Source: Chloroflexia bacterium SDU3-3
GTDB lineage: Bacteria > Chloroflexota > Chloroflexia > Chloroflexales > Roseiflexaceae
DNA: 64,000 nt
Reading direction: 5' to 3'
Assembly: GCA_009268125.1 (NCBI GenBank)
Contig: WBOU01000007.1
Coordinates: 248,001-312,000 of the forward strand
In this document: positions 1 to 64,000 of the stretch, in pieces
How positions within the stretch are numbered: position 1 is the stretch's first letter
Layout: every line of letters begins with the position of its first letter
Notes under the pieces: generated by a model
The model's database searches: none
Told to the model about the DNA's origin: nothing
The model's input: only the letters and a program-made list of their open reading frames with translations
Position numbers and translations under genes: made by a program

Positions 1-119
1 GGGTCACTGTATGGTATCATTCGTGTCAACTTCCCGTTTTGTGTAAAGCGTTTCGCCGTGAAGATGCGAGAATCTGCCGATGGCGCGGGCTGCGCCGCTG
101 GCCAGAAGGAGCTCTATCC

Positions 120-2672
120 ATGACCCCCATGCTGCGGCGTGAGGCCAATGAGGCATTTCAGCGCACCCTCACGCGCGCTATCCTGCTGCCGCTTGGCCTG
201 CTGGTGGTGCTCGCGATTATCTTCTTCCTGCTGATCCAGAACCTGCTGGGCGCGGTCGACTGGGTGGAGCACACCGACCATGTGCTGGCCAGCGCCAACG
301 AGCTAGAGAGCTCCATCCTCGATCAGGAGACCGGCATGCGCGGCTTCCTGCTCACCGGCCAAGATTCTTTTCTCACCCCCTATAGCGAGGCGCTGTCTTC
401 CGTGGATGGCCAGCTCGATGATCTGACGAGGCTGGTGGCCGACAACCCGCCGCAGCTGGAGCGGGTCGATGCCATCCGCCGTCTGAACGAAGAGTGGCAG
501 CAGTACGCGGTACTGGCCCTGGAGGCGCGGCGCAACGGCGGCGACTATATGTCGCTGGTCTCCAGCGGCGTGGGTAGAGAGCGCATGGACGCCATCCGCG
601 ATCAGTTCGACGCCGTGATCGCCGCCGAGGAGCAGCTGCGCACCACCCGCACCGCCGCCGCCCGCACCACCACCGGCGCGGCGGTGGTGGTGAGCGTGCT
701 GGCCACGCTGCTGCTGGGCGGCGCGCTGGCCCTGCTCTCGCGGCGCACGCTGCTGCGCCTGTCGCACACCTACAACACCGCGCTGCGCAGCGCCGAGGCC
801 AACGAGCAGGAGCTGTACACCCAGCGCGAGTGGCTCCAGAGCACCCTGGCCAGCATCGGCGACGCCGTGATCGCCACCGACGCCCGCGGCAACATCAGCT
901 TTATCAACCCGGTGGCCGAGGCGCTGACCGGCTGGACTGGCGACGCCGCCCTGGGCAAACCGCTGCGCGATGTCTTCACGATCGTGAACGAGCAGACCCG
1001 CGCCGAGGTTGAGATCCCGGTCGACCGCGTGCTGCGCGAGGGCGTGGTGGTGGGGCTGGCCAACCACACCGCGCTGGTGCGGCGCGACGGCACCAGCATA
1101 CCGATCGACGACAGCGCCGCACCAGTGCGCAATGCGACAGGGGCCATGGTGGGGGCCGTGCTGGTGTTCCGCGATATCTCGGGTCGCTACCGCGCCGAGC
1201 AGGCCCTGCGCGAGAGCGAGCGGCGCTACCGCGACCTGGCCGAGGCCATGCCCATGCTGGTGTGGACGGCCACGCCCCAGAGCCAGATCGACTACTTCAG
1301 CAGCTACTGGCACCGCTTCACTGGTCTGGAAGCGCCGGATGCGCAGCGCTTCTCGGCGGCGCTCCACCCCGACGACCTAGAGGGGATGCGCGAGACCTGG
1401 TTTCAGGCGGTGGAGCGCGGCCAGCCCTTCAATGTCGAGGTGCGCCTGCGCCGCGAGGATGGCGTCTACCGCTGGCATATTGTGCGGGCGGCGCTGCGCG
1501 GCGGCGAGGATGGCCGCCCCGACAAGTGGTACGGCACTGCGCTCGATATCGACGACCAGAAGCGCGCCGAGCAGGCCCTGCGCGAGAGCGAGGCCGAGTT
1601 CCGCCAGATCACCGAGACCATGCCGCAGATGGTGTGGACCACGCGGCCCGATGGCTACCACATCTACTTCAACCAGCGCTGGTACGACTACACCGGCACC
1701 ACCCTAGATCAGGTGCGCGGCGAGGGCTGGGCCAGCATCCTGCACCCCGACGATGTGACGCTGACCATGGAGACCTGGAAGCGCTCGCTTGAGACTGGCG
1801 AGCTCTACCAGATGGAGTACCGATTTCGCGAGGCGGCCACCGGGAAGTACAAGTGGTTCCTGGGCCGGGCCGCCGCCATCCGCGATGCCAGCGGGCAGAT
1901 CACCGAGTGGTTCGGCACCTGCACCGATATCGACGAGCAGAAGCGCGCCGAGGAGTCGCTGCGCCAGCACACCGAGCAGCTGGCCCTGGCCACCGCCGCG
2001 CTGGAGGAGCGCAACCGCGAGCTGGACCAGTTTGCCTACGTTACCTCGCACGATCTGAAGGCACCGCTGCGCGGCATCGCCAACCTCTCGCAGTGGATCG
2101 AGGAGGATCTGGGCGATCACGCCACCGACGACATCCGCAAGCAGCTGGAGCTGCTGCGCGGGCGCGTGCACCGCATGGAGGGGCTGATCGACGGCATCTT
2201 GCAGTTCTCGCGCATTGGTCGGGTCAAGAATGACATTGAGCCGGTGGCGGTGGGCGCGCTGCTGGAAGACGTGGTCGACCTGCTCTCGCCGCCGCCCGCA
2301 GTGCAGGTCGAGGTGGCCGCGCAGATGCCCACCATCCACACCGAGCGCCTCTACCTGCAGCAGGTGTTCCAGAACCTGATCGGCAATGCCATCAAACACG
2401 GCCAGCGCCCCGACCTGCGCATTGCGGTGGGCTGGGCCGACGCCGGGCGCTGCTACCAGTTCACCGTCAGCGACAACGGCCAGGGTATCGCGCCACGGTA
2501 TCACGAGCGGGTGTTTGGCATCTTTCAGACCCTTGCCCCGCGTGATAAAGTGGAAGGTACCGGCCTGGGCCTCTCTTTGGTGAAGAAGATTGTCGAGCTG
2601 CACGGCGGGCGGGTCTGGATCGATTCCGACGAGGGCGCGGGGGCGCAGTTCCATTTTACCTGGCCAAAGTAG
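120..2672 (+). CDS. Membrane sensor histidine kinase, CHASE3-PAS-PAS-PAS-HisKA-HATPase
   Basis: Autophosphorylating sensor kinase of a two-component system, 850 aa. The start at 120 is chosen because AAGGAG lies about 8 bases upstream; an upstream in-frame ATG has no such site. A membrane segment (about 18-43) and a second one (about 186-207) bracket a CHASE3-like extracytoplasmic region with the ETGMRGFLLTG motif (about 70-80). Three PAS domains follow (about 237-360, 367-485, 490-610), the last two closely similar to each other. HisKA has the phospho-acceptor His near residue 644 in SHDLKAPLRG. The ATPase domain shows N box QNLIGNAIKHG, G1 DNGQGIA and G2 GTGLGLSLVKK. Next to two receiver genes on the same strand, so it probably feeds them. 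The input signal is unknown. The family call is firm; the partner assignment is inferred from neighbourhood. Confidence 0.93.
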   Translation: MTPMLRREANEAFQRTLTRAILLPLGLLVVLAIIFFLLIQNLLGAVDWVEHTDHVLASANELESSILDQETGMRGFLLTGQDSFLTPYSEALSSVDGQLDDLTRLVADNPPQLERVDAIRRLNEEWQQYAVLALEARRNGGDYMSLVSSGVGRERMDAIRDQFDAVIAAEEQLRTTRTAAARTTTGAAVVVSVLATLLLGGALALLSRRTLLRLSHTYNTALRSAEANEQELYTQREWLQSTLASIGDAVIATDARGNISFINPVAEALTGWTGDAALGKPLRDVFTIVNEQTRAEVEIPVDRVLREGVVVGLANHTALVRRDGTSIPIDDSAAPVRNATGAMVGAVLVFRDISGRYRAEQALRESERRYRDLAEAMPMLVWTATPQSQIDYFSSYWHRFTGLEAPDAQRFSAALHPDDLEGMRETWFQAVERGQPFNVEVRLRREDGVYRWHIVRAALRGGEDGRPDKWYGTALDIDDQKRAEQALRESEAEFRQITETMPQMVWTTRPDGYHIYFNQRWYDYTGTTLDQVRGEGWASILHPDDVTLTMETWKRSLETGELYQMEYRFREAATGKYKWFLGRAAAIRDASGQITEWFGTCTDIDEQKRAEESLRQHTEQLALATAALEERNRELDQFAYVTSHDLKAPLRGIANLSQWIEEDLGDHATDDIRKQLELLRGRVHRMEGLIDGILQFSRIGRVKNDIEPVAVGALLEDVVDLLSPPPAVQVEVAAQMPTIHTERLYLQQVFQNLIGNAIKHGQRPDLRIAVGWADAGRCYQFTVSDNGQGIAPRYHERVFGIFQTLAPRDKVEGTGLGLSLVKKIVELHGGRVWIDSDEGAGAQFHFTWPK

Positions 2673-2687
2673 CGCCGCCTAGGAGAT

Positions 2688-2771
2688 ATGCGTGGCGCGA
2701 AGTTGGGGGCGCATACCAATGCGCTCGGTTTGCTCTCTGAGCTGAGCCAAGAGACGCTAGAGGAGATCTGA
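2688..2771 (+). CDS. Possible 27-residue small ORF linking kinase and receiver genes
   Basis: Tentative. The 98-base gap after the kinase holds an open frame beginning ATG at 2688 and ending TGA at 2769-2771, which overlaps the receiver start as TGATG. AGGAG lies only two bases before the ATG, closer than usual. The predicted peptide ends in an amphipathic stretch (LLSELSQETLEEI). The frame is the same as the upstream kinase's, so it could also be a relic of a longer kinase C-terminus reached only by reading through its TAG. No homology can be judged from sequence alone. Confidence 0.22.
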   Translation: MRGAKLGAHTNALGLLSELSQETLEEI

Positions 2772-3199
2772 TGACTGAGTCAAAAATGCTGCACATCCTG
2801 CTGGTGGATGATGACGATGTGGATGTGATGAACGTGCAGCGCGCGTTCAAGAAAAACAATATCATCAACCCGCTCTACGTGGCCAGCAATGGCCTGGAGG
2901 CACTAGATTTGCTACGTGGCAATGGGGTGCAGCCCATCCCATCGGAGCGCCGCCTGATCTTGCTCGACCTGAACATGCCCAAGATGAACGGGCTAGAGTT
3001 CCTGCGCGAGATCCGCGCCGACCCTGAGCTCCACCTGCTGTCGGTGATCGTTCTGACCACCTCGGACGATGAGCGCGACAAGGTGGAGGCCTACAACCTG
3101 AACGTGGCCGGATATATCCTGAAGCCCGTGACATTTAGCGCCTTTGTCGAGACGATGGCGACGCTGAATAAGTACTGGGCGATCAACGAGCTTCCCTAA
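2771..3199 (+). CDS. Single-domain response regulator (Rcp1-like receiver)
   Basis: Stand-alone CheY-like receiver of 142 aa with no output domain. It has the acidic cluster DDDD at about 13-16, phospho-acceptor Asp66 in LILLDLNMP, the conserved Thr in VIVLTTSDD and Lys in ILKPV. The layout, with a loop before the Asp and the sequence LNMPKMNGLEFLREI, resembles Rcp1-type receivers found beside PAS/phytochrome-like kinases. AGGAGA sits just upstream of the ATG. The stop TAA overlaps the next gene's ATG (TAATG), indicating translational coupling with the receiver-kinase that follows. It probably carries phosphate between the two kinases or to an unlinked target; that role is inferred. Confidence 0.9.
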   Translation: MTESKMLHILLVDDDDVDVMNVQRAFKKNNIINPLYVASNGLEALDLLRGNGVQPIPSERRLILLDLNMPKMNGLEFLREIRADPELHLLSVIVLTTSDDERDKVEAYNLNVAGYILKPVTFSAFVETMATLNKYWAINELP

Positions 3200-4986
3200 T
3201 GTATGATCACCTGATGCTGCTAGTGATAGATGATGATGCGGTGGACCGCATGGCGGTGCGGCGCGCCCTGCGCGCCGCCGCTGTGCCCTGCACGATCGAG
3301 GAGGCCGCCGACAGCGATACCGCCCTGGCCGCGCTGGGTGCGAAGGCCTTCGATGTGGTGCTGATGGACTATCGCCTGCCCGACAGCGATGGCCTTGCGC
3401 TGCTGCGCGAGGTCCGCTCGCGCGGGCTGACCCTGCCGATCATCATGCTCACGGGCCAGGGCGACGAGCAGCTGGCGGTGGATCTGCTGCGGGCTGGCGC
3501 GACCGACTACCTGACCAAGAACGCGGTGTCGCCGGATGTGCTAGCCCAGAGCATCTACCGCGCCCAGCGTATCCACCGCGCCGAGCGCACCGCCGCCCAG
3601 GCCAAGGATGCCCTGCGCGTGGCCGACGAGCGGCGGCACTTTCTGGCCGAGGCCAGCCAGCACCTGGTCGAGTCGCTGGATATGGCCGTGATCCTCGATC
3701 GGCTGGCGGCGCTGGGCACCCGCGAGCTGGCCGACTGCTGCGTGGTGCAGATCGTGGGCGATGATGGCCAGATCCAGCACTCCTCGCTCTCTGTCTCCGA
3801 AGGCGTGGACGTGGGCACCGCTGGCCCGATCGAGTCGGCGCTGCTGGCCATGGTCGCCCCTGGCCAGCCCAGCCTGAAGCTGTGCCTCGCTGGCCGGTCG
3901 CTGGTCTACCCTGCGCTGGATGCGACCCTGGCCGAGCATGCCAACGCTATGGCTGTGCCCTATCTGGCGCTGGGCTTCCAGTGTGTGCTCGCGGTGCCGC
4001 TCACGGTGCGCGGCCAGGCCATCGGGGCGATCATCCTGCTGCGCGGCGCGGGTAGACCGTCCTTCGATGCCGATGAGCTGCGGCTGGCGGGCGATCTGGC
4101 CCACCGCGCCGCCATCGCGCTCGACAACGCCCGGCTCTACCACGAGGCCCAGGAGGCGGTGCGTGTGCGCGACGCCTTCCTGTCGGTGGCCGCCCACGAG
4201 CTGAAGACGCCGCTCACCACGCTGTATGGCAATGTGCAGCTGCTGCAGCGCCGCTCGCAGCGCGAGGGCACGCTCAACGAGCGCGACCAGCGCACGCTGC
4301 GGATCATCTTCGAGCAGACCGGACGCCTGAACAAGATGATCACCGCGCTGCTCGACCTCTCGCGGCTGCAGATGGGCCAGTTTAGCATCCAGCCGCAGCC
4401 GCTCGACCTGGCGGTGCTGGCGCGGCGGGTGGTGGATGAGCTTCAGCTCTCGCTGGAGCGGCATATGGTGTCGCTCGATGGGGTGGATGTGGCGGCCATG
4501 GTGCTGGGCGATGAGCTGCGGCTGGAGCAGGTGATCCAGAACCTGATCCAGAATGCGATCAAGTATAGCCCAGGGGGCGGGTTGGTGCAGGTGCGGCTGC
4601 AGCAGGATGGGGCAAACGCGATCCTGAGCGTGAGCGATCAGGGCATCGGCATACCGCAGAGCTCCATCCCGAACCTGTTTCGCCGCTTCTACCGCGCATC
4701 CAATGTGCACGATCATCATATCAGCGGCATCGGCGTGGGGCTGTTTGTGGTGAATGAGATCGTTGGGCTGCACGGCGGGCGGATCACGGTGGCCAGCACC
4801 GAGGGTGTGGGCACCACCTTCACCGTCTATCTGCCGCTGCTGGCTACACCGTCCTGCTGCGCTCGGCCAGCCAGTAGCGCGCCAGCGCGATCAGCTCGTC
4901 GAGCGCGAAGGGCTTGGCCAGCACGCCGTTGGCGTCGATGTCGGCGGCGGCGGCCACCGCCGAGTGGCCTGCGGTCATCACGATGA
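3199..4986 (+). CDS. Hybrid receiver-GAF-histidine kinase
   Basis: A 595-aa cytoplasmic protein: receiver (acidic DDD 11-13, phospho-acceptor Asp57, Thr in IIMLTGQ, Lys in YLTKNAV), GAF domain (about 150-315), HisKA (His333 in AAHELKTPL) and HATPase (QNLIQNAIKYS; DQGIGIP; GIGVGLFVVNEI). It starts at the TAATG overlap with the upstream receiver. A receiver ahead of a kinase fits a relay taking phosphate from the upstream kinase or receiver. Odd point: the kinase fold should end near VYLPLL (about residue 547), yet the frame runs on for about 47 Arg/Ala-rich residues that are exactly antisense to the end of the convergent receiver gene. The tail looks like read-on after loss of a stop, not a real domain. 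Confidence 0.9.
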   Translation: MYDHLMLLVIDDDAVDRMAVRRALRAAAVPCTIEEAADSDTALAALGAKAFDVVLMDYRLPDSDGLALLREVRSRGLTLPIIMLTGQGDEQLAVDLLRAGATDYLTKNAVSPDVLAQSIYRAQRIHRAERTAAQAKDALRVADERRHFLAEASQHLVESLDMAVILDRLAALGTRELADCCVVQIVGDDGQIQHSSLSVSEGVDVGTAGPIESALLAMVAPGQPSLKLCLAGRSLVYPALDATLAEHANAMAVPYLALGFQCVLAVPLTVRGQAIGAIILLRGAGRPSFDADELRLAGDLAHRAAIALDNARLYHEAQEAVRVRDAFLSVAAHELKTPLTTLYGNVQLLQRRSQREGTLNERDQRTLRIIFEQTGRLNKMITALLDLSRLQMGQFSIQPQPLDLAVLARRVVDELQLSLERHMVSLDGVDVAAMVLGDELRLEQVIQNLIQNAIKYSPGGGLVQVRLQQDGANAILSVSDQGIGIPQSSIPNLFRRFYRASNVHDHHISGIGVGLFVVNEIVGLHGGRITVASTEGVGTTFTVYLPLLATPSCCARPASSAPARSARRARRAWPARRWRRCRRRRPPPSGLRSSR

Positions 4987-5239
4987 TCGGCGCTACCACG
5001 CGGCTGGTGCGCCGGTAGGCCTCGGCGAACTCCCATCCGTTCATCAGCGGCATGTTCATGTCGAGTAGCACCAGCCCTGGCTGCAGCCGCTCGACGACCT
5101 TGAGCGCCTCGATCCCGTTGTGGGCCGCGATGACGTGGAACCCCTCCTCCTGAAGCACCACGGTCACTACCTCGCGAATGGTTGGATCGTCATCGACAAC
5201 AAGTATTGGCTCTGTGTGCATGCTTGTTTCTCTCACCAT
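4844..5239 (-). CDS. Single-domain response regulator
   Basis: Receiver-only protein of 131 aa. Acidic DDD at 16-18, phospho-acceptor Asp60 in LVLLDMNMP, Thr in IIVMTAG and Lys in LAKPF are all present; no output domain follows. It is convergent with the receiver-GAF-kinase and its last 143 bases lie under that gene's 3' end. An alternative ATG at codon 7 (MHTEPILVV) fits the receiver boundary slightly better; the first ATG has AGGA about nine bases upstream. It is probably a further element of the local phosphorelay, or an independent diffusible receiver. Confidence 0.88.
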   Translation of the reverse strand: MVRETSMHTEPILVVDDDPTIREVVTVVLQEEGFHVIAAHNGIEALKVVERLQPGLVLLDMNMPLMNGWEFAEAYRRTSRVVAPIIVMTAGHSAVAAAADIDANGVLAKPFALDELIALARYWLAERSRTV

Positions 5240-5497
5240 GTATTTGTGATCCTAACAGGGCGGTGGCCCTGCCCGTTCGATGTGATCGGTGTTGGGTGCG
5301 CACTGCGATTGCGTATGTGTCAAACGTGATGCGGCGGCCCCACGGCGCGGCTGCGCTCCGCACGGGTGGTGCCTTGGGCCTGGTTCGCACAGGCACATCC
5401 GCTCGCATGATGATAGCTGGGCGCAGGCCGCTGAGGCGGGTGTGTCAGATCCCAGGCGCGAGTGGGCTGGGCTTTTAGGCCGTAGACATCGGTAAAG

Positions 5498-7255
5498 CTA
5501 TGATACCATACCCTGTCCACTGCTGCGCTCGCGCAGGGCCTCCTCCAGCAGCTGGCGGCGCAGGATCTTGCCCACGCTCGACTGCGGCAGCGCGCTGCGG
5601 AAGATGAACGTGCGCGGCACCTTGTACTTGATCAGCTTGCTGGCGCATAGCTCGCGCAGCTCCTCGGCGGTGGCGCTGGCCCCTGGCCGCAGTACGATGT
5701 AGGCCGTCACGGTGTCGTCGCCGCGCGTGGGGTGCGGGATGCCCACCACGCAGCACTGCAGCACCGCCGGGTGCTCGTAGAGCACATCCTCGACCTCGCG
5801 CGGCAGCACCTGGAACCCCGAGGCCTTGATGATGTCCTTCATACGGTCGACCACAAAGAAGAACCCATCCTCATCCACCGTGCAGACATCGCCGGTGTGC
5901 AGCCAGCCATCCGCGCCTAGCGTCAGCTCGGTCTCGTTGCGGTTGTTCCAGTAGCCCTGCATCACCTGGGGGCCGCGCACCACCAGCTCGCCCCGGCTCT
6001 GGCCGTCGAAGGGCAGCGCCTCGCCGGTGTTTGGGTCGATGATCTTGGCCTCGGTATCGGGGAAGGGCAGGCCGATCGAACCAGCCTTGCGCGTGCCGTA
6101 CAGCGGGGTGCAGTGGGTCACCGGCGCGGCCTCGGTCAGCCCGAAGCCCTCCACCAGCCGCCCGCCGGTGATCTGCTCGAATTGCTGCTGCAGCGTCACC
6201 GGCAGCGGGGCCGAGCCGCTGATGCAGCCGGTGATCGAGCCGAGCTGATAGGAGCGCACCTTGGGGTGGTTGACGATCGCCAGGTAGAGCGCAGGCACGC
6301 CCGGCATGATCGTGGCCTTCTGGCGCTGGATGCTCTCCATCACCAGTGTGATCGGGCGCGGGTTGGGGATGAGCACCAGCTTGGACCCTGACAGGATGCC
6401 GCAGATCAGCCCGGTGGTCATGCCGTACACATGGAAGAACGGGATGGCCAGCAGGAAGGTCTCTTTGCCGGGCTGCAGCACATCGATCCATGTGATGGCC
6501 TGCACGGCGTTGCTGATCAGGTTGCGGTGGCTGAGCATGGCGGCCTTGGGCGTGCCGGTGGTGCCGCCGGTGTACTGCAGAAGCGCCGTCTCGTCGGGGG
6601 AGATGGCCACGGGTGGCGGCGCGGGGCGGCGGCTGCGCAGCAGCTGGGTGAAGAAGTGCAGGTTGGGCTGGTCGCGCGGGGCGTCGGCCCACTCGGGGCT
6701 GCGGCGCTGCTGGATGCGCACCAGCTGGCGCATGGGCGCGGGCAGCAGATCGTAGGCGTAGGTCATGATCACGCGCTTGACCCCGGTCTCGCCCAGGATG
6801 GGCTCAAGGCTTGGCCAGAACAGGTTGAGGATGATCACGGTCTCGGCCCCCGAGTCGCGCAGCTGGTGGCGCAGCTCGGGCGCGGTGTACTGCGGGTTGT
6901 TGTTCACCACCAGCGCGCCGAGCTTCAGCGCGGCGAAGAAGGCGATCACGAACTGCGGCATGTTGGGCAGCACCAGCGCCACGCGGTCGCCCTTGCGCAC
7001 GCCGAGGTCGTAGAGCGCGCCCGCCAGCCGGTCCACATAGTCGGACACCTGCTGGTAGGTGAGCGATCCCGTGATGCCGATGCGTCCGTTCCACACATAG
7101 GCCAGGACAACGTGTGTGGCGGTCTGGTGCGGGTAGCTACGTGCCGTATCCTCCAGCATCTGGGGCAGGGTCTTCTCAGGATACGTCAGCGTCGGTGGTA
7201 CCTGCGGGTCATAGTGCTGTAGCCAGACTGGTGTTGACAATGGTCCCCCTCTCAT
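5498..7255 (-). CDS. Long-chain acyl-CoA synthetase (AMP-forming), FadD-like
   Basis: Activates fatty acids to acyl-CoA through an acyl-adenylate. About 585 aa, the usual size. ANL-superfamily motifs are clear: the P-loop-like YTGGTTGTPKAAMLSH (about 228-243), GFGLTEAAPVTH in the core, GWLHTGD with its conserved Asp, and the hinge/Lys region DRMKDIIKASGFQVLPREVE. The C-terminal lid ends with the conserved Lys in SVGKILRR. The ATG at 7255 lacks a good ribosome site; a TTG at codon 6, after a GAGGGGGA stretch, is a credible alternative start. It stands alone between a receiver gene and pyruvate kinase, so substrate chain length cannot be inferred. Confidence 0.92.
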   Translation of the reverse strand: MRGGPLSTPVWLQHYDPQVPPTLTYPEKTLPQMLEDTARSYPHQTATHVVLAYVWNGRIGITGSLTYQQVSDYVDRLAGALYDLGVRKGDRVALVLPNMPQFVIAFFAALKLGALVVNNNPQYTAPELRHQLRDSGAETVIILNLFWPSLEPILGETGVKRVIMTYAYDLLPAPMRQLVRIQQRRSPEWADAPRDQPNLHFFTQLLRSRRPAPPPVAISPDETALLQYTGGTTGTPKAAMLSHRNLISNAVQAITWIDVLQPGKETFLLAIPFFHVYGMTTGLICGILSGSKLVLIPNPRPITLVMESIQRQKATIMPGVPALYLAIVNHPKVRSYQLGSITGCISGSAPLPVTLQQQFEQITGGRLVEGFGLTEAAPVTHCTPLYGTRKAGSIGLPFPDTEAKIIDPNTGEALPFDGQSRGELVVRGPQVMQGYWNNRNETELTLGADGWLHTGDVCTVDEDGFFFVVDRMKDIIKASGFQVLPREVEDVLYEHPAVLQCCVVGIPHPTRGDDTVTAYIVLRPGASATAEELRELCASKLIKYKVPRTFIFRSALPQSSVGKILRRQLLEEALRERSSGQGMVS

Positions 7256-7935
7256 AAGCCGCCGGGCGCTTCAATGGCGTTCGTCATCACGGATGTTCGA
7301 TGGTGCCCAGCACTGGGCTGGGTCATTGTAGCACCACCGCTGTGCTTGCGAGATAGCCGACCACTGCTTCCAGGATTCACATGGTGTCACTTTTTCGTAC
7401 AGACCATCTGGATGCGGCAGATCGTGTCATCCTGCGTGTCAAGACATGCATCGCAAACAAGATCAAAGAAATCGTACCCACTTGGCCCATGCGGCGAAGG
7501 CGCTGCTCACGCCAGCTGGCCATATGCACGAATATGAGCTGCCAGCGAGCGGCATAGGGACGCCCAACATTGGGAGTTCGAAGGGGGCGACGCCCTCACA
7601 GTGATTCTTGGCTCCCTTTTTTCCTTGCTGTCTTGGCGTCTTGGTGGTAAAAGAATCGGCGCGCTGTCGAGAACGCATAGACCCTACCACCGGTTCGCCG
7701 CACAGCCGCCAGAACCGTGACCATTTATTGAATGTGACGGCGCGCACAGATGTTACAATCATAGCGCGGCTTATGATTGAGAAGGTACTATGCCGCTGGG
7801 ATCTCGCGGAATGGCTTTTGCGGGGTATGAACTGAAGGATGGCCTGCGCCGCAGCGCCATAGCAGGATAAGAACAATGTAGCCCGCGTTTGTTTGGATAG
7901 AGGAACCAAACGCACGATTGAAAAGGAGCTAGAGC
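7256..7935. other. Intergenic region with dispersed-repeat copies, upstream of pyruvate kinase
   Basis: No convincing gene. About 7476-7597 is one copy of a roughly 120-base repeat found again in inverted orientation near 13.53-13.66 kb. About 7605-7656 is a copy of the CACCAAGACACCAAG-type repeat, reading on the minus strand. A minus-strand open frame across this stretch is made of the repeats and is not counted. A TACAAT at 7754-7759 could be a -10 element for the pyruvate kinase transcript, but no well-spaced -35 is visible. Confidence 0.6.
7476..7597 (+). repeat. Dispersed intergenic repeat, copy A
   Basis: Shares ordered blocks with the reverse complement of 13526-13659: GGCCCAT.CGGCGAAGG, TGGCCATATGCAC, GGCATAGG and AACATTGGG.GTTC.AAGGGGGCGA. 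The blocks keep their order and approximate spacing while the links between them diverge, as expected of an ageing repeat. Non-coding. No terminal inverted repeats or target duplications could be fixed by eye. Confidence 0.7.
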
Positions 7936-9360
<1,425 letters not shown>

Positions 9361-9384
9361 CGCGCCTAGCCCGCCCCGCCCGCG

Positions 9385-9415
9385 AGGACATTTCCCACTG
9401 GGAGGTGTCCTTTTG
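9385..9415 (+). terminator. Rho-independent terminator after pyk
   Basis: An 11-base-pair stem with two G-U pairs (AGGACATTTCC / GGAGGTGTCCT), four-base loop, then a T-rich run. It lies 25 bases after the pyruvate kinase stop. Confidence 0.8.
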
Positions 9416-9494
9416 CTTTTAACCGGGTCTGGGTCTCATCAATCTCTTATGCTACATTTCCCCATTGCTCTACCACAGCCCGCGCCATGTTCGG

Positions 9495-9500
9495 TATAAT
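9495..9500 (+). promoter_or_regulatory. -10 element TATAAT upstream of the thioredoxin-like gene
   Basis: Consensus TATAAT 52 bases before the start codon, in the context CATGTTCGGTATAA. The same 14-base string occurs before recQ. No matching -35 at 16-18 bases, so it may be an extended -10 promoter. Confidence 0.5.
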
Positions 9501-9552
9501 GGCCGCCAGTGAGATGTTTATTTTTAATGAAGGATCAAGAAGGATTACTGTT

Positions 9553-10248
9553 ATGAGCGCTCGTTCGCAACGCCGTGGCCGCACCACCCCCAAGCAGAGC
9601 AACGCCTCGCTGCTGCCTGTCTACATCGGCATCGGTGTAGTGCTGCTGGTGGGTGTCATTCTGCTGGCGATCGGCGCAAGCGGCAGCAAGCCGCCCACGG
9701 GCACCACCACGATCAGCGATGCCTCGCTGGCGGGCTACCCCACCATGGGCAAGGCCGACGCGCCGGTGACGGTGGTTGAGTTCGGCGACTACCAGTGCCC
9801 AGGCTGCGCCGCCTACGCCAACGACCAGGGCAAGAAGATCAAAGAGTCGTACGTCGACACCGGCAAGGTGAAGTTCGTGTTCCACGAGCTGCCGATCAGC
9901 AGCCACGCCCACGCCTACGTGGCCGCGCAGGCCGCCCGCATCGCTGGCGACCAGGGCAAGTTCTGGGAGATGCACGAGCTGCTGTTCGCCAAGCAGACCG
10001 AGTGGGCGCCGCTCTCGCCCGCGCAGGTGAAGGTCAAATTCAGCGAGTACGCCCAGGAGCTGGGTCTGGATGTGACGGCCTTCAACCAGTCGCTGGAGAG
10101 CAACAAGTACCGCAGCGAGATCGATAAGGCCTCGCAGGAGTCGCTGGCCGCTGGTATTCAGTCCACGCCCTCGTTTGTGATCAACGGCAAGATCTACCAG
10201 GCCTCGGGCCTGGATCAGGCCATCGAGGCCGCGCTGGCGGGCAAGTAG
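9553..10248 (+). CDS. DsbA-like membrane-anchored thioredoxin-fold protein
   Basis: 231 aa. One N-terminal membrane segment (about 22-42) anchors an extracytoplasmic thioredoxin-fold domain with the redox centre CPGC (Cys82, Cys85) in FGDYQCPGCAAY and the cis-Pro loop STPSFVING. It belongs to the DsbA/Thioredoxin_4 group and probably oxidises or isomerises disulfides in exported proteins. The start at 9553 has AAGAAGGA eight bases upstream; a longer in-frame start at 9487 would lie upstream of the -10 element. It sits just before secDF, which fits a secretion and folding neighbourhood. Confidence 0.9.
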   Translation: MSARSQRRGRTTPKQSNASLLPVYIGIGVVLLVGVILLAIGASGSKPPTGTTTISDASLAGYPTMGKADAPVTVVEFGDYQCPGCAAYANDQGKKIKESYVDTGKVKFVFHELPISSHAHAYVAAQAARIAGDQGKFWEMHELLFAKQTEWAPLSPAQVKVKFSEYAQELGLDVTAFNQSLESNKYRSEIDKASQESLAAGIQSTPSFVINGKIYQASGLDQAIEAALAGK

Positions 10249-10440
10249 CCCCCGCGTCGCCTGCGGGCGATCGCCCAAGTATGCGCGGGGCCAGCCCGGC
10301 CCCGCATCGCCAGAGTTGGCCTATGCGACAGCGTTGCAGCGAGTGAGATCAAGCGGCAGGTTTCCGGCGCCTTGGGGCGCAGGGCCTGCCGTTTGGTGTG
10401 CCCAGCCATGTGGCACCGATCTGCATCTCAATGCCAAACT

Positions 10441-10470
10441 TTGACAGTCTGCACCCCTAGCAACTATAAT
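10441..10470 (+). promoter_or_regulatory. Consensus sigma-70-type promoter for secDF
   Basis: Perfect TTGACA at 10441-10446 and TATAAT at 10465-10470, 18-base spacer. It predicts a transcript starting near 10477, which excludes the earliest in-frame secD start at 10472. Confidence 0.85.
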
Positions 10471-10543
10471 AGTGCAGTTTTTTGGCGGTCCCCGCGTGTG
10501 TATGCTCCGGACCTTTGGTTTTTATATGGAGGCAGGCACAACC

Positions 10544-12022
10544 GTGCGAAATCGAAATGTTATAACCTTGATCCTGATCTTGGTGGTGGCTGGTCTGGCG
10601 ATCTGGATTGATTTTGCGCCCGACAACACCTGGCTTGGCCGCGATGTGAGCACGCGTCTTGGCCTTGATCTCCAGGGCGGCACCCAGGTGCTGCTCAAAG
10701 CAGTCTCGCAGACCGACCAGGCCGTGACCAGAGATGAGATCCAGACTGCCGCTCGTGTGATCGAGCAGCGCGTCAACGGCCTCGGCGTCAGCGAGGCGGT
10801 GGTGCAGACCTCGGGGAACGACCGCATCGTCGTCGAGATGCCGGGCGTCAAAGACCCCGAGCAGGCCATCCAGACCATCCGCAGCACCGGCCAGCTGGAG
10901 TTTGTCGACCCGCAGGCCCAGTACCTGACCACCGGCGCGATCGTGCGCACCAGCAACAACCCCAACCCCGCCGCCCTGCTGGCCACGGCCACGCCCACCA
11001 GCACCGCGACGCTGAGCGAGACCGGCGCGCTCACCAGCACCGCCACGCTCACCCCGACCACCGAGGCCCAAGGCCCGATCTTCAGCAGCATCACCAAGGG
11101 CCGCGACCTGAGCACCAGCGATGTGATGCTGAACTTCGGCTCCAACCAGAACATCACATCGGGCCAGTACGCCGTGAACTTCGCGTATCGCGGCGAGTCG
11201 GCCACCGCGCTGGAGCGCTGGACCTCGCAGAACATCGGCAAGCCGATGTGTATCGTGATCGACAACACGGTGCAGAGCTGCGCCACCGTGCAGGCCACCC
11301 TGGTGGGCGGCCAGGGCCAGATCACCACCAGCACCAAGCAGGAGTCCGAGGCGATCTACCAGCAGCTGAAGTACGGCGCGCTGCCGGTCTCGCTCTCGAT
11401 CGAGTCGAGCCGCACCGTGGGCGCGACCCTGGGTGCCGACTCGGTGTCGGCCAGCCTGTTCGCGGGTATCGTCGGCCTGGCCGTGGTGGCGCTGTTCATG
11501 ATCCTCTACTACCGCCTGCCGGGCGTGCTGGCCACCGTGGCGCTGCTGATCTACACCGCGATCAGCTTCGCGATCTACCGTGTGGTGCCGATCACGCTCA
11601 CCCTGGCCGGTATCGCGGGCTTCGTGCTCTCGATCGGTGTGGCGGTGGATGCCAACGTGCTGATCTTCGCCCGCCTGAAGGAAGAGCTGCGCAAGGGTAT
11701 GAGCCTGCGCAAGTCGGTCGACCTCTCCTTCAAGGAGGCCTGGCCGGCCATCCGCGACTCCAGCGCGGCCACGATCATCACCAGCGTCATTCTGTTCATG
11801 TTCGGCAACTCGTTCGGCGTCAGCATCATCAAGGGCTTCGCTGTAACCCTGGGCCTGGGTATCCTGATCAGCCTGTTCACGGCGGTGACGGCGACCCGCA
11901 CCTTCCTGCACATGATCGTGCCGCTGCCCTTTGCCCAGAACCCCTGGATGTACGAGCTGGATGAGGCCCCTGGCCTTGAGCACGGGCGGCGCGATGATCG
12001 CGGCGTAGCGACCGAAGCCTAG
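10544..12022 (+). CDS. secD: Protein translocase subunit SecD
   Basis: RND-type accessory subunit that uses the proton gradient to help Sec-exported proteins finish crossing the membrane. 492 aa from a GTG at 10544 with GGAGG at 10528-10532; an ATG at 10526 is possible. One N-terminal membrane helix, the D1 box RLGLDLQGGTQVLL (about 38-51), a large extracytoplasmic domain, then five helices with the SecD motif GFVLSIGVAVDANVLIFARLKEE. A Thr/Pro/Ala-rich insertion (about 146-175) inside the extracytoplasmic domain is unusual. secF starts 12 bases after the stop, so the two form an operon. Confidence 0.96.
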   Translation: MRNRNVITLILILVVAGLAIWIDFAPDNTWLGRDVSTRLGLDLQGGTQVLLKAVSQTDQAVTRDEIQTAARVIEQRVNGLGVSEAVVQTSGNDRIVVEMPGVKDPEQAIQTIRSTGQLEFVDPQAQYLTTGAIVRTSNNPNPAALLATATPTSTATLSETGALTSTATLTPTTEAQGPIFSSITKGRDLSTSDVMLNFGSNQNITSGQYAVNFAYRGESATALERWTSQNIGKPMCIVIDNTVQSCATVQATLVGGQGQITTSTKQESEAIYQQLKYGALPVSLSIESSRTVGATLGADSVSASLFAGIVGLAVVALFMILYYRLPGVLATVALLIYTAISFAIYRVVPITLTLAGIAGFVLSIGVAVDANVLIFARLKEELRKGMSLRKSVDLSFKEAWPAIRDSSAATIITSVILFMFGNSFGVSIIKGFAVTLGLGILISLFTAVTATRTFLHMIVPLPFAQNPWMYELDEAPGLEHGRRDDRGVATEA

Positions 12023-12034
12023 AAGGAGACGACG

Positions 12035-13012
12035 ATGAACAAAATTGTGGCCCACCGCTACTGGTGGTTTGCGCTTTCCCTGCTGTTGATCCTTCCGGGC
12101 TTGGTGTTTCTGATGATCCCCGGCATCGGCCTGCGCCCGAGCATCGATTTCGCTGGCGGCTCGATGTGGGAGATCAACCTGCCCAAGGCCCAGGCCAGCG
12201 ACATCCACACCGAAGACATCCGCGAGATCTTCGCCCAGAACGGCCTGGAGAACGCGGTGGTTCAGATGAGCGAGGCCAAGCTGCCCGATGGCAGCACGGT
12301 GCCTAGCGCGATCATCCGCTCGAAGTCGCTTGACGCCAACAACGCCGAGAAGCAGCAGCAGGATATCCTGGCCGCGCTGAGCGCGAAGTATGGCGAGGCC
12401 CAGCGCGAGCAGATGCAGAGCGTGGGCGCGACGGTGAGCCAGGAGTCGACCCGCAGCGCGGTGCTGGCGGTGATCGGCGCGATGGCGGTGATCCTGGTCT
12501 ACCTGACCATCGCCTTCCGCAAGGCCCCGCACCCCATCCGCTACGGCACATGCGCCATCTTGGCCATGGCCCACGATGTGCTGGTGGTGCTCGGCTCGGC
12601 CTCGATCCTCGGCTACTTCGTGGGTCTAGAGGTCGACTCGCTGTTCCTCACCGCGCTGCTCACGATCATCAGCTTCTCGGTGCACGATACGATCGTGGTG
12701 TTCGACCGCGTGCGCGAGAACCTGGCCCACCGCCGCAGCGGCGAGAGCTTCGAGGAGGTGGTGAACCACTCGATCGTGCAGACTCTGCCGCGCTCGATCA
12801 ACACCCAGCTGACCTCGATGTTCACGCTCACGGCGCTGCTGATGTTTGGCGGCGCGAGCATCCGCAACTTCGTGATCATCCTGCTGATCGGCCTGATCTC
12901 GGGCACCTACTCGTCGATCTTCAACGCCGCCCAGCTGCTGGTGGTGTGGGAGAACTACGAGTGGCGCAACTGGTTCCGTGGCAACCGTTCCAGCGAGACG
13001 GCCTCGGCCTAG
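12035..13012 (+). CDS. secF: Protein translocase subunit SecF
   Basis: Partner of SecD in Sec-dependent export. 325 aa with N-terminal helix, GIGLRPSIDFAGGSMWEI (SecF-type D1 box), extracytoplasmic domain and five C-terminal helices including SVHDTIVVFDRVRENL and the conserved SINTQLTS. AAGGAGA seven bases upstream of the ATG. Cotranscribed with secD and followed by a terminator. Confidence 0.96.
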   Translation: MNKIVAHRYWWFALSLLLILPGLVFLMIPGIGLRPSIDFAGGSMWEINLPKAQASDIHTEDIREIFAQNGLENAVVQMSEAKLPDGSTVPSAIIRSKSLDANNAEKQQQDILAALSAKYGEAQREQMQSVGATVSQESTRSAVLAVIGAMAVILVYLTIAFRKAPHPIRYGTCAILAMAHDVLVVLGSASILGYFVGLEVDSLFLTALLTIISFSVHDTIVVFDRVRENLAHRRSGESFEEVVNHSIVQTLPRSINTQLTSMFTLTALLMFGGASIRNFVIILLIGLISGTYSSIFNAAQLLVVWENYEWRNWFRGNRSSETASA

Positions 13013-13035
13013 CTTGCTTGGTGAAGAGCGGAATG

Positions 13036-13072
13036 AAACAAGGCGGGTGGCGCAATGCTGCCCGCTTTGTTT
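13036..13072 (+). terminator. Terminator after secF
   Basis: Twelve-pair stem AAACAAGGCGGG / CCCGCTTTGTTT with one G-U pair and a 13-base loop, then a T-rich stretch, 24 bases after the secF stop. Confidence 0.75.
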
Positions 13073-13137
13073 GTATTTTGCACTCTAGCTTTGCGCTGGG
13101 TGTGACAGCACGAGGCGAGTCCGTGGTTTTCTTTTGT

Positions 13138-13403
13138 ATAGGTCTTGCAGGGGTGAAATAGGCTCTTGCAGGGGTGAAATAAGCTCTTGCAGGGGGTGCA
13201 TAGGTTCTTGCAGGGGGTGCATAGGTTCTTGCAGGGATGAAATAGGTTCTTGTAGTCATGAAATAGGCTCTTGCAGGGGTGAAATAGGCTCTTGTAGGGG
13301 TGAAATAGGCTCTTGCAGCGGGTGCATAGGTTTTTGCAGGGATGAAATAGGTTCTTGTAGTCATGAAATAGGTTCTTGCAGCGGGTGCATAGGTTTTTGC
13401 AGC
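13138..13403. repeat. 21-bp tandem repeat array (about 13 units)
   Basis: About thirteen head-to-tail units based on ATAGG(C/T)TCTTGCAGGGGTGAA, 21 bases each; the first is 20 bases and the last is truncated. Four variants recur: ..GGGGTGAA, ..G(G/C)GGGTGC, ..GGGATGAA and ..TAGTCATGAA. The GGGATGAA unit followed by the TAGTCATGAA unit occurs twice, so multi-unit blocks were duplicated. Since 21 is divisible by 3, both strands stay open and give seven-residue repeats, but no start site or family supports a protein. No unique spacers, so it is not a CRISPR array. Confidence 0.9.
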
Positions 13404-13525
13404 ACGGTGTTTTTCTGATACCAAGTTGTGCTTGGCTGGTTGCTTGCGAATCATGATGGTGGTATGTGTTTGGTAGGTGGATGCCCTGCGCGGGCGGCGC
13501 ACAGGGGCCAGCCCCTGTGAACCCC

Positions 13526-13659
13526 GCCAGGGGGCATCGCCCCCTTGGAACCCCCAATGTTGAGTGTTCCTATGCCGTTTCCTGGCGGCTCGTGTTTGTG
13601 CATATGGCCATCAAAACCCTATCGGCACCTTCGCCGTATGGGCCGGGTGGATAGGGTTT
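13526..13659 (-). repeat. Dispersed intergenic repeat, copy B (inverted)
   Basis: Its reverse complement matches 7476-7597 in ordered blocks (see copy A), with a longer middle stretch. Distance between copies is about 6 kb; both lie in gaps between genes and beside CACCAAGAC-type repeats. Confidence 0.7.
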
Positions 13660-13671
13660 GCTCTGCACGCT

Positions 13672-13755
13672 TTCCAAGTCCTCTTGTGTTCCCTTGGAGT
13701 CTTGGAGTCTTGGTGGTGAAAAACCTCGTGCCTTCGCGTCTTCGTGGTATTCATG
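13672..13755 (-). repeat. CACCAAGAC-type dispersed repeat cluster
   Basis: On the minus strand it reads ACCACGAAGACGCGAAGGCACGAG followed by CACCACCAAGACTCCAAGACTCCAAGG-like units. The same two unit flavours occur at 60591-60705, and a single unit at 7605-7656. Non-coding. Confidence 0.7.
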
Positions 13756-13812
13756 GCCGGAGCGCGGGGTTTTGTTTCCCGCCGAGAGAGTATGCTACAA
13801 TAGGCCGCTTTG

Positions 13813-15687
13813 ATGAGGTGGCATGTGACCCGACGTTTTCTCGCGCTTGCTCTGGCGCTGGGCCTCCTGGTGCTTGTGGGCGCTTTCCTTATGGTGCGGC
13901 AGCGCCAGCTGAGCTGCGCACCCATCCCATTGCTGAGCGACGACATCCTGCCCAATGCGGCCCTGATGCCCGCGAACGGATCGCGCATGCCCGATGGGTG
14001 GGCCAGCCGCGCATCCGGCGTGGAGCTGCGCGGCCAGGCCGTGAGCCAGAACCCCGACGAGTGGGGCTTCGATCTGGATGGCGACGGTCGCTCGCTCCAG
14101 CTGATCGGCATCGCCAACGAGGTGCTGACGCCGCTGGTGCCGGTGGCGCCTGGGCGATCCTACTGCTTTGTGGGCCGCGCCCTGGCCGACAGCCCCGCCA
14201 AGCACTCGGCCACCCGGCTGCGGCTGGTGTTCGAGTGGCAGGATGGCGCGGGCCAGACGCTGGCGGAGCAGCCCAGCATCTGGCAGCAGGCCTCGCTCTG
14301 GCGGCAGGATGCGGCGGTGGATTGGTCCACCATCACGGCGGCGGCGCAGGCCCCGGCCCAGGCCGCCGCGCTGCGGGTGCATGTGCAGCCCAGCTCGGAC
14401 GACCGCGTGTACCTAGATGGCATGCATCTGCGGGCCACGATGTTTGGCCCCAGCCAGCTGGCCGCGCAGCCCCCCGCCGCCCCCGCCCAGGTGCAGCTCG
14501 CGCCCTGGCCCGGCGGCGCGCAGGCCGCGCTCGCCTTCACCTTCGACTGGGAGACCGAGATGGGCGGCCTCATCCACACCCGCTCGACCAGCGACGACCC
14601 CAACGCGGCGAGCACCCCCGAGCTGCGCGCCATGCGCATGCGCGAGGGTGTCACCACCACGCTCGACCTGTTTCGGCCCCACGGGTTCCGCGCCACCTAC
14701 TACGCCACCGGCTACAACTTTCTGATGGGCAACACCGAGGGCCGCAGCTTTATGGGCGACCCGACCTACGCATGGGCCACGCGGCAGGCGGGCTGGCAGC
14801 AGGATTGGTCGCGGCAGCCCTGGTTTGGTGACGACCCGCGCGGCACGGTGGCCAGCCACCCTGGCTGGTACTTTGGCGACCTGATCGCCATGCTCCAGGC
14901 CGAGAAGCAGGACATCCAGTCGCACACCTTCGCTCATTTTTCGGGCCAATATGTGACCAGCGACGACTGGAGGAGCGATCTGGCGGCCTGGAAGGAAGCC
15001 GCCGCCGCGCGCGGCGTGGCCCCGGCGCGCTCGCTGGCCTTCCCTTGGTCCAGCAGCAACGGCATGAGCGACGACGACTGGCGCGCGCTGGAGGAGGCGG
15101 GCATCCGCTCGGTCACGCGCACCGCGTGGTCGCAGCCCAAGTCGGCGCTGTTCGCCCGCGCCACCCCCGCCGCCGACGGCCTGGTCGAGCAGCCGCGCTG
15201 CCGCCCCATTCCCGGCCACGAGCGCATCCTGGCCTGCCCCGACTTCTACCTGCACGACGGCAGCGCCGCCGCCGCCACCCGCCAGATCGACGCGGCCATC
15301 GCGGCGGGCGGCATGATCGACATGTGGGCGCACACCGAGGAGGTGACGACGCCCAGCCAGCTCGCCACGTGGGCGCAGGTGGTGGCCTACGCCGCCGCCC
15401 AGCGCGACGCGGGCAGGCTGTGGGTGGCCCCGCTGAGCGAGATCGCCGACTGGCAGCAGGCGCTCGACATGGTGACGCTGGATGTGCGCACCAACAACGA
15501 TCAGACAATGGTGATAACTGTGACCAATACAAGCTCTCTCGAACTTAGCGGGCTGGCGCTGCGCGTGCCCGCCAGCGTGCGGCGGGCCGAGGCCGCAGGC
15601 ACGGCCATGGCTCTGCCCGGCGCGGGCCTGCTGACGCTGGATGTGGCCCCCGGCCAGCGCGTGGAGGTGACCCTATGGCCCGAGTAG
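13813..15687 (+). CDS. Secreted polysaccharide deacetylase-like protein
   Basis: About 624 aa. An N-terminal membrane or signal segment (about 8-28) precedes a beta-rich, carbohydrate-binding-like region (about 45-215) and a deacetylase-type domain. In the latter, FTFDWE (Asp245) takes the place of the usual TFDDG and QSHTFAHF supplies the metal His pair (His371, His375). The downstream MWAHTEE may be the C-terminal motif. It probably trims acetyl groups from an exported glycan; substrate unknown. The start is the ATG at 13813; a TTG one codon earlier is possible and there is no clear ribosome site. It overlaps the next gene by 13 bases, first of a four-gene glycan-export operon. Confidence 0.78.
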   Translation: MRWHVTRRFLALALALGLLVLVGAFLMVRQRQLSCAPIPLLSDDILPNAALMPANGSRMPDGWASRASGVELRGQAVSQNPDEWGFDLDGDGRSLQLIGIANEVLTPLVPVAPGRSYCFVGRALADSPAKHSATRLRLVFEWQDGAGQTLAEQPSIWQQASLWRQDAAVDWSTITAAAQAPAQAAALRVHVQPSSDDRVYLDGMHLRATMFGPSQLAAQPPAAPAQVQLAPWPGGAQAALAFTFDWETEMGGLIHTRSTSDDPNAASTPELRAMRMREGVTTTLDLFRPHGFRATYYATGYNFLMGNTEGRSFMGDPTYAWATRQAGWQQDWSRQPWFGDDPRGTVASHPGWYFGDLIAMLQAEKQDIQSHTFAHFSGQYVTSDDWRSDLAAWKEAAAARGVAPARSLAFPWSSSNGMSDDDWRALEEAGIRSVTRTAWSQPKSALFARATPAADGLVEQPRCRPIPGHERILACPDFYLHDGSAAAATRQIDAAIAAGGMIDMWAHTEEVTTPSQLATWAQVVAYAAAQRDAGRLWVAPLSEIADWQQALDMVTLDVRTNNDQTMVITVTNTSSLELSGLALRVPASVRRAEAAGTAMALPGAGLLTLDVAPGQRVEVTLWPE

Positions 15688-17537
15688 CCCTGCCCCCCAC
15701 CGTCTCCTCGGCGCTGCTGCGCCAGCGCGGCCCGCTGCGGGCCTACCAGTGGATCTGGCTGCTGGGCTGCGTGCTGGTGGCGCTGGCCGTGGGCGCGCCG
15801 CGCATCGTCACGCGGCCCGTGCTCTACACCGCGCAGAGCGCCGTGCAGGTGGACCCGGCGCGCAGCTACGCGCCGCTGGTGACCACGCAGCCCGACGCCG
15901 CCAACTACGCCGCCGAGCGCGGCGAGTTCGACGCCGTGGCCAAGATCGCTGTGGGGCTGCTGCGCGTGAAGCAGACCGAGGCTGGCCCGGTCTACCCGCG
16001 CCTGGGCAGCTACGAAAGCCCGAACAGCAGCTTCTCGGTCACGTTTGCGCCCCAGGCCGATGGCCGCGTGCTGGTGACGACCCTGACCGACGATGCGGCC
16101 CAGGCCCAGCGGCTGGCCGACGACGCCGCCGAGGCCTTCGCGCGCAGCCTGCGGGCGGCGGGCGGGCGCGAGATCTTCCGCCAGCTGGTGGGCTGGGAGG
16201 CCTACGGCGCGGCCACCGGCACGCCCGCCAAGGATGCCTTCCAGCGCGACCTGCGCGACATCTGGCTGCGCGAGGCCTTCCCGCTGCGCGTGGCGGTGAA
16301 CTTTGTCGAGAAGCCCCACACCGTGGACATGCTGGCCCCCGAGGACCGCAGCGACCTGGCCCGCGCGCTGGAGGTGCGCGAGCAGGAGCTGAGCCAGGTG
16401 GATCTGTACGCCCTGCGGGTGCGCCGCGACGGGGCCGAGGGCGAGGCCCGCGCCCAGATGACCACCGACGTGCAGCGACTGGAGCGCGGCCTGGCCTCCA
16501 TCCGCGATGCGCTGGCCGTGCTCTACAGCACCTATGGCGAGACCTACAGCCCCGACGCGCCGAGCGCGGTGTACCGCAGCCAGCTGGCCACCGCCGCCAG
16601 CGTGATCGACCCGCAGATCCCGCAGCTGCTAGGGCTGGTGGTGCTGCTGGGCCTGGTGTTCGGCGGGCTGGGCGTGGCGCTCGACCGCAGCGCCGGGGTG
16701 ATGCCCAAGCTGGGCGAGATCTGGTCATACCGCGAGCTGATCCGCAACCTGGTGCTGCGCGACCTGCGCGTGCGCTACAAGGGCAGCATGTTCGGCTACC
16801 TGTGGACCCAGCTGGCCCCGCTGCTGCTGATGCTGGTGTTCCTGTTCGTGTTCAGCACGCTCCAGAAGCAGGCGATCGCGCTGTTCCCGGTGTTTCTGAT
16901 CGTGGGCCTGCTGCCCTGGAACTTCTGCGCCGAGGCCATGACCAGCGGCTCGCGCAGCATCATCGACAACGCCAACCTGATCAAGAAGGTGTTCTTCCCG
17001 CGCGAGATCCTGCCGATGGTGAGCGTGATCTCGGCGCTGGTAAACTATGTGCTCTCGCTGCCGATGATGTTTTTGGTGATCGCGGTCGCCCAGCTGCTCT
17101 ACAAGCCGCTTGGCCATATCAACTTCTCGATCACCTACGCCTACCTGCCGGTGCTGCTGCTGCTTGAGGCCATGCTGATGACCGGCATCGTGTTCTTCAC
17201 CAGCGCGCTGGCGGTCAGCTTCCGCGACTTCGTGCACCTGATCGGCATCCTGGTGCAGTTCTGGTTCTTCCTCACGCCGGTGGTCTACTCCATGTCCAAC
17301 CTGCAGCTCAGCCCCGCGCAGGAGCAGGCGATGCGCTGGCTCAACCCCATGGCCTCGCTGATCGAGTTCTACCACGAGACGCTCTACGGCGGCGTGGTAT
17401 ATGTGAACGAGATCCCGGTGACGGCCTGGCCCGCGCTCGACAGCGTGTTTCGGGTGTTTCTGACGGCGGTGGTGGTGCTGTCGGTCGGCTACTGGTTCTT
17501 CCAGCGTCGCAGCCGCACGTTTGGCGAATCGATCTAG
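15675..17537 (+). CDS. Fusion of Wzz-like chain-length regulator and ABC-2 polysaccharide permease
   Basis: 620 aa. Residues 1-340 look like a polysaccharide co-polymerase: a helix (about 24-42), an extracytoplasmic segment starting YTAQSAVQVD, a charged helical part, and a closing helix preceded by a Pro motif (IPQLLGLVVLLGLVFGG). Residues 345-620 are a Wzm/TagG-type ABC-2 permease with the amphipathic entry LVLRDLRVRYKGSMFGYLW and six helices. The adjacent ATPase gene starts eight bases after the stop. Role: exports a lipid-linked glycan, perhaps coupling length control to export. The Wzz part is assigned by layout and is less certain than the permease. Confidence 0.85.
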   Translation: MARVALPPTVSSALLRQRGPLRAYQWIWLLGCVLVALAVGAPRIVTRPVLYTAQSAVQVDPARSYAPLVTTQPDAANYAAERGEFDAVAKIAVGLLRVKQTEAGPVYPRLGSYESPNSSFSVTFAPQADGRVLVTTLTDDAAQAQRLADDAAEAFARSLRAAGGREIFRQLVGWEAYGAATGTPAKDAFQRDLRDIWLREAFPLRVAVNFVEKPHTVDMLAPEDRSDLARALEVREQELSQVDLYALRVRRDGAEGEARAQMTTDVQRLERGLASIRDALAVLYSTYGETYSPDAPSAVYRSQLATAASVIDPQIPQLLGLVVLLGLVFGGLGVALDRSAGVMPKLGEIWSYRELIRNLVLRDLRVRYKGSMFGYLWTQLAPLLLMLVFLFVFSTLQKQAIALFPVFLIVGLLPWNFCAEAMTSGSRSIIDNANLIKKVFFPREILPMVSVISALVNYVLSLPMMFLVIAVAQLLYKPLGHINFSITYAYLPVLLLLEAMLMTGIVFFTSALAVSFRDFVHLIGILVQFWFFLTPVVYSMSNLQLSPAQEQAMRWLNPMASLIEFYHETLYGGVVYVNEIPVTAWPALDSVFRVFLTAVVVLSVGYWFFQRRSRTFGESI

Positions 17538-17544
17538 GTGAGAA

Positions 17545-18777
17545 ATGGCAAACGCGATAGAATTTCACGATGTCTCCAAGCGCTTCACGCTGCACACCGA
17601 TAAACGCGACACGGTTCAGGAGCGGATCACCGGCCTGTTCCGCCCGCGCGGCCAGTCCGAGGACTACTGGGCGCTGCGCGGGGTCTCGTTCGAGGTGCCC
17701 GAGGGCCAGAGCATCGCGCTGGTGGGCCACAACGGCGCGGGCAAATCCACCGCGCTCAAGCTGATGACCCGCATCCTGGAGCCGACCACGGGCACGGTGC
17801 AGATGCGCGGGCGGATCGCGGCGCTGCTGGAGCTGGGCAGCGGCTTCCACCCCGACCTGAGCGGGCGCGAGAACGTGTTCCTGAACGGCTCGCTGATGGG
17901 CTTCTCGCGCCGCGATATGGAGCTGCGTCTAGAGGAGATTATCGACTTCTCGGGCATCGGCCAGTTCATCGACATGGAGGTCAAGCACTACTCGTCGGGC
18001 ATGTACACCCGCCTGGCCTTCGCCGTGGCCACCTCGGTCGACCCCGACATCCTGATCACCGACGAGGTGCTGGCGGTCGGCGACGAGGCCTTCCAGCGCA
18101 AGTGTATGGAGCGAATCTACAGCTTCCGCCAGCAGGGCAAGACGATCGTGTTTGTCTCGCACGCGCTCGACACAGTGCGCACGCTGTGCGACCACGCGGT
18201 GTGGCTGGAAAAGGGCGAGCCGCAGCTGGTGGGCGAGGCGGGCGAGGTGGTGGATGCCTACCTGGCCAAGGTGAATGAGGCCGAGGCCGAGGCGCTGCGC
18301 AAGCGCGGCCTGTCCACCGGCGCGGGCGAGGACACGCCTTACCGGCGCGGCACCCGCGAGATCGAGATCGTGCGGGTCGAGCTGATCGGCGCGACGGGCC
18401 GCGACCAGTTGGTGTTCAACACCCGCGAGCCGCTGACGGTGCGCATGCACTACGTGGCCCATCAGCGCATCGAGCGGCCCGTGTTTGGCATCGGCCTGAA
18501 CCACGAGAGCGGCTTCCTGATCAGCGGGCCGAACACCGCGTTCAGCCATGTCGACATCGCCTCGGTGCAGGGCGCTGGCCACGTGGACTACGTGATCGAG
18601 TCGCTGCCGCTGCTGGCCGGGCGCTACGCCTTCAGCGTGGCCGCCTACGATGAGACCATGCAGCACCCCTACGACCACCACGACAGGCTCTACCCGATCA
18701 CTGTGCATAGCACTGGGCTCAGCGAGCGCTACGGCGTGGTGCCGCTGGCCGGTGGCTGGAAGATCTGCGATGACTAG
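17545..18777 (+). CDS. ABC transporter ATPase with Wzt-type C-terminal domain
   Basis: ATPase of the glycan exporter, 410 aa. Walker A GHNGAGKST (about 67-75), signature YSSGMYTRLAF, Walker B ILITDEVLAVGDEAF and switch His in VSHALD. The long N-terminal DVSKRF...GLFRPRG and the ATPase core match the TagH/Wzt group. Residues about 260-410 form a beta-rich domain like the Wzt carbohydrate-binding domain that recognises the modified end of O-antigen chains. Its presence suggests that the exported chain carries a terminal cap. The stop overlaps the next gene by eight bases. Confidence 0.93.
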   Translation: MANAIEFHDVSKRFTLHTDKRDTVQERITGLFRPRGQSEDYWALRGVSFEVPEGQSIALVGHNGAGKSTALKLMTRILEPTTGTVQMRGRIAALLELGSGFHPDLSGRENVFLNGSLMGFSRRDMELRLEEIIDFSGIGQFIDMEVKHYSSGMYTRLAFAVATSVDPDILITDEVLAVGDEAFQRKCMERIYSFRQQGKTIVFVSHALDTVRTLCDHAVWLEKGEPQLVGEAGEVVDAYLAKVNEAEAEALRKRGLSTGAGEDTPYRRGTREIEIVRVELIGATGRDQLVFNTREPLTVRMHYVAHQRIERPVFGIGLNHESGFLISGPNTAFSHVDIASVQGAGHVDYVIESLPLLAGRYAFSVAAYDETMQHPYDHHDRLYPITVHSTGLSERYGVVPLAGGWKICDD

Positions 18778-19984
18778 CGCGCCTATCGCCACTATCGCCA
18801 TCATCACCTACAACAGCGCCGAGCAGATCGAGGCCTGCCTGGCGGCGGCCAGCCAGCTGGAGCCGCTGGGTGCGTACGAGCTGCTGGTGCTGGACAACGC
18901 CTCGCACGATGGCACGCTCCAGCGCGTGCGCGCCAGCTTCCCCCAGGTGCGCCTGATCGCCGAGGGCGAGAACTGGGGCTTTGCTGGCGGGGTTAACCGC
19001 GCCGCCGCCGCCGCCACGGGCGAGTACGTGCTGCTGCTCAACCCCGACGCCACCCCCGAGCCATCGTGGGCGCGCGAGCTGCTGGCCGCGCTGGCCCAGC
19101 CGGGCGTGGGTGTGGCGGGCAGCCGCGTGCTGGAGCCGGATGGCCGCATCCAGTCGCTGGGCAGCGACATCGACATGCGCGTGCTGCTCACAGCGCACCG
19201 CACTGCGCCGCTGGGCGAGGATCTGGCCGATGTGGATGCGGTGCACGGCGCGGCCATGGGCTTCGCGCGGCAGGTCTGGCGGCAGCTGGGCGGCTTCGAC
19301 GAGGGCTTCTACCCGGCCTACTGGGAAGAGGTTGACTTCTGCGAGCGTGTGCGGCGCGCTGGCATGCGCTGCGTGGTGGCCCCGCGCGCCGCTGTGCGCC
19401 ACGCCGAGGCCTCATCCACCGGCAAGTACAGCCCCGAGTTCTACGGCTACTACCTGCGCAACCGGCTGCGCTACGCCGCCAAGTGGCTGGCCTGGCCCGA
19501 GCTATGGGGCAGCTTCCGCCCCGCCGAGCACGCGCGGCTGCGAATAGCACCAATGGTTGATTGCCAAGTTGCCTCGCTGGTGTATGATAGAGGCGTACCA
19601 GCGCCAGAATTGCCAAACGCATCCGCCCGCGCCAGCCTACGGCAGCTTGGCGGCGATCTGCGCACGCGCAAGCTGCCCGAAGACACAACGGCCCTGATCG
19701 ATGCCCAGCTCGCGCTGGCCGAGGAGAACAGCGTCCATCACGAGGTGCAGTTTACCTCGCGGCTGGGCGTGCTGGCGCGCTTCCGCACGATCTGGAACAG
19801 CGTGGCCACACGCTGGTATGTGCGCCCGAACCTCGATCAGCAGACCCGCTACAACCTAGCGGTGCAGCGCGCCTTCTCGGCCTATCTGCGCCAGGAGACC
19901 GCGCGGGCGGCGGCGCAGTCGCTGGATGTGGCGCTGCTCGCCTATCGGATGGAGCAGGATTCGCAACGCACCGTTGGGAACTAG
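18770..19984 (+). CDS. Family 2 glycosyltransferase
   Basis: 404 aa. GT-A fold transferase: TIAIITYNSAEQIEACL at the N-terminus, VLDNASHDGT, the nucleotide-sugar motif LLNPDATPEP, and the acceptor motif PAYWEEVDFCERVRRAG, typical of rhamnosyl/hexosyl transferases of this family. The ATG overlaps the preceding stop (ATGACTAG). A 120-residue helical C-terminal extension follows the catalytic part. It likely adds a sugar to the glycan exported by the preceding ABC system. Confidence 0.9.
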   Translation: MTSAPIATIAIITYNSAEQIEACLAAASQLEPLGAYELLVLDNASHDGTLQRVRASFPQVRLIAEGENWGFAGGVNRAAAAATGEYVLLLNPDATPEPSWARELLAALAQPGVGVAGSRVLEPDGRIQSLGSDIDMRVLLTAHRTAPLGEDLADVDAVHGAAMGFARQVWRQLGGFDEGFYPAYWEEVDFCERVRRAGMRCVVAPRAAVRHAEASSTGKYSPEFYGYYLRNRLRYAAKWLAWPELWGSFRPAEHARLRIAPMVDCQVASLVYDRGVPAPELPNASARASLRQLGGDLRTRKLPEDTTALIDAQLALAEENSVHHEVQFTSRLGVLARFRTIWNSVATRWYVRPNLDQQTRYNLAVQRAFSAYLRQETARAAAQSLDVALLAYRMEQDSQRTVGN

Positions 19985-20104
19985 CGTATACGTTTGAGAG
20001 TCTTTTATAGAGTACAATAGTATGTGCTGGTGGCGGGGCCGCTATCGCATGTAGCCACTTCTGTCGCGGGGTTGCGGCTTTGCTGCCGCCCTACCAACAT
20101 AACC

Positions 20105-21922
20105 ATGACCGCTTCTCCCTACAACACGCTGCCTCCAAAGACGATGCTGCAGGGCCGCTATCGGATCATCCGCCTGATCGGGCGCGGTGGCATGGGCGCT
20201 GTCTACGAGGCGACCGACACCCGGCTGCGCACCTCGGTGGCGATCAAGCAGACGCTGGTGAACAACGGGCAGTTCCGCAATGCCTTCCAGCGCGAGGCCT
20301 ATATCCTCGCGCGGCTGCGCCATATCGCGCTGCCGTTTGTGACCGATTTCTTCAGCGAGGAAGAGGTTGAGTTCCTGGTGATGCAGTTTATCCCAGGCCC
20401 CGATCTGGCGGCGCAGCTGGCCCGCCGCAGCCAGCCGTTCGAGCTAGACCAGGTGCTGCGCTGGGCCGATCAGCTGCTGGATGCCCTGATCTACCTGCAC
20501 GAGCAGGAGATAATGGTGCTGCACCGCGACATCAAGCCTCAGAATCTTAAGGTACTGCCCAACGGTCAGGTGGTGCTGCTCGACTTCGGCCTCGCCAAGG
20601 GTGCCGCCACCACGCAGTCCGAGGCGATGACGGTCAGCAGCATCTTTGGCTTCACGCCCAACTACGCCCCGCTTGAGCAGATCCGCTCCAACGGCACTGA
20701 GCCGCGATCCGACATCTACTCGCTGGCGGCCACGCTCTACCACCTGCTAGCCAACGCCACGCCCGCCAATGCGCTTGAGCGGGTCGAGGCCAGCGTCAAC
20801 GGCCTGCCCGACCCGCTGCACGACCTGCGCGCGCTGAACCCGAGCGTGCCCGCCGCCGTCAGCTCCATCCTTATGCGCGCGCTCGACCTGCGGATCGATA
20901 ATCGCCCACCCACCGCCCGCGCCATGCGCGCCGCCCTGGACGAGGTGCGCAGCGTGATCGTGCAGGATGCATCCCAGGCCGAGACGGTGCTGGTGGCCCA
21001 TGCGGCCTCGGGCAGCAGCGCGCCCCGCGTGGCCACGGCCATCCAAGATGAACCGGCGAGCGCACCAGCGGAGCGTGCGCTGTCATCCGACATTCGCTCG
21101 CTCGGGCCAGCCGCGCCCAGTACCCTGCGCCTTGGGCGCTGGAGCCTGCCGCTGCGCGCGCCTGCGGCCTGGGTGGGCCTGGCCGTGGTCGGCATCGCGC
21201 TGATCGGTGGTGGCGTGCTGCCGCCGCTGCTGTCGCAGCCTGGCGGCGGCGGCCCGATCATGAGCCTGATGGGCAACCGCCCAACGAGCACCGCAACGCT
21301 CACTCCATCCACCACCGCCACCGCAACGCTCAGGCCCACGCGCCGGGCTACACAGGCCCCCACGGCCACGGCTACGCCCACGGCCACGGCCACGCTCACA
21401 CCCACGGCCACGCTCACACCCACGGCCACGCTTACGCCGACACGCCGCCCTACTGTGCGCCCGCGCCCCTCGCGCACGCCCGAGCCGCCGACGCCCGAGC
21501 CGCCGACGCCCGAGCCGCCGACGCCCGAGCCGCCGACGCCTGTGACGCTCACCGCCGCGCCAAATAGGCCTTCGGCACGCCAAGAGCAAGATTCGGATAA
21601 CCGCGACTCGCCAACGGCGACCCCGGTGCGGACCCAGATCGTGATCACGATAGAGCCAACTCTCGATCTGACGAATATTCCGACCAGCGAGCCGACCATG
21701 TCGGCCACCGAGAAGCCGACCAGCGACGCCTACCCTGGCCCTGGCGGCTCAACCTCGACGCCGCAAGCCTCCAGCGAGCCGACGAGCGAGCCGACGAGCG
21801 AACCGACGAGCGAACCGACCAGCGAACCGACCAGCGAACCGACCAGCGAGCCGACCAGCGAGCCGACCAGCAAGCCGACCAGCGAGCCGACCGAGCGACC
21901 AACTTCTGGGGCTAGCCTCTAG
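20105..21922 (+). CDS. Membrane Ser/Thr protein kinase (PknB-like)
   Basis: About 605 aa. Hanks-type kinase: glycine loop IGRGGMGAVYEA (25-36), Lys49 in VAIKQ, catalytic HRDIKPQN (Asp142), DFG at 160-162, and an activation segment ending FTPNYAPLEQ (Ala-Pro in place of Ala-Pro-Glu). One membrane helix (about 355-376) leads to an extracytoplasmic tail that is almost wholly low complexity: TATLTPT units, four PEPPT units and about nine EPTS-type units encoded by 12- and 15-base tandem repeats. No PASTA or other sensor domain is visible. An upstream in-frame ATG at 20024 is possible; neither has a strong ribosome site. The FHA gene downstream is a likely substrate. Confidence 0.9.
   Translation: MTASPYNTLPPKTMLQGRYRIIRLIGRGGMGAVYEATDTRLRTSVAIKQTLVNNGQFRNAFQREAYILARLRHIALPFVTDFFSEEEVEFLVMQFIPGPDLAAQLARRSQPFELDQVLRWADQLLDALIYLHEQEIMVLHRDIKPQNLKVLPNGQVVLLDFGLAKGAATTQSEAMTVSSIFGFTPNYAPLEQIRSNGTEPRSDIYSLAATLYHLLANATPANALERVEASVNGLPDPLHDLRALNPSVPAAVSSILMRALDLRIDNRPPTARAMRAALDEVRSVIVQDASQAETVLVAHAASGSSAPRVATAIQDEPASAPAERALSSDIRSLGPAAPSTLRLGRWSLPLRAPAAWVGLAVVGIALIGGGVLPPLLSQPGGGGPIMSLMGNRPTSTATLTPSTTATATLRPTRRATQAPTATATPTATATLTPTATLTPTATLTPTRRPTVRPRPSRTPEPPTPEPPTPEPPTPEPPTPVTLTAAPNRPSARQEQDSDNRDSPTATPVRTQIVITIEPTLDLTNIPTSEPTMSATEKPTSDAYPGPGGSTSTPQASSEPTSEPTSEPTSEPTSEPTSEPTSEPTSEPTSKPTSEPTERPTSGASL
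21310..21905 (+). repeat. Low-complexity tandem codon repeats in kinase tail
   Basis: Three runs: about 21355-21440 (ACG-rich TATxTPT units), 21481-21540 (15-base PEPPT unit, four copies) and 21775-21890 (12-base GAGCCGAC(G/C)AGC unit, about nine copies). Such runs can change copy number by slippage without shifting the frame. Confidence 0.85.
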
Positions 21923-21966
21923 CAGCGCCCTTGCTGCTCTGCGGTTTTGGATAGAGGAAAATCGGT

Positions 21967-22596
21967 ATGATGGAACAGAGCCAAAATAACCCTGCATGCC
22001 TTCTAGCGCTTGATCCGTCGGTATCGCCCGATGAGTTCATGCTTGTCAATGAGAGCAGCTCGATAGGCCGCTCGTCGCTGTGCGACATTGTCATAACGGC
22101 AAGGATCGCCTCGCGTATCCACGCCCGCATCGAGCGCGATGGGCCGCGCTACCTGCTGGTAGATGCCGGCAGCGCCAACGGCACCTTTGTCAACGGCGCG
22201 CGGATCGCCCAGCCCCATGTGCTGCAGGACAGCGACGCCATCGGCATCGGCTCGGCCCTGCCGTCGCTGCGCTTTCTCGATCCCGACCCTACCTACGTGC
22301 CCTCGCCGCGCCTGGTGTTCGATGAGCGCGGCATGCGCTTTCTGCTCAACCAGCATCCTATGGATCTGCCCCAGTCGCAGCTGCGCCTGCTGGTGTATCT
22401 CTACCGCAACGCTGGCGCACTCTGCACGCGCGAGGCCTGCGCCCAGGCCATCTGGGGACGCGACTACGACCCGGGGATGGATGCTGGCGCGCTTGACCGC
22501 GTGGTGGCCAACCTGCGCTCGACCCTGCGCGAGATTGACCCCGAAACCGAGTTTATCCAGACCCGGCGCGGCGCAGGCTATATGCTGGAGATCTAG
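21967..22596 (+). CDS. FHA-domain winged-helix transcription regulator
   Basis: 209 aa in two domains. An N-terminal FHA domain (about 15-100) shows IGRSSLCDIVI, the phospho-Thr-binding SRIHARI and NGTFVNG. A C-terminal OmpR-type winged helix (about 110-209) shows LRLLVYLYRNAGALCTREA, DAGALDRVVANLRSTL and TRRGAGYML. FHA domains bind phosphothreonine, so this factor probably responds to the Ser/Thr kinase encoded 44 bases upstream. EmbR of mycobacteria has a comparable pairing of the two domain types in another order. Target genes unknown. Confidence 0.88.
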   Translation: MMEQSQNNPACLLALDPSVSPDEFMLVNESSSIGRSSLCDIVITARIASRIHARIERDGPRYLLVDAGSANGTFVNGARIAQPHVLQDSDAIGIGSALPSLRFLDPDPTYVPSPRLVFDERGMRFLLNQHPMDLPQSQLRLLVYLYRNAGALCTREACAQAIWGRDYDPGMDAGALDRVVANLRSTLREIDPETEFIQTRRGAGYMLEI

Positions 22597-22631
22597 CCTG
22601 CGGTAGATGATGCTGGCACGAGCGGTATATG

Positions 22632-22667
22632 GCCACCTCTGGCAGTTGAGTCAGGGGTGGCGTTTTT
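22632..22667 (+). terminator. Terminator after the FHA regulator
   Basis: Ten-pair stem GCCACCTCTG / CAGGGGTGGC with one wobble, then GTTTTT. Confidence 0.8.
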
Positions 22668-23030
22668 GTGTTGATACCTGCCTTTCATCATCCTATCACA
22701 GCTATCTGGTGATGTTGATGCGATTTATCTGACAAAATGGTCAGGAAATACGAAGGTTGTCTACGTTGATTGGGTGTTTTTCTTGATTTAGAGTGTGTAT
22801 CTCAATATTTAATCTCTATCGATAGCTACTGTGATTTTATAGATAATCGCATATTTTATTTAGAATACGGTATTGAAAAGAGAAGATTTCTCTGAATGTG
22901 GGATTTTATTGGATATGTGATTTGAAAAATGAGCTGTGAAAAGATTTGTCTTTGATTATTTGAGATATTTAGTATCTTTCTGGGATTGGCGCTTTATAAG
23001 CAATAGGTCTGATCGGATAAAAGGGATCTC
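22668..23030. other. AT-rich non-coding island
   Basis: Counting bases in 22681-22980 gives about 32% G+C, against roughly two-thirds in neighbouring genes. It contains no credible gene; a plus-strand open frame (22936-23151) lies half in this region and half out of frame inside the next gene. It ends with AAAGGG before the ATG of the next gene. It could be a regulatory leader or a remnant of foreign DNA. Confidence 0.6.
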
Positions 23031-24857
23031 ATGGCATCATTACTTTTCCGCCGCAGATGGTGGCTGCCTGTGGGCCTACTGGCCCTGGTGTTGCTCTCCT
23101 ATGCCCCCATCCTGCGCACCTTCTTCCTCTCCGACGACTATGTGCTGCTGACCGAGGCCCAGCTGCGCCCGCTGGCCGAGGCGCTGGCCATCGACCACAC
23201 GTGGTTTTTCTACCGCCCGCTGGGCAAGCTGCTCTGGTGGTGCGAGTTTCGGCTGTTTGGCTACCACGCTGCGCTCTACCATATGGTGAGCCTGGGGCTG
23301 CACGCCCTGTGCGCGCTGCTCGTGGTGCTGCTGACGCGGCGGCTGCTGGATGGCCGCGCGGCGCTGCTGGCCGGGTGCGCCTTTGCGCTGCTGCCGCTGC
23401 ATGCCGAGCCGGTGGCCTGGCTGGCCTGCCAGTACGATCTGCTGATGACCGCAGGCTTCCTCGCGGCCACACTGGCCCTGCTGCGCTTCCTAGAGGGCGA
23501 GCGCGCACGCCTGGGCTGGCTGCTGGGGCTGCTGCTGGCCTTCCAGCTGAGCCTGTGGGCCAAGGAGTCTGCCCTGGTGTTTCCTGTGCTTGGCCCGCTG
23601 TTGGCCTGGGCGGTGCTGCCGCGCCTGCCGCTGCGGCGGCTGGCTGTGGCCATGCTGCCCTGCTGGGCCTTGCTGGCGGCCAACCTGATCCAGCGTGTTC
23701 AGGCCTGGGGCAGCCTTGGCGGCTATGGCGATCGGCCCATCCTCTGGCCGCAGCTGCCCATGACGCTTGCCCAGACCGCGCTGACCCTGCTCGCGCCGCT
23801 CAATCGTCTGGCTTTCCCCGGTTGGGCGCTGCTGCTGTGGGGCGGAATGTCGCTGACGCTGCTGGCTATGGCTGCGCTGGGCGGGCGGCGGCTGTGGCTG
23901 GCCGCGCTGCTGTGGCTGGCCTGCACGCTGGCCCCTGCGCTGGGCCTGCTGCCGGTTGGGGCCGACATGCAGAACAGCCGCGTGCTCTACCTGCCCTCGG
24001 TGGGGTTGTGCCTGCTGCTGGCGGCGGGCGCTGGGGTGCTGGCCGCGCGCCTGCCGCGCCGCGCGGGGCTGGCGGCGGGCGGCGCGGCCTCGGTGGGTAT
24101 GCTGGCGACCATGCTCTGGCAGCTTGGCCCCTGGCAGGTGGCTGGCCAAAACAGCCTGCACGTGGTGCAGGAGCTTCACCGGCTGCTGCCAAAGATCCCG
24201 CCTGCCAGCAGGGTGCAGACAGCGGGACTGCCCGACAACTACCAGGGTGCCTATATCTACCGCCTGGGGCTGAACCACGCCTTCGGCCACCTGTTCCAGT
24301 CCACCTTTGCGCTTGGGGCTATCCCCAGCATCGGGCCGCTGGCCTACGACGTGGCGGGCTACGATACGCAGGTGGTGTTTGGCCTCGACGCTGCGACGCA
24401 GCGCTGGAGCATCACCCAGATGCGCTACGCATCCCCCGGCCCGCTGTCCGAGGCCGCTGGACAGGAGCGCTGGGATCTTTCCACATGCCCCGCTGAGTGG
24501 GTGGGCGATGCTGCCTGCGTGGCGGGCGCGGGCTTCCGCGCAGGCCCTGCGCTGGCGCTGGCTAGCCCGCGCGTGGCTGCCCAGCCGCCAGGCTGGCGCG
24601 AGCTTGCCGCCGAGCTGGATCTGCCGCCAGCGCCGCAGGGGGCTGCACTGGTGTTCGAGTGGCGTGCGGGCGAGGGCGCGTGGCGCAGCACCGACGCGGC
24701 CCAGTTCAACCTGCCGCCGCAGGGCGGGCGCTACCGCTTTCACCTGATGCTCGGCCCCGCCGACCAGGGCGCTCAGCCGCCTGACCAGCTGCGGGTGCGC
24801 GTGGATGGGCTGCCGGGCGCGGTGGTGCGGGCTGTGGCGCTGCGCGTGGTGCCCTAG
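23031..24857 (+). CDS. Polytopic membrane protein, GT-C glycosyltransferase-like
   Basis: 608 aa with about ten hydrophobic helices in the first 370 residues. The first extracytoplasmic loop has FLSDDYVLL, an acidic pair where GT-C (Dol-P/undecaprenyl-P sugar-dependent) transferases keep their catalytic residue, and FYRPLGKLLWW follows. Helical pairs LLPLHAEPVAWLACQYDLL and WAKESALVFP resemble PMT/TMTC-type proteins. A soluble C-terminal region (about 380-608) has no recognised domain. AAAGGG supports the start. It probably transfers a lipid-linked sugar outside the membrane; donor and acceptor unknown. Confidence 0.65.
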   Translation: MASLLFRRRWWLPVGLLALVLLSYAPILRTFFLSDDYVLLTEAQLRPLAEALAIDHTWFFYRPLGKLLWWCEFRLFGYHAALYHMVSLGLHALCALLVVLLTRRLLDGRAALLAGCAFALLPLHAEPVAWLACQYDLLMTAGFLAATLALLRFLEGERARLGWLLGLLLAFQLSLWAKESALVFPVLGPLLAWAVLPRLPLRRLAVAMLPCWALLAANLIQRVQAWGSLGGYGDRPILWPQLPMTLAQTALTLLAPLNRLAFPGWALLLWGGMSLTLLAMAALGGRRLWLAALLWLACTLAPALGLLPVGADMQNSRVLYLPSVGLCLLLAAGAGVLAARLPRRAGLAAGGAASVGMLATMLWQLGPWQVAGQNSLHVVQELHRLLPKIPPASRVQTAGLPDNYQGAYIYRLGLNHAFGHLFQSTFALGAIPSIGPLAYDVAGYDTQVVFGLDAATQRWSITQMRYASPGPLSEAAGQERWDLSTCPAEWVGDAACVAGAGFRAGPALALASPRVAAQPPGWRELAAELDLPPAPQGAALVFEWRAGEGAWRSTDAAQFNLPPQGGRYRFHLMLGPADQGAQPPDQLRVRVDGLPGAVVRAVALRVVP

Positions 24858-24869
24858 CGGCCACGTGCG

Positions 24870-25110
24870 TTTTTTGTCAGGAAAGCGGATGGTTGGCCAG
24901 CGGGCGGCGGCGATATACTCGTGGTAGGTCACGTGCTCTTGCAACAAGGAGAGATGGTATGAGCTATCGACGAAGGTATCTGGCGCTGGCGCTGGCGATG
25001 GCAGGCGTGTCCGCGCTGGCGCTTGGCGCTGGCGCGCGCACACTCGCCGCCCCCGTCGCCGACGATGCCGCGCCCGCGTCCACCGTTTACCTGCCCATGG
25101 TGCGCACGGC
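24870..25110 (+). repeat. Direct repeat, copy 1 (promoter and signal-peptide region)
   Basis: Near identical to 27888-28122, offset 3,018 bases up to the start codon. It covers a T6GTCAGG block, a TATACT -10-like element, the AAGGAG ribosome site and the first 45 or so codons. The main difference is one extra CTGGCG in copy 1. Confidence 0.9.
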
Positions 25111-26343
25111 CTCCGCGCCCACCGTGGCATTCACCACCCTGTCCGACCACCAGCTTGGCGATCAGGCGCGCAACCCCAGCGAGCCGGCGACCCTTTACGA
25201 TATCTCGCTGCTCTCTGGCCCACAGCACCAGGTGAAGAAGGGGCTCTCACAGCAGTCCCGCCTCGTTCCAGGCTGGTCGGGAGATGGGTCGTATTTTTTC
25301 AGTATGGTGGCCTAAACTATAGCGTGAACCTCGCATCGACAACGGTCTACACCTTGCCGAGTAGTGCTACTTCCGATTGGGAGCCAGGTGGCAGTCGGCT
25401 GCTCTATACGGAATTCCAAGGTAGTTCGCTCGTCAGAAAGGGCTTTCTTTCCAATGCGGATGGATCGGGTGTGGTGCAGCTGCTGCCCGATATGCCGCAG
25501 GTGATCTCTGCGCAGTGGTCGCCCGATGGCACCAAGATTTTGGCCGAGGTGCCCACCGATGTTCTCTATCACAACGATTGCTATCTGCTGGATGCCGATG
25601 GTACGATGATCAGGAAGATCGCTACGATCCCTGCTATTTTTGTTTATTGGACGCCGGATGGCAGCAAGATCTTCTATTTTACGCCCGATGAGAATTTGGT
25701 AGGGCACCTATGGGTACAGCCGGTGGATGGTAGCCAGGCCAAGCAGATCTCGCCGCTGGATGCCTCCGGTGCGATCGAGTTTACCTATGAGTGGTCGCCG
25801 GATGGTCGCTATGTTGCCTACGATGATCATGTAAACGGCCTGTGGGTCACCGATGCGGATGGAGTTATTCAATACCAATCGACGGCCACCAACACCACAC
25901 GCCTGGTGTGGTCGCCTGATAGCAGCAAGCTGGCGTATGTGACGACGGCCTACGATTCGGCAAAACTTGAATCGAGCACGCTCTGGTCAGTGGACGTGGC
26001 TAGCGCCAGCCTGCAGCAGCTTGCCGTGCACAGCGAGCTGATTAGGGGCAACTATGATACTTGGGATGAATTCCCGATGTGGACGGACGACAGCAGCACG
26101 CTGGTGTACCTTGGCAGCGCCAGCAATACGCTGTTTGCGGTGCCTGCGGCGGGCGGGGTTGCCCCTAGCGCTATCGCGCAGTCGGTGGTGTTGCTGATTG
26201 GGAAGGATGCCGATGGCTCGCTGCTGTTCTCGCGGCAGGTGGGCGAGCAGTACACCATCACCCGCTCGCGTGTGGATGGCAGCGAGGCCGAGGATCTGGC
26301 GCTGCTTGACAAGCCCATCCAGCAGGCCAGTGTCGCTCCCTAG
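24959..26343 (+). pseudogene. Secreted WD40-like beta-propeller protein, frameshifted
   Basis: First of three paralogues. The first part (24959-25315) encodes a signal peptide, the STVYLPMVRTA motif and the first strand, then stops. The rest continues in another frame to 26343 with propeller repeats (WSPDGTKI, WTPDGSKIFYF, WSPDGRYVAY, WSPDSSKLAY). Aligned with the paralogue at 26517, the stretch from about 25290 is one base short. Adding a T to the run of six T at 25294-25299 (or an A near 25304) restores SYFF..GGLNYSVNLAS. Either the gene is broken or switchable, or the base is a sequencing error. AAGGAG precedes the ATG. PD40/TolB-like repeats usually form ligand- or protein-binding propellers; function unknown. 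Confidence 0.85.
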
Positions 26344-26516
26344 CGCCTCCTAGCTCGGCCACGCCCGCCGAGCGATGCCACGCCGCAGATGTCGTGGCAT
26401 CGCTCAGCACGTTTCTGCATGGTTTGTTGAGTCAGCAGGCTGGATCGCCGCGCTTACTGCTGGCCTGAGATGTGGTGTGATATTGGCATGCGCTCTATCG
26501 TGGAAAGGAAACGATA

Positions 26517-27848
26517 ATGAGGGCATATCTACCGCAAACGTCGCTTCTGGTGGTCTTCGGTGCGTGTGCGCTGGCGCTGGGGGCTGGCGCTTCCACGCAT
26601 GCTGCCCTCGGTACCACTGATCCCTCTGCCATATCCACGGTCTTCCTGCCGATGGTGCGTACCGCACCATCGGTGCCAACCGTGGTCTTCACAACCCTAG
26701 CCGACCCCCAGTCTGGCATCCCCACCGAATATGATGTCTGGCTGCTGTCTGGCCCGCAGCATCAGGTGCAGAAGCTGCGTACCCAACAATCAGTGCTGGA
26801 TCTTCGCTGGTCGGGGGATGGGTCATATTTTCTCAATAATGCTGGTGAACCCTACAGTGTGAACCTCGCATCGACCTCGGTCTACACCTTGCCAAGCGGG
26901 GCAAATTATGCCTGGCAGCCGGGCGGCAATCGGCTGCTCTCTACAACCGCCGATTCTGGGTTCATATCCAATGCGGATGGCTCAGGCGTGGTGCAGCTGC
27001 TGCCCAATCTGGCAGATGTGACGTTTGTACGCTGGTCGCCCGATGGCACCCAGATCCTGGCCGGGGTGCGCGCCAATGATGCCGATTATGCCGATTGCTA
27101 TCTGCTTGATGCCGATGGCTCGATGATCACAAAGATCGCTACGATCCCTGCTCTTACGGCTGATTGGACGTCAGATGGCAGCACGATCTTCTATCTTGCG
27201 CCCGATGAGAACTCGATACGACGCCTGTGGGTGCAGCCCGTGGGCGGTGGCGATGCCAAGCCGATTTCGCCGCTCGATGCCGCAGGTTCGACCTACATAT
27301 GGTCGCCCGACTCTCGCTATGTTGCCTATTATGATAGGCAAAACGGCCTGCGGGTCGCCGATGCAGATGGGGTTATGCACTATCGCTCGGCGGTTGATGA
27401 CTTAGAACGGTTGCAGTGGTCGCCCGATAGCAGCAATCTCGCGTATGTGACTACTTTTTACAGTTCTCTGGGCCTTGGGTCCATGCTTTGGTCGGTGAAT
27501 GTGGGGAGCGCCAATATACGGCAGGTTTCCTTTCATAGCGAAGACATTGAGGGTATCTACGGTGATCTGAGCGGATTACCGATCTGGACGGATGATAGCA
27601 GCATGTTGGTGTATCGTACTCGTACCAGCCACCAGTTGTTTGTGAGGCCAGTAGCGCATGCGGCGGAATATAGTGCTATTGGGGAGTTGGTTGCTGGCCT
27701 GCTTGGGGTAGATACCGATGGCTCGCTGCTGTTTTCGCGCCAGGTGGGCGAGCAGTACACCATCACCCGCTCGCGTGTGGATGGCAGCGAGGCCGAGGAT
27801 CTGGCGCTGCTTGACAAGCCCATCCAGCAGGCCAGTGTCGCTCCCTAG
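26517..27848 (+). CDS. Secreted WD40-like beta-propeller protein, paralogue 2
   Basis: 443 aa. Signal peptide (about 1-30), STVFLPMVRTA, then propeller repeats with WSPDGTQI, WTSDGSTIFYL, WSPDSRYVAY, WSPDSSNLAY and WTDDSSMLVY. AAAGGAA precedes the ATG. The 5' end differs from paralogues 1 and 3. The last 105 or more bases, from CAGGTGGGCGAGC to the stop, are identical to paralogue 1, a sign of gene conversion or recombination. PD40-type repeats suggest a binding scaffold outside the cell; no catalytic motif seen. Confidence 0.85.
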   Translation: MRAYLPQTSLLVVFGACALALGAGASTHAALGTTDPSAISTVFLPMVRTAPSVPTVVFTTLADPQSGIPTEYDVWLLSGPQHQVQKLRTQQSVLDLRWSGDGSYFLNNAGEPYSVNLASTSVYTLPSGANYAWQPGGNRLLSTTADSGFISNADGSGVVQLLPNLADVTFVRWSPDGTQILAGVRANDADYADCYLLDADGSMITKIATIPALTADWTSDGSTIFYLAPDENSIRRLWVQPVGGGDAKPISPLDAAGSTYIWSPDSRYVAYYDRQNGLRVADADGVMHYRSAVDDLERLQWSPDSSNLAYVTTFYSSLGLGSMLWSVNVGSANIRQVSFHSEDIEGIYGDLSGLPIWTDDSSMLVYRTRTSHQLFVRPVAHAAEYSAIGELVAGLLGVDTDGSLLFSRQVGEQYTITRSRVDGSEAEDLALLDKPIQQASVAP

Positions 27849-27887
27849 CTTGCAGGCTCGTACATCGGGGGTTAGCTCCCACCTGCA

Positions 27888-28122
27888 TTTTTTGTCAGGA
27901 AAGCGGATGGTTGGCCAGCGGGCGGCGGCGATATACTCGCGGTAGGTCACGTGCTCTTGCAACAAGGAGAGATGGTATGAGCTATCGACGAAGGTATCTG
28001 GCGCTGGCGATGGCAGGCGTGTCCGCGCTGGCGCTTGGCGCTGGCGCGCGCACATTTGCCGCCCCCGTCGCCGACGATGCCGCGCCCGCGTCCACCGTTT
28101 ACCTGCCCATGGTGCGCACCGC
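27888..28122 (+). repeat. Direct repeat, copy 2 (promoter and signal-peptide region)
   Basis: Second copy of the promoter and 5' coding block described at 24870-25110, carrying the same ribosome site and start context. Confidence 0.9.
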
Positions 28123-29326
28123 CGCCGTGCCAACGATGGCATTTATAACCATGTCCGACAACCAGTTTGGCGATCAGGCCCGCAACCCTATCCATATTCC
28201 GACCTACTACGACGTCTCGGTGCTCTCTGGGCCAGATCATACGGTGCAGAAGGTGCTTACCCAGCAAGCAGATCTCACAGATTCTTGGTGGGGAACATGG
28301 TCGAGCGATAGATCATACCTTTTCAATAATGCCAATGCGCCCTCCAGTGTGAATATCGCATCGACCACGGTCTACACCTTACCAAGTGGAATATACAACT
28401 GGCAGCCACGCGGCAGTCGGCTGCTCTATACGGCAGACAATGGTGCATTCATCTCCAATGCCGATGGCTCGGGCGTGGTGCAGCTGCTGCCTGAGATGAC
28501 AAGTCAGACACGTGCCTGGTGGTCGCCCGATGGCACCAAGATCCTGGCTAGTGTGAAAGCAAACGATTCTGCTAAGACCGATTGCTATCTGCTGGATGCT
28601 AATGGCACCATGATCAAGAAGATCACTACGGTTTCCAACCTTTATTATCCTCAATGGACGCCGGATGGCCGTAAGATTTCCTATCTTTCGCCTGATGAGA
28701 ATGCGCAATATCGCCTGTGGGTGCAGGCTGTGGATGGCGGCGAGGCCAAGCCACTCTCGCCGCTCGATGCAGAGCTAGGCTTGGCGGTTACCTATACATG
28801 GTCGCCCGACTCCCGCTATATCGCCTATAACTCTTATCCAACTGGTCTGTGGATCTCCAATGCGGATGGGGCTGCCCTCTATCACATGTCTACGGCCGAT
28901 AGCATCTACCTGCAGTGGTCGCCCAATGGCAGCAAGCTGGCGTATACGGTTACGGTCTACAACTCGGGGAAGTTTGTGTCGAGCGCGCTCTGGTCGGTGA
29001 ATGCGGATGGCACCAGCCCGCAGCAGCTTGCCACTCATCTTGAAGATATTACAAATTACCTCTGGGCCGATGATAGCAGCACGCTGGTGTACCGTGGCGA
29101 TTTCAGCCACACGCTGTTTACGATACCATCGGCGGGCGGGGCTGCCCCTACCACTATTGGGCAGTCGGTGATGCTCTTGATGGGGAGAGATTCCGATGGC
29201 TCGCTGCTGTTTTCGCGCCAGGTGGGCGAGCAGTACACTATCACCCGCTCGTTCGCGGATGGTAGCAAGGCCGAGGATCTGGCGCTACTCGACAGGCCCA
29301 TCCAGCGGGCCAGCGTCGCTCCCTAG
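27977..29326 (+). CDS. Secreted WD40-like beta-propeller protein, paralogue 3
   Basis: 449 aa, intact version of paralogue 1. Signal peptide, STVYLPMVRTA, then blades marked by WSPDGTKILA, WTPDGRKISYL, WSPDSRYIAYN, WSPNGSKLAYT and WADDSSTLVYR. The C-terminus (QVGEQYTITRS, LDRPIQRASVAP) is shared with slight differences. The 5' region matches paralogue 1 almost exactly, as does the 3' flank (CTAGCTCGGCCACGCCCGCCGAG), so the duplicated unit included flanking DNA. Secreted, probably surface-associated; ligand unknown. Confidence 0.86.
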   Translation: MSYRRRYLALAMAGVSALALGAGARTFAAPVADDAAPASTVYLPMVRTAAVPTMAFITMSDNQFGDQARNPIHIPTYYDVSVLSGPDHTVQKVLTQQADLTDSWWGTWSSDRSYLFNNANAPSSVNIASTTVYTLPSGIYNWQPRGSRLLYTADNGAFISNADGSGVVQLLPEMTSQTRAWWSPDGTKILASVKANDSAKTDCYLLDANGTMIKKITTVSNLYYPQWTPDGRKISYLSPDENAQYRLWVQAVDGGEAKPLSPLDAELGLAVTYTWSPDSRYIAYNSYPTGLWISNADGAALYHMSTADSIYLQWSPNGSKLAYTVTVYNSGKFVSSALWSVNADGTSPQQLATHLEDITNYLWADDSSTLVYRGDFSHTLFTIPSAGGAAPTTIGQSVMLLMGRDSDGSLLFSRQVGEQYTITRSFADGSKAEDLALLDRPIQRASVAP

Positions 29327-29394
29327 CGCCCCCTAGCTCGGCCACGCCCGCCGAGTGATGCCACGCCGCATACGCTGGCCGAGCGCCACCCGCT

Positions 29395-29442
29395 CGGCAA
29401 AACAAACGCGCCGCCCCAGGCCACGTGGCCCGGGGCGGCGCG
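29395..29442 (-). terminator. Terminator of the minus-strand glycan block
   Basis: Eighteen-base arms (29407-29424 and 29425-29442) pair with one mismatch, and on the minus strand are followed by GTTTGTTTTG. Lies just after the GT2-GT4 stop. Confidence 0.8.
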
Positions 29443-29455
29443 CTGCCGTGCGCTC

Positions 29456-31996
29456 CTACATCCCACCGCGCAGGCGGTTGATGCGGTTCATGGCCTGCAT
29501 CAGCTTGCCCGACTCCAGGCGCTTGATCAGGTCTTCTAGGTTGCCGATATGGTCGTTCTTCTCCTCGACCACCTTCTCCAGCATCTGGATGCGCCGGATC
29601 AGGTCGGTGGCGGGGCTGGCCATGCCGGTCACGGCGGGCGCGCCGCCGGGGCGTCGGCGCATGGCGTCGGCGGCGCGGTAGGGCGCGCGGCAGTAGTCGA
29701 CCAGCGGCTGCAGCACCTTCTCCCAGGTGTACTGGGCGCGCAGCTCGGCCATGGCGGCGGCGCGCTTCTCGCGGCGGTCGCTCTCGCCCGCCAGCTTCAG
29801 GATGGCCTCGGCCAGCCCGTCCACGTCCTCGGGCTGCACCACATAGCCCAGGTCGCGCTCCTCCACCGTCTTCGACAGGATGTCGCCGCCGGTCACGATC
29901 ATGGGCAGCCCGGCCCAGAAGGCGTCGAGCAGGCGCGTGCGGAAGGCGAAGGTCGTCTCGGTGGTGTCGAAGTGCGTGCTCACGCCGATGTCGGCCTCCA
30001 GCAGGTAGTTCTGGCGCTCGGCGTAGGGCACCCAGTTCTGGTTGAAGAACACGGTGGTGCCGATCAGGCCCAGCTCCTCGGCCAGCTGCGTGGTGCGCTT
30101 CGACATCTCCATCTCGGGCACGTCGCGGGTGTTGGGGTGGCCCTTGCCTAGGAAGAACAGCTTGATGTCGGGCCGCACCTCGCGCACCTTGGCCATGGCG
30201 CGCAGCAGCGTGGGCGGGTCGAACCACTCCCAGATCCCGCCGCCCCACAGCAGCACGGTGTCATCCTCGGCGATGCCGGGCACCACGCCCTTCATCACCT
30301 GCTTGGTGTGCTGGGGCAGCTCGGCGGGCAGGCCGAAGGGGGCCAGGTCGATCAGGTTGCGCAGCGTGCGGTCTTGGCGGTAGACCTCGGGGCTGAGCCT
30401 GCGGGCGAAGGTGAGCGCGCCCAGCCAGTAGTTGCGCTGCTCCTCGCTGGCGCAGATGAAGAAGTCGCCCAGGCCCAGCAGGTGTCCCAGCACCTGCATA
30501 TCCACGCTCTGCTGGTTGCGCCCGAACTCGGGCGGCCGCACCAGGCCGAACTCCAGGTTGCTCAGCGGGAAGGGGTCGTACATGTCCACCACCACATACC
30601 GCGAGGTGGTGTTCAGGAACGGGAAGCTCTCGACTAGGAAGCCCTGGAGCAGGATGATGTCGTGTCCGGCCACCATGCGCTCCACCGGGTCGAGGTCGTC
30701 GTAGTCGAAGACCATGGTGCGCACGCCCTCGATCTGCACATCCGCCGACTCGTAGGCGGCCAGCGTCACATTGCAGTACTGGCTGAGCACGCGGGCCATC
30801 TCCACGGCGCGGATGCCGGTGCCCGCCAGCTCGGGGCGCAGCGGGTCGCTGCTGAGGATGAGCACGTTGTTGCGCTTCACCTCCTCGAACATCTCGGGCA
30901 GGGCGAACTGGTTCACGATCTGCTCGACCGAGATCAGGTAGGGGTAGTAGTCGCTGAAGTTGGCCAGCAGCGGCGTGCGGAACAGCGGGAAGACCTCGGT
31001 GTCGGAGCGGCGGCGCAGGGCCTGCACCTTGGCGCGCTTCTCGAACACGTGGGGCAGGGTCTCGACGATGTCGTTCACGGCCAGCAGGCAGCTGATCGCG
31101 GCCTTGGGCACCTCCACCTTGGGGAAGCGCTCGCCGCTGTCGCGGGTGCGCAGGTCGAAGTCCTCGCGGCGCACGTTCTCGCCCGTCTCGAACGAGGCGC
31201 GCTTGAACAGCAGCAGCAGCGCGGGGGCCAGCACCTTCTGCAGGTTCTCGTCGTCGTAGTTCTTGATGATCGTGACCAGGGCGTTGCGCTCGAACAGCAG
31301 CCGCGTCTGGTAGGGGAACATGGTGCTGGCCGTCGAGTGGTGGCGGTGGTAGGCCACAGCCTTGGGGTTCAGCACCACCTTGTAGCCGCAGACCCACAGC
31401 CGCCAGCCCAGGTCCACATCCTCGAAGTAGGCGAAGTAGTCTTCGTCGAAGCCGCCGATCTCGTGGAACACGCGGCGGTCCACCAGCATCGCGCCGCCGT
31501 TGGCGAACAGGATAGGCTCCTCGCCCACGTTGATGCGGTCGGCGGGCACCTGGAAGAACTGCTGCGCGCCGAAGCCGTGGAAGTTCATCACGCCCATGGT
31601 GAAGTCGATCGTCTTGCCGTGCCAGTCGAGCACGCGGGTGGCCACGCAGGCCACGCCCTCGCCCTTGCGGGCCTCGGCCACGCGCACCAGCTCGCTGAGC
31701 CAGTCGGGGGCGGCGTAGGCGTCGTTGTTGATCATGGCCAGGTAGTCGCCGGTGGCCTCGGCTGCCGCCAGGTTCACCGCCGGGGCGAAGCCGGTGTTGC
31801 GGCTGTTGAGGATGAGCTTGACCTGCGGGTAGTTGGCCCGCATGAAGTCGAGCGAGTCATCCTTTGAGCCGTTATCCACCATAATGATCTCGACCGGGCC
31901 GCCGTAGTTCTGCTGCACAAGCGAGCGGAAGCAGGCATCCAGATGCTGCCGACCATTAAAGTTGATAACAATCACAGAAACGCTGGGAAGTCCCAT
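29456..31996 (-). CDS. Bifunctional GT2-GT4 glycosyltransferase with C-terminal coiled coil
   Basis: 846 aa with three parts. Residues 1-290 are a GT2 domain (VSVIVINFNGRQHLDACF, VDNGSKDDS, the nucleotide-sugar motif INNDAYAAPDW, YFAYFEDVDLGWRLWVCG). A linker (300-380) leads to a GT-B/GT4 domain (about 385-770: GTGIRAVEMARVLSQ, LWGGGIWEWFDP, TTETTFAFRTRLLDAFWAGLP). Residues about 795-846 form a short coiled coil (QMLEKVVEEKNDHIGNLEDL). Two catalytic folds in one chain suggest successive sugar additions, as in processive chain polymerases. GAGGACTTGA before the ATG supports the start. Last gene of the minus-strand block, 43 bases after the GT-C protein. Confidence 0.92.
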   Translation of the reverse strand: MGLPSVSVIVINFNGRQHLDACFRSLVQQNYGGPVEIIMVDNGSKDDSLDFMRANYPQVKLILNSRNTGFAPAVNLAAAEATGDYLAMINNDAYAAPDWLSELVRVAEARKGEGVACVATRVLDWHGKTIDFTMGVMNFHGFGAQQFFQVPADRINVGEEPILFANGGAMLVDRRVFHEIGGFDEDYFAYFEDVDLGWRLWVCGYKVVLNPKAVAYHRHHSTASTMFPYQTRLLFERNALVTIIKNYDDENLQKVLAPALLLLFKRASFETGENVRREDFDLRTRDSGERFPKVEVPKAAISCLLAVNDIVETLPHVFEKRAKVQALRRRSDTEVFPLFRTPLLANFSDYYPYLISVEQIVNQFALPEMFEEVKRNNVLILSSDPLRPELAGTGIRAVEMARVLSQYCNVTLAAYESADVQIEGVRTMVFDYDDLDPVERMVAGHDIILLQGFLVESFPFLNTTSRYVVVDMYDPFPLSNLEFGLVRPPEFGRNQQSVDMQVLGHLLGLGDFFICASEEQRNYWLGALTFARRLSPEVYRQDRTLRNLIDLAPFGLPAELPQHTKQVMKGVVPGIAEDDTVLLWGGGIWEWFDPPTLLRAMAKVREVRPDIKLFFLGKGHPNTRDVPEMEMSKRTTQLAEELGLIGTTVFFNQNWVPYAERQNYLLEADIGVSTHFDTTETTFAFRTRLLDAFWAGLPMIVTGGDILSKTVEERDLGYVVQPEDVDGLAEAILKLAGESDRREKRAAAMAELRAQYTWEKVLQPLVDYCRAPYRAADAMRRRPGGAPAVTGMASPATDLIRRIQMLEKVVEEKNDHIGNLEDLIKRLESGKLMQAMNRINRLRGGM

Positions 31997-32039
31997 TCAA
32001 GTCCTCGGTGTAATGAAATGCGTAACGTTAAACAAAAAG

Positions 32040-33572
32040 CTAGGTCTTTCGCTGGAACACGATAAGGTCGGGCCGCCCCTGCACGGGGATGCGCGCCACC
32101 TCGCGGTAGTCGCTCTGGAACCAGGCCAGGCTAGCCACGGCCCCGATATACTCGGTAAAGATCGATTGGTTCTGGATGATATAGTTTGGCCGCTCGCGCT
32201 CGTAGGCGAAGGTCAGGTCGCGCCGGGCCACGTGGGGGGCCAGCGTGGGGTCGATCAGGCCCAGCGGGTCGACGATCCGGCGGTGGGCGTAGTAGCCCAG
32301 GTAGCCGATCTCGAAGTAGCCCACGCTGGCCTCGGCGGGCGTGTGCTGGTCGACCCAGCGCCCGGCCTGCTCGTAGGCCTCCTCCACCGCATCCGGCTGC
32401 AGCGCCAGCCGCTGGATATCGCGCAGCTGCGCGGCGATGCCGGGTGCCAGCGCCAGCGCCACCAGCGCGGCGATGATCGGCTGCGGCGTGGGGATGTGTC
32501 GCCCAAGCGCGCCAGCGGCCCGCCGCGCGGCCCAGGCCAGCGCATCCACCAGCAGCGCCGCGCCGCTGGCCGCCAGCACCATCAGCGCCACCACCACCGG
32601 CACGATGTACCAGTGGTAGAAAGGCACGCCCATCAGCATGTAGCTGCCGGTGAACAGCGCCACCCAGGCCAGCGGCAGCAGCCAGAAGCGGTAGCGGTAG
32701 AGCGCGGGCAGGCCCAGCGCCACCAGCGGGATGAAGCGGATGGCGTTTGGCGCGGCGGGCATGGTGGGGAACAGGAAGCTGCTGCCCTGCATGGTGTAGG
32801 CCTTCACCCACTCGACCATGCCGGTGGTGAAGGGCTGCCAAAGCCCGCTGCTGCGCTGGGCCAGCTTGGCATCCAGCGTGGCGGGCAGCGGCGAGCCGTA
32901 GAAGGCCCAGGCCGCCAGCGCGAACGGCGCGACCACCGCCGCCGCCAGGGCCGCCTCGCGCCAGGGGATGCGCCGCCGCGTGGCCAGCATGTGCAGCCCC
33001 ACCACTGCGCCCGCCAGCGCCCCGTCGGCCCGCGTGAGCGCGGCCAGCGCCAGCAGCGCGGCGGCGGCGTAGCCCTTCCCCGCGCGGTTGGCCACAAACG
33101 CCCAGAGGATAAGCGCCACCTGGAACAGCATCTCGCCGCCGAACGTGGCGTAGAGCAGCGGGCATGTGGCGAAGAACAGCGCGGCGAACAGCCCGCAGAT
33201 CTGCTGGCGGTGCTGGCAGGCGTAGGCGTAGAGCGCCACGCTGGCCGCCAGCAGCGCCAGCCCCGAGATCACCCCGCTGGCGGCGGGGATGACCCCCGCG
33301 CCGCCCAGCGCGCCCACGCCGCCCAGCAGCAGCCCGTACAGCGGCGCGGTGGTGCCCAGGTAGCGCTCGCCCAGGTTGTACACGAAGCCCTGGCCGCTGG
33401 CCAGATTGTAGGCGTAGCGGTAGGTGATGAAGGCATCGTCGTAGGTGTTGGCCCAGTTGGCGGCCAGCACATACAGCGCCGCCGCCGCGATCAGCAGCAG
33501 GCAGATGCCGTGGCCAAGCAGCCCGCTGCCGGGCCGCGTGGCCGTGTGCTCAGGTGCGTGGCGTTCAGCCAT
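32040..33572 (-). CDS. GT-C family membrane glycosyltransferase-like protein
   Basis: 510 aa with about ten hydrophobic helices. After helix 1 comes NTYDDAFITYRYAYNLASGQG, the acidic loop typical of PMT/ArnT-like GT-C transferases, followed by GTTAPLYGLLL. The C-terminal quarter is a short soluble region (EASVGYFEIGYLGYYA.. DPLGL) found in bacterial GT-C proteins. Likely adds a polyprenyl-phosphate-linked sugar to an extracytoplasmic acceptor. Thirty-eight bases separate it from the methyltransferase gene upstream, so the two are probably cotranscribed. Confidence 0.78.
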   Translation of the reverse strand: MAERHAPEHTATRPGSGLLGHGICLLLIAAAALYVLAANWANTYDDAFITYRYAYNLASGQGFVYNLGERYLGTTAPLYGLLLGGVGALGGAGVIPAASGVISGLALLAASVALYAYACQHRQQICGLFAALFFATCPLLYATFGGEMLFQVALILWAFVANRAGKGYAAAALLALAALTRADGALAGAVVGLHMLATRRRIPWREAALAAAVVAPFALAAWAFYGSPLPATLDAKLAQRSSGLWQPFTTGMVEWVKAYTMQGSSFLFPTMPAAPNAIRFIPLVALGLPALYRYRFWLLPLAWVALFTGSYMLMGVPFYHWYIVPVVVALMVLAASGAALLVDALAWAARRAAGALGRHIPTPQPIIAALVALALAPGIAAQLRDIQRLALQPDAVEEAYEQAGRWVDQHTPAEASVGYFEIGYLGYYAHRRIVDPLGLIDPTLAPHVARRDLTFAYERERPNYIIQNQSIFTEYIGAVASLAWFQSDYREVARIPVQGRPDLIVFQRKT

Positions 33573-33610
33573 GGTGCTCTACGATCCCTTTGGTAGCGCG
33601 CGTCACCGCG

Positions 33611-34819
33611 CTATCGCCCGATCTTGCCCAGGATGCGCATGGCCGCGCCGTTGCGCAGCGCCTCCAGCTGGCGGTTGGCCTCGTCGGCCTGCTTCTGCAG
33701 CCAGGCGGCCTTCAGCTCAAGGTCGCGGATGTGATCCTGCAGCTGGTCGGTGCGCTCGTGCTGCAGCTGCAGCAGGTTCTGCAGGTGCAGGATGTGGCTG
33801 TGCTGCTTGTTCATCTCCACCTGCTGGTCGGAGATGATCCGGTCGAGGTTCGACACGTGGTTGCGCTGGCCCTCGATGTAGGTCTGCAGCATGTGGGCGC
33901 GCAGATCCTCGCGGCGGTCATCCTGGCCCACCTGCAGCAGCGACATCACGTGCTGGGCCATGCCGTGCCAGAACTGCGGGTCGAGCTGGCCGTCGCGCAC
34001 CACCGTCGGCTCCAGGGCCGCATCCACCGCGCCATGCCAGCCGCCCTCGTCCTGCTTTACGGCCACCATCAGGCGGCGGTAGCTGGGGTCGCGGCGCTCG
34101 GCGTAGGCGTAGGTGCGGTTGTACAGCTCATCCAGCCCAAACTGCAGCTCGGGCTGGCTCTGGGTGAAGCGCATCATGTAGTGCTTGGCCAGCATCATGG
34201 GCAGCCAGGCGTGCAGGTCGCCCGAGGGGTAGTCGCGTAGCTCTGCGCCCGCACCGCCGAAGGCCTTTTTCACCAGCGGCAGCTGGGGCAGCCCGTACTC
34301 GCGGTGCTCGCGCAGCTGGTCGTGCCAGGCGTGCAGCTCGGCGAAGATGTAGGCGTAGAGCACCTTCTCGGCCAGGGCGGTGCGGTAGTCGTCGATCGGG
34401 CAGATCAGCATCACACCGTAGCGCGCCACCCGCACCAGCTCGCCGATGAAGCGGTCGCGCAGCTTCGGCGGGATGTGCTCCAGCGTATCGCAGGAGATCA
34501 CCAGGTCGAACGAGCTGTCGCCAAACGTCATCGCGGTGCCGTCGCCCTGGGTGTAGCCGGGCAGATCGCACTCGGGCAGGTCCAGAACCGTCAGGTCGTG
34601 CTGGCCGAGGAACTGCTGCGAGGGCAGCCGCGGCGTGCCGTCGGCCTCCTGGTAGTAGCCGCCCACATCCAGGATGGTCAGCTTCTCTTTGCCCAGGGCC
34701 TTGGCGGCGGTGTCCACCGCCTCCTGCACCATGCGGTAGCGGCCATACTGGTCGAAGGGCAGGCGCAGCAGGGCGTCCTCGGATGGGTGGAGGATGGGGT
34801 ATATCTCGTGTGTTGTCAC
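33611..34819 (-). CDS. SAM-dependent methyltransferase with long C-terminal coiled coil
   Basis: 402 aa. Class I methyltransferase at about 45-170 with motif I LTILDVGGYYQE, an acidic motif after strand 2 (LTVLDLPE) and SFDLVISCDTLEHI. An all-helical middle part is followed by a strong coiled coil (about 310-390) and the end GAAMRILGKIGR. Start is a GTG with GGAGAGA upstream. The methyltransferase plus coiled coil recalls WbdD, which caps and measures O-antigen chains, although no kinase domain is visible here. Next to glycosyltransferases, so the substrate is probably a sugar; the ruler idea is inference. Confidence 0.85.
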   Translation of the reverse strand: MTTHEIYPILHPSEDALLRLPFDQYGRYRMVQEAVDTAAKALGKEKLTILDVGGYYQEADGTPRLPSQQFLGQHDLTVLDLPECDLPGYTQGDGTAMTFGDSSFDLVISCDTLEHIPPKLRDRFIGELVRVARYGVMLICPIDDYRTALAEKVLYAYIFAELHAWHDQLREHREYGLPQLPLVKKAFGGAGAELRDYPSGDLHAWLPMMLAKHYMMRFTQSQPELQFGLDELYNRTYAYAERRDPSYRRLMVAVKQDEGGWHGAVDAALEPTVVRDGQLDPQFWHGMAQHVMSLLQVGQDDRREDLRAHMLQTYIEGQRNHVSNLDRIISDQQVEMNKQHSHILHLQNLLQLQHERTDQLQDHIRDLELKAAWLQKQADEANRQLEALRNGAAMRILGKIGR

Positions 34820-34971
34820 AGTGTCTCTCCGTTCGCTTGGGACGTGCTATCTTACCAGATACTAGCGCGGCGGGCAACAGCGCAGCGCCTGCCGTAGGTC
34901 GGCAGGCGTGCGGCAGGCAGGCGGCGCGCTGCCGCTCTTGGCGCTGCCTGCGCCGCGCTAGCGAGGTGGGC

Positions 34972-37287
34972 TTATGGCAGCACGCCAGCCTGCAAGCTGT
35001 GGCATTTGTCTACGATCTGGGGCGACACAAAGGTCTCGCTATCGATCTGCAGATAGTGCGCTTTGAGGAACTCGTAGAGCGGGCCGAGGTATTGGTCGTT
35101 GGGGTAGCCCCAGACCGAGCCGCTCATGGAGAGGTAGACCACCGCCGGGCTGGTGCGCAGCGCAGCTTCCACCTCATCCGCCGCGATGTCGGCGACCCAA
35201 GGGTAGAGGAAGGTATAGCGCGCCGCCGGGGCCATGCCCGAGTACACGTGCAGCAGCGGCTCGCCGGGGTAGTAGAGCAGCGTCGCCTCCTGCCCACATG
35301 TCAGGCCACGCAGCCTGCTGGCCTCATCCTCCAGCATCCCAAAGCTATGCTCATAGAATGCGGTCTGGTAGTTGGTGATGGCGAAGAGGCTTGAGCGGAT
35401 GAGCAGGATCGCTAGCAGCGGGGCGATCACGGCGTAGCCCAGATACCGCATTGCGCTGCTAGCCCGGCCCGCCCCCACCCCACGCTCCCACTCGCGCAAC
35501 AGCGCCCCAAAGCCCAGGAAGCAGGCCACGATGACGAGCGCGGCCACATACAGGCCCTCTAGGCTGCGGATCATCAGCGCCGCGCCGTAGATATAGCAGA
35601 ATAGGGCCGCCTTCCACCTGCCGCGCGCCAGCATTTGGCCCGTGGCGACGAGGATGGCGGCGCGGTAGAAAAAACCGCTGTCGATGCGCTGATCGAACAT
35701 AGTGGTGTACTCGGCGACAGGAGCGAGCAGATTCAGGTTGAACCAGCGCCCATCGAAGATGCCCAGCCCCGAGGCGAGCAGCCCGCCCAGGGTTGGCAGC
35801 TTGATCGCATCGGTGTTGGTGTACCTGCTGTAGACGTGCGAATTAAACCAGATGGCGTCGTGGAAGAAGCTGCCCCAGGTGTTGCTCACCAGCAGGTAGC
35901 CCCCATAGCACGCCAACAAGGCCCCGGCCAGCAGCCCGACCAGCCATGCCCCTTTGCGCGTGGGCTGGTGGGCCAGCAGCATGCCGCCGCAGCACAGCAC
36001 GGGGTAGCATGCGAGCGGATCGGAGAGCAGCGCTATCGCACTGTAGAGCGCTATCAGCGCGCATAACGCTCTAGTCAGCGGGAAAAAGTCTAGGCTGATT
36101 CCCAGCGTGATGATGAAGATCGATGGGAGCACGAGCGCGGTAAACGTCTCGTAGATCGCAGTATTGCCATAGTAGAAGTGGCCGATGACCGCCCAGGAGA
36201 GCGCTGTCAGTCCCATGAGCATGGGGCGTCCGGTTATGTGCGCCAGCAGGGCGAAATTTGTGAAGAACAGCGCCGCGATCGCCAGCCGCTGCACCAGCAG
36301 ATCGTCGCCAAACAGCCGGATCAGGAGGGCCGACCAGTAGTAGGGGAAGGGGAAGTGATGCGAGAACACATCGCGGTAGAGCAGCTTCCCGTGGGCCAGC
36401 AGGTAGCCCGCCGCGATGGTGTCGCCCTCATCGCCGAAGGACCGCCAGTAGATGAAGCAGATGCCGATCAGCAGCGACACGACCAGCAGCCCGACCCCGG
36501 CAGCACCCTCTCGCTGATCGCGCCTGGCTCGCGCGCGCTGCGCCAGCGATCGCGCCAGCCATGTGACCATCGCTATGGCCATGACTAGCACGCTCAGCAC
36601 AAAGAGGGCCGTCCCATAGCTGCAGCGCTGCCAGCCATCCAGGCGATACCACGCCGCCCCAGCCGCCGCGAGCGCTAGGCCCAGGCCCAGCGCCAGCCCC
36701 ATGCGCCGCGTCGCGTACCACAGGCTGCCGCAGATCATGCAGGCGGCCAGCATGGCGTGCAGCAGCAGCGCCTTCGGCAGCACGGCGGCGGATACGAGCG
36801 CTAGCTCGCCCAGCTGGGTGCCGATCTCCCTCCCGCCTAGGAACTCGTCCCATGGCGAGGAGTAGATCCGGAGCTTGATCTGCTCGCTATCGGATGGCGG
36901 CAGGGCGATATAGTAGCGGTGGCGCGTCTCATACACAGGCACCGTGACCATATAATCCGAAAGTGCGATGGTTGCGCTCCGCGGCCCGTGTGTACCACCC
37001 GCAAGCTCAAGGTAGGCTGCGGGTGCATCCAGGTTTGGCAGGGTAGCTATGGCAGCACCATCGGTCCAGCGGAAGGCGCGCCCAGCGGCGTCCTGCTCGG
37101 GCAGATGCACCCCTTCAATGCCGACCGGGCGCACCGTGCCCATGGTGCTCCAGAGCCGAGAGAAGGGGCCTTGGTGAAGCTGAACGAGCGCGGCCAGTGT
37201 GAGCAGCACGCCTAGGACCAGCAGCGGCGGTATCGCTCTGGCAGCTCGCTGGTCGAACGATGAGCGTCTGAGAGATGAAAGAAACAT
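34972..37287 (-). CDS. Large polytopic membrane protein, possible GT-C transferase
   Basis: 771 aa with a dozen or more hydrophobic helices. An N-terminal extracytoplasmic domain (about 45-155) between the first two helices is unusual for plain GT-C proteins. The second half opens with FGDEGDTIAAGYLLAHGKLLYRDVFSHHFPF, an acidic loop matching GT-C-type transferases, and LLSDPLACYPVL. Soluble C-terminal tail with VVYLSMSG. No exact family recognised. Neighbours suggest polysaccharide assembly. Confidence 0.6.
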   Translation of the reverse strand: MFLSSLRRSSFDQRAARAIPPLLVLGVLLTLAALVQLHQGPFSRLWSTMGTVRPVGIEGVHLPEQDAAGRAFRWTDGAAIATLPNLDAPAAYLELAGGTHGPRSATIALSDYMVTVPVYETRHRYYIALPPSDSEQIKLRIYSSPWDEFLGGREIGTQLGELALVSAAVLPKALLLHAMLAACMICGSLWYATRRMGLALGLGLALAAAGAAWYRLDGWQRCSYGTALFVLSVLVMAIAMVTWLARSLAQRARARRDQREGAAGVGLLVVSLLIGICFIYWRSFGDEGDTIAAGYLLAHGKLLYRDVFSHHFPFPYYWSALLIRLFGDDLLVQRLAIAALFFTNFALLAHITGRPMLMGLTALSWAVIGHFYYGNTAIYETFTALVLPSIFIITLGISLDFFPLTRALCALIALYSAIALLSDPLACYPVLCCGGMLLAHQPTRKGAWLVGLLAGALLACYGGYLLVSNTWGSFFHDAIWFNSHVYSRYTNTDAIKLPTLGGLLASGLGIFDGRWFNLNLLAPVAEYTTMFDQRIDSGFFYRAAILVATGQMLARGRWKAALFCYIYGAALMIRSLEGLYVAALVIVACFLGFGALLREWERGVGAGRASSAMRYLGYAVIAPLLAILLIRSSLFAITNYQTAFYEHSFGMLEDEASRLRGLTCGQEATLLYYPGEPLLHVYSGMAPAARYTFLYPWVADIAADEVEAALRTSPAVVYLSMSGSVWGYPNDQYLGPLYEFLKAHYLQIDSETFVSPQIVDKCHSLQAGVLP

Positions 37288-37366
37288 AGATGCAGCAAAC
37301 CCTTGCTTAACAGGATCTGCACCTATGTTAGAAATGGCCTGCGCTTTAAAGAACCATAACCGCCTG

Positions 37367-37398
37367 CCCGTTGCCTGATGTTTTCGTCAGGCAACGGG
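37367..37398. other. Perfect 12-bp hairpin between two membrane-protein genes
   Basis: CCCGTTGCCTGA and TCAGGCAACGGG are exact inverted repeats around an 8-base loop. No T-run on either strand, so it is not a standard terminator; possible protein-binding site or mRNA hairpin. Confidence 0.5.
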
Positions 37399-37500
37399 AG
37401 CGAACGTGGTTGTACCCATCGTCGGCAGGTAGATGCGCCGGTGGCGCGGCAGGTGCACGGTCGCTTGTTTGCTACCCCGCCCCTTGCCTCTATAGCCTTG

Positions 37501-39564
37501 CTATATTCCGACGCAGCTCAGGCTATGGACGACCACCCCCTGAGCCTGCACATCGAAGATGCTCGCTGGCGGCTGGTTGAGCGTGATGGTGGTGAACGTC
37601 GACTCGGACTCGGGGCCAGTCGTGGGGCTAAAGAGCTCCCAGAACGCCTTGGGCTGGCCGAGGTAGAGATAGGTGTGAAAGGGCCTCGTGCGCTCTATCG
37701 CCACCAGATTCCCCTGCACCACCTTGGCATCCCCATCGTACACGGTTGCCACCAGCTCGCGCGGCTTGCCGATCGCAGCGGTGATCGGGTAGTGCATCTC
37801 TAGCTCAAGGTCGAGCACGCGGCAGGTGGCTGGCGCGGCGAGTGTGAAGGTCTGCCCCTGCGGCGTCATCTGGGTCTGGAAGGTAATCGGGCGCGCTCCC
37901 AGGGCCTTCGGCTGCGTGCGCGGGTGCAGCACAATATACCCGCTGCGGTAGATCTCGGGCGTTTTTAGCTCGAAATGCTCTAGGATGTACCGGAAGATCC
38001 GCGGCACCCGCGAGATATTCTGCACGCCGTCGACCCCACCCACACTTCGCCCGTCCATTCCATAGATGATCTCGACCGATTCCTGCTGGCGCTGGATCAC
38101 ATCGACATAATGGTCTTGCAGCAGCTCGGTATGCGCCGAGTAGGTCTGGAGGATCGGCGCGAGCGAGCGGCGCCCGCTGGCCATAGCTATCACATTATCG
38201 TAGGGGAAGCTGACGACCTGCGTGCCAGGGCCAAGCGCCTGCTGAAGCGGCTCTGGCGCGATCCACTCGGGCTGCACCGCAGGCTCGTGGACCTCGCGCC
38301 ATTTGGTGCGCAGGCTCAGATCGCCATTCAGGATCTGGCCGATCTGCTGCACTGTGCTCACCTGCACATTTGGCCAGTAGAGCAGCACCACGGCCAGCAT
38401 TGCCAGGCCCATGTAGCGCAGCGGCGAGCGCCAGCTGCTCAGGCAGATAAGCACAAGGAAAAAGAAGATCAGCGGCGAGCACGCCATGATGATATGTCCG
38501 GTGTCGCTGCGCACCAGCGTGCTCTTCAGGTTCAGCGCGGCGGCGACCCCAAGCCCAAGGATGAGGTGGGCGTGAGCGCGTGGGGCGCGCCACAGCATCC
38601 ACATGGCGGCCAGTGCGCAGAACACGATCAGCACCAGCAGCATGAGCGAGGCTTTTTCGCCCAGTGACCAGGGGGTAGACATCGTATAGTTGTAGCCGGT
38701 CATGATCGCCCCGGTGTAGCGCACATAGTCGAATGCCCGGTAGGCTGGCGAGCTGATCTGGAACACAACCTCTAGGATGCCATTCAGGGTTAGAAAGCTG
38801 CCGAGGCACATGGCTAGGCTGCTGGCATACACCTGCCAATGGTGCAGGTGCTGCAAGATGCGGGCGCGCGGCAGCGCCGCCAGCACACTGAGCACCCCTA
38901 GCAACCCGCAGGCGGCCACGATCGTGTAGACCCCGATCTCGCTGGTCATCAGCTGGGCGATAAAGCAGCTGATACCGGCCAGCGCGCTCTGCCAGCGCCG
39001 CCGCGATGGGGGCGCATCTAGCGCCCGGATCAGCAGCGCCATGCTGAACAGCACCATAGCCTGGCGCATGTTCAGCACCCCATCCAGCAAGAAGCCCACG
39101 CAGAAGATCAGCGCCGCCCAGTGCCAGCGGATCTGCGACACGAGCATGATCGCGAGGCTGAACAGGAATACGCCGGTGATCTCGAACATGAGATAGCCGG
39201 TGCTAAAGCCGTTGATTACCGAGGAGTTCCCGCGCAGCAGCACGCCGAGCGACATGATCAGCTGCGAGAGCGGCCCATAGGTGAAATAGGTGTCGCGCCC
39301 CATGATATTGCCCTGCCGCAGCTGATTCTCAAGCTCCAGAAACCAGCTGGGGTCAAGCCCAAGATCTTGCGGTGTCAGCCTGGTGCGTATGCGTAGAAAC
39401 AGCAGAAGGATTGCTACTGCGCTTAATAGGGCGAGGATGGCGAGCTTGGCGATAGCGTTATTCAAGAGAATATGGCTGATTTTGGCGCGGGCGTTGGTAA
39501 CAAGTGCGCTGTCATGAGCTTGAGTGGTTTCCGTATTCAAGATATCACCTTTAGATTCGAGCAC
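37501..39564 (-). CDS. Polytopic membrane protein of unknown function in glycan block
   Basis: 687 aa. A hydrophilic start, about ten to twelve helices up to residue 400, then a soluble C-terminal domain (about 430-687). The first loop contains GLDPSWFLELENQLRQGNIMGRD and TYFTYGPLSQL, a pattern seen in uncharacterised bacterial membrane proteins near glycan genes. The catalytic acidic pair of GT-C enzymes is less clear here. The GTG at 39564 lacks a ribosome site; a TTG nine codons in, after AAGGTGAT, is a likely alternative. I do not recognise the family. Confidence 0.6.
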   Translation of the reverse strand: MLESKGDILNTETTQAHDSALVTNARAKISHILLNNAIAKLAILALLSAVAILLLFLRIRTRLTPQDLGLDPSWFLELENQLRQGNIMGRDTYFTYGPLSQLIMSLGVLLRGNSSVINGFSTGYLMFEITGVFLFSLAIMLVSQIRWHWAALIFCVGFLLDGVLNMRQAMVLFSMALLIRALDAPPSRRRWQSALAGISCFIAQLMTSEIGVYTIVAACGLLGVLSVLAALPRARILQHLHHWQVYASSLAMCLGSFLTLNGILEVVFQISSPAYRAFDYVRYTGAIMTGYNYTMSTPWSLGEKASLMLLVLIVFCALAAMWMLWRAPRAHAHLILGLGVAAALNLKSTLVRSDTGHIIMACSPLIFFFLVLICLSSWRSPLRYMGLAMLAVVLLYWPNVQVSTVQQIGQILNGDLSLRTKWREVHEPAVQPEWIAPEPLQQALGPGTQVVSFPYDNVIAMASGRRSLAPILQTYSAHTELLQDHYVDVIQRQQESVEIIYGMDGRSVGGVDGVQNISRVPRIFRYILEHFELKTPEIYRSGYIVLHPRTQPKALGARPITFQTQMTPQGQTFTLAAPATCRVLDLELEMHYPITAAIGKPRELVATVYDGDAKVVQGNLVAIERTRPFHTYLYLGQPKAFWELFSPTTGPESESTFTTITLNQPPASIFDVQAQGVVVHSLSCVGI

Positions 39565-39662
39565 GTATGCTTGGTGCCGTAATGCGCCGCGCTATTGTAT
39601 CGCATGCTGGTTTTGCCCATGCGAGGTTGCACATACGCGACAAAAAGATGATACCGCACCAA

Positions 39663-39696
39663 CAAAAATCCCCGGAGCTGTGTTGGCTCCGGGGAT
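39663..39696 (-). terminator. Terminator after the repeat-containing secreted protein
   Basis: Exact 11-pair stem ATCCCCGGAGC / GCTCCGGGGAT, 7-base loop, followed on the minus strand by TTTTGTT. Confidence 0.85.
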
Positions 39697-39728
39697 CTGC
39701 GGCCTAGTGGGTGGGGGGTGGGGGTGGG

Positions 39729-41231
39729 CTAGTGCGATACGAGCACGGGGGTTGCGCTATAGCGGCCAACCGAATCGGTCCCATCGTTGGCCACGCCGTA
39801 GATGTAGTAGGTGCCTGCCGCTACCCCGCTGGTGTTCCAGGTGCAGGTATTGCCGCTGGGAGTCACAGGTGCGGGCACTTTGCCGATCGCAAGGGGTAGG
39901 TAGACCTTGTTATCTCCTGCGGCGGCAACCGTCGTGGTCTTGCAGGTGATGGCATTTGGCTGATTCGACCCAACAGGGCTCGCCACATAGTACCACTGGA
40001 CCTGCGGCGTTGAGCCATCGGCGTCGCTCAGGGTATAGCGGATGTCATAGGAGGCGTTTGCCGTGCTATCGCCGGTGAGCATGATATAGTCGATGCCAAA
40101 TGGCCGCGCCGATGAGAACTCATGGGGGTCAAAGCGGAACACCACAGGGTTACTTTGCGACCAAGCGATATTGCTGCCGTTGGTGCTTTCCGTCTTCAGT
40201 GCCCTCAGGTCGAATGAGACAGTGTGGTAGCCCTCGTAGACAACGATATCGGTGGATGTGGTGCTGTGCTCGGGGATATCGCTCCACCATATAAAGCGGG
40301 CAACCGAGCCATTGACGGTGTCGATATTGCCGGAGACCGAAAATCGGTATGTTAGGTACTTATATTTGCTTGGGTTGATTGGGCCAGCGAGGTGCAGATG
40401 CATGTGCGGGTCACCGGATGTGTTTGTCCCACTCAGCACGCCATTGTTGAATGATACGTTGGTGATATTGTCAAAGAAGCTAACATCAGCGCTGTCGTTC
40501 ATGTCCCAAGGGTTGCCCAGCTCGGTTGCCGCATAGTCGGGGCCGCTGATATAGCTGGGCGCGGTGATGTTGAAGACCGGGATGTTGTTGTCGGGAGCGC
40601 TCGGGGCCTGGGTGGAGAGCCGGATATAGTCGATCTCGAAGGCCACCCCAGCGGAGGCATGCGGATCAAAGTACAGCCCCTGGACCGACCCCGTCCATTT
40701 ACTGCTGGCTCCCAGGTCAAAGGTGATCACGCTTGTGCCCGCATTGAAGGTCTTGAAGCCTTGCCCCGAGGTCTCTACCCAGCCGTTGAACTCGGCGTTG
40801 GTTCCGATCTGCCAGTAGACATTCGCGTACGAGGTCGCGCTGACATTCATCTTGATAGTTAGGTAGCGGTATTTGCTGGTGTCAATCGGTCGGTAGCCGC
40901 CCTCTGGCCGCACGGGGTTGACATTGTTATGCGAGGGCACCAACAGCGTCACGCGGGCATCGCCGCCGGTTGTCCCCTTCAGTTTGCCATTTTCGAAGCG
41001 CAGGTTGCTGATCTGCCCGTTGTCGCGGGTGTACTCGTAGGCGATGTCAAGCGTGCTGTCCATGTCCCATGGGTTGCCTAGCTCGGTGGCGGCGTAGTCC
41101 TGGCCCTGGTTGGCCGAGATCGTGGCCGATGGTGTTTCCTGCTGGGCTTGGGCTGCTGCCTGGGGAAGCACAAGTACCATGGCCGCGAGCGCTGCAATGG
41201 CGAGATTGCGGTGGCTAGTTGGCAGTCTCAC
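39729..41231 (-). CDS. Secreted protein with two tandem beta-sandwich-like repeats
   Basis: 500 aa. Signal peptide ending near Ala30. Two homologous modules follow: about 43-205 and 229-390. Each opens with DYAATELGNPWDM and includes a sheet-rich pattern (YRYLTIKMNV / YKYLTYRFSV; VITFDLGA / TVSFDLRA) ending in FDPH...IDYIRL / IDYIMLTG. This looks like a carbohydrate-binding or jelly-roll fold, but I cannot name the family. The C-terminal part (about 395-500) has a fibronectin-like start and contains NKVYLPLAIGK. Start is a GTG with AAAGGATG upstream. It lies beside the GH99-like gene, so a role in glycan binding outside the cell is plausible. Confidence 0.75.
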   Translation of the reverse strand: MRLPTSHRNLAIAALAAMVLVLPQAAAQAQQETPSATISANQGQDYAATELGNPWDMDSTLDIAYEYTRDNGQISNLRFENGKLKGTTGGDARVTLLVPSHNNVNPVRPEGGYRPIDTSKYRYLTIKMNVSATSYANVYWQIGTNAEFNGWVETSGQGFKTFNAGTSVITFDLGASSKWTGSVQGLYFDPHASAGVAFEIDYIRLSTQAPSAPDNNIPVFNITAPSYISGPDYAATELGNPWDMNDSADVSFFDNITNVSFNNGVLSGTNTSGDPHMHLHLAGPINPSKYKYLTYRFSVSGNIDTVNGSVARFIWWSDIPEHSTTSTDIVVYEGYHTVSFDLRALKTESTNGSNIAWSQSNPVVFRFDPHEFSSARPFGIDYIMLTGDSTANASYDIRYTLSDADGSTPQVQWYYVASPVGSNQPNAITCKTTTVAAAGDNKVYLPLAIGKVPAPVTPSGNTCTWNTSGVAAGTYYIYGVANDGTDSVGRYSATPVLVSH

Positions 41232-41264
41232 AGTTCATCCTTTCATGATATATGCTAGTTGGGC

Positions 41265-41289
41265 AGGGGCCATACTGTCTATGGCCCCT
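41265..41289. other. Hairpin between GH99-like and secreted-repeat genes
   Basis: Exact 10-pair inverted repeat AGGGGCCATA / TATGGCCCCT with a 5-base loop. No T-run follows on either strand, so an mRNA-stabilising or attenuating hairpin is as likely as a terminator. Confidence 0.5.
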
Positions 41290-41305
41290 GTGTATGGCTA
41301 CACTA

Positions 41306-42904
41306 TTACTTCTTGCCGGTCAGCTCGCGCCCAAGCAGGCCAAGCAGCACGGCGTAGGGGGTGCCCTCGTTCTCGGGGTGGTACTCGAAGCGGGCGCGCT
41401 CGAAGTGCTGGGTCAGGTAGGTCTGCCCATCGGTGGGGCTCTGCTCCATCACCGCCTCGGAGAGCGGCATGCCGAACAGGGCCAGGCTCTCGTTGAAGCT
41501 TTTGCCGCCGCGCCCGTCGAACTCCAGCCCGTGGCTAGACCAGTAGGCCCAGAACTGCGGCGCGATGGCGTGGCCGGTGTCGGCGAAGTAGTGCGCGGCG
41601 CTCGGGTCGGCCTTGCCGAATTGCGTCCAGTCGCGGCCCTCGGCCCCAAGTTTGGCCGCGCCCAGCCGCCCCAGCAGCACATCGTAGGGGCGGGCGTTCT
41701 CGGGGTGCAGCTCCAGCCGGTTGCGCTCGAACCACTGCACCTGGGTGGCCTTGCCCTCAACGCTCTCCTCGTACTGGCCGGTGATCGGGTAGCCGAACAC
41801 GGGCAGGCCGCCGTTCTGCTGCCAGTACTCTAGGATGCGCCCGCAGACGTTGAAGCCAGTCTCAGGGAAGCTGCGGCAGTTTTGGTTGGCGGGCTGCTGG
41901 GGCGCGGCGGTGGGCGCGGGGGCCTGGCCCACCTGGGAGCGGAACTTATCGCTCAGCTCTTTGGTGAGCCGTAGGTAGAGGTCGCCGTACTGCTCGGATG
42001 GCTCGATGTGCGATCCCTCGAAGAACTCGTTGAAGCTGGTCAGCACCACGGCGGCGGCGTTTTTGTCGATGGCGGTCTGCCAGGTGCCGCGGTAGTAGCT
42101 GCCGTTCTCACGGTCGCGCTGGTGGCCGTTACGCACCTTGATGTCGTTGTAGCCCGGCATCACAGTGGCGATGAACGGGCGGCTCTGGCCGTGGCTGCTG
42201 TTGTAGCTGGCCAGCCTGCCGCCGTACGAGTTCATGGCCGCGCCCGGCGAGCGCTCCCAGGTGATGTCGAAGTAGTAGACGGCGTCGAACGCATCGAGGT
42301 AGCTGAAGTTGTCGCTGCCGCCAAACCAGTACTGGCCGCGCCCGCTGTCGGCGCGGTCGCGCAGGGTCTTCCAGGTATCTGGCCCGCCCAGCGAGTTGAG
42401 CCCGAAGAAGAACAGCGCTGGCTTGCCCTGGAAGCTGAAGTAGCTCGGGCGGCTCATGAAGTCGCGCTGGACCACGCCGATGGCGCTGGTGAGCGCATCC
42501 ACCGAGTTGAGCGAGGCCCACGCCGCCTGTTCGGGCATGATGATGACCTTGATGTCGCGCCCGCTCTCCTCGATCAGGTCCATCAGGCGGCGGCAGCGTT
42601 TGTTGATACGGTCTTCATCTGGCCCGAACCACGCGCAGATCAGCGCGTCGATCCCGGCGTCATCGGCCTGCTGGATGTGGCGGCGGATGGTCGCGTCGTC
42701 GCCGCCGCTGTACTTGGGCGCGGCCACGTCGCTCATGCGGTCGTAGCTCCAGTCGCTTGGCTCATACCATGGGTAGTAGAAGGCCATCACCGGCCGATCG
42801 GATGCGGCCTGGGCCTGGGGCACCTGCGCGGGCGCGGCGGCCCCGATCAGAAGTATCAGGGCGCTGATCGACATCAGCCAGCGGCGTAGCGTTGCTGCTT
42901 GCAT
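41306..42904 (-). CDS. Secreted GH99/GH71-like glycoside hydrolase with LGFP-like repeats
   Basis: 532 aa. Signal peptide (about 1-33). The catalytic part (about 37-310) has VMAFYYPWYEP, HIQQADDAGIDALICAWFG and the late motif SFNEFFEGSHIEPS, as in family 99 endo-mannosidase-like and related hydrolases. A Pro/Ala linker leads to two LGFP-like repeats (about 345-530), each with a ..GR.LEYWQQNGGLPVFGYPIT-type core and QWFERNRLELHPEN or HFERARFEYHPEN. Such repeats are common in extracellular Chloroflexota proteins. AAAGGAC supports the ATG. Likely trims or remodels an extracellular mannose-type glycan; the exact linkage is not predictable. Confidence 0.82.
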   Translation of the reverse strand: MQAATLRRWLMSISALILLIGAAAPAQVPQAQAASDRPVMAFYYPWYEPSDWSYDRMSDVAAPKYSGGDDATIRRHIQQADDAGIDALICAWFGPDEDRINKRCRRLMDLIEESGRDIKVIIMPEQAAWASLNSVDALTSAIGVVQRDFMSRPSYFSFQGKPALFFFGLNSLGGPDTWKTLRDRADSGRGQYWFGGSDNFSYLDAFDAVYYFDITWERSPGAAMNSYGGRLASYNSSHGQSRPFIATVMPGYNDIKVRNGHQRDRENGSYYRGTWQTAIDKNAAAVVLTSFNEFFEGSHIEPSEQYGDLYLRLTKELSDKFRSQVGQAPAPTAAPQQPANQNCRSFPETGFNVCGRILEYWQQNGGLPVFGYPITGQYEESVEGKATQVQWFERNRLELHPENARPYDVLLGRLGAAKLGAEGRDWTQFGKADPSAAHYFADTGHAIAPQFWAYWSSHGLEFDGRGGKSFNESLALFGMPLSEAVMEQSPTDGQTYLTQHFERARFEYHPENEGTPYAVLLGLLGRELTGKK

Positions 42905-43109
42905 ATGGGTCAGTCCTTTAGTTTATTCCAAAACGGGAGTGCGTGGTTTCGGGCAGAAGCGGGCGATCTGCGGTTGTTCATATCATAGGGGATGGTATCA
43001 GCCCGATCTGCTTTCAACAATAGCTCTGCGGTACCACCATATGCTAGGTGTTGAGCGGCGTGGTAGGTGGACGGGCCGGATGGAGGGGGATGCGGGGAGA
43101 AACATGCTA

Positions 43110-43116
43110 TACTCTT
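43110..43116 (+). promoter_or_regulatory. -10-like element TATACT before the DUF488 gene
   Basis: GCTATACT about 40 bases upstream of the GTG start; the same form precedes the M23 peptidase gene. No -35 is evident. Confidence 0.35.
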
Positions 43117-43152
43117 CGGCACCGTCGGTATTGTACACGAAAAAGTACGGAT

Positions 43153-43641
43153 GTGCGGATCGATCTTTTTTCAATTGGCCACTCAAATGGCGATCTGGGG
43201 CAGCTTGTGGCCCTGCTCGATATGCACCAGATCGCGACGGTATGCGACGTGCGCAGCGTGCCCTATAGCAAGTACACCCCGCAGTTCAACCGCGAGGCGC
43301 TGGCCGAGGCGCTGCCCGCGCTGGGTATCTCGTACCACTGGCTGGGGGCGGCGCTGGGCGGCATGCCGCAGGACGCTGGGCTTCGCCTGCCCGATGGCAG
43401 CGCCGACTACGAGAAGATCCTGGCGTTGCCTGGGTTTGATCGTGCGCTGGGGCAGCTGATGGCCTTCGGTCGGCGCGCGCCGACCGCGTTCATGTGTGGC
43501 GAGGCCGACTACCGCGGCTGCCACCGCCACAAGCTGCTGACGCCCGCGCTTATCCGCCAGGGCTGCGCGGTCGCGCATATCATGGCCGATGGCCGCCTGG
43601 AGCCTGGCCAGATCATGCCGCAGCAGATGAGCATGTTCTGA
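43153..43641 (+). CDS. DUF488 family protein
   Basis: 162 aa from the GTG at 43153, where the family fold begins (IDLFSIGHSNGDL). Family hallmarks: GHSN, the Cys-Asp-Val-Arg loop TVCDVRSVPYSKYTPQFN, and CGEADYRGCHRHKL near the C-terminus, with conserved Cys and His that hint at a metal or redox site. Biochemical role unknown for the family. Upstream codons in the frame are not conserved-looking, so a longer start is unlikely. First gene of a plus-strand run. Confidence 0.85.
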   Translation: MRIDLFSIGHSNGDLGQLVALLDMHQIATVCDVRSVPYSKYTPQFNREALAEALPALGISYHWLGAALGGMPQDAGLRLPDGSADYEKILALPGFDRALGQLMAFGRRAPTAFMCGEADYRGCHRHKLLTPALIRQGCAVAHIMADGRLEPGQIMPQQMSMF

Positions 43642-43678
43642 TCACTGCTGGGCTTTTTGAACCACTGGTGAGGCTTCG

Positions 43679-44233
43679 ATGAGGTTTTCGCTCTATCGTC
43701 TGTGCTGCCTGCTGGCGCTGTGTGCGCTGCTGGGATCGTGCGCCGCCGCGCCCGAGGAGAATACCCACACCTTCGGCGGCGGCGTGAACCCTGAGGGGGT
43801 GACGGAGAATTTTTTTGAGGATTTTGACAAGACTCTGAAAGATCCCGATATCCAGAATAAAGAGGTTCGCTCGCGCTGGGTGGCCATCCTATCTGACTAC
43901 TTCGCGCCAGCAGAGCGTGAGGATCAGCGGATCGCGCTTTCCACCATGCTGGCCACCTATGCCCGCCAGATGCAGGAGGAGGTCGGGCCAGGCGAGGAGT
44001 TCAAGATCGAGATCCGCTATGGCGCGTTTCGCCAACTGTCGAACACCGGCGACTACGCGCTGGTGCAGGTGGAGAAGGGCAGCATCTACTGGCAGGTGCT
44101 GCGCAACGGCTACCTGATCGATGAGCAGGAGACCCCGCTCAGCAGGATTATCGGGCGGGATGATAATACGGTCCCCACCATCCGCGTGGGCGACAACTGG
44201 TTTCTGACCGAGAACTACGAGCCGCCATCGTAA
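43679..44233 (+). CDS. Small lipoprotein of unknown function
   Basis: 184 aa. A short hydrophobic signal ends in the lipobox LLGSC, so Cys21 is the probable lipid attachment site. The mature part is acidic (HTFGGGVNPEGVTENFFEDF) and ends in a small alpha/beta region (FKIEIRYGAFRQLSNTGDYALVQVEKG) of the kind seen in NTF2-like or lipoprotein LpqH-size domains. I do not recognise the family. GTGAGG upstream of the ATG; 37 bases after the DUF488 gene. Confidence 0.75.
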   Translation: MRFSLYRLCCLLALCALLGSCAAAPEENTHTFGGGVNPEGVTENFFEDFDKTLKDPDIQNKEVRSRWVAILSDYFAPAEREDQRIALSTMLATYARQMQEEVGPGEEFKIEIRYGAFRQLSNTGDYALVQVEKGSIYWQVLRNGYLIDEQETPLSRIIGRDDNTVPTIRVGDNWFLTENYEPPS

Positions 44234-44253
44234 CGCGGCGCACGCATGTTCGG

Positions 44254-44259
44254 TATAAC
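44254..44259 (+). promoter_or_regulatory. -10-like element before recQ
   Basis: TATAAC in the context CATGTTCGGTATAA, identical over 14 bases to the sequence ahead of the thioredoxin-like gene at 9486-9499. Confidence 0.4.
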
Positions 44260-44291
44260 GCCCAGATACGAGCGTGAGCCGAGGGACGAGT

Positions 44292-47270
44292 ATGACATCA
44301 TCGCCTGACCCCCTGACCGCCATCCCCAATCATGTCCTAGCGCAGATCACCGGCGCGCGGCGCAAGGCCCTGATCGAGCATCTGGTGCGCTGGGATGCGC
44401 CCCAGGCCGCGCTGGCTGCGGTGGACTACTGGCGCACCACCCAGCCCGATCTGGCCACGCTGCGCGAGCTGCGGGCCGCGCTGCTGACCCAGCTGGGCCG
44501 TGCGGCGGATGCGCTGCCGCTGCTGGAAGCGCTGGACGCCGAGCGCGGCCCCACCCAGAGCCGCCGCGCCGCCCGTGTGCGCGCGCTGGCCGCGCTGGGC
44601 GAGTACGCCCAGGCCCACGCGCTGCTGCCCGAGGGCGCAGATGACCCGCAGGTCTGGCGGCAGCGCGCCGAGCTGCACTGGGCCGAGGGCCGCTTCGCCG
44701 AGGCCGAGGCGGCCCTGGGCCGCATGGCCGCGCTGCTGCCCGAGGGCGTGCTGCCCACCCGCTCGCTGGCCGAGCTGGCCCTGGCGCGCGGCGATGCCGC
44801 CGAGGCGCGGCGGCTGCTGGCCGCCCGCGTGGCTCGCCTGGCCGATGAGCCGCCCGCCGTGCGCGACCTGCAGCTGCTGCGGCAGGCCGCCCATGCGCTG
44901 GGCGATGCCCATGCTACCGCCGAGCTGGACGCCCAGCTGGCGCGGCGGCGCGAGGCCGAGGAGCGCAAGCTGCGCGCCGAGCTGGGCCTGGATGCGCCGC
45001 CCGCCGAGCAGCCAGCGCCCCAGGTGGAGCTGCTGGCCCACCACGCCGAGGCCAGCGTGGACGAGGCCGCGCTGGCCTCGCTGCGCGAGCACTTTGGCTT
45101 CGGTTCGCTGCGCCCCGGCCAGTCCACGGTTATCCGGCGGGTGCTGGCGGGCGAGCACGTGCTGGGCATCCTGCCCACCGGCGCGGGCAAGTCGCTCACC
45201 TACCAGCTGCCCGCGCTGATGATGGACGGCGCGACCCTGGTGATCTCGCCGCTGATCGCGCTGATGAAGGACCAGATCGACAATCTGCCGCCCGCCCTGG
45301 CCGAGCACGCCACCACGATCAACAGCTCGCTTGAGGGCGGCGAGGTGGCCGCGCGGCTGCGCGGCATCGCCGAGGGCCGCTACAAGCTGATCTTTGTCGC
45401 GCCCGAGCGGCTGCGCCAGCAGACCTTTGTCGAGGCGCTGCGCCGCGTGGGGCTGGCCCGTGTGGTGGTGGATGAGGCCCACTGCGTGTCGCTGTGGGGC
45501 ATGAGCTTCCGGCCAGACTACCTGTTTATCCGCCGCGCGCTGGTGGCGCTGGGCGGCCCGCCGGTGCTGGCCCTGACGGCCACGGCCACCCCCGAGACCG
45601 AGGACGAGATCAAGGGCCAGCTAGGCGACCTGGCCACCGTGCGCACCTCGGTGTTTCGCCCGAACCTGCGCTTCGAGGTGGTGCAGGTGGCCAACAAGAG
45701 CGAGAAGCTGGCGGCTACGCTCGACCTGTGCCGCGCCATCGCGGGGCCGGTGGTGGTGTACGTGCGCTCGCGCGAGGGCTGCGAGGAGGTGGCACACTAC
45801 CTGCGGCAGAAGGGCGAGTCGGCGGCACACTACCACGCGCAGATCGCCGACCGCTCCGCCGTGCAGGATCAGTTCATGAGCGGCGAGGTGCGCATCCTGG
45901 TGGCCACGGTGGCCTTCGGCATGGGCGTGGACAAGGCCGACGTGCGGGCGATTATCCACTACAACCTGCCGCAGAGCATCGAGGCCTACTACCAAGAGGC
46001 TGGCCGCGCCGGTCGCGATGGCCAGCCCGCGCGCTGCGTGCTGCTCTACGCCCCCACCGACAAGGGCCAGCTGACCGGCTGGCTGCGCGAGGATGCGCTG
46101 ACCAAGGAGTACCTGCGCGAGATCTACCGCTGGCTGCGCCGCGCGGTCGGCGGGCTGTGGGGCGTGGTCTCGCTCGATGAGCTGCGCCGCGACCTGCGCG
46201 AGCAAGACGAGACGCGCATGCGCGTGGCCCTGGGTATGCTGGAGCGCGTGGGCCTGCTGGTGCGCCACTTCGACCTGCCGCGCTCGGTCACGATCACGCT
46301 GCGCGATCAGCTGCTGGATGATGCCCAGCTGCGCGATTTTGCCGATGTGGCTGGATTGGACTATCTCGCCCAGACGGGCGTGGACCTGATCGGCTGCGCC
46401 GAGGCCATGGGACTGGCCCCCGACGCGCTGGAGCGCATGGTGATCGGCTGGCACAGCCAGGGGCTGCTGCGCTACGCCGCATCCGCCCGCGATGTGCTGC
46501 TGGAGATGCGCCGCGCTGGGCCGGATGTGGGCGCGGATCTGGATGCGCTGCTCCAGGAGTACGCGGCCCGACAGAACGAGCGGATCGAGGCGATCGCCAG
46601 CTACGCCCGCTCGGCGCGCTGCCGCCATCGGCTGCTGGCCGAGCACTTCGGCGAGCAGCTCGATGCCTGTGGCTCCTCGTGCGACATGTGCGCGCCCGAT
46701 GGTGCGGCCCGCCCGGCCTCGGCAGCGCCGCGCCGCGCCCCAGCGCTGTCGCTGGCCCCGGCGACCATGGCCCAGGCGCTGCTTGCGGCGGTGGCCGAGC
46801 TGCCCGGCCAGCTGGGCGAGAAGGAGCTGGTGTGCGTGGCGCTGGGCGTGCCGGGCTACCCGCCCTGCGCGGCCTACGGCCAGCTGGCCGGGGCCGACTT
46901 CGCCGCCGTGCGCGGGGCGGTGGCGGCGCTGCTGGCATCGGGGCGGCTGGCCTACCGCAGCCGCACCCTAGTGGTGGCCGATGGCCCGCCCCGGCCCGCC
47001 GGGCCAGATTTTGCCCAAAATACGATCATCCGCTGTCTGAGCCATATGCCCTTCGCGGTGGGGAAATCGGGCCTGGCCAAGGTGCTGAAGGGCGCGGCGG
47101 GCAGCCCGATCGGCCCCGAGCGCTGCGCCGAGTATGCGGCGCTGGGCCACATGACCGGGGCCGCGATCGAGGCCGAGATCGAGCGCATGATCGGGGCTGG
47201 CCTGCTGCTGCGCAGCGAGGGGCCGCGCCCGCTGCTGCGCCTGGCCGATCACGCCGAGCTGGTGGATTGA
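44292..47270 (+). CDS. recQ: RecQ-type DNA helicase with N-terminal TPR-like domain
   Basis: 3'-5' helicase for recombination repair. 992 aa, longer than E. coli RecQ. An Ala/Leu-rich helical-repeat region (about 1-225) resembling TPRs precedes the helicase. Motif 0 FGFGSLRPGQ, motif I LPTGAGKSLTYQLPA, motif II VVDEAHCVSLWGMSFRPDY, motif III ALTATATP, and motifs V and VI ATVAFGMGVDKADVRAIIHYNLP and YYQEAGRAGRDG are all present. The zinc site is CRHR..C....C..C (about 778-803). The aromatic loop reads SLWGMSFRPDY, where most RecQ proteins have SQWGHDFRP. The last 170 residues are a winged-helix-like tail. GAGGGA supports the ATG at 44292. Confidence 0.93.
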   Translation: MTSSPDPLTAIPNHVLAQITGARRKALIEHLVRWDAPQAALAAVDYWRTTQPDLATLRELRAALLTQLGRAADALPLLEALDAERGPTQSRRAARVRALAALGEYAQAHALLPEGADDPQVWRQRAELHWAEGRFAEAEAALGRMAALLPEGVLPTRSLAELALARGDAAEARRLLAARVARLADEPPAVRDLQLLRQAAHALGDAHATAELDAQLARRREAEERKLRAELGLDAPPAEQPAPQVELLAHHAEASVDEAALASLREHFGFGSLRPGQSTVIRRVLAGEHVLGILPTGAGKSLTYQLPALMMDGATLVISPLIALMKDQIDNLPPALAEHATTINSSLEGGEVAARLRGIAEGRYKLIFVAPERLRQQTFVEALRRVGLARVVVDEAHCVSLWGMSFRPDYLFIRRALVALGGPPVLALTATATPETEDEIKGQLGDLATVRTSVFRPNLRFEVVQVANKSEKLAATLDLCRAIAGPVVVYVRSREGCEEVAHYLRQKGESAAHYHAQIADRSAVQDQFMSGEVRILVATVAFGMGVDKADVRAIIHYNLPQSIEAYYQEAGRAGRDGQPARCVLLYAPTDKGQLTGWLREDALTKEYLREIYRWLRRAVGGLWGVVSLDELRRDLREQDETRMRVALGMLERVGLLVRHFDLPRSVTITLRDQLLDDAQLRDFADVAGLDYLAQTGVDLIGCAEAMGLAPDALERMVIGWHSQGLLRYAASARDVLLEMRRAGPDVGADLDALLQEYAARQNERIEAIASYARSARCRHRLLAEHFGEQLDACGSSCDMCAPDGAARPASAAPRRAPALSLAPATMAQALLAAVAELPGQLGEKELVCVALGVPGYPPCAAYGQLAGADFAAVRGAVAALLASGRLAYRSRTLVVADGPPRPAGPDFAQNTIIRCLSHMPFAVGKSGLAKVLKGAAGSPIGPERCAEYAALGHMTGAAIEAEIERMIGAGLLLRSEGPRPLLRLADHAELVD

Positions 47271-47286
47271 TCCAGCGGCGCTGCCG

Positions 47287-47325
47287 AGCGGGCTGCTGCG
47301 CACCGGCGCGGCGGCCCGCTTTTTT
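47287..47325 (+). terminator. Terminator after recQ
   Basis: Fifteen-pair stem AGCGGGCTGCTGCGC / GCGCGGCGGCCCGCT with two wobbles, short loop, then six T, 17 bases after the stop. Confidence 0.85.
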
Positions 47326-47348
47326 CATGGCGCGGCGTACGGCTGTGC

Positions 47349-47354
47349 TATACT
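47349..47354 (+). promoter_or_regulatory. -10-like TATACT before M23 peptidase gene
   Basis: GCTATACTGG about 25 bases before the ATG; the predicted leader would be very short and no ribosome site is visible. Confidence 0.35.
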
Positions 47355-47378
47355 GGCGGCGCGATACCAAACCTTCTC

Positions 47379-49232
47379 ATGGAACGAACCTTGGACCACT
47401 CACCCCGAAAACGCTACCACGCCCGCCGCCGGGCCGTCGAGGCGCGCCGCCGCTCGTTTGCCATCCTGCTCTCTGTGGTCGTCGGCGTGCCCCTGTTGGG
47501 CTGGCTGCTCTGGCCTAGGCCCAGCGCCCAGCAGCCGCTGGCCGCCGATCTGCCGCAGGCGGTCGACCAGGCCGGCACGCCCATCGCGGTGGTGCAGGCG
47601 GCCCCCATCCACGGCCCCGCGCGCTACTTTCACGACCAGCGGCTCACCTACGAGCCGGGCTTCTACGCGCCGCAGATCCAGGCCTTTTTGGACAGCCAGC
47701 CCGGCACCCTGGCCTCGTTTGAGGCCCCGGTGGGCGGGCGCGATCACACATTTGCCGAGATCGTGCTAGGCCAGAGCCTATACTACAGCGTGAACCCCAA
47801 GGTGGTGCTGGCGCTGCTGGAGAGCCAGGGCCAGCTGCTGACCCGGCCCAAGCCCAGCGCCGAGCAGCTGGCCTGGGCCATGGGCTACCGCACCCCCGAC
47901 ACCAAGCCCAACGAGGATAAGCTGCGCGGCCTGCAGGCTCAGATCCGCTACGCCGTGCGCCAGCTGCTCTACGCGCGGCGCGACTACGCCGACCCGCCGT
48001 CGCTGACCTTCGCCGACAAGAAGACCGCGCCCGCCGACCCCGGCTGGGAGCTGGGCGAGTACGCGCTGGCCCGCGCGCTGGCTCCCGCCACCACCAGCGC
48101 GAAGCTGGCCGAGCGCATGCAGGCCTTCGAGTCGACCTACACCGCTCTGTTCGGCGACCCGCGCCCCGCCCCCGAGGGCTGGCCCGGGCCTGCCGAGCCG
48201 TTCCTGGCCTGGCCGCTACAGGGGCCGGAGCGCGTGACCTCGTTTTTCGACCACGATGGCCCCTTCCTGAGCACAAACGGCGGCACCTTCAGCTACTGGG
48301 GCGAGAACGAGCCGACGCTCTCCTACGACGGCCACGACGGCTGGGACTACGCCGCCCGCCCGCCCGACCCCGCGCTGGCCGCCGCCGATGGCACCGTGGT
48401 GTTCGCGGGCAATGCCGACGACAACTGCGCCACCACGGCGGCAGTGATCGACCACGGCAATGGCTACCGCACGCTCTACTGGCACCTCAGCGAGGTGGAT
48501 GTGGCTATCGGCCAAGCGGTGAAGGCTGGCCAGCCCATCGGCGTGATCGGCGCGAGCGGCTGCGCGCAGGGGCCGCATCTGCACTTCGGCGTGCAGTACC
48601 TGGGCCGCAACACCGACCCCTACGGCTACTGCGGCAAGCTGGCCGACCCATGGTCCATCAATGTTGGCGGAATCCTCAGCACGTGGCTGTGGAAGGATTT
48701 CCCCTCGCCGTGCGGCCCTCCGCCCGCTGGCGCGCTGGTGGTGGACACCGACTCGGCGGGCTTCGCCAAGAGCGGGGCCTGGGCGTCGGTGCCGATCGGC
48801 TACGGCGGCTCGGCGCTATATGCCCGCTCGCTCGGCCCGCCGCCCACCAGCCCGGCCCTGCCCAGCGCCGCCCCCGAGGCCACGCAGGCCATCACCGCCA
48901 CGCGCGTGCTCACCGCCACCGCCACGGCGCTGCCCAGCGCCACCGCAAGCTACCGCCCCGAGATCCCCGCCGCCGGGCGCTACCGCGTGCTGGCCTACAT
49001 CCCCTATGCGCTCAACGGGCTGGATGACGGCGTGGGCGTCACCTACCGCATCCGCTCAAGCGCGGGCGAGGCGCAGGTGGCGGTGGACATGGGCCTTGAG
49101 GCCAACGCCTGGGTGGATCTGGGCACCTACGCCTTCGCTCCTGGCGCTGCCGAGGTGGTGCTGGAGAACCGCTCGGCGGCGGGCGGGCAGAGCGTGTGGG
49201 CCGATGCCGTGATCTGGCTGCCCCAGCCCTAG
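47379..49232 (+). CDS. Membrane-anchored M23 (LytM-type) metallopeptidase
   Basis: 617 aa. A basic N-terminus and one helix (about 27-46) anchor the protein outside the membrane. A helical region (about 80-270) is followed by the M23 domain: zinc ligands in HDGWDYA and GPHLHFGVQ, with YWHLSEV in the fold. A Thr/Ala/Pro linker leads to a C-terminal beta domain beginning VVDTDSAGFAKSGAW and ending VWADAVIW, like golvesin-type carbohydrate-binding modules. Likely cuts peptide cross-links in the cell wall during growth or division. The start has no ribosome site, so it may be leaderless. Confidence 0.88.
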   Translation: MERTLDHSPRKRYHARRRAVEARRRSFAILLSVVVGVPLLGWLLWPRPSAQQPLAADLPQAVDQAGTPIAVVQAAPIHGPARYFHDQRLTYEPGFYAPQIQAFLDSQPGTLASFEAPVGGRDHTFAEIVLGQSLYYSVNPKVVLALLESQGQLLTRPKPSAEQLAWAMGYRTPDTKPNEDKLRGLQAQIRYAVRQLLYARRDYADPPSLTFADKKTAPADPGWELGEYALARALAPATTSAKLAERMQAFESTYTALFGDPRPAPEGWPGPAEPFLAWPLQGPERVTSFFDHDGPFLSTNGGTFSYWGENEPTLSYDGHDGWDYAARPPDPALAAADGTVVFAGNADDNCATTAAVIDHGNGYRTLYWHLSEVDVAIGQAVKAGQPIGVIGASGCAQGPHLHFGVQYLGRNTDPYGYCGKLADPWSINVGGILSTWLWKDFPSPCGPPPAGALVVDTDSAGFAKSGAWASVPIGYGGSALYARSLGPPPTSPALPSAAPEATQAITATRVLTATATALPSATASYRPEIPAAGRYRVLAYIPYALNGLDDGVGVTYRIRSSAGEAQVAVDMGLEANAWVDLGTYAFAPGAAEVVLENRSAAGGQSVWADAVIWLPQP

Positions 49233-49255
49233 CAGAAGCTCAGCAGGGCAGATGG

Positions 49256-49261
49256 TATAAT
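49256..49261 (+). promoter_or_regulatory. -10 element TATAAT before the GAF kinase gene
   Basis: GGTATAAT 47 bases upstream of the start codon, same GG-TATAA context as the elements at 9495 and 44254. Confidence 0.45.
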
Positions 49262-49308
49262 TCCTTCTATAGCGAACGACGACCGTTCTGAAATGCTGAT
49301 GGGGCGCT

Positions 49309-51276
49309 ATGTTTAAAGCCCAGACAACGATATTGACCATGCTGATCGAGGAGCTGCGCAACTCCTCGCCCGAGCTTGGCGAGCTGATCGATCAGGTGGT
49401 GCAGTCGCACCCTATCGAGTACCGGCGCGCGCGCCTGCGCACGATCGGCGCGTACTGGTATCGGCAGGGTGGCGAGCCAGAGGTGCTGGCCGAGCTCGGA
49501 TTGGCGCTGGCCGAGCGATCCAGCATCGAGCCAGGCATCGTGCTGGCCGAGCTGCTGATGGCCTACGGCGCGGCCCGCGACGAGCAGCACACCCGCCAGT
49601 GGGAAAACGACCTGATGCGGCGCATGGCCGAGCTGCGCGGCCTGCACCGCGTGATCTCGGCGGCCAACTCGACCCTGGACCTCGACACATCGATGCAGAC
49701 CGTGGTGGAGACGGTGGCCGAGGTGATGGGCGTAGAGATCTGTTCGGTCTACCTGTTCGACAAGAACAGCTACGACCTCACCCTGCGTGCCACCAAGGGC
49801 CTCAGCAACGCCGCCATCGGCCACATCCGCGTGTCCATGGGCGAGGGCATCACCGGCTGGGCCGCCAAGGAGGGCCGCCCGGTCTCGGTGGCCGACGTGC
49901 GCCGCGAGCTGCGCTTCCAGCAGGAGCCAGCCCTGGGCGACCACGAGTACCGCGCCATGCTGGCCGTGCCCATCGTGCTGTTCTCCGCCGAGCGCTTCCA
50001 TATCGACTCCGACAAGCTCCAGGGCGTGATCAGCATCCAGACCCACGGCCCCCGCGAGTTCACCGCCGAGGAGATCAACTTTGTCGAGACGGTGGCGGGC
50101 GAGCTGGCCTTCTTCATCGTGAACGCCCAGCTCTACCAGCAGACTGGCGACCAGCTGACCCAGAAGCTGCGCGAGCTGACCACGCTCCAGCAGGTCTCCA
50201 AGCGCATCGCCGAGCAGCTCAACCTCGAAGAGGTGCTGAAGCTGATCGTGGCCAAGGCCGTGGATCTGGCCCACGTCGATCGCGCCGACATCTTCCGCAC
50301 CGGCGACCAGGATGGCAAGCTGGAGCTGGCCGCGACCTACGGCGGCAACAAGCGCGACGGCGTGCTGCAGTTCATCGTCCACGCCGTGCGCGAGGGCAGG
50401 CCGCTGGCGGTGCTGAATGCCTATAGCGACTCGCGCTTCCCCGACCTGGCCCACGTGGCGGCGGAGGAGGGCTTCTACTCGCTGTTCTGCATGCCGCTGC
50501 ACACGCGCGGCCACACCATCGGCGCGATCTGCCTCTACACCCGCGAGGCCCGCCACTTCGACTACGAGCAGGTTCGGCTGCTGGCCACCTTCGCCGACGA
50601 GGCCGCCATCGCCATCGAGAACGCCCGCCTCTACGATGAGAGCCAGCGCGCCCTGGCCGTGAAGTCGGCCATGCTTCAGGAGATGCACCACCGCGTGCGC
50701 AACAACCTGCAGACCATCTCGGCGCTGCTGATGATGCAGCTGCGGCGCATCGGCTCGGACGAGAAGTCGGCGGCGGCGCTGCGCGACAGCATCGCCCGCA
50801 TCCAGGCCATCGCCGCCGTGCACAACCTGCTGTGCCGCGAGGACGTGGGCATCACCACCGTCGAGGCGGTGGCCTGGCAGATCGTCGAGAGCGCCCAGGC
50901 CAGCCTGGTCAGCCCCGAGCGCCCCATCCGCTTCGACGTGCAGGGCAAGGGCGTCTCCATCGGCTCGCGCGACGCCACGGTGCTGGCGATCGTGATCAAC
51001 GAGCTGATGGGCAACGCGCTCTCGCACGGCCTCTCGGTCGAGGGCGGGCAGGTGATCATCGTTACCGACGAGAGCCTAGCCACCACCACGGTGGAGGTGC
51101 GCGACGACGGCCCCTCGCACGCCGAGCCGACCGAGTCGAGCAGCGGCAGCGGCTTTGGGCTTCAGATCATCCGCACCCTGGTGATCGACGACCTGGAGGG
51201 CCACTTCGAGCTGCGCGAGGTCGATGGCTGGATGCACGCCATCGTGACCTTCCCGAAGCGCATGTGGCAAGAGTAG
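49309..51276 (+). CDS. Soluble sensor histidine kinase, GAF-GAF-HisKA_2
   Basis: 655 aa, no membrane segment. A helical start (1-100), two GAF domains (about 110-280 and 300-455), then a HisKA_2 kinase core: phospho-acceptor in EMHHRVRNNLQTISALL (His about 463), N box ELMGNALSHGL, a compact G1 EVRDDGP and G2 GSGFGLQIIRTLV. HisKA_2 kinases often act with CheY-like or PAS-linked receivers; none is adjacent here. The two GAF domains imply small-molecule or light input from the cytoplasm. It has its own -10 element. Confidence 0.9.
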   Translation: MFKAQTTILTMLIEELRNSSPELGELIDQVVQSHPIEYRRARLRTIGAYWYRQGGEPEVLAELGLALAERSSIEPGIVLAELLMAYGAARDEQHTRQWENDLMRRMAELRGLHRVISAANSTLDLDTSMQTVVETVAEVMGVEICSVYLFDKNSYDLTLRATKGLSNAAIGHIRVSMGEGITGWAAKEGRPVSVADVRRELRFQQEPALGDHEYRAMLAVPIVLFSAERFHIDSDKLQGVISIQTHGPREFTAEEINFVETVAGELAFFIVNAQLYQQTGDQLTQKLRELTTLQQVSKRIAEQLNLEEVLKLIVAKAVDLAHVDRADIFRTGDQDGKLELAATYGGNKRDGVLQFIVHAVREGRPLAVLNAYSDSRFPDLAHVAAEEGFYSLFCMPLHTRGHTIGAICLYTREARHFDYEQVRLLATFADEAAIAIENARLYDESQRALAVKSAMLQEMHHRVRNNLQTISALLMMQLRRIGSDEKSAAALRDSIARIQAIAAVHNLLCREDVGITTVEAVAWQIVESAQASLVSPERPIRFDVQGKGVSIGSRDATVLAIVINELMGNALSHGLSVEGGQVIIVTDESLATTTVEVRDDGPSHAEPTESSSGSGFGLQIIRTLVIDDLEGHFELREVDGWMHAIVTFPKRMWQE

Positions 51277-51330
51277 GTGTCCCCAAGGGGCGGCCCAGCC
51301 GCCCCTGAATCTATACAGAAAGAATCCCCT

Positions 51331-52425
51331 ATGAGCACGCGATTGGAAACGCTCGGCGCGGCGCTTGGCCGCTCTGGGCTGGATGCGGTGGCGGTGGTGG
51401 CGGGCGGCAACCTGCGCTACCTGACAGGGCTTGATCTGCACGGCGGCATGCGCGTGATGGTGGCCTTCTTCCCGGCCAAGGGCGAGCCTGCCTTTGTGCT
51501 GCCCGCGCTGGAGGCCCCGCGCGCCAAGGCGATCGTGCCCTTCCCGATGCGCTACTACACCTGGACAGATGACGAGGGCCCGGCCCGCGCCCTGGCCGAG
51601 TGCGCCCGCGACCTCGGCCTGCCCGGCGCGCGGCTGGGCGTCGAGTACGTGGGCATGCGCGTGTTCGAGCTGCGCGGCATCGAGCAGGCCGCGCCCGGCG
51701 TGCAGATCGAGGATGCCACCGCCCTGTTCGCCTCCCTGCGCATGACCAAGTCGGCGGAGGAGCTGACGGCCATGCGCACGGCGGTCGAGATCATCGAGAC
51801 CTCGCTGCGCACGGCCATCGGCCAGATCCGTGTGGGCATGACCGAGATCGAGCTGGCCGAGATCTGGGAGGCGGCGATGCGCCAACAGGGCAGCGCGCCC
51901 TCGTTCGAGACGATCATCGCCAGCGGCCCCAACGCGGCCAACCCCCACCACACCAACAGCCACCGCCAGTTTCAGCAGGGCGACCTGATCATCATGGACG
52001 GCGGCGCGCTGTTCGGCGGCTATGCGTCCGACATCACCCGCACCGTGGCCCTGGGCGAGCCAGCCCCCGAGCTGCGCCGGATCTACGATCTGGTGCTGGG
52101 TGCCAACACCGCAGGCCGCGAGGCGGTGGCCCCCGGCGCGGCCCCGCAGGATGTCGACCGCGCCGCACGCGGCGTGATCACGGCGGGCGGCTATGGCCCG
52201 CAGTTCCTGCACCGCACTGGCCACGGCCTGGGGCTGGAGGTGCACGAGCCGCCCTACATCCTGGAGGGCAACGCCGACCCGCTGCCGGTGGGTGCGACCT
52301 TCACGATCGAGCCGGGCATCTATGTTCAGGGCCTGGGCGGCGTGCGGATCGAGGATGATGTGGTGGTGACGGAGGACGGCGGCGAGAGCCTGACCACCTT
52401 CGAGCGCGAGCTGATTGTGCTGTAG
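51331..52425 (+). CDS. Xaa-Pro aminopeptidase-like M24 peptidase
   Basis: 364 aa. An N-terminal creatinase-like domain (1-125) and a pita-bread M24 domain with all metal ligands visible: Asp pair in MDGGALFGGYASDITRT, His in HRTGHGLGLEVHEPP, Glu in FTIEPGIY and Glu in VRIEDDVVV. It cleaves N-terminal residues before proline, or related dipeptides. The ATG at 51331 is preceded by AGAAAGAA; an in-frame ATG at 51277 overlaps the end of the kinase gene and is less likely. scpB starts five bases after its stop, so the two are cotranscribed. Confidence 0.92.
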   Translation: MSTRLETLGAALGRSGLDAVAVVAGGNLRYLTGLDLHGGMRVMVAFFPAKGEPAFVLPALEAPRAKAIVPFPMRYYTWTDDEGPARALAECARDLGLPGARLGVEYVGMRVFELRGIEQAAPGVQIEDATALFASLRMTKSAEELTAMRTAVEIIETSLRTAIGQIRVGMTEIELAEIWEAAMRQQGSAPSFETIIASGPNAANPHHTNSHRQFQQGDLIIMDGGALFGGYASDITRTVALGEPAPELRRIYDLVLGANTAGREAVAPGAAPQDVDRAARGVITAGGYGPQFLHRTGHGLGLEVHEPPYILEGNADPLPVGATFTIEPGIYVQGLGGVRIEDDVVVTEDGGESLTTFERELIVL

Positions 52426-52430
52426 CGCGT

Positions 52431-52991
52431 ATGGAAGAGCACCAGCCACAGCTGATCGACATGCCCGCCCCGCCCAAGCCCACCGTGGCCCAGCTGGTGG
52501 AGGCCCTGCTGTTCGTGTCCGGCGAGCCGCTGACGGTGGCCCAGCTGGCCAAGGCCGTCGAGGCCACACCCGACGCGGTCGAGGCCGCCCTGGCCGAGCT
52601 GGCCAGCCAGCCCGGGCGCGGTATCCGCGTCCAGCGCATGGACGACAGGCTCCAGCTGGTCTCGGCCCCCGAGGCCGGGCAGGCCATCGAGCGCCTGCTG
52701 GGCGTGCAGACCAGCGCGCGGCTCTCGGCGGCGGCGCTGGAGACGCTGGCGATTATCGCGTACCGCCAGCCGATCACGCGCGCCCAGGTTGACGAGGTGC
52801 GCGGTGTGGACAGCAGCGGCGTGGTGCGCGCCCTACTGGCCCGCGACCTGATCGCCGAGTCGGGCCGCCTAGAGACGGTGGGCCGCCCCATCCTCTACGC
52901 CGTCACCGAGCTGTTCCTGCGCCAGTTTGGCCTGAGCAGCCTAGGCGACCTGCCGCCGCTCGACATACCCCAGCCCACCCGCGAGGCCTAG
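52431..52991 (+). CDS. scpB: Segregation and condensation protein B
   Basis: 186 aa. Bridges the SMC-ScpA complex as a dimer and helps chromosome compaction and segregation. Two winged-helix domains: LVEALLFVSGEPLTVAQLAKA at the N-terminus and SAAALETLAIIAYRQPITRAQVDEVRGVDSSGVV in the second, followed by GRPILYAVTELFLRQFGL. No scpA or smc gene occurs in the window. It lies directly before the origin candidate and dnaA. Confidence 0.95.
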   Translation: MEEHQPQLIDMPAPPKPTVAQLVEALLFVSGEPLTVAQLAKAVEATPDAVEAALAELASQPGRGIRVQRMDDRLQLVSAPEAGQAIERLLGVQTSARLSAAALETLAIIAYRQPITRAQVDEVRGVDSSGVVRALLARDLIAESGRLETVGRPILYAVTELFLRQFGLSSLGDLPPLDIPQPTREA

Positions 52992-53009
52992 CCCCGATCT
53001 GCCTTGCCG

Positions 53010-53044
53010 AGCCGCCTGCGCCGCTGTGCGTGGGCGGCTTTGTT
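53010..53044 (+). terminator. Terminator after scpB
   Basis: Seven strong pairs AGCCGCC / GGCGGCT extended by weaker pairing to about twelve, then TTTGTTGT, 19 bases after the stop. Confidence 0.65.
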
Positions 53045-53188
53045 GTCTGGCACGGGCGGCGTTTGGTCGCGCCAGAACATGACCAGAACATTGCAAAAAA
53101 ATTTATAGTGCGTGCCAATCTGCACGATCTCGCCTATGTGGGATTGTCCACATGCTTACCCTGTTATCCACAGTGCTGTGGATAATTC

Positions 53189-53217
53189 TTGACAGACATA
53201 CACCTCAATTTTATAGC
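53189..53217 (+). promoter_or_regulatory. Possible dnaA promoter overlapping the origin hairpin
   Basis: TTGACA at 53189-53194, then 17 bases and TATAGC at 53212-53217 (four of six matches). The -10 lies in the left arm of the 23-base inverted repeat and DnaA boxes flank it, which would suit autoregulation by DnaA. Confidence 0.45.
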
Positions 53218-53247
53218 ATCTGTATGCTGTAAAATTGAGATGTATGT
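53196..53247. other. 23-bp inverted repeat within the origin candidate
   Basis: Arms 53196-53218 and 53225-53247 match at 21 of 23 positions, with a 6-base loop TCTGTA. Both mismatches would still pair as G-U in RNA or be tolerated in a cruciform. Neither arm is a DnaA box. Confidence 0.85.
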
Positions 53248-53556
53248 ATAGGAAAAAGAAGGTTATCCACATGTTAAGAGGCTCTGGATTGACATATGTC
53301 GGGCGAAAATCCCCAGTTTCCCCCATCACTACCCGTATACGAATGCCTAGGAGTATAAGGAATTGTAATAGAGATGCTGGGGTTTTCAGCTTGAAAAGGA
53401 TAGCTCCATACGGTATGATCTAGCCCATTGACGCAGAAATAGTTCTTCACCGTCTACCCCTGTATACCTGCTCCTGTCAGCGATTGACGTAACGCAGGCT
53501 CCGCCCCAAAGGGCTGAGCAGATCTAGACGTGTGTCTCTTTTTTGGGAGGTTGACA

Positions 53557-55161
53557 GTGAATCTGGCCAAGATCTGGTCCACGGCCCTTGGCACGATGCA
53601 GGTTCAGACATCGCGGCAAGAATTTAACACATGGCTGCGTGTAGCCTCCCTGCTCTCCATCGAAAATGGAACGGCCACCATCGGTGTGCCGAGCACATTC
53701 TATAAAGAGGGTTTGGAGAATCGCTACATGGGGCCGCTGCGCGAGCTGCTGAGCGATCTGGTCGGCTTCCCCGTGCAGCTGCGTGTGGTGATCGCCCCGA
53801 CCCAGATCGCCCGGCCTGACGCGCGGGTGCCTGCGCGTGAGCAAGGGCAGGATCGCGATGCCATGGAATCGCCCGACGAACCCAGCCCCACATGGCAGCC
53901 GCCGCAGCAGGCGGGCTACCACGCCGGGGGCGGCAGCTGGTACGGCGGCCCGAATGGCGGCGTAAACCCTGGCGCGATGCCGCCCCAGCCCCCCGCCGAG
54001 CGCGGCGGCTATGGCGGCGGCCAGCTCTACGGCAGCGACGGCGGCTACGCCCAGCCGCCCACGGCCTCCAACTCCTACGATCGGCGCACGCCGGTGCAGC
54101 AGCTCGACCTGACCACCGCGATGCGCTCGGGGATGCTGAACGCCCGCTATACCTTCGACCGCTTCATCGTGGGGCCGTCGAACCGGCTGGCCTCGGCGGC
54201 CTGCATGGCGGTGTCCGAGCACCCGGCGCAGGCCTACAACCCGCTGTTCCTCTACGGCGGCGTGGGCCTGGGCAAGACCCACCTGCTGCATGCCATCGGC
54301 AACTATGCGCTGGACCGCGACCCCGAGATCAACGTGCTGTACGTCTCGTCCGAGAAGTTCACCAACGATCTGATCAACGCCATCCGCCGCCAGCAGACTG
54401 AGGAGTTCCGCATCCGCTATCGGAACATCGACGTGCTGCTGATCGACGACATCCAGTTCATCGCTGGCAAGGAGTCGACGCAGGAGGAGTTCTTCCACAC
54501 GTTCAACACCCTGCACTCGGCTGGCAAGCAGATCGTGATCTCGTCCGACCGCCCGCCCAAGGCCATCCTCACGCTGGAGGAGCGGCTGCGCTCGCGCTTC
54601 GAGTGGGGCCTGATCGTGGATGTGCAGACCCCCGACCTGGAGACGCGCACGGCCATCCTGCGCACCAAGGCCGAGACGATGTCGACCCACATCCCCGCCG
54701 AGGTGATCGACTTTCTGGCCCACCGCATCCAGTCGAACATCCGCGAGCTTGAGGGCTGCCTGAACCGCGTGGTGGCCTACGCGCAGATGACCAACAGCAC
54801 GATCTCGATCGAGTCGGCCACCTCGGCGCTCACCGAGCTGCTCGACACCTCGCGTCGTAAGCGCATCACATCCGACGCCATTCTCAAAGAGGTTGCCGAT
54901 TTCTACGGCGTGGATGTGCGGGCGCTCCAGGGCCGTGGTCGCAGCCGCAATATCGTGGTGCCGCGCCAGGTGGTGATGTACCTGCTGCGCGAGGAGACCG
55001 AGTCCAGCCTGATGGACATTGGCCGATTCCTCGGCGGGCGCGACCACACCACCGTGATCTATGGCTGCGAGAAGATCTCGACCGAGATCACCACGGATTC
55101 GCGGCTGCGCCAGGAGATCATGACCATCCGCGATCGGCTCTACCAGGGCAGCCCAGCCTAG
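53557..55161 (+). CDS. dnaA: Chromosomal replication initiator protein DnaA
   Basis: 534 aa from a GTG with GGGAGG seven bases upstream. Domain I (about 1-85) starts [18 protein letters not shown] long Gly/Pro/Gln-rich linker (about 100-190) is larger than in E. coli. The AAA+ domain has Walker [16 protein letters not shown], Walker [11 protein letters not shown] and sensor [10 protein letters not shown]. Domain IV has the DNA-binding signature [17 protein letters not shown]. It opens oriC. No dnaN follows; the next plus-strand gene is a nuclease. A strong hairpin terminator ends the gene. Confidence 0.98.
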
Positions 55162-55176
55162 CCGCGGCCCCGCCGC

Positions 55177-55223
55177 AAGGCCCACACAGACGCTTTACAC
55201 CAAGCGTCTGTGTGGGCCTTTTT
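55177..55223 (+). terminator. Terminator after dnaA
   Basis: Arms AAGGCCCACACAGACGCTT and AAGCGTCTGTGTGGGCCTT are exact complements (19 pairs) around a six-base loop, followed by TTT. Confidence 0.92.
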
Positions 55224-55476
55224 GCGTGCGTTGGAAATGGCTGAAATTCAGAGATGCAAAAAGTTAAAATCTGGTATAATCTCCCACATTGTTATTCCCC
55301 AATGGGTGTAAAGAAAATAACAGGGTTCTAGAAGGTTCAGCATGTTGCCAATGCTTAACCTGCATACTATCAGTTGTTGATAGAATCTTTAACGATATTT
55401 CAACAATTGCCACTATGCTTGCGGCAGTTCGCTACGCGATCCTGTATACGCGTGGGAAATAGAGCTGAGGAAACCC
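55224..55476 (+). promoter_or_regulatory. AT-rich leader with -10 element before nuclease gene
   Basis: Contains GGTATAAT (TATAAT at 55275-55280), which would give a leader of about 190 bases. Low G+C relative to its surroundings and no gene seen. GAGGAAA at the end is the nuclease ribosome site. A long leader could hold a control element, but none was identified. Confidence 0.5.
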
Positions 55477-56286
55477 ATGAAGGCGCGGACGACTGCTTTC
55501 CTGTTGGTGATCATCGGGCTGCTGTTCGGCACGGGCACCCCCGCCCAGGCTTCCACCACCGCATCCAACCAGATGCTGCTTGGCAACCCTAGCGGCGCGA
55601 CGACAAGCACGGCGAACTACGCCAACTACCTCATCCAGCGCGGCGAGTACGCGCTCTCGTACAATCGCGACGCGGGCATCCCCAACTGGGTGAGCTGGCA
55701 CCTAGACAGCACCGACATCGGCAGCGCCGATCGCTGCGACTGCTTCTCGCCCGATACCAGCCTGCCCAGCGGCTGGTACCGCGTGACCACCAGCAACTAC
55801 ACCGGCAGCGGCTACGACCGTGGCCACATGGCCCCCTCGGGCGACCGCACCTCGTCCGATGCCCATAACCAGGCGACCTTTGTGATGACCAATATCATCC
55901 CGCAGCACGCCGATAACAACCAAGGCCCGTGGGCCAGCCTAGAGAACTATGCCCGCAGCCTGGCCACGGCGGGCAACGAGCTGTACATCATCAGCGGCGG
56001 CACTGGCTCGAAGGGCACCATCGCCAGCGGCAAGGTGAAGATCCCCGCGTACACCTGGAAGGTGATAGTGGTGCTGACCAAGGGCAGCAACGATCTGTCG
56101 CGCGTCACCACCTCCACCCGCGTGATCGCGGTGCTGATGCCGAACAGCTCGGGCATTCGCTCGAACACATGGCAGAGCTACCGCACCACCGTGGACAAGA
56201 TCGAGTCGATGACGGGCTACGATTTCCTCTCGAATGTCTCGACCAGCATCCAGAGCGTGATCGAGGCCAAGACCGACGCGCTGTAG
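55477..56286 (+). CDS. Secreted DNA/RNA non-specific endonuclease (NucA-like)
   Basis: 269 aa. Signal peptide ending near AQA (about 25). Beta-beta-alpha-metal nuclease of the NucA / S. marcescens family: the catalytic motif YDRGHMAPSGDR gives His117, and metal-ligand region NIIPQHADNNQGPWASLE supplies the Asn and Glu. Length and motif spacing match Anabaena NucA. It degrades DNA and RNA outside the cell. The facing gene encodes a NuiA-type inhibitor of exactly this nuclease group. GAGGAAA supports the ATG. Confidence 0.95.
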   Translation: MKARTTAFLLVIIGLLFGTGTPAQASTTASNQMLLGNPSGATTSTANYANYLIQRGEYALSYNRDAGIPNWVSWHLDSTDIGSADRCDCFSPDTSLPSGWYRVTTSNYTGSGYDRGHMAPSGDRTSSDAHNQATFVMTNIIPQHADNNQGPWASLENYARSLATAGNELYIISGGTGSKGTIASGKVKIPAYTWKVIVVLTKGSNDLSRVTTSTRVIAVLMPNSSGIRSNTWQSYRTTVDKIESMTGYDFLSNVSTSIQSVIEAKTDAL

Positions 56287-56300
56287 CTTCTGGCGCATAC

Positions 56301-56341
56301 AAAAGCCCCGCTCTGGTGTCATTGCCAGAGCGGGACTTTTG
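56301..56341. terminator. Bidirectional terminator between nuclease and inhibitor
   Basis: Arms AAAAGCCCCGCTCTGG and CCAGAGCGGGACTTTT pair with one mismatch and carry A-run and T-run at opposite ends, so it can end both convergent transcripts. Confidence 0.9.
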
Positions 56342-56351
56342 TGTGCCCTTG

Positions 56352-56747
56352 TTAGGTCTGCACCACCTGGGTCTGCAAGCCCACAAGCGCAGCATCATCG
56401 GCCTTGCCGAGGATAAAGATGTCGATTGTGCCGCTCTCGCCCACGCGGTAGACGGTGGCGTCGGGCAGGGTGGCCCGGATGGTCTCCAGCAGGTGCTGGA
56501 ACTGCCGCAGTGTGCGCCGCTCCTCTGGCCCGTGCCAATCGCGCGGGGTGACGGCGGGCCGAAAGAAGGCGTCGAGCGCCTGGGTGGTCTGCGGCTCGCC
56601 AGGGTGGCCAGCGGCCTGGGCTAGGGCGCTGGGGATGTCGGCCCCAGGCGGCAGCGCGAACGGCGCGAATGGCGCGTCGGTCTCGCTGGGGAAGAGCAGC
56701 CCAGCGCTGGCCTCGGCTAGCTGGGCGAGGATGGCATCCTTCTGCAT
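56352..56747 (-). CDS. NuiA-family nuclease inhibitor
   Basis: 131 aa. Resembles the NuiA family (inhibitor of Anabaena NucA, about 135 aa) along its length: LLFPSETDAPFAPF near the N-terminus, LDAFFRPAVTPRDWHGPEE, FQHLLETIRATLPDATVYRVGE and the end VGLQTQVVQT. No signal peptide, so it acts inside the cell, where it would block nuclease before export. The gene faces its likely target across a 65-base gap holding a shared terminator. AAAAGG precedes the ATG. Assignment is from recognised sequence pattern, not from a search. Confidence 0.9.
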   Translation of the reverse strand: MQKDAILAQLAEASAGLLFPSETDAPFAPFALPPGADIPSALAQAAGHPGEPQTTQALDAFFRPAVTPRDWHGPEERRTLRQFQHLLETIRATLPDATVYRVGESGTIDIFILGKADDAALVGLQTQVVQT

Positions 56748-56842
56748 AGGTGGCCTTTTCTGCTGTGCTTGCCATCTTCATAGCACAGCGGCCCGCGTGG
56801 GGTGTCGCACCCATGCGCGGGCCGCTGCTGGGGCTGTGCGCC

Positions 56843-58195
56843 CTACTGCCCCTGGTTGACGACCACGGGCCACTGGGCGGTGCCAAACGGCTGGTTCTTC
56901 AGCGTGATCAGCAGGGTGGCGCTGTTGGCGCTCAGCGGGCGGTCGATCACCGCCACGCCCTTGGCCTGCATGTTCGGCTCGGCGCGGATCTCGGCGGGCT
57001 TGGAGAGCGCGTCGTTGATGGTGTAGACCGTGCCGTCCTCGTCGCTGATCGTGATGTTGTCGGACGTGAGCGGCAGGCTGGCCGACTCGCTGGCCATGTT
57101 ATTCTGCAGGCTCCATGTGATCGCGATCTTGCCGTCGCAGAACGAGACATCCTCCAGCGTCACCACCACATCCGGCGAGAGCGCCGGGGCCGCGCCCACC
57201 ACGCCCACGTTCTGCCAGCTGTCGTTGCTGCGGTCGCGCTTGCGCCCGATCCACTCGAATACCGAGCTGGTGCAGCTGTTCTGCCCCGCCGCACCGGTGA
57301 ACTGGTCGAGCGTGCCGCCGATCGGGCCGGATGTGCCCACCAGCAGCGTGCTGGGCTGGTCGGCGCGGGGCGCAGCTAGGGGCGGGCGGAACACATAGCC
57401 GCTGGCTAGGGCCAGGGCCAGCACGGCGAACCCCGCCGCCGCCTTGCCCGTCCATGTGCCCAGCGCGGCGCGCGCCAGCTGGGGCAGGCTGGGCCGCGCT
57501 GCGGGCGCGGCTGGGGCATCGGTGGCTGGCGCTGGCTCGGCTGCCTTGGTCGGCATCTCGTCGCCCACCTCCTCCCAGCGCGGGATGACGCCCTCGATCA
57601 GGGTGTTCACCTCGCCCCAGCGGGTCAGGTGCAGCAGCTCGGGGATGGCCTGCATCTCCTCGGGGCTCAGGTCGATCTCCGACGAGCGCTCGGTGACAAG
57701 GTAGGTCGGCAGTTCGTCCAGGCCCTTCATATCGACCTTCCAGTCGATGTCGACGTGGGAGCCTTCCTGGACGGTGGGCGCGATCACGATCAGGCGCTTG
57801 CAGGTGCGGAAGTCGATCGAGGAGGACTTGTTGGGCGAGAGGAACTCGCCGCGCTTCTCATTGAGGAAGTTGATCAGGCTGTAGTAGTACGAGATAACCT
57901 GATTGTAGGGGTTTTTGCGCCCTGGGTTGAGCCGCTTGCGCACGCCATTGCTGCTTTCGGCGAACCAGGGGCCGTTCACATCGCCAAAAACCTTGCCATC
58001 GCACTGCTTCAGCTCGATGATAAAGATGGCGTCCTGCTTTATGATCACTAGGTCGACGGCGCGGCCGCCGACACTGAAGTTGGCCAGGATAAGGTACAGA
58101 CCTTCGAGGCGCTCAAGGCCGTTGGCCAGCGCCACAATCGCCCGCCGCTCATTTGGGTGCTCGGGCTTTTCGCCTATCCATACTTGAACTGCCAC
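56843..58195 (-). CDS. NERD-domain membrane protein
   Basis: 450 aa. Residues about 15-190 are a NERD (nuclease-related) domain with the PD-(D/E)XK-like pattern Asp48...Glu61-Leu-Lys63 in VDLVIIKQ..IIELKQCDGKVFG. A Pro/Ala linker and one membrane helix (about 251-268) lead to a Ser/Thr-rich extracytoplasmic domain (about 280-450). Thus a cytoplasmic nuclease-like head sits on an outside-facing beta domain. The start is a GTG with GGGAGGT upstream. Function unknown; DNA processing or sensing of incoming DNA are guesses. Confidence 0.85.
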   Translation of the reverse strand: MAVQVWIGEKPEHPNERRAIVALANGLERLEGLYLILANFSVGGRAVDLVIIKQDAIFIIELKQCDGKVFGDVNGPWFAESSNGVRKRLNPGRKNPYNQVISYYYSLINFLNEKRGEFLSPNKSSSIDFRTCKRLIVIAPTVQEGSHVDIDWKVDMKGLDELPTYLVTERSSEIDLSPEEMQAIPELLHLTRWGEVNTLIEGVIPRWEEVGDEMPTKAAEPAPATDAPAAPAARPSLPQLARAALGTWTGKAAAGFAVLALALASGYVFRPPLAAPRADQPSTLLVGTSGPIGGTLDQFTGAAGQNSCTSSVFEWIGRKRDRSNDSWQNVGVVGAAPALSPDVVVTLEDVSFCDGKIAITWSLQNNMASESASLPLTSDNITISDEDGTVYTINDALSKPAEIRAEPNMQAKGVAVIDRPLSANSATLLITLKNQPFGTAQWPVVVNQGQ

Positions 58196-58456
58196 TGCGG
58201 ACCTCCCCTCCGCAGCTCAACATCCCTGGGTGAGCTTTGCCAGAACCATTGGTCATAACGTCTTTCTGCCCCCTTCATACTGGAGACAACGGCCGCGTGG
58301 CCGATCGCTCGCCAGCGTTCGTGGGTGGCGGCACAACGTGCAGCAGGAAACGGCCCTGCTGCCTGTATTATGCACTACGAGGTGGGGTTGTGCAACAGCC
58401 GTTATGAATGAGAAGTTGATGAATGGCGGCAACCCGATGGTATGTCGTGGGGAGAT

Positions 58457-58489
58457 CGCGCCAGGGAGCCATCGCGGCCCCCTGGCGCG
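58457..58489 (-). terminator. Possible terminator after uvrB
   Basis: Exact 10-pair stem CGCGCCAGGG / CCCTGGCGCG, 13-base loop, just past the uvrB stop on the minus strand. No T-run, so the terminator call is uncertain. The rest of the gap to the NERD gene holds nothing recognisable. Confidence 0.45.
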
Positions 58490-58497
58490 GCGGGCCG

Positions 58498-60498
<2,001 letters not shown>

Positions 60499-60590
60499 GC
60501 GCTCTTCCCTCGATTGGATGCGGTTTTGCGGCAGACCTATATTATACAGCAGCACAAGTGTTTTGGGCTGGGTCTTTTGGGGGAGAAGAG

Positions 60591-60705
60591 CCGATTCACC
60601 ACCAAGACACCAAGGGGTCAAAGAGACCGTTTTCACCACGAAGACGCGAAGGCACGAAGGGAACAAGGAAAACCGATTTACCACCAAGACACCAAGGCAC
60701 CAAGG
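60591..60705 (+). repeat. CACCAAGACACCAAG-type repeat cluster
   Basis: Three units: CACCACCAAGACACCAAGG, CACCACGAAGACGCGAAGGCACGAAGG and ACCACCAAGACACCAAGGCACCAAGG. It lies in the gap upstream of uvrB, non-coding, and related to the clusters near 7.6 and 13.7 kb. The remaining sequence to about 60880 holds nothing recognisable. Confidence 0.75.
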
Positions 60706-60885
60706 GGGATGGATGGGGGAAATTGCGGCCTGCTTTGCTCATCTAGCGAAGGTGTGCGCGTGAGCCGCTGGCCATGATCCTCACCGTAGCGACGAGGCTG
60801 GCATGGGCGAGGATGACTGATTTCTCCCTTTGTGATGCCTTCTATTGCCTCTAGCGCGATAGTTTGTGTGTAGGACAATGGGTAC

Positions 60886-60914
60886 TTGACAAGCCGGGAT
60901 AGTTCCATTATCAT
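60886..60914 (+). promoter_or_regulatory. Promoter of the SAM-riboswitch metY-metX transcript
   Basis: TTGACA at 60886-60891, 17-base spacer, TATCAT at 60909-60914. The predicted start near 60921 is 20 bases before the riboswitch. Confidence 0.8.
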
Positions 60915-60940
60915 CTCACTCAACAATTTCATACGCGCAA

Positions 60941-62535
<1,595 letters not shown>

Positions 62536-62577
62536 GGCGGCGACGCTGGGCGAAGGAACCAAACGATTAGCCGGGCG

Positions 62578-62606
62578 AGCGAGCCGCGCATGGGCGATGG
62601 CTCGCT
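62578..62606 (+). other. Hairpin covering the first metX start codon
   Basis: AGCGAGCC pairs with GGCTCGCT across a 13-base loop holding the ATG at 62590. Four bases of TTCC follow. Could limit translation from that ATG or be a weak processing site. Confidence 0.5.
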
Positions 62607-63771
62607 TTCCCACGTGATGCATATGACCGCAACTGCAGCCGCCCAGCGCCACGAGGGCGTCGGGCTTGTCGAGCGAAAATACGCCACCTGGACCGAGCCG
62701 CTGGCCCTAGAGTGCGGGGCCGAGCTTAGCCCGCTGACGCTGGCCTACGAGACCTACGGCACGCTCAGCCCGCAGCGCGACAACGCCATCCTGCTGCTGC
62801 ACGCGCTCTCGGGCGATGCGCACGCGGCGGGGCGGCACAGCGCCGCCGACCGCAAGCCGGGCTGGTGGGACAGCATGGTGGGGCCGGGGCGCCCATTCGA
62901 TACCGACAAGTACTATGTGATCTGCTCGAATGTGCTGGGCGGCTGCCAGGGCAGCACCGGGCCATCCAGCATCAACCCGGCCACAGGGCGGCCCTACGGC
63001 GCGGCCTTCCCGGTCATTACCATCGGCGACATGGTGCGCGCGCAGGAGCGCCTGGTGGATCTGCTGGGCGTTGAGCGGCTGCTGGCGGTGGCCGGTGGCT
63101 CCATGGGCGGCTTCCAGGCGCTGGAGTGGGCCACGGCGCTGCCGCACCGCGTGCGCAGCGTGATCGCGATCGCCACCACCGCGCGCTCGTCGCCGCAGGC
63201 CATCGCCTGGAACAGCATCGGGCGGCGGGCGATCATGAGCGACCTGCGCTGGCGGAATGGCAGCTACTATGGGCACGAGGGGCCGGTGGATGGTCTGGCG
63301 GTGGCGCGCATGCTGGGGCATGTGACCTACCTCTCCGACCAGGCGTTCGAGGCGAAGTTTGGGCGCGAGTATCAGGATGGCTTTGGGCCGCGCTTCTCGC
63401 TCGAGTCGGAGTTTGCGGTGGAGAGCTACCTGGAGTACCAGGGGGCGATGTTCAACACGCGGTTCGATGCGAACTCGTATCTCTACATAACGAAGGCGAT
63501 CGACTACTGGGATCTGCCCGAGCGGCACGGCTCGCTGGAACACGCGCTGCGGCTGGGGGATGCGCCGCTGCTGCTGATCTCGTTCACGAGCGACTGGCTC
63601 TACCCGCCGAGCGACTCGCACGCGATCGCGCACGCCGCCCGCGCTGCTGGTAGGGCGGTCGAGCACCACGTGATTGAGTCGCGCGCGGGGCATGATTCGT
63701 TTCTGATCGATGAGGAAGAGCAGCGCCCGCTGATCACGCGGTTTCTGGCGCGGGCGGCGGCAAAAGAATAG
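62590..63771 (+). CDS. metX: Homoserine O-acetyltransferase
   Basis: 393 aa from the first ATG. Alpha/beta-hydrolase that acetylates homoserine and supplies MetY. Nucleophile Ser in [12 protein letters not shown], Asp in FTSDWLYPP, His in [22 protein letters not shown] and [14 protein letters not shown] form the typical oxyanion/active-site region. The first ATG lies in the loop of a hairpin (62578-62606) and has no ribosome site; ATGs at 62617 or 62623 are equally likely starts and keep every domain. Part of the SAM-controlled operon. Confidence 0.94.
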
Positions 63772-63815
63772 CGCGTGCCCTGGCGCAGGTACCACTCTGC
63801 GCCCCAGGCACGCGC
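63771..63815 (+). terminator. Likely terminator or 3' hairpin after metX
   Basis: GCGCGTGCCCTGGCGCA pairs with TGCGCCCCAGGCACGCGC (a two-base bulge) right at the stop codon. No T-run follows. The remaining bases to the window end (63816-64000) show no gene or other feature. Confidence 0.5.
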
Positions 63816-64000
63816 CCCGGATAAGAGCCCCCAGCGTTGTTCGTCTTGTCCACGCATCCGCAGCAAGGCTACATCTAGGCTTCCTGCGTGGAGGCCCGGC
63901 TTCCAGCGCTGATGTTGCCGCCGTGCCAGCTTTTCCACCCAGGCATCGCTCGCAGAAGCACCGAGGCGCAATATGATGCATGCCGTGACGGTGGGAGCTT

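Follow-up and report, generated by a model that had tools for sequence, protein, structure and literature searches.

A relative of the cyanobacterial NucA/NuiA nuclease–inhibitor pair in Chloroflexia bacterium SDU3-3

Introduction

Barnase and barstar are the familiar example of an exported nuclease matched by a tight cytoplasmic inhibitor. The pair described here is like them only in the outline of its working, as the protein families are different. Its closest described relatives are NucA and NuiA of Anabaena (Nostoc) sp. PCC 7120, for which the structure of the complex is available (PDB 2O3B). The work on this complex names a metal ion bridge in its title, and we take Thr135, the C-terminal residue of NuiA, to be the residue that lies at the active-site metal of NucA. 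NuiA is a competitive inhibitor whose binding site overlaps the DNA site of the nuclease (PMC5758888). The pKd of the complex is 11.49 and its interface includes an E24–D121 contact (PMC5374557); the same paper places D121 on the inhibitor, whereas 2O3B carries it on the nuclease chain. When nucA expression inside the cell is forced, it is lethal to a cyanobacterium (PMC4890671).

Here we analyse a nuclease/inhibitor locus in a 64,000-nucleotide stretch of the genome of Chloroflexia bacterium SDU3-3 (hereafter the window, to which all positions refer). Our analysis confirmed that the locus is clearly related to the well-studied cyanobacterial NucA/NuiA pair, and this known, structurally solved kind of nuclease–inhibitor pair is now extended to another Chloroflexota lineage. 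The likeness covers catalytic residues, interface residues and the inhibitor fold. Unlike the Anabaena pair, the window locus is of chromosomal type, belongs to Chloroflexota and stands beside dnaA; its nuclease has two extra Cys residues and its inhibitor a penultimate Gln.

Organization of the locus

The unit and its immediate neighbours comprise the following features:

53530..55161, + strand: dnaA, the neighbour upstream of the nuclease gene, outside the unit (domain search, gene order in relatives)
55477..56286, + strand: NucA-type DNA/RNA non-specific endonuclease, 269 aa, with a predicted N-terminal Sec-type signal peptide (PF01223, PDB relatives, catalytic residues)
55477..55551, + strand: predicted signal peptide MKARTTAFLLVIIGLLFGTGTPAQA, cleavage expected after AQA (basic n-region, hydrophobic core and A-x-A read from the sequence)
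56295..56346, both strands: bidirectional intrinsic terminator, a hairpin with a T-rich tail on each strand (inverted repeat and folding)
56352..56747, − strand: NuiA-type nuclease inhibitor of 131 aa without a signal peptide (PF07924, PDB relatives, AlphaFold2 model, E22/T131)
56843..58195, − strand: NERD-domain protein, encoded on the strand of the inhibitor gene and upstream of it, outside the unit (domain search, sister genome)

The nuclease and inhibitor ORFs converge tail to tail across a gap of 65 bases, and the SDU3-3 genome holds exactly one PF01223 gene and exactly one PF07924 gene. Between the two stop codons lies a 22-nt inverted repeat, 91% complementary and followed by a T-rich tail on each strand. 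Its hairpin has a folding energy of −42.5 kcal/mol on one strand and −41.0 kcal/mol on the other, with z about −9.3 relative to shuffled sequences. Both the two facing ORFs and the shared bidirectional terminator of the original prediction were therefore recovered. The plasmid copies of Trichormus variabilis, near-identical to the Anabaena pair, are convergent as well. Their identity to the window proteins is about 52% for the nuclease and about 39% for the inhibitor; the gap between the matches there is 17 bases, in contrast to the longer gap of the window that accommodates the terminator hairpin.

The nuclease

The original prediction of a secreted NucA-type nuclease proved well founded. In a profile search, the protein matched PF01223 with 202.7 bits (cut-off 23, E 7.9e-60), and its nearest solved structures are those of Anabaena NucA itself (1zm8 and 2o3b_A, E about 1e-80). 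Alignment equates R86, D114, R115, H117, N148, E156 and R160 with R93, D121, R122, H124, N155, E163 and R167 of NucA. The DRGH motif thus corresponds to D114-R115-G116-H117, and the metal-site Asn and Glu to N148 and E156. All 50 nucleases aligned share the equivalents of NucA R93, H124, N155, E163 and R167. Apart from what appears to be a classical Sec export signal, the 269 residues contain the PF01223 catalytic domain and nothing else, and the protein is presumably exported and active as a nuclease. A peculiarity of the window protein is a Cys-x-Cys (C87 and C89, 55735-55743) beside the conserved Arg86, which is absent from every other aligned nuclease.

The inhibitor

The assignment of the facing gene to the NuiA family likewise held when put to a profile search: the protein scored 113.7 bits against PF07924 (cut-off 22.1), while its match to NuiA_2 was weak (23.1 bits, under the cut-off of that profile). 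Its nearest solved structures are both NuiA (2o3b_B and 1j57, E about 1e-21). The AlphaFold2 model (pLDDT 90.7) could be superimposed on 2o3b_B both by Foldseek (E 6.9e-14, TM 0.90) and by VIA-align (Z 20.5, 1.7 Å over 130 residues), and the top structural match outside NuiA reached only Z 6.6. The protein is a true NuiA member, and its model has the NuiA fold. No signal peptide was seen in the inhibitor on reading its sequence.

Residues at the interface point the same way. Inhibitor E22 corresponds to NuiA E24, and the C-terminal T131, followed by the stop codon, corresponds to T135; the equivalents of these two residues are invariant across the aligned inhibitors (42/42), and in 16 of 16 Chloroflexota homologues the terminal Thr directly precedes the stop codon. 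The equivalent of W76 is kept in the window inhibitor too. At the penultimate position the window protein has Gln, as opposed to Glu in 41 of the 42 sequences, and its residue 119 is Ala in place of Gly. This penultimate Gln is a natural variant usable for specificity tests.

Proposed function

We consider it very probable (about 0.9) that the pair represents an exported environmental nuclease with a cytoplasmic inhibitor as a safeguard. The reading is supported by both family memberships, the catalytic and interface residues, the inhibitor fold, the co-occurrence of the two genes and a convergent layout that recurs across phyla. According to it, the signal peptide would export the nuclease, which would break down extracellular DNA and RNA, either for nutrients or for clearance. 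The cytoplasmic inhibitor would capture those nuclease molecules that fold before export. In doing so it would fill the DNA site, with the carboxylate of the C-terminal Thr placed beside the catalytic metal and the conserved Glu near the catalytic Asp, and the cell's own nucleic acids would be spared. An inhibitor directed at the neighbouring nuclease had been proposed at the outset; we judge the proposal right, and we infer from the features listed above both the binding and the physiological purpose of the pair. What speaks against this reading is the penultimate Gln of the inhibitor, the two Cys that set the nuclease apart from its homologues, and NuiA genes that stand away from any nuclease in Herpetosiphon (see below).

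Distribution in Chloroflexota

Among 82 genomes of the order of SDU3-3, 21 carry both genes, two the nuclease only, 59 neither, and none the inhibitor only (Fisher p about 1e-17, uncorrected for kinship). The absence of inhibitor-only genomes from the order supports the idea of a cytoplasmic safeguard. In a sample of 400 Chloroflexota genomes, 18 had PF01223; 14 had NuiA, each of them together with PF01223.

A survey of adjacency, which the original prediction had called for, found the two genes side by side in 14 of the 21 genomes of the order with both. They are convergent in SDU3-3 and in two genomes of family f4 (G440 and G441); in 11 genomes of family f2 they are in tandem, with the inhibitor first. 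The f4 pairs have nucleases 69–72% and inhibitors 40–46% identical to those of the window, and differ from the window in their neighbours. The Chloroflexaceae pairs (Chloroploca, Viridilinea, Oscillochloris) join the same two families as in the window, but in tandem on one strand, inhibitor first, and with a nuclease about 50% identical to that of the window. No adjacency was seen in seven genomes of Herpetosiphonaceae (family f3), which have three nucleases per genome. Six Herpetosiphon genomes (G281, G110, G102, G078, G043 and G034; loci L002-L007) each have one NuiA and three NucA-type nucleases, not adjacent. Linkage between NuiA and a nuclease is thus not required, since NuiA adjoins no nuclease in these six genomes. 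With three nucleases per inhibitor, they offer material for specificity tests.

Second copies of NuiA, about 36% identical to that of the window and with the Glu24/Thr135 equivalents kept, are present in Chloroploca (L015, L016 and L017), and the fetched flanks contained no nuclease beside them. Such copies, together with a NuiA on a Deinococcus plasmid that also lacks an adjacent nuclease, could be taken to mean that the inhibitor homologue of the window has lost its target or acquired another, and that its proximity to the nuclease is merely historical, and the substitutions at the penultimate position and at residue 119 would fit. However, the fold and the equivalents of E24, W76 and T135 are all kept, and the order includes no genome with an inhibitor but without a nuclease. 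We therefore regard a change of target as extremely unlikely.

Herpetosiphon is predatory, and its three such nucleases with one inhibitor per genome might suggest antagonism in the manner of a bacteriocin, with the nuclease released against competitors and the inhibitor protecting the cell from incoming nuclease. NucA-fold nucleases are indeed known as polymorphic toxin domains, but the immunity partners listed for Tox-NucA are Imm36, SUKH and NTF2 rather than NuiA (PMC3482391). Moreover, a polymorphic toxin has its toxin domain at the C terminus of a delivered multidomain protein, whereas the window nuclease consists of a signal peptide and a single catalytic domain and lacks trafficking, repeat and pore domains. 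It has no known route of entry into other cells, and PADLOC returned no match for either the nuclease or the inhibitor. With no delivery module found, the toxin/immunity-like unit of the original prediction finds no support, and we consider antagonism very unlikely.

Distribution beyond the phylum

Twenty-four plasmid records, nearly all of them cyanobacterial, contain NuiA; a nuclease lies alongside in 22, and in 21 of those 22 the two genes are convergent. In named genomes a nuclease was found near 21 of 28 NuiA loci, in a scan whose narrow NuiA alignment under-samples distant NuiA loci. Convergent pairs were seen there in Pontibacter, Aphanocapsa and Abditibacterium; the pairs of Planctomycetota and Chloroflexaceae were in tandem. 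Phage carriage found no backing (0 matches in 50,697 phage records), nor was any carriage confirmed in viral contigs.

The frequency of the convergent pair on Nostocales plasmids raises the question of an addiction-like mobile cassette, spread by plasmids and kept because loss of the inhibitor would be lethal while the nuclease persists. Patchiness in the family of SDU3-3, where one of 26 genomes has NuiA, would agree with such a cassette, as would the unrelated gene that fills the slot of the pair in a sister genome (G404, see below) and the lethality of forced intracellular nucA expression in a cyanobacterium (PMC4890671). On the other hand, type II toxin–antitoxin systems are co-transcribed and cytoplasmic, whereas here the genes are convergent, separate transcripts would be divided by the terminator, and the nuclease has a predicted export signal. 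We also looked for flanking repeats or an integrase as marks of recent insertion, and saw none at the window copy. Taken together, addiction appears highly improbable. A broader proposal would make the convergent pair a mobile cassette that passes between plasmids and chromosomes in distant phyla. Selection would then act on it as a module of addiction or antagonism, and not just as a scavenging enzyme plus safeguard; this seems to us very unlikely.

Plasmids of Hymenobacter, Spirosoma and Runella (H34, H37, H40, H43 and H56) encode NucA-type nucleases 42–53% identical to that of the window, with no NuiA detectable on the same plasmid; another inhibitor may be present beside these nucleases.

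In a quick nuclease tree, the window protein groups with nucleases of Herpetosiphonaceae, cyanobacteria and Pontibacter (support 81–89), apart from the tandem-type sequences of Chloroflexaceae and Planctomycetota. This grouping suggests, with modest supports, that gene layout broadly follows lineage. The f4 nucleases, the closest to that of the window by identity, were fetched after the tree was built and are not part of it. The inhibitor tree did not give the exact place of the window NuiA.

The dnaA neighbourhood

The original prediction had placed the nuclease and its inhibitor in a compact unit next to dnaA, and it is here that the relatives disagree with it. In G404, the closest relative by DnaA among the genomes compared, scpB, dnaA and the NERD gene are all retained, but the slot between dnaA and the NERD gene holds, instead of the pair, an unrelated ORF that resembles short-chain dehydrogenases (named by eye from its sequence). 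The f4 pairs, in turn, are flanked by other genes and not by dnaA. Because G404 keeps the dnaA site without the pair and the f4 pairs are elsewhere, the adjacency to dnaA is incidental. On the same grounds we rejected both a functional link between the pair and dnaA and the inclusion of the NERD protein in the unit as its third member.

The NERD-domain protein, 450 aa long, is 73% identical to its counterpart at the same place in G404, and its N-terminal part has a weak match to candidate defence models (PDC-M16A). Upstream of dnaA, an AT-rich segment carries three perfect copies of the DnaA box, TTATCCACA, within about 110 bases (53164-53271); two of them are on the + strand and one is on the − strand. 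No other perfect box occurs in the 64-kb window, and this segment is likely, judging by its sequence, to be oriC.
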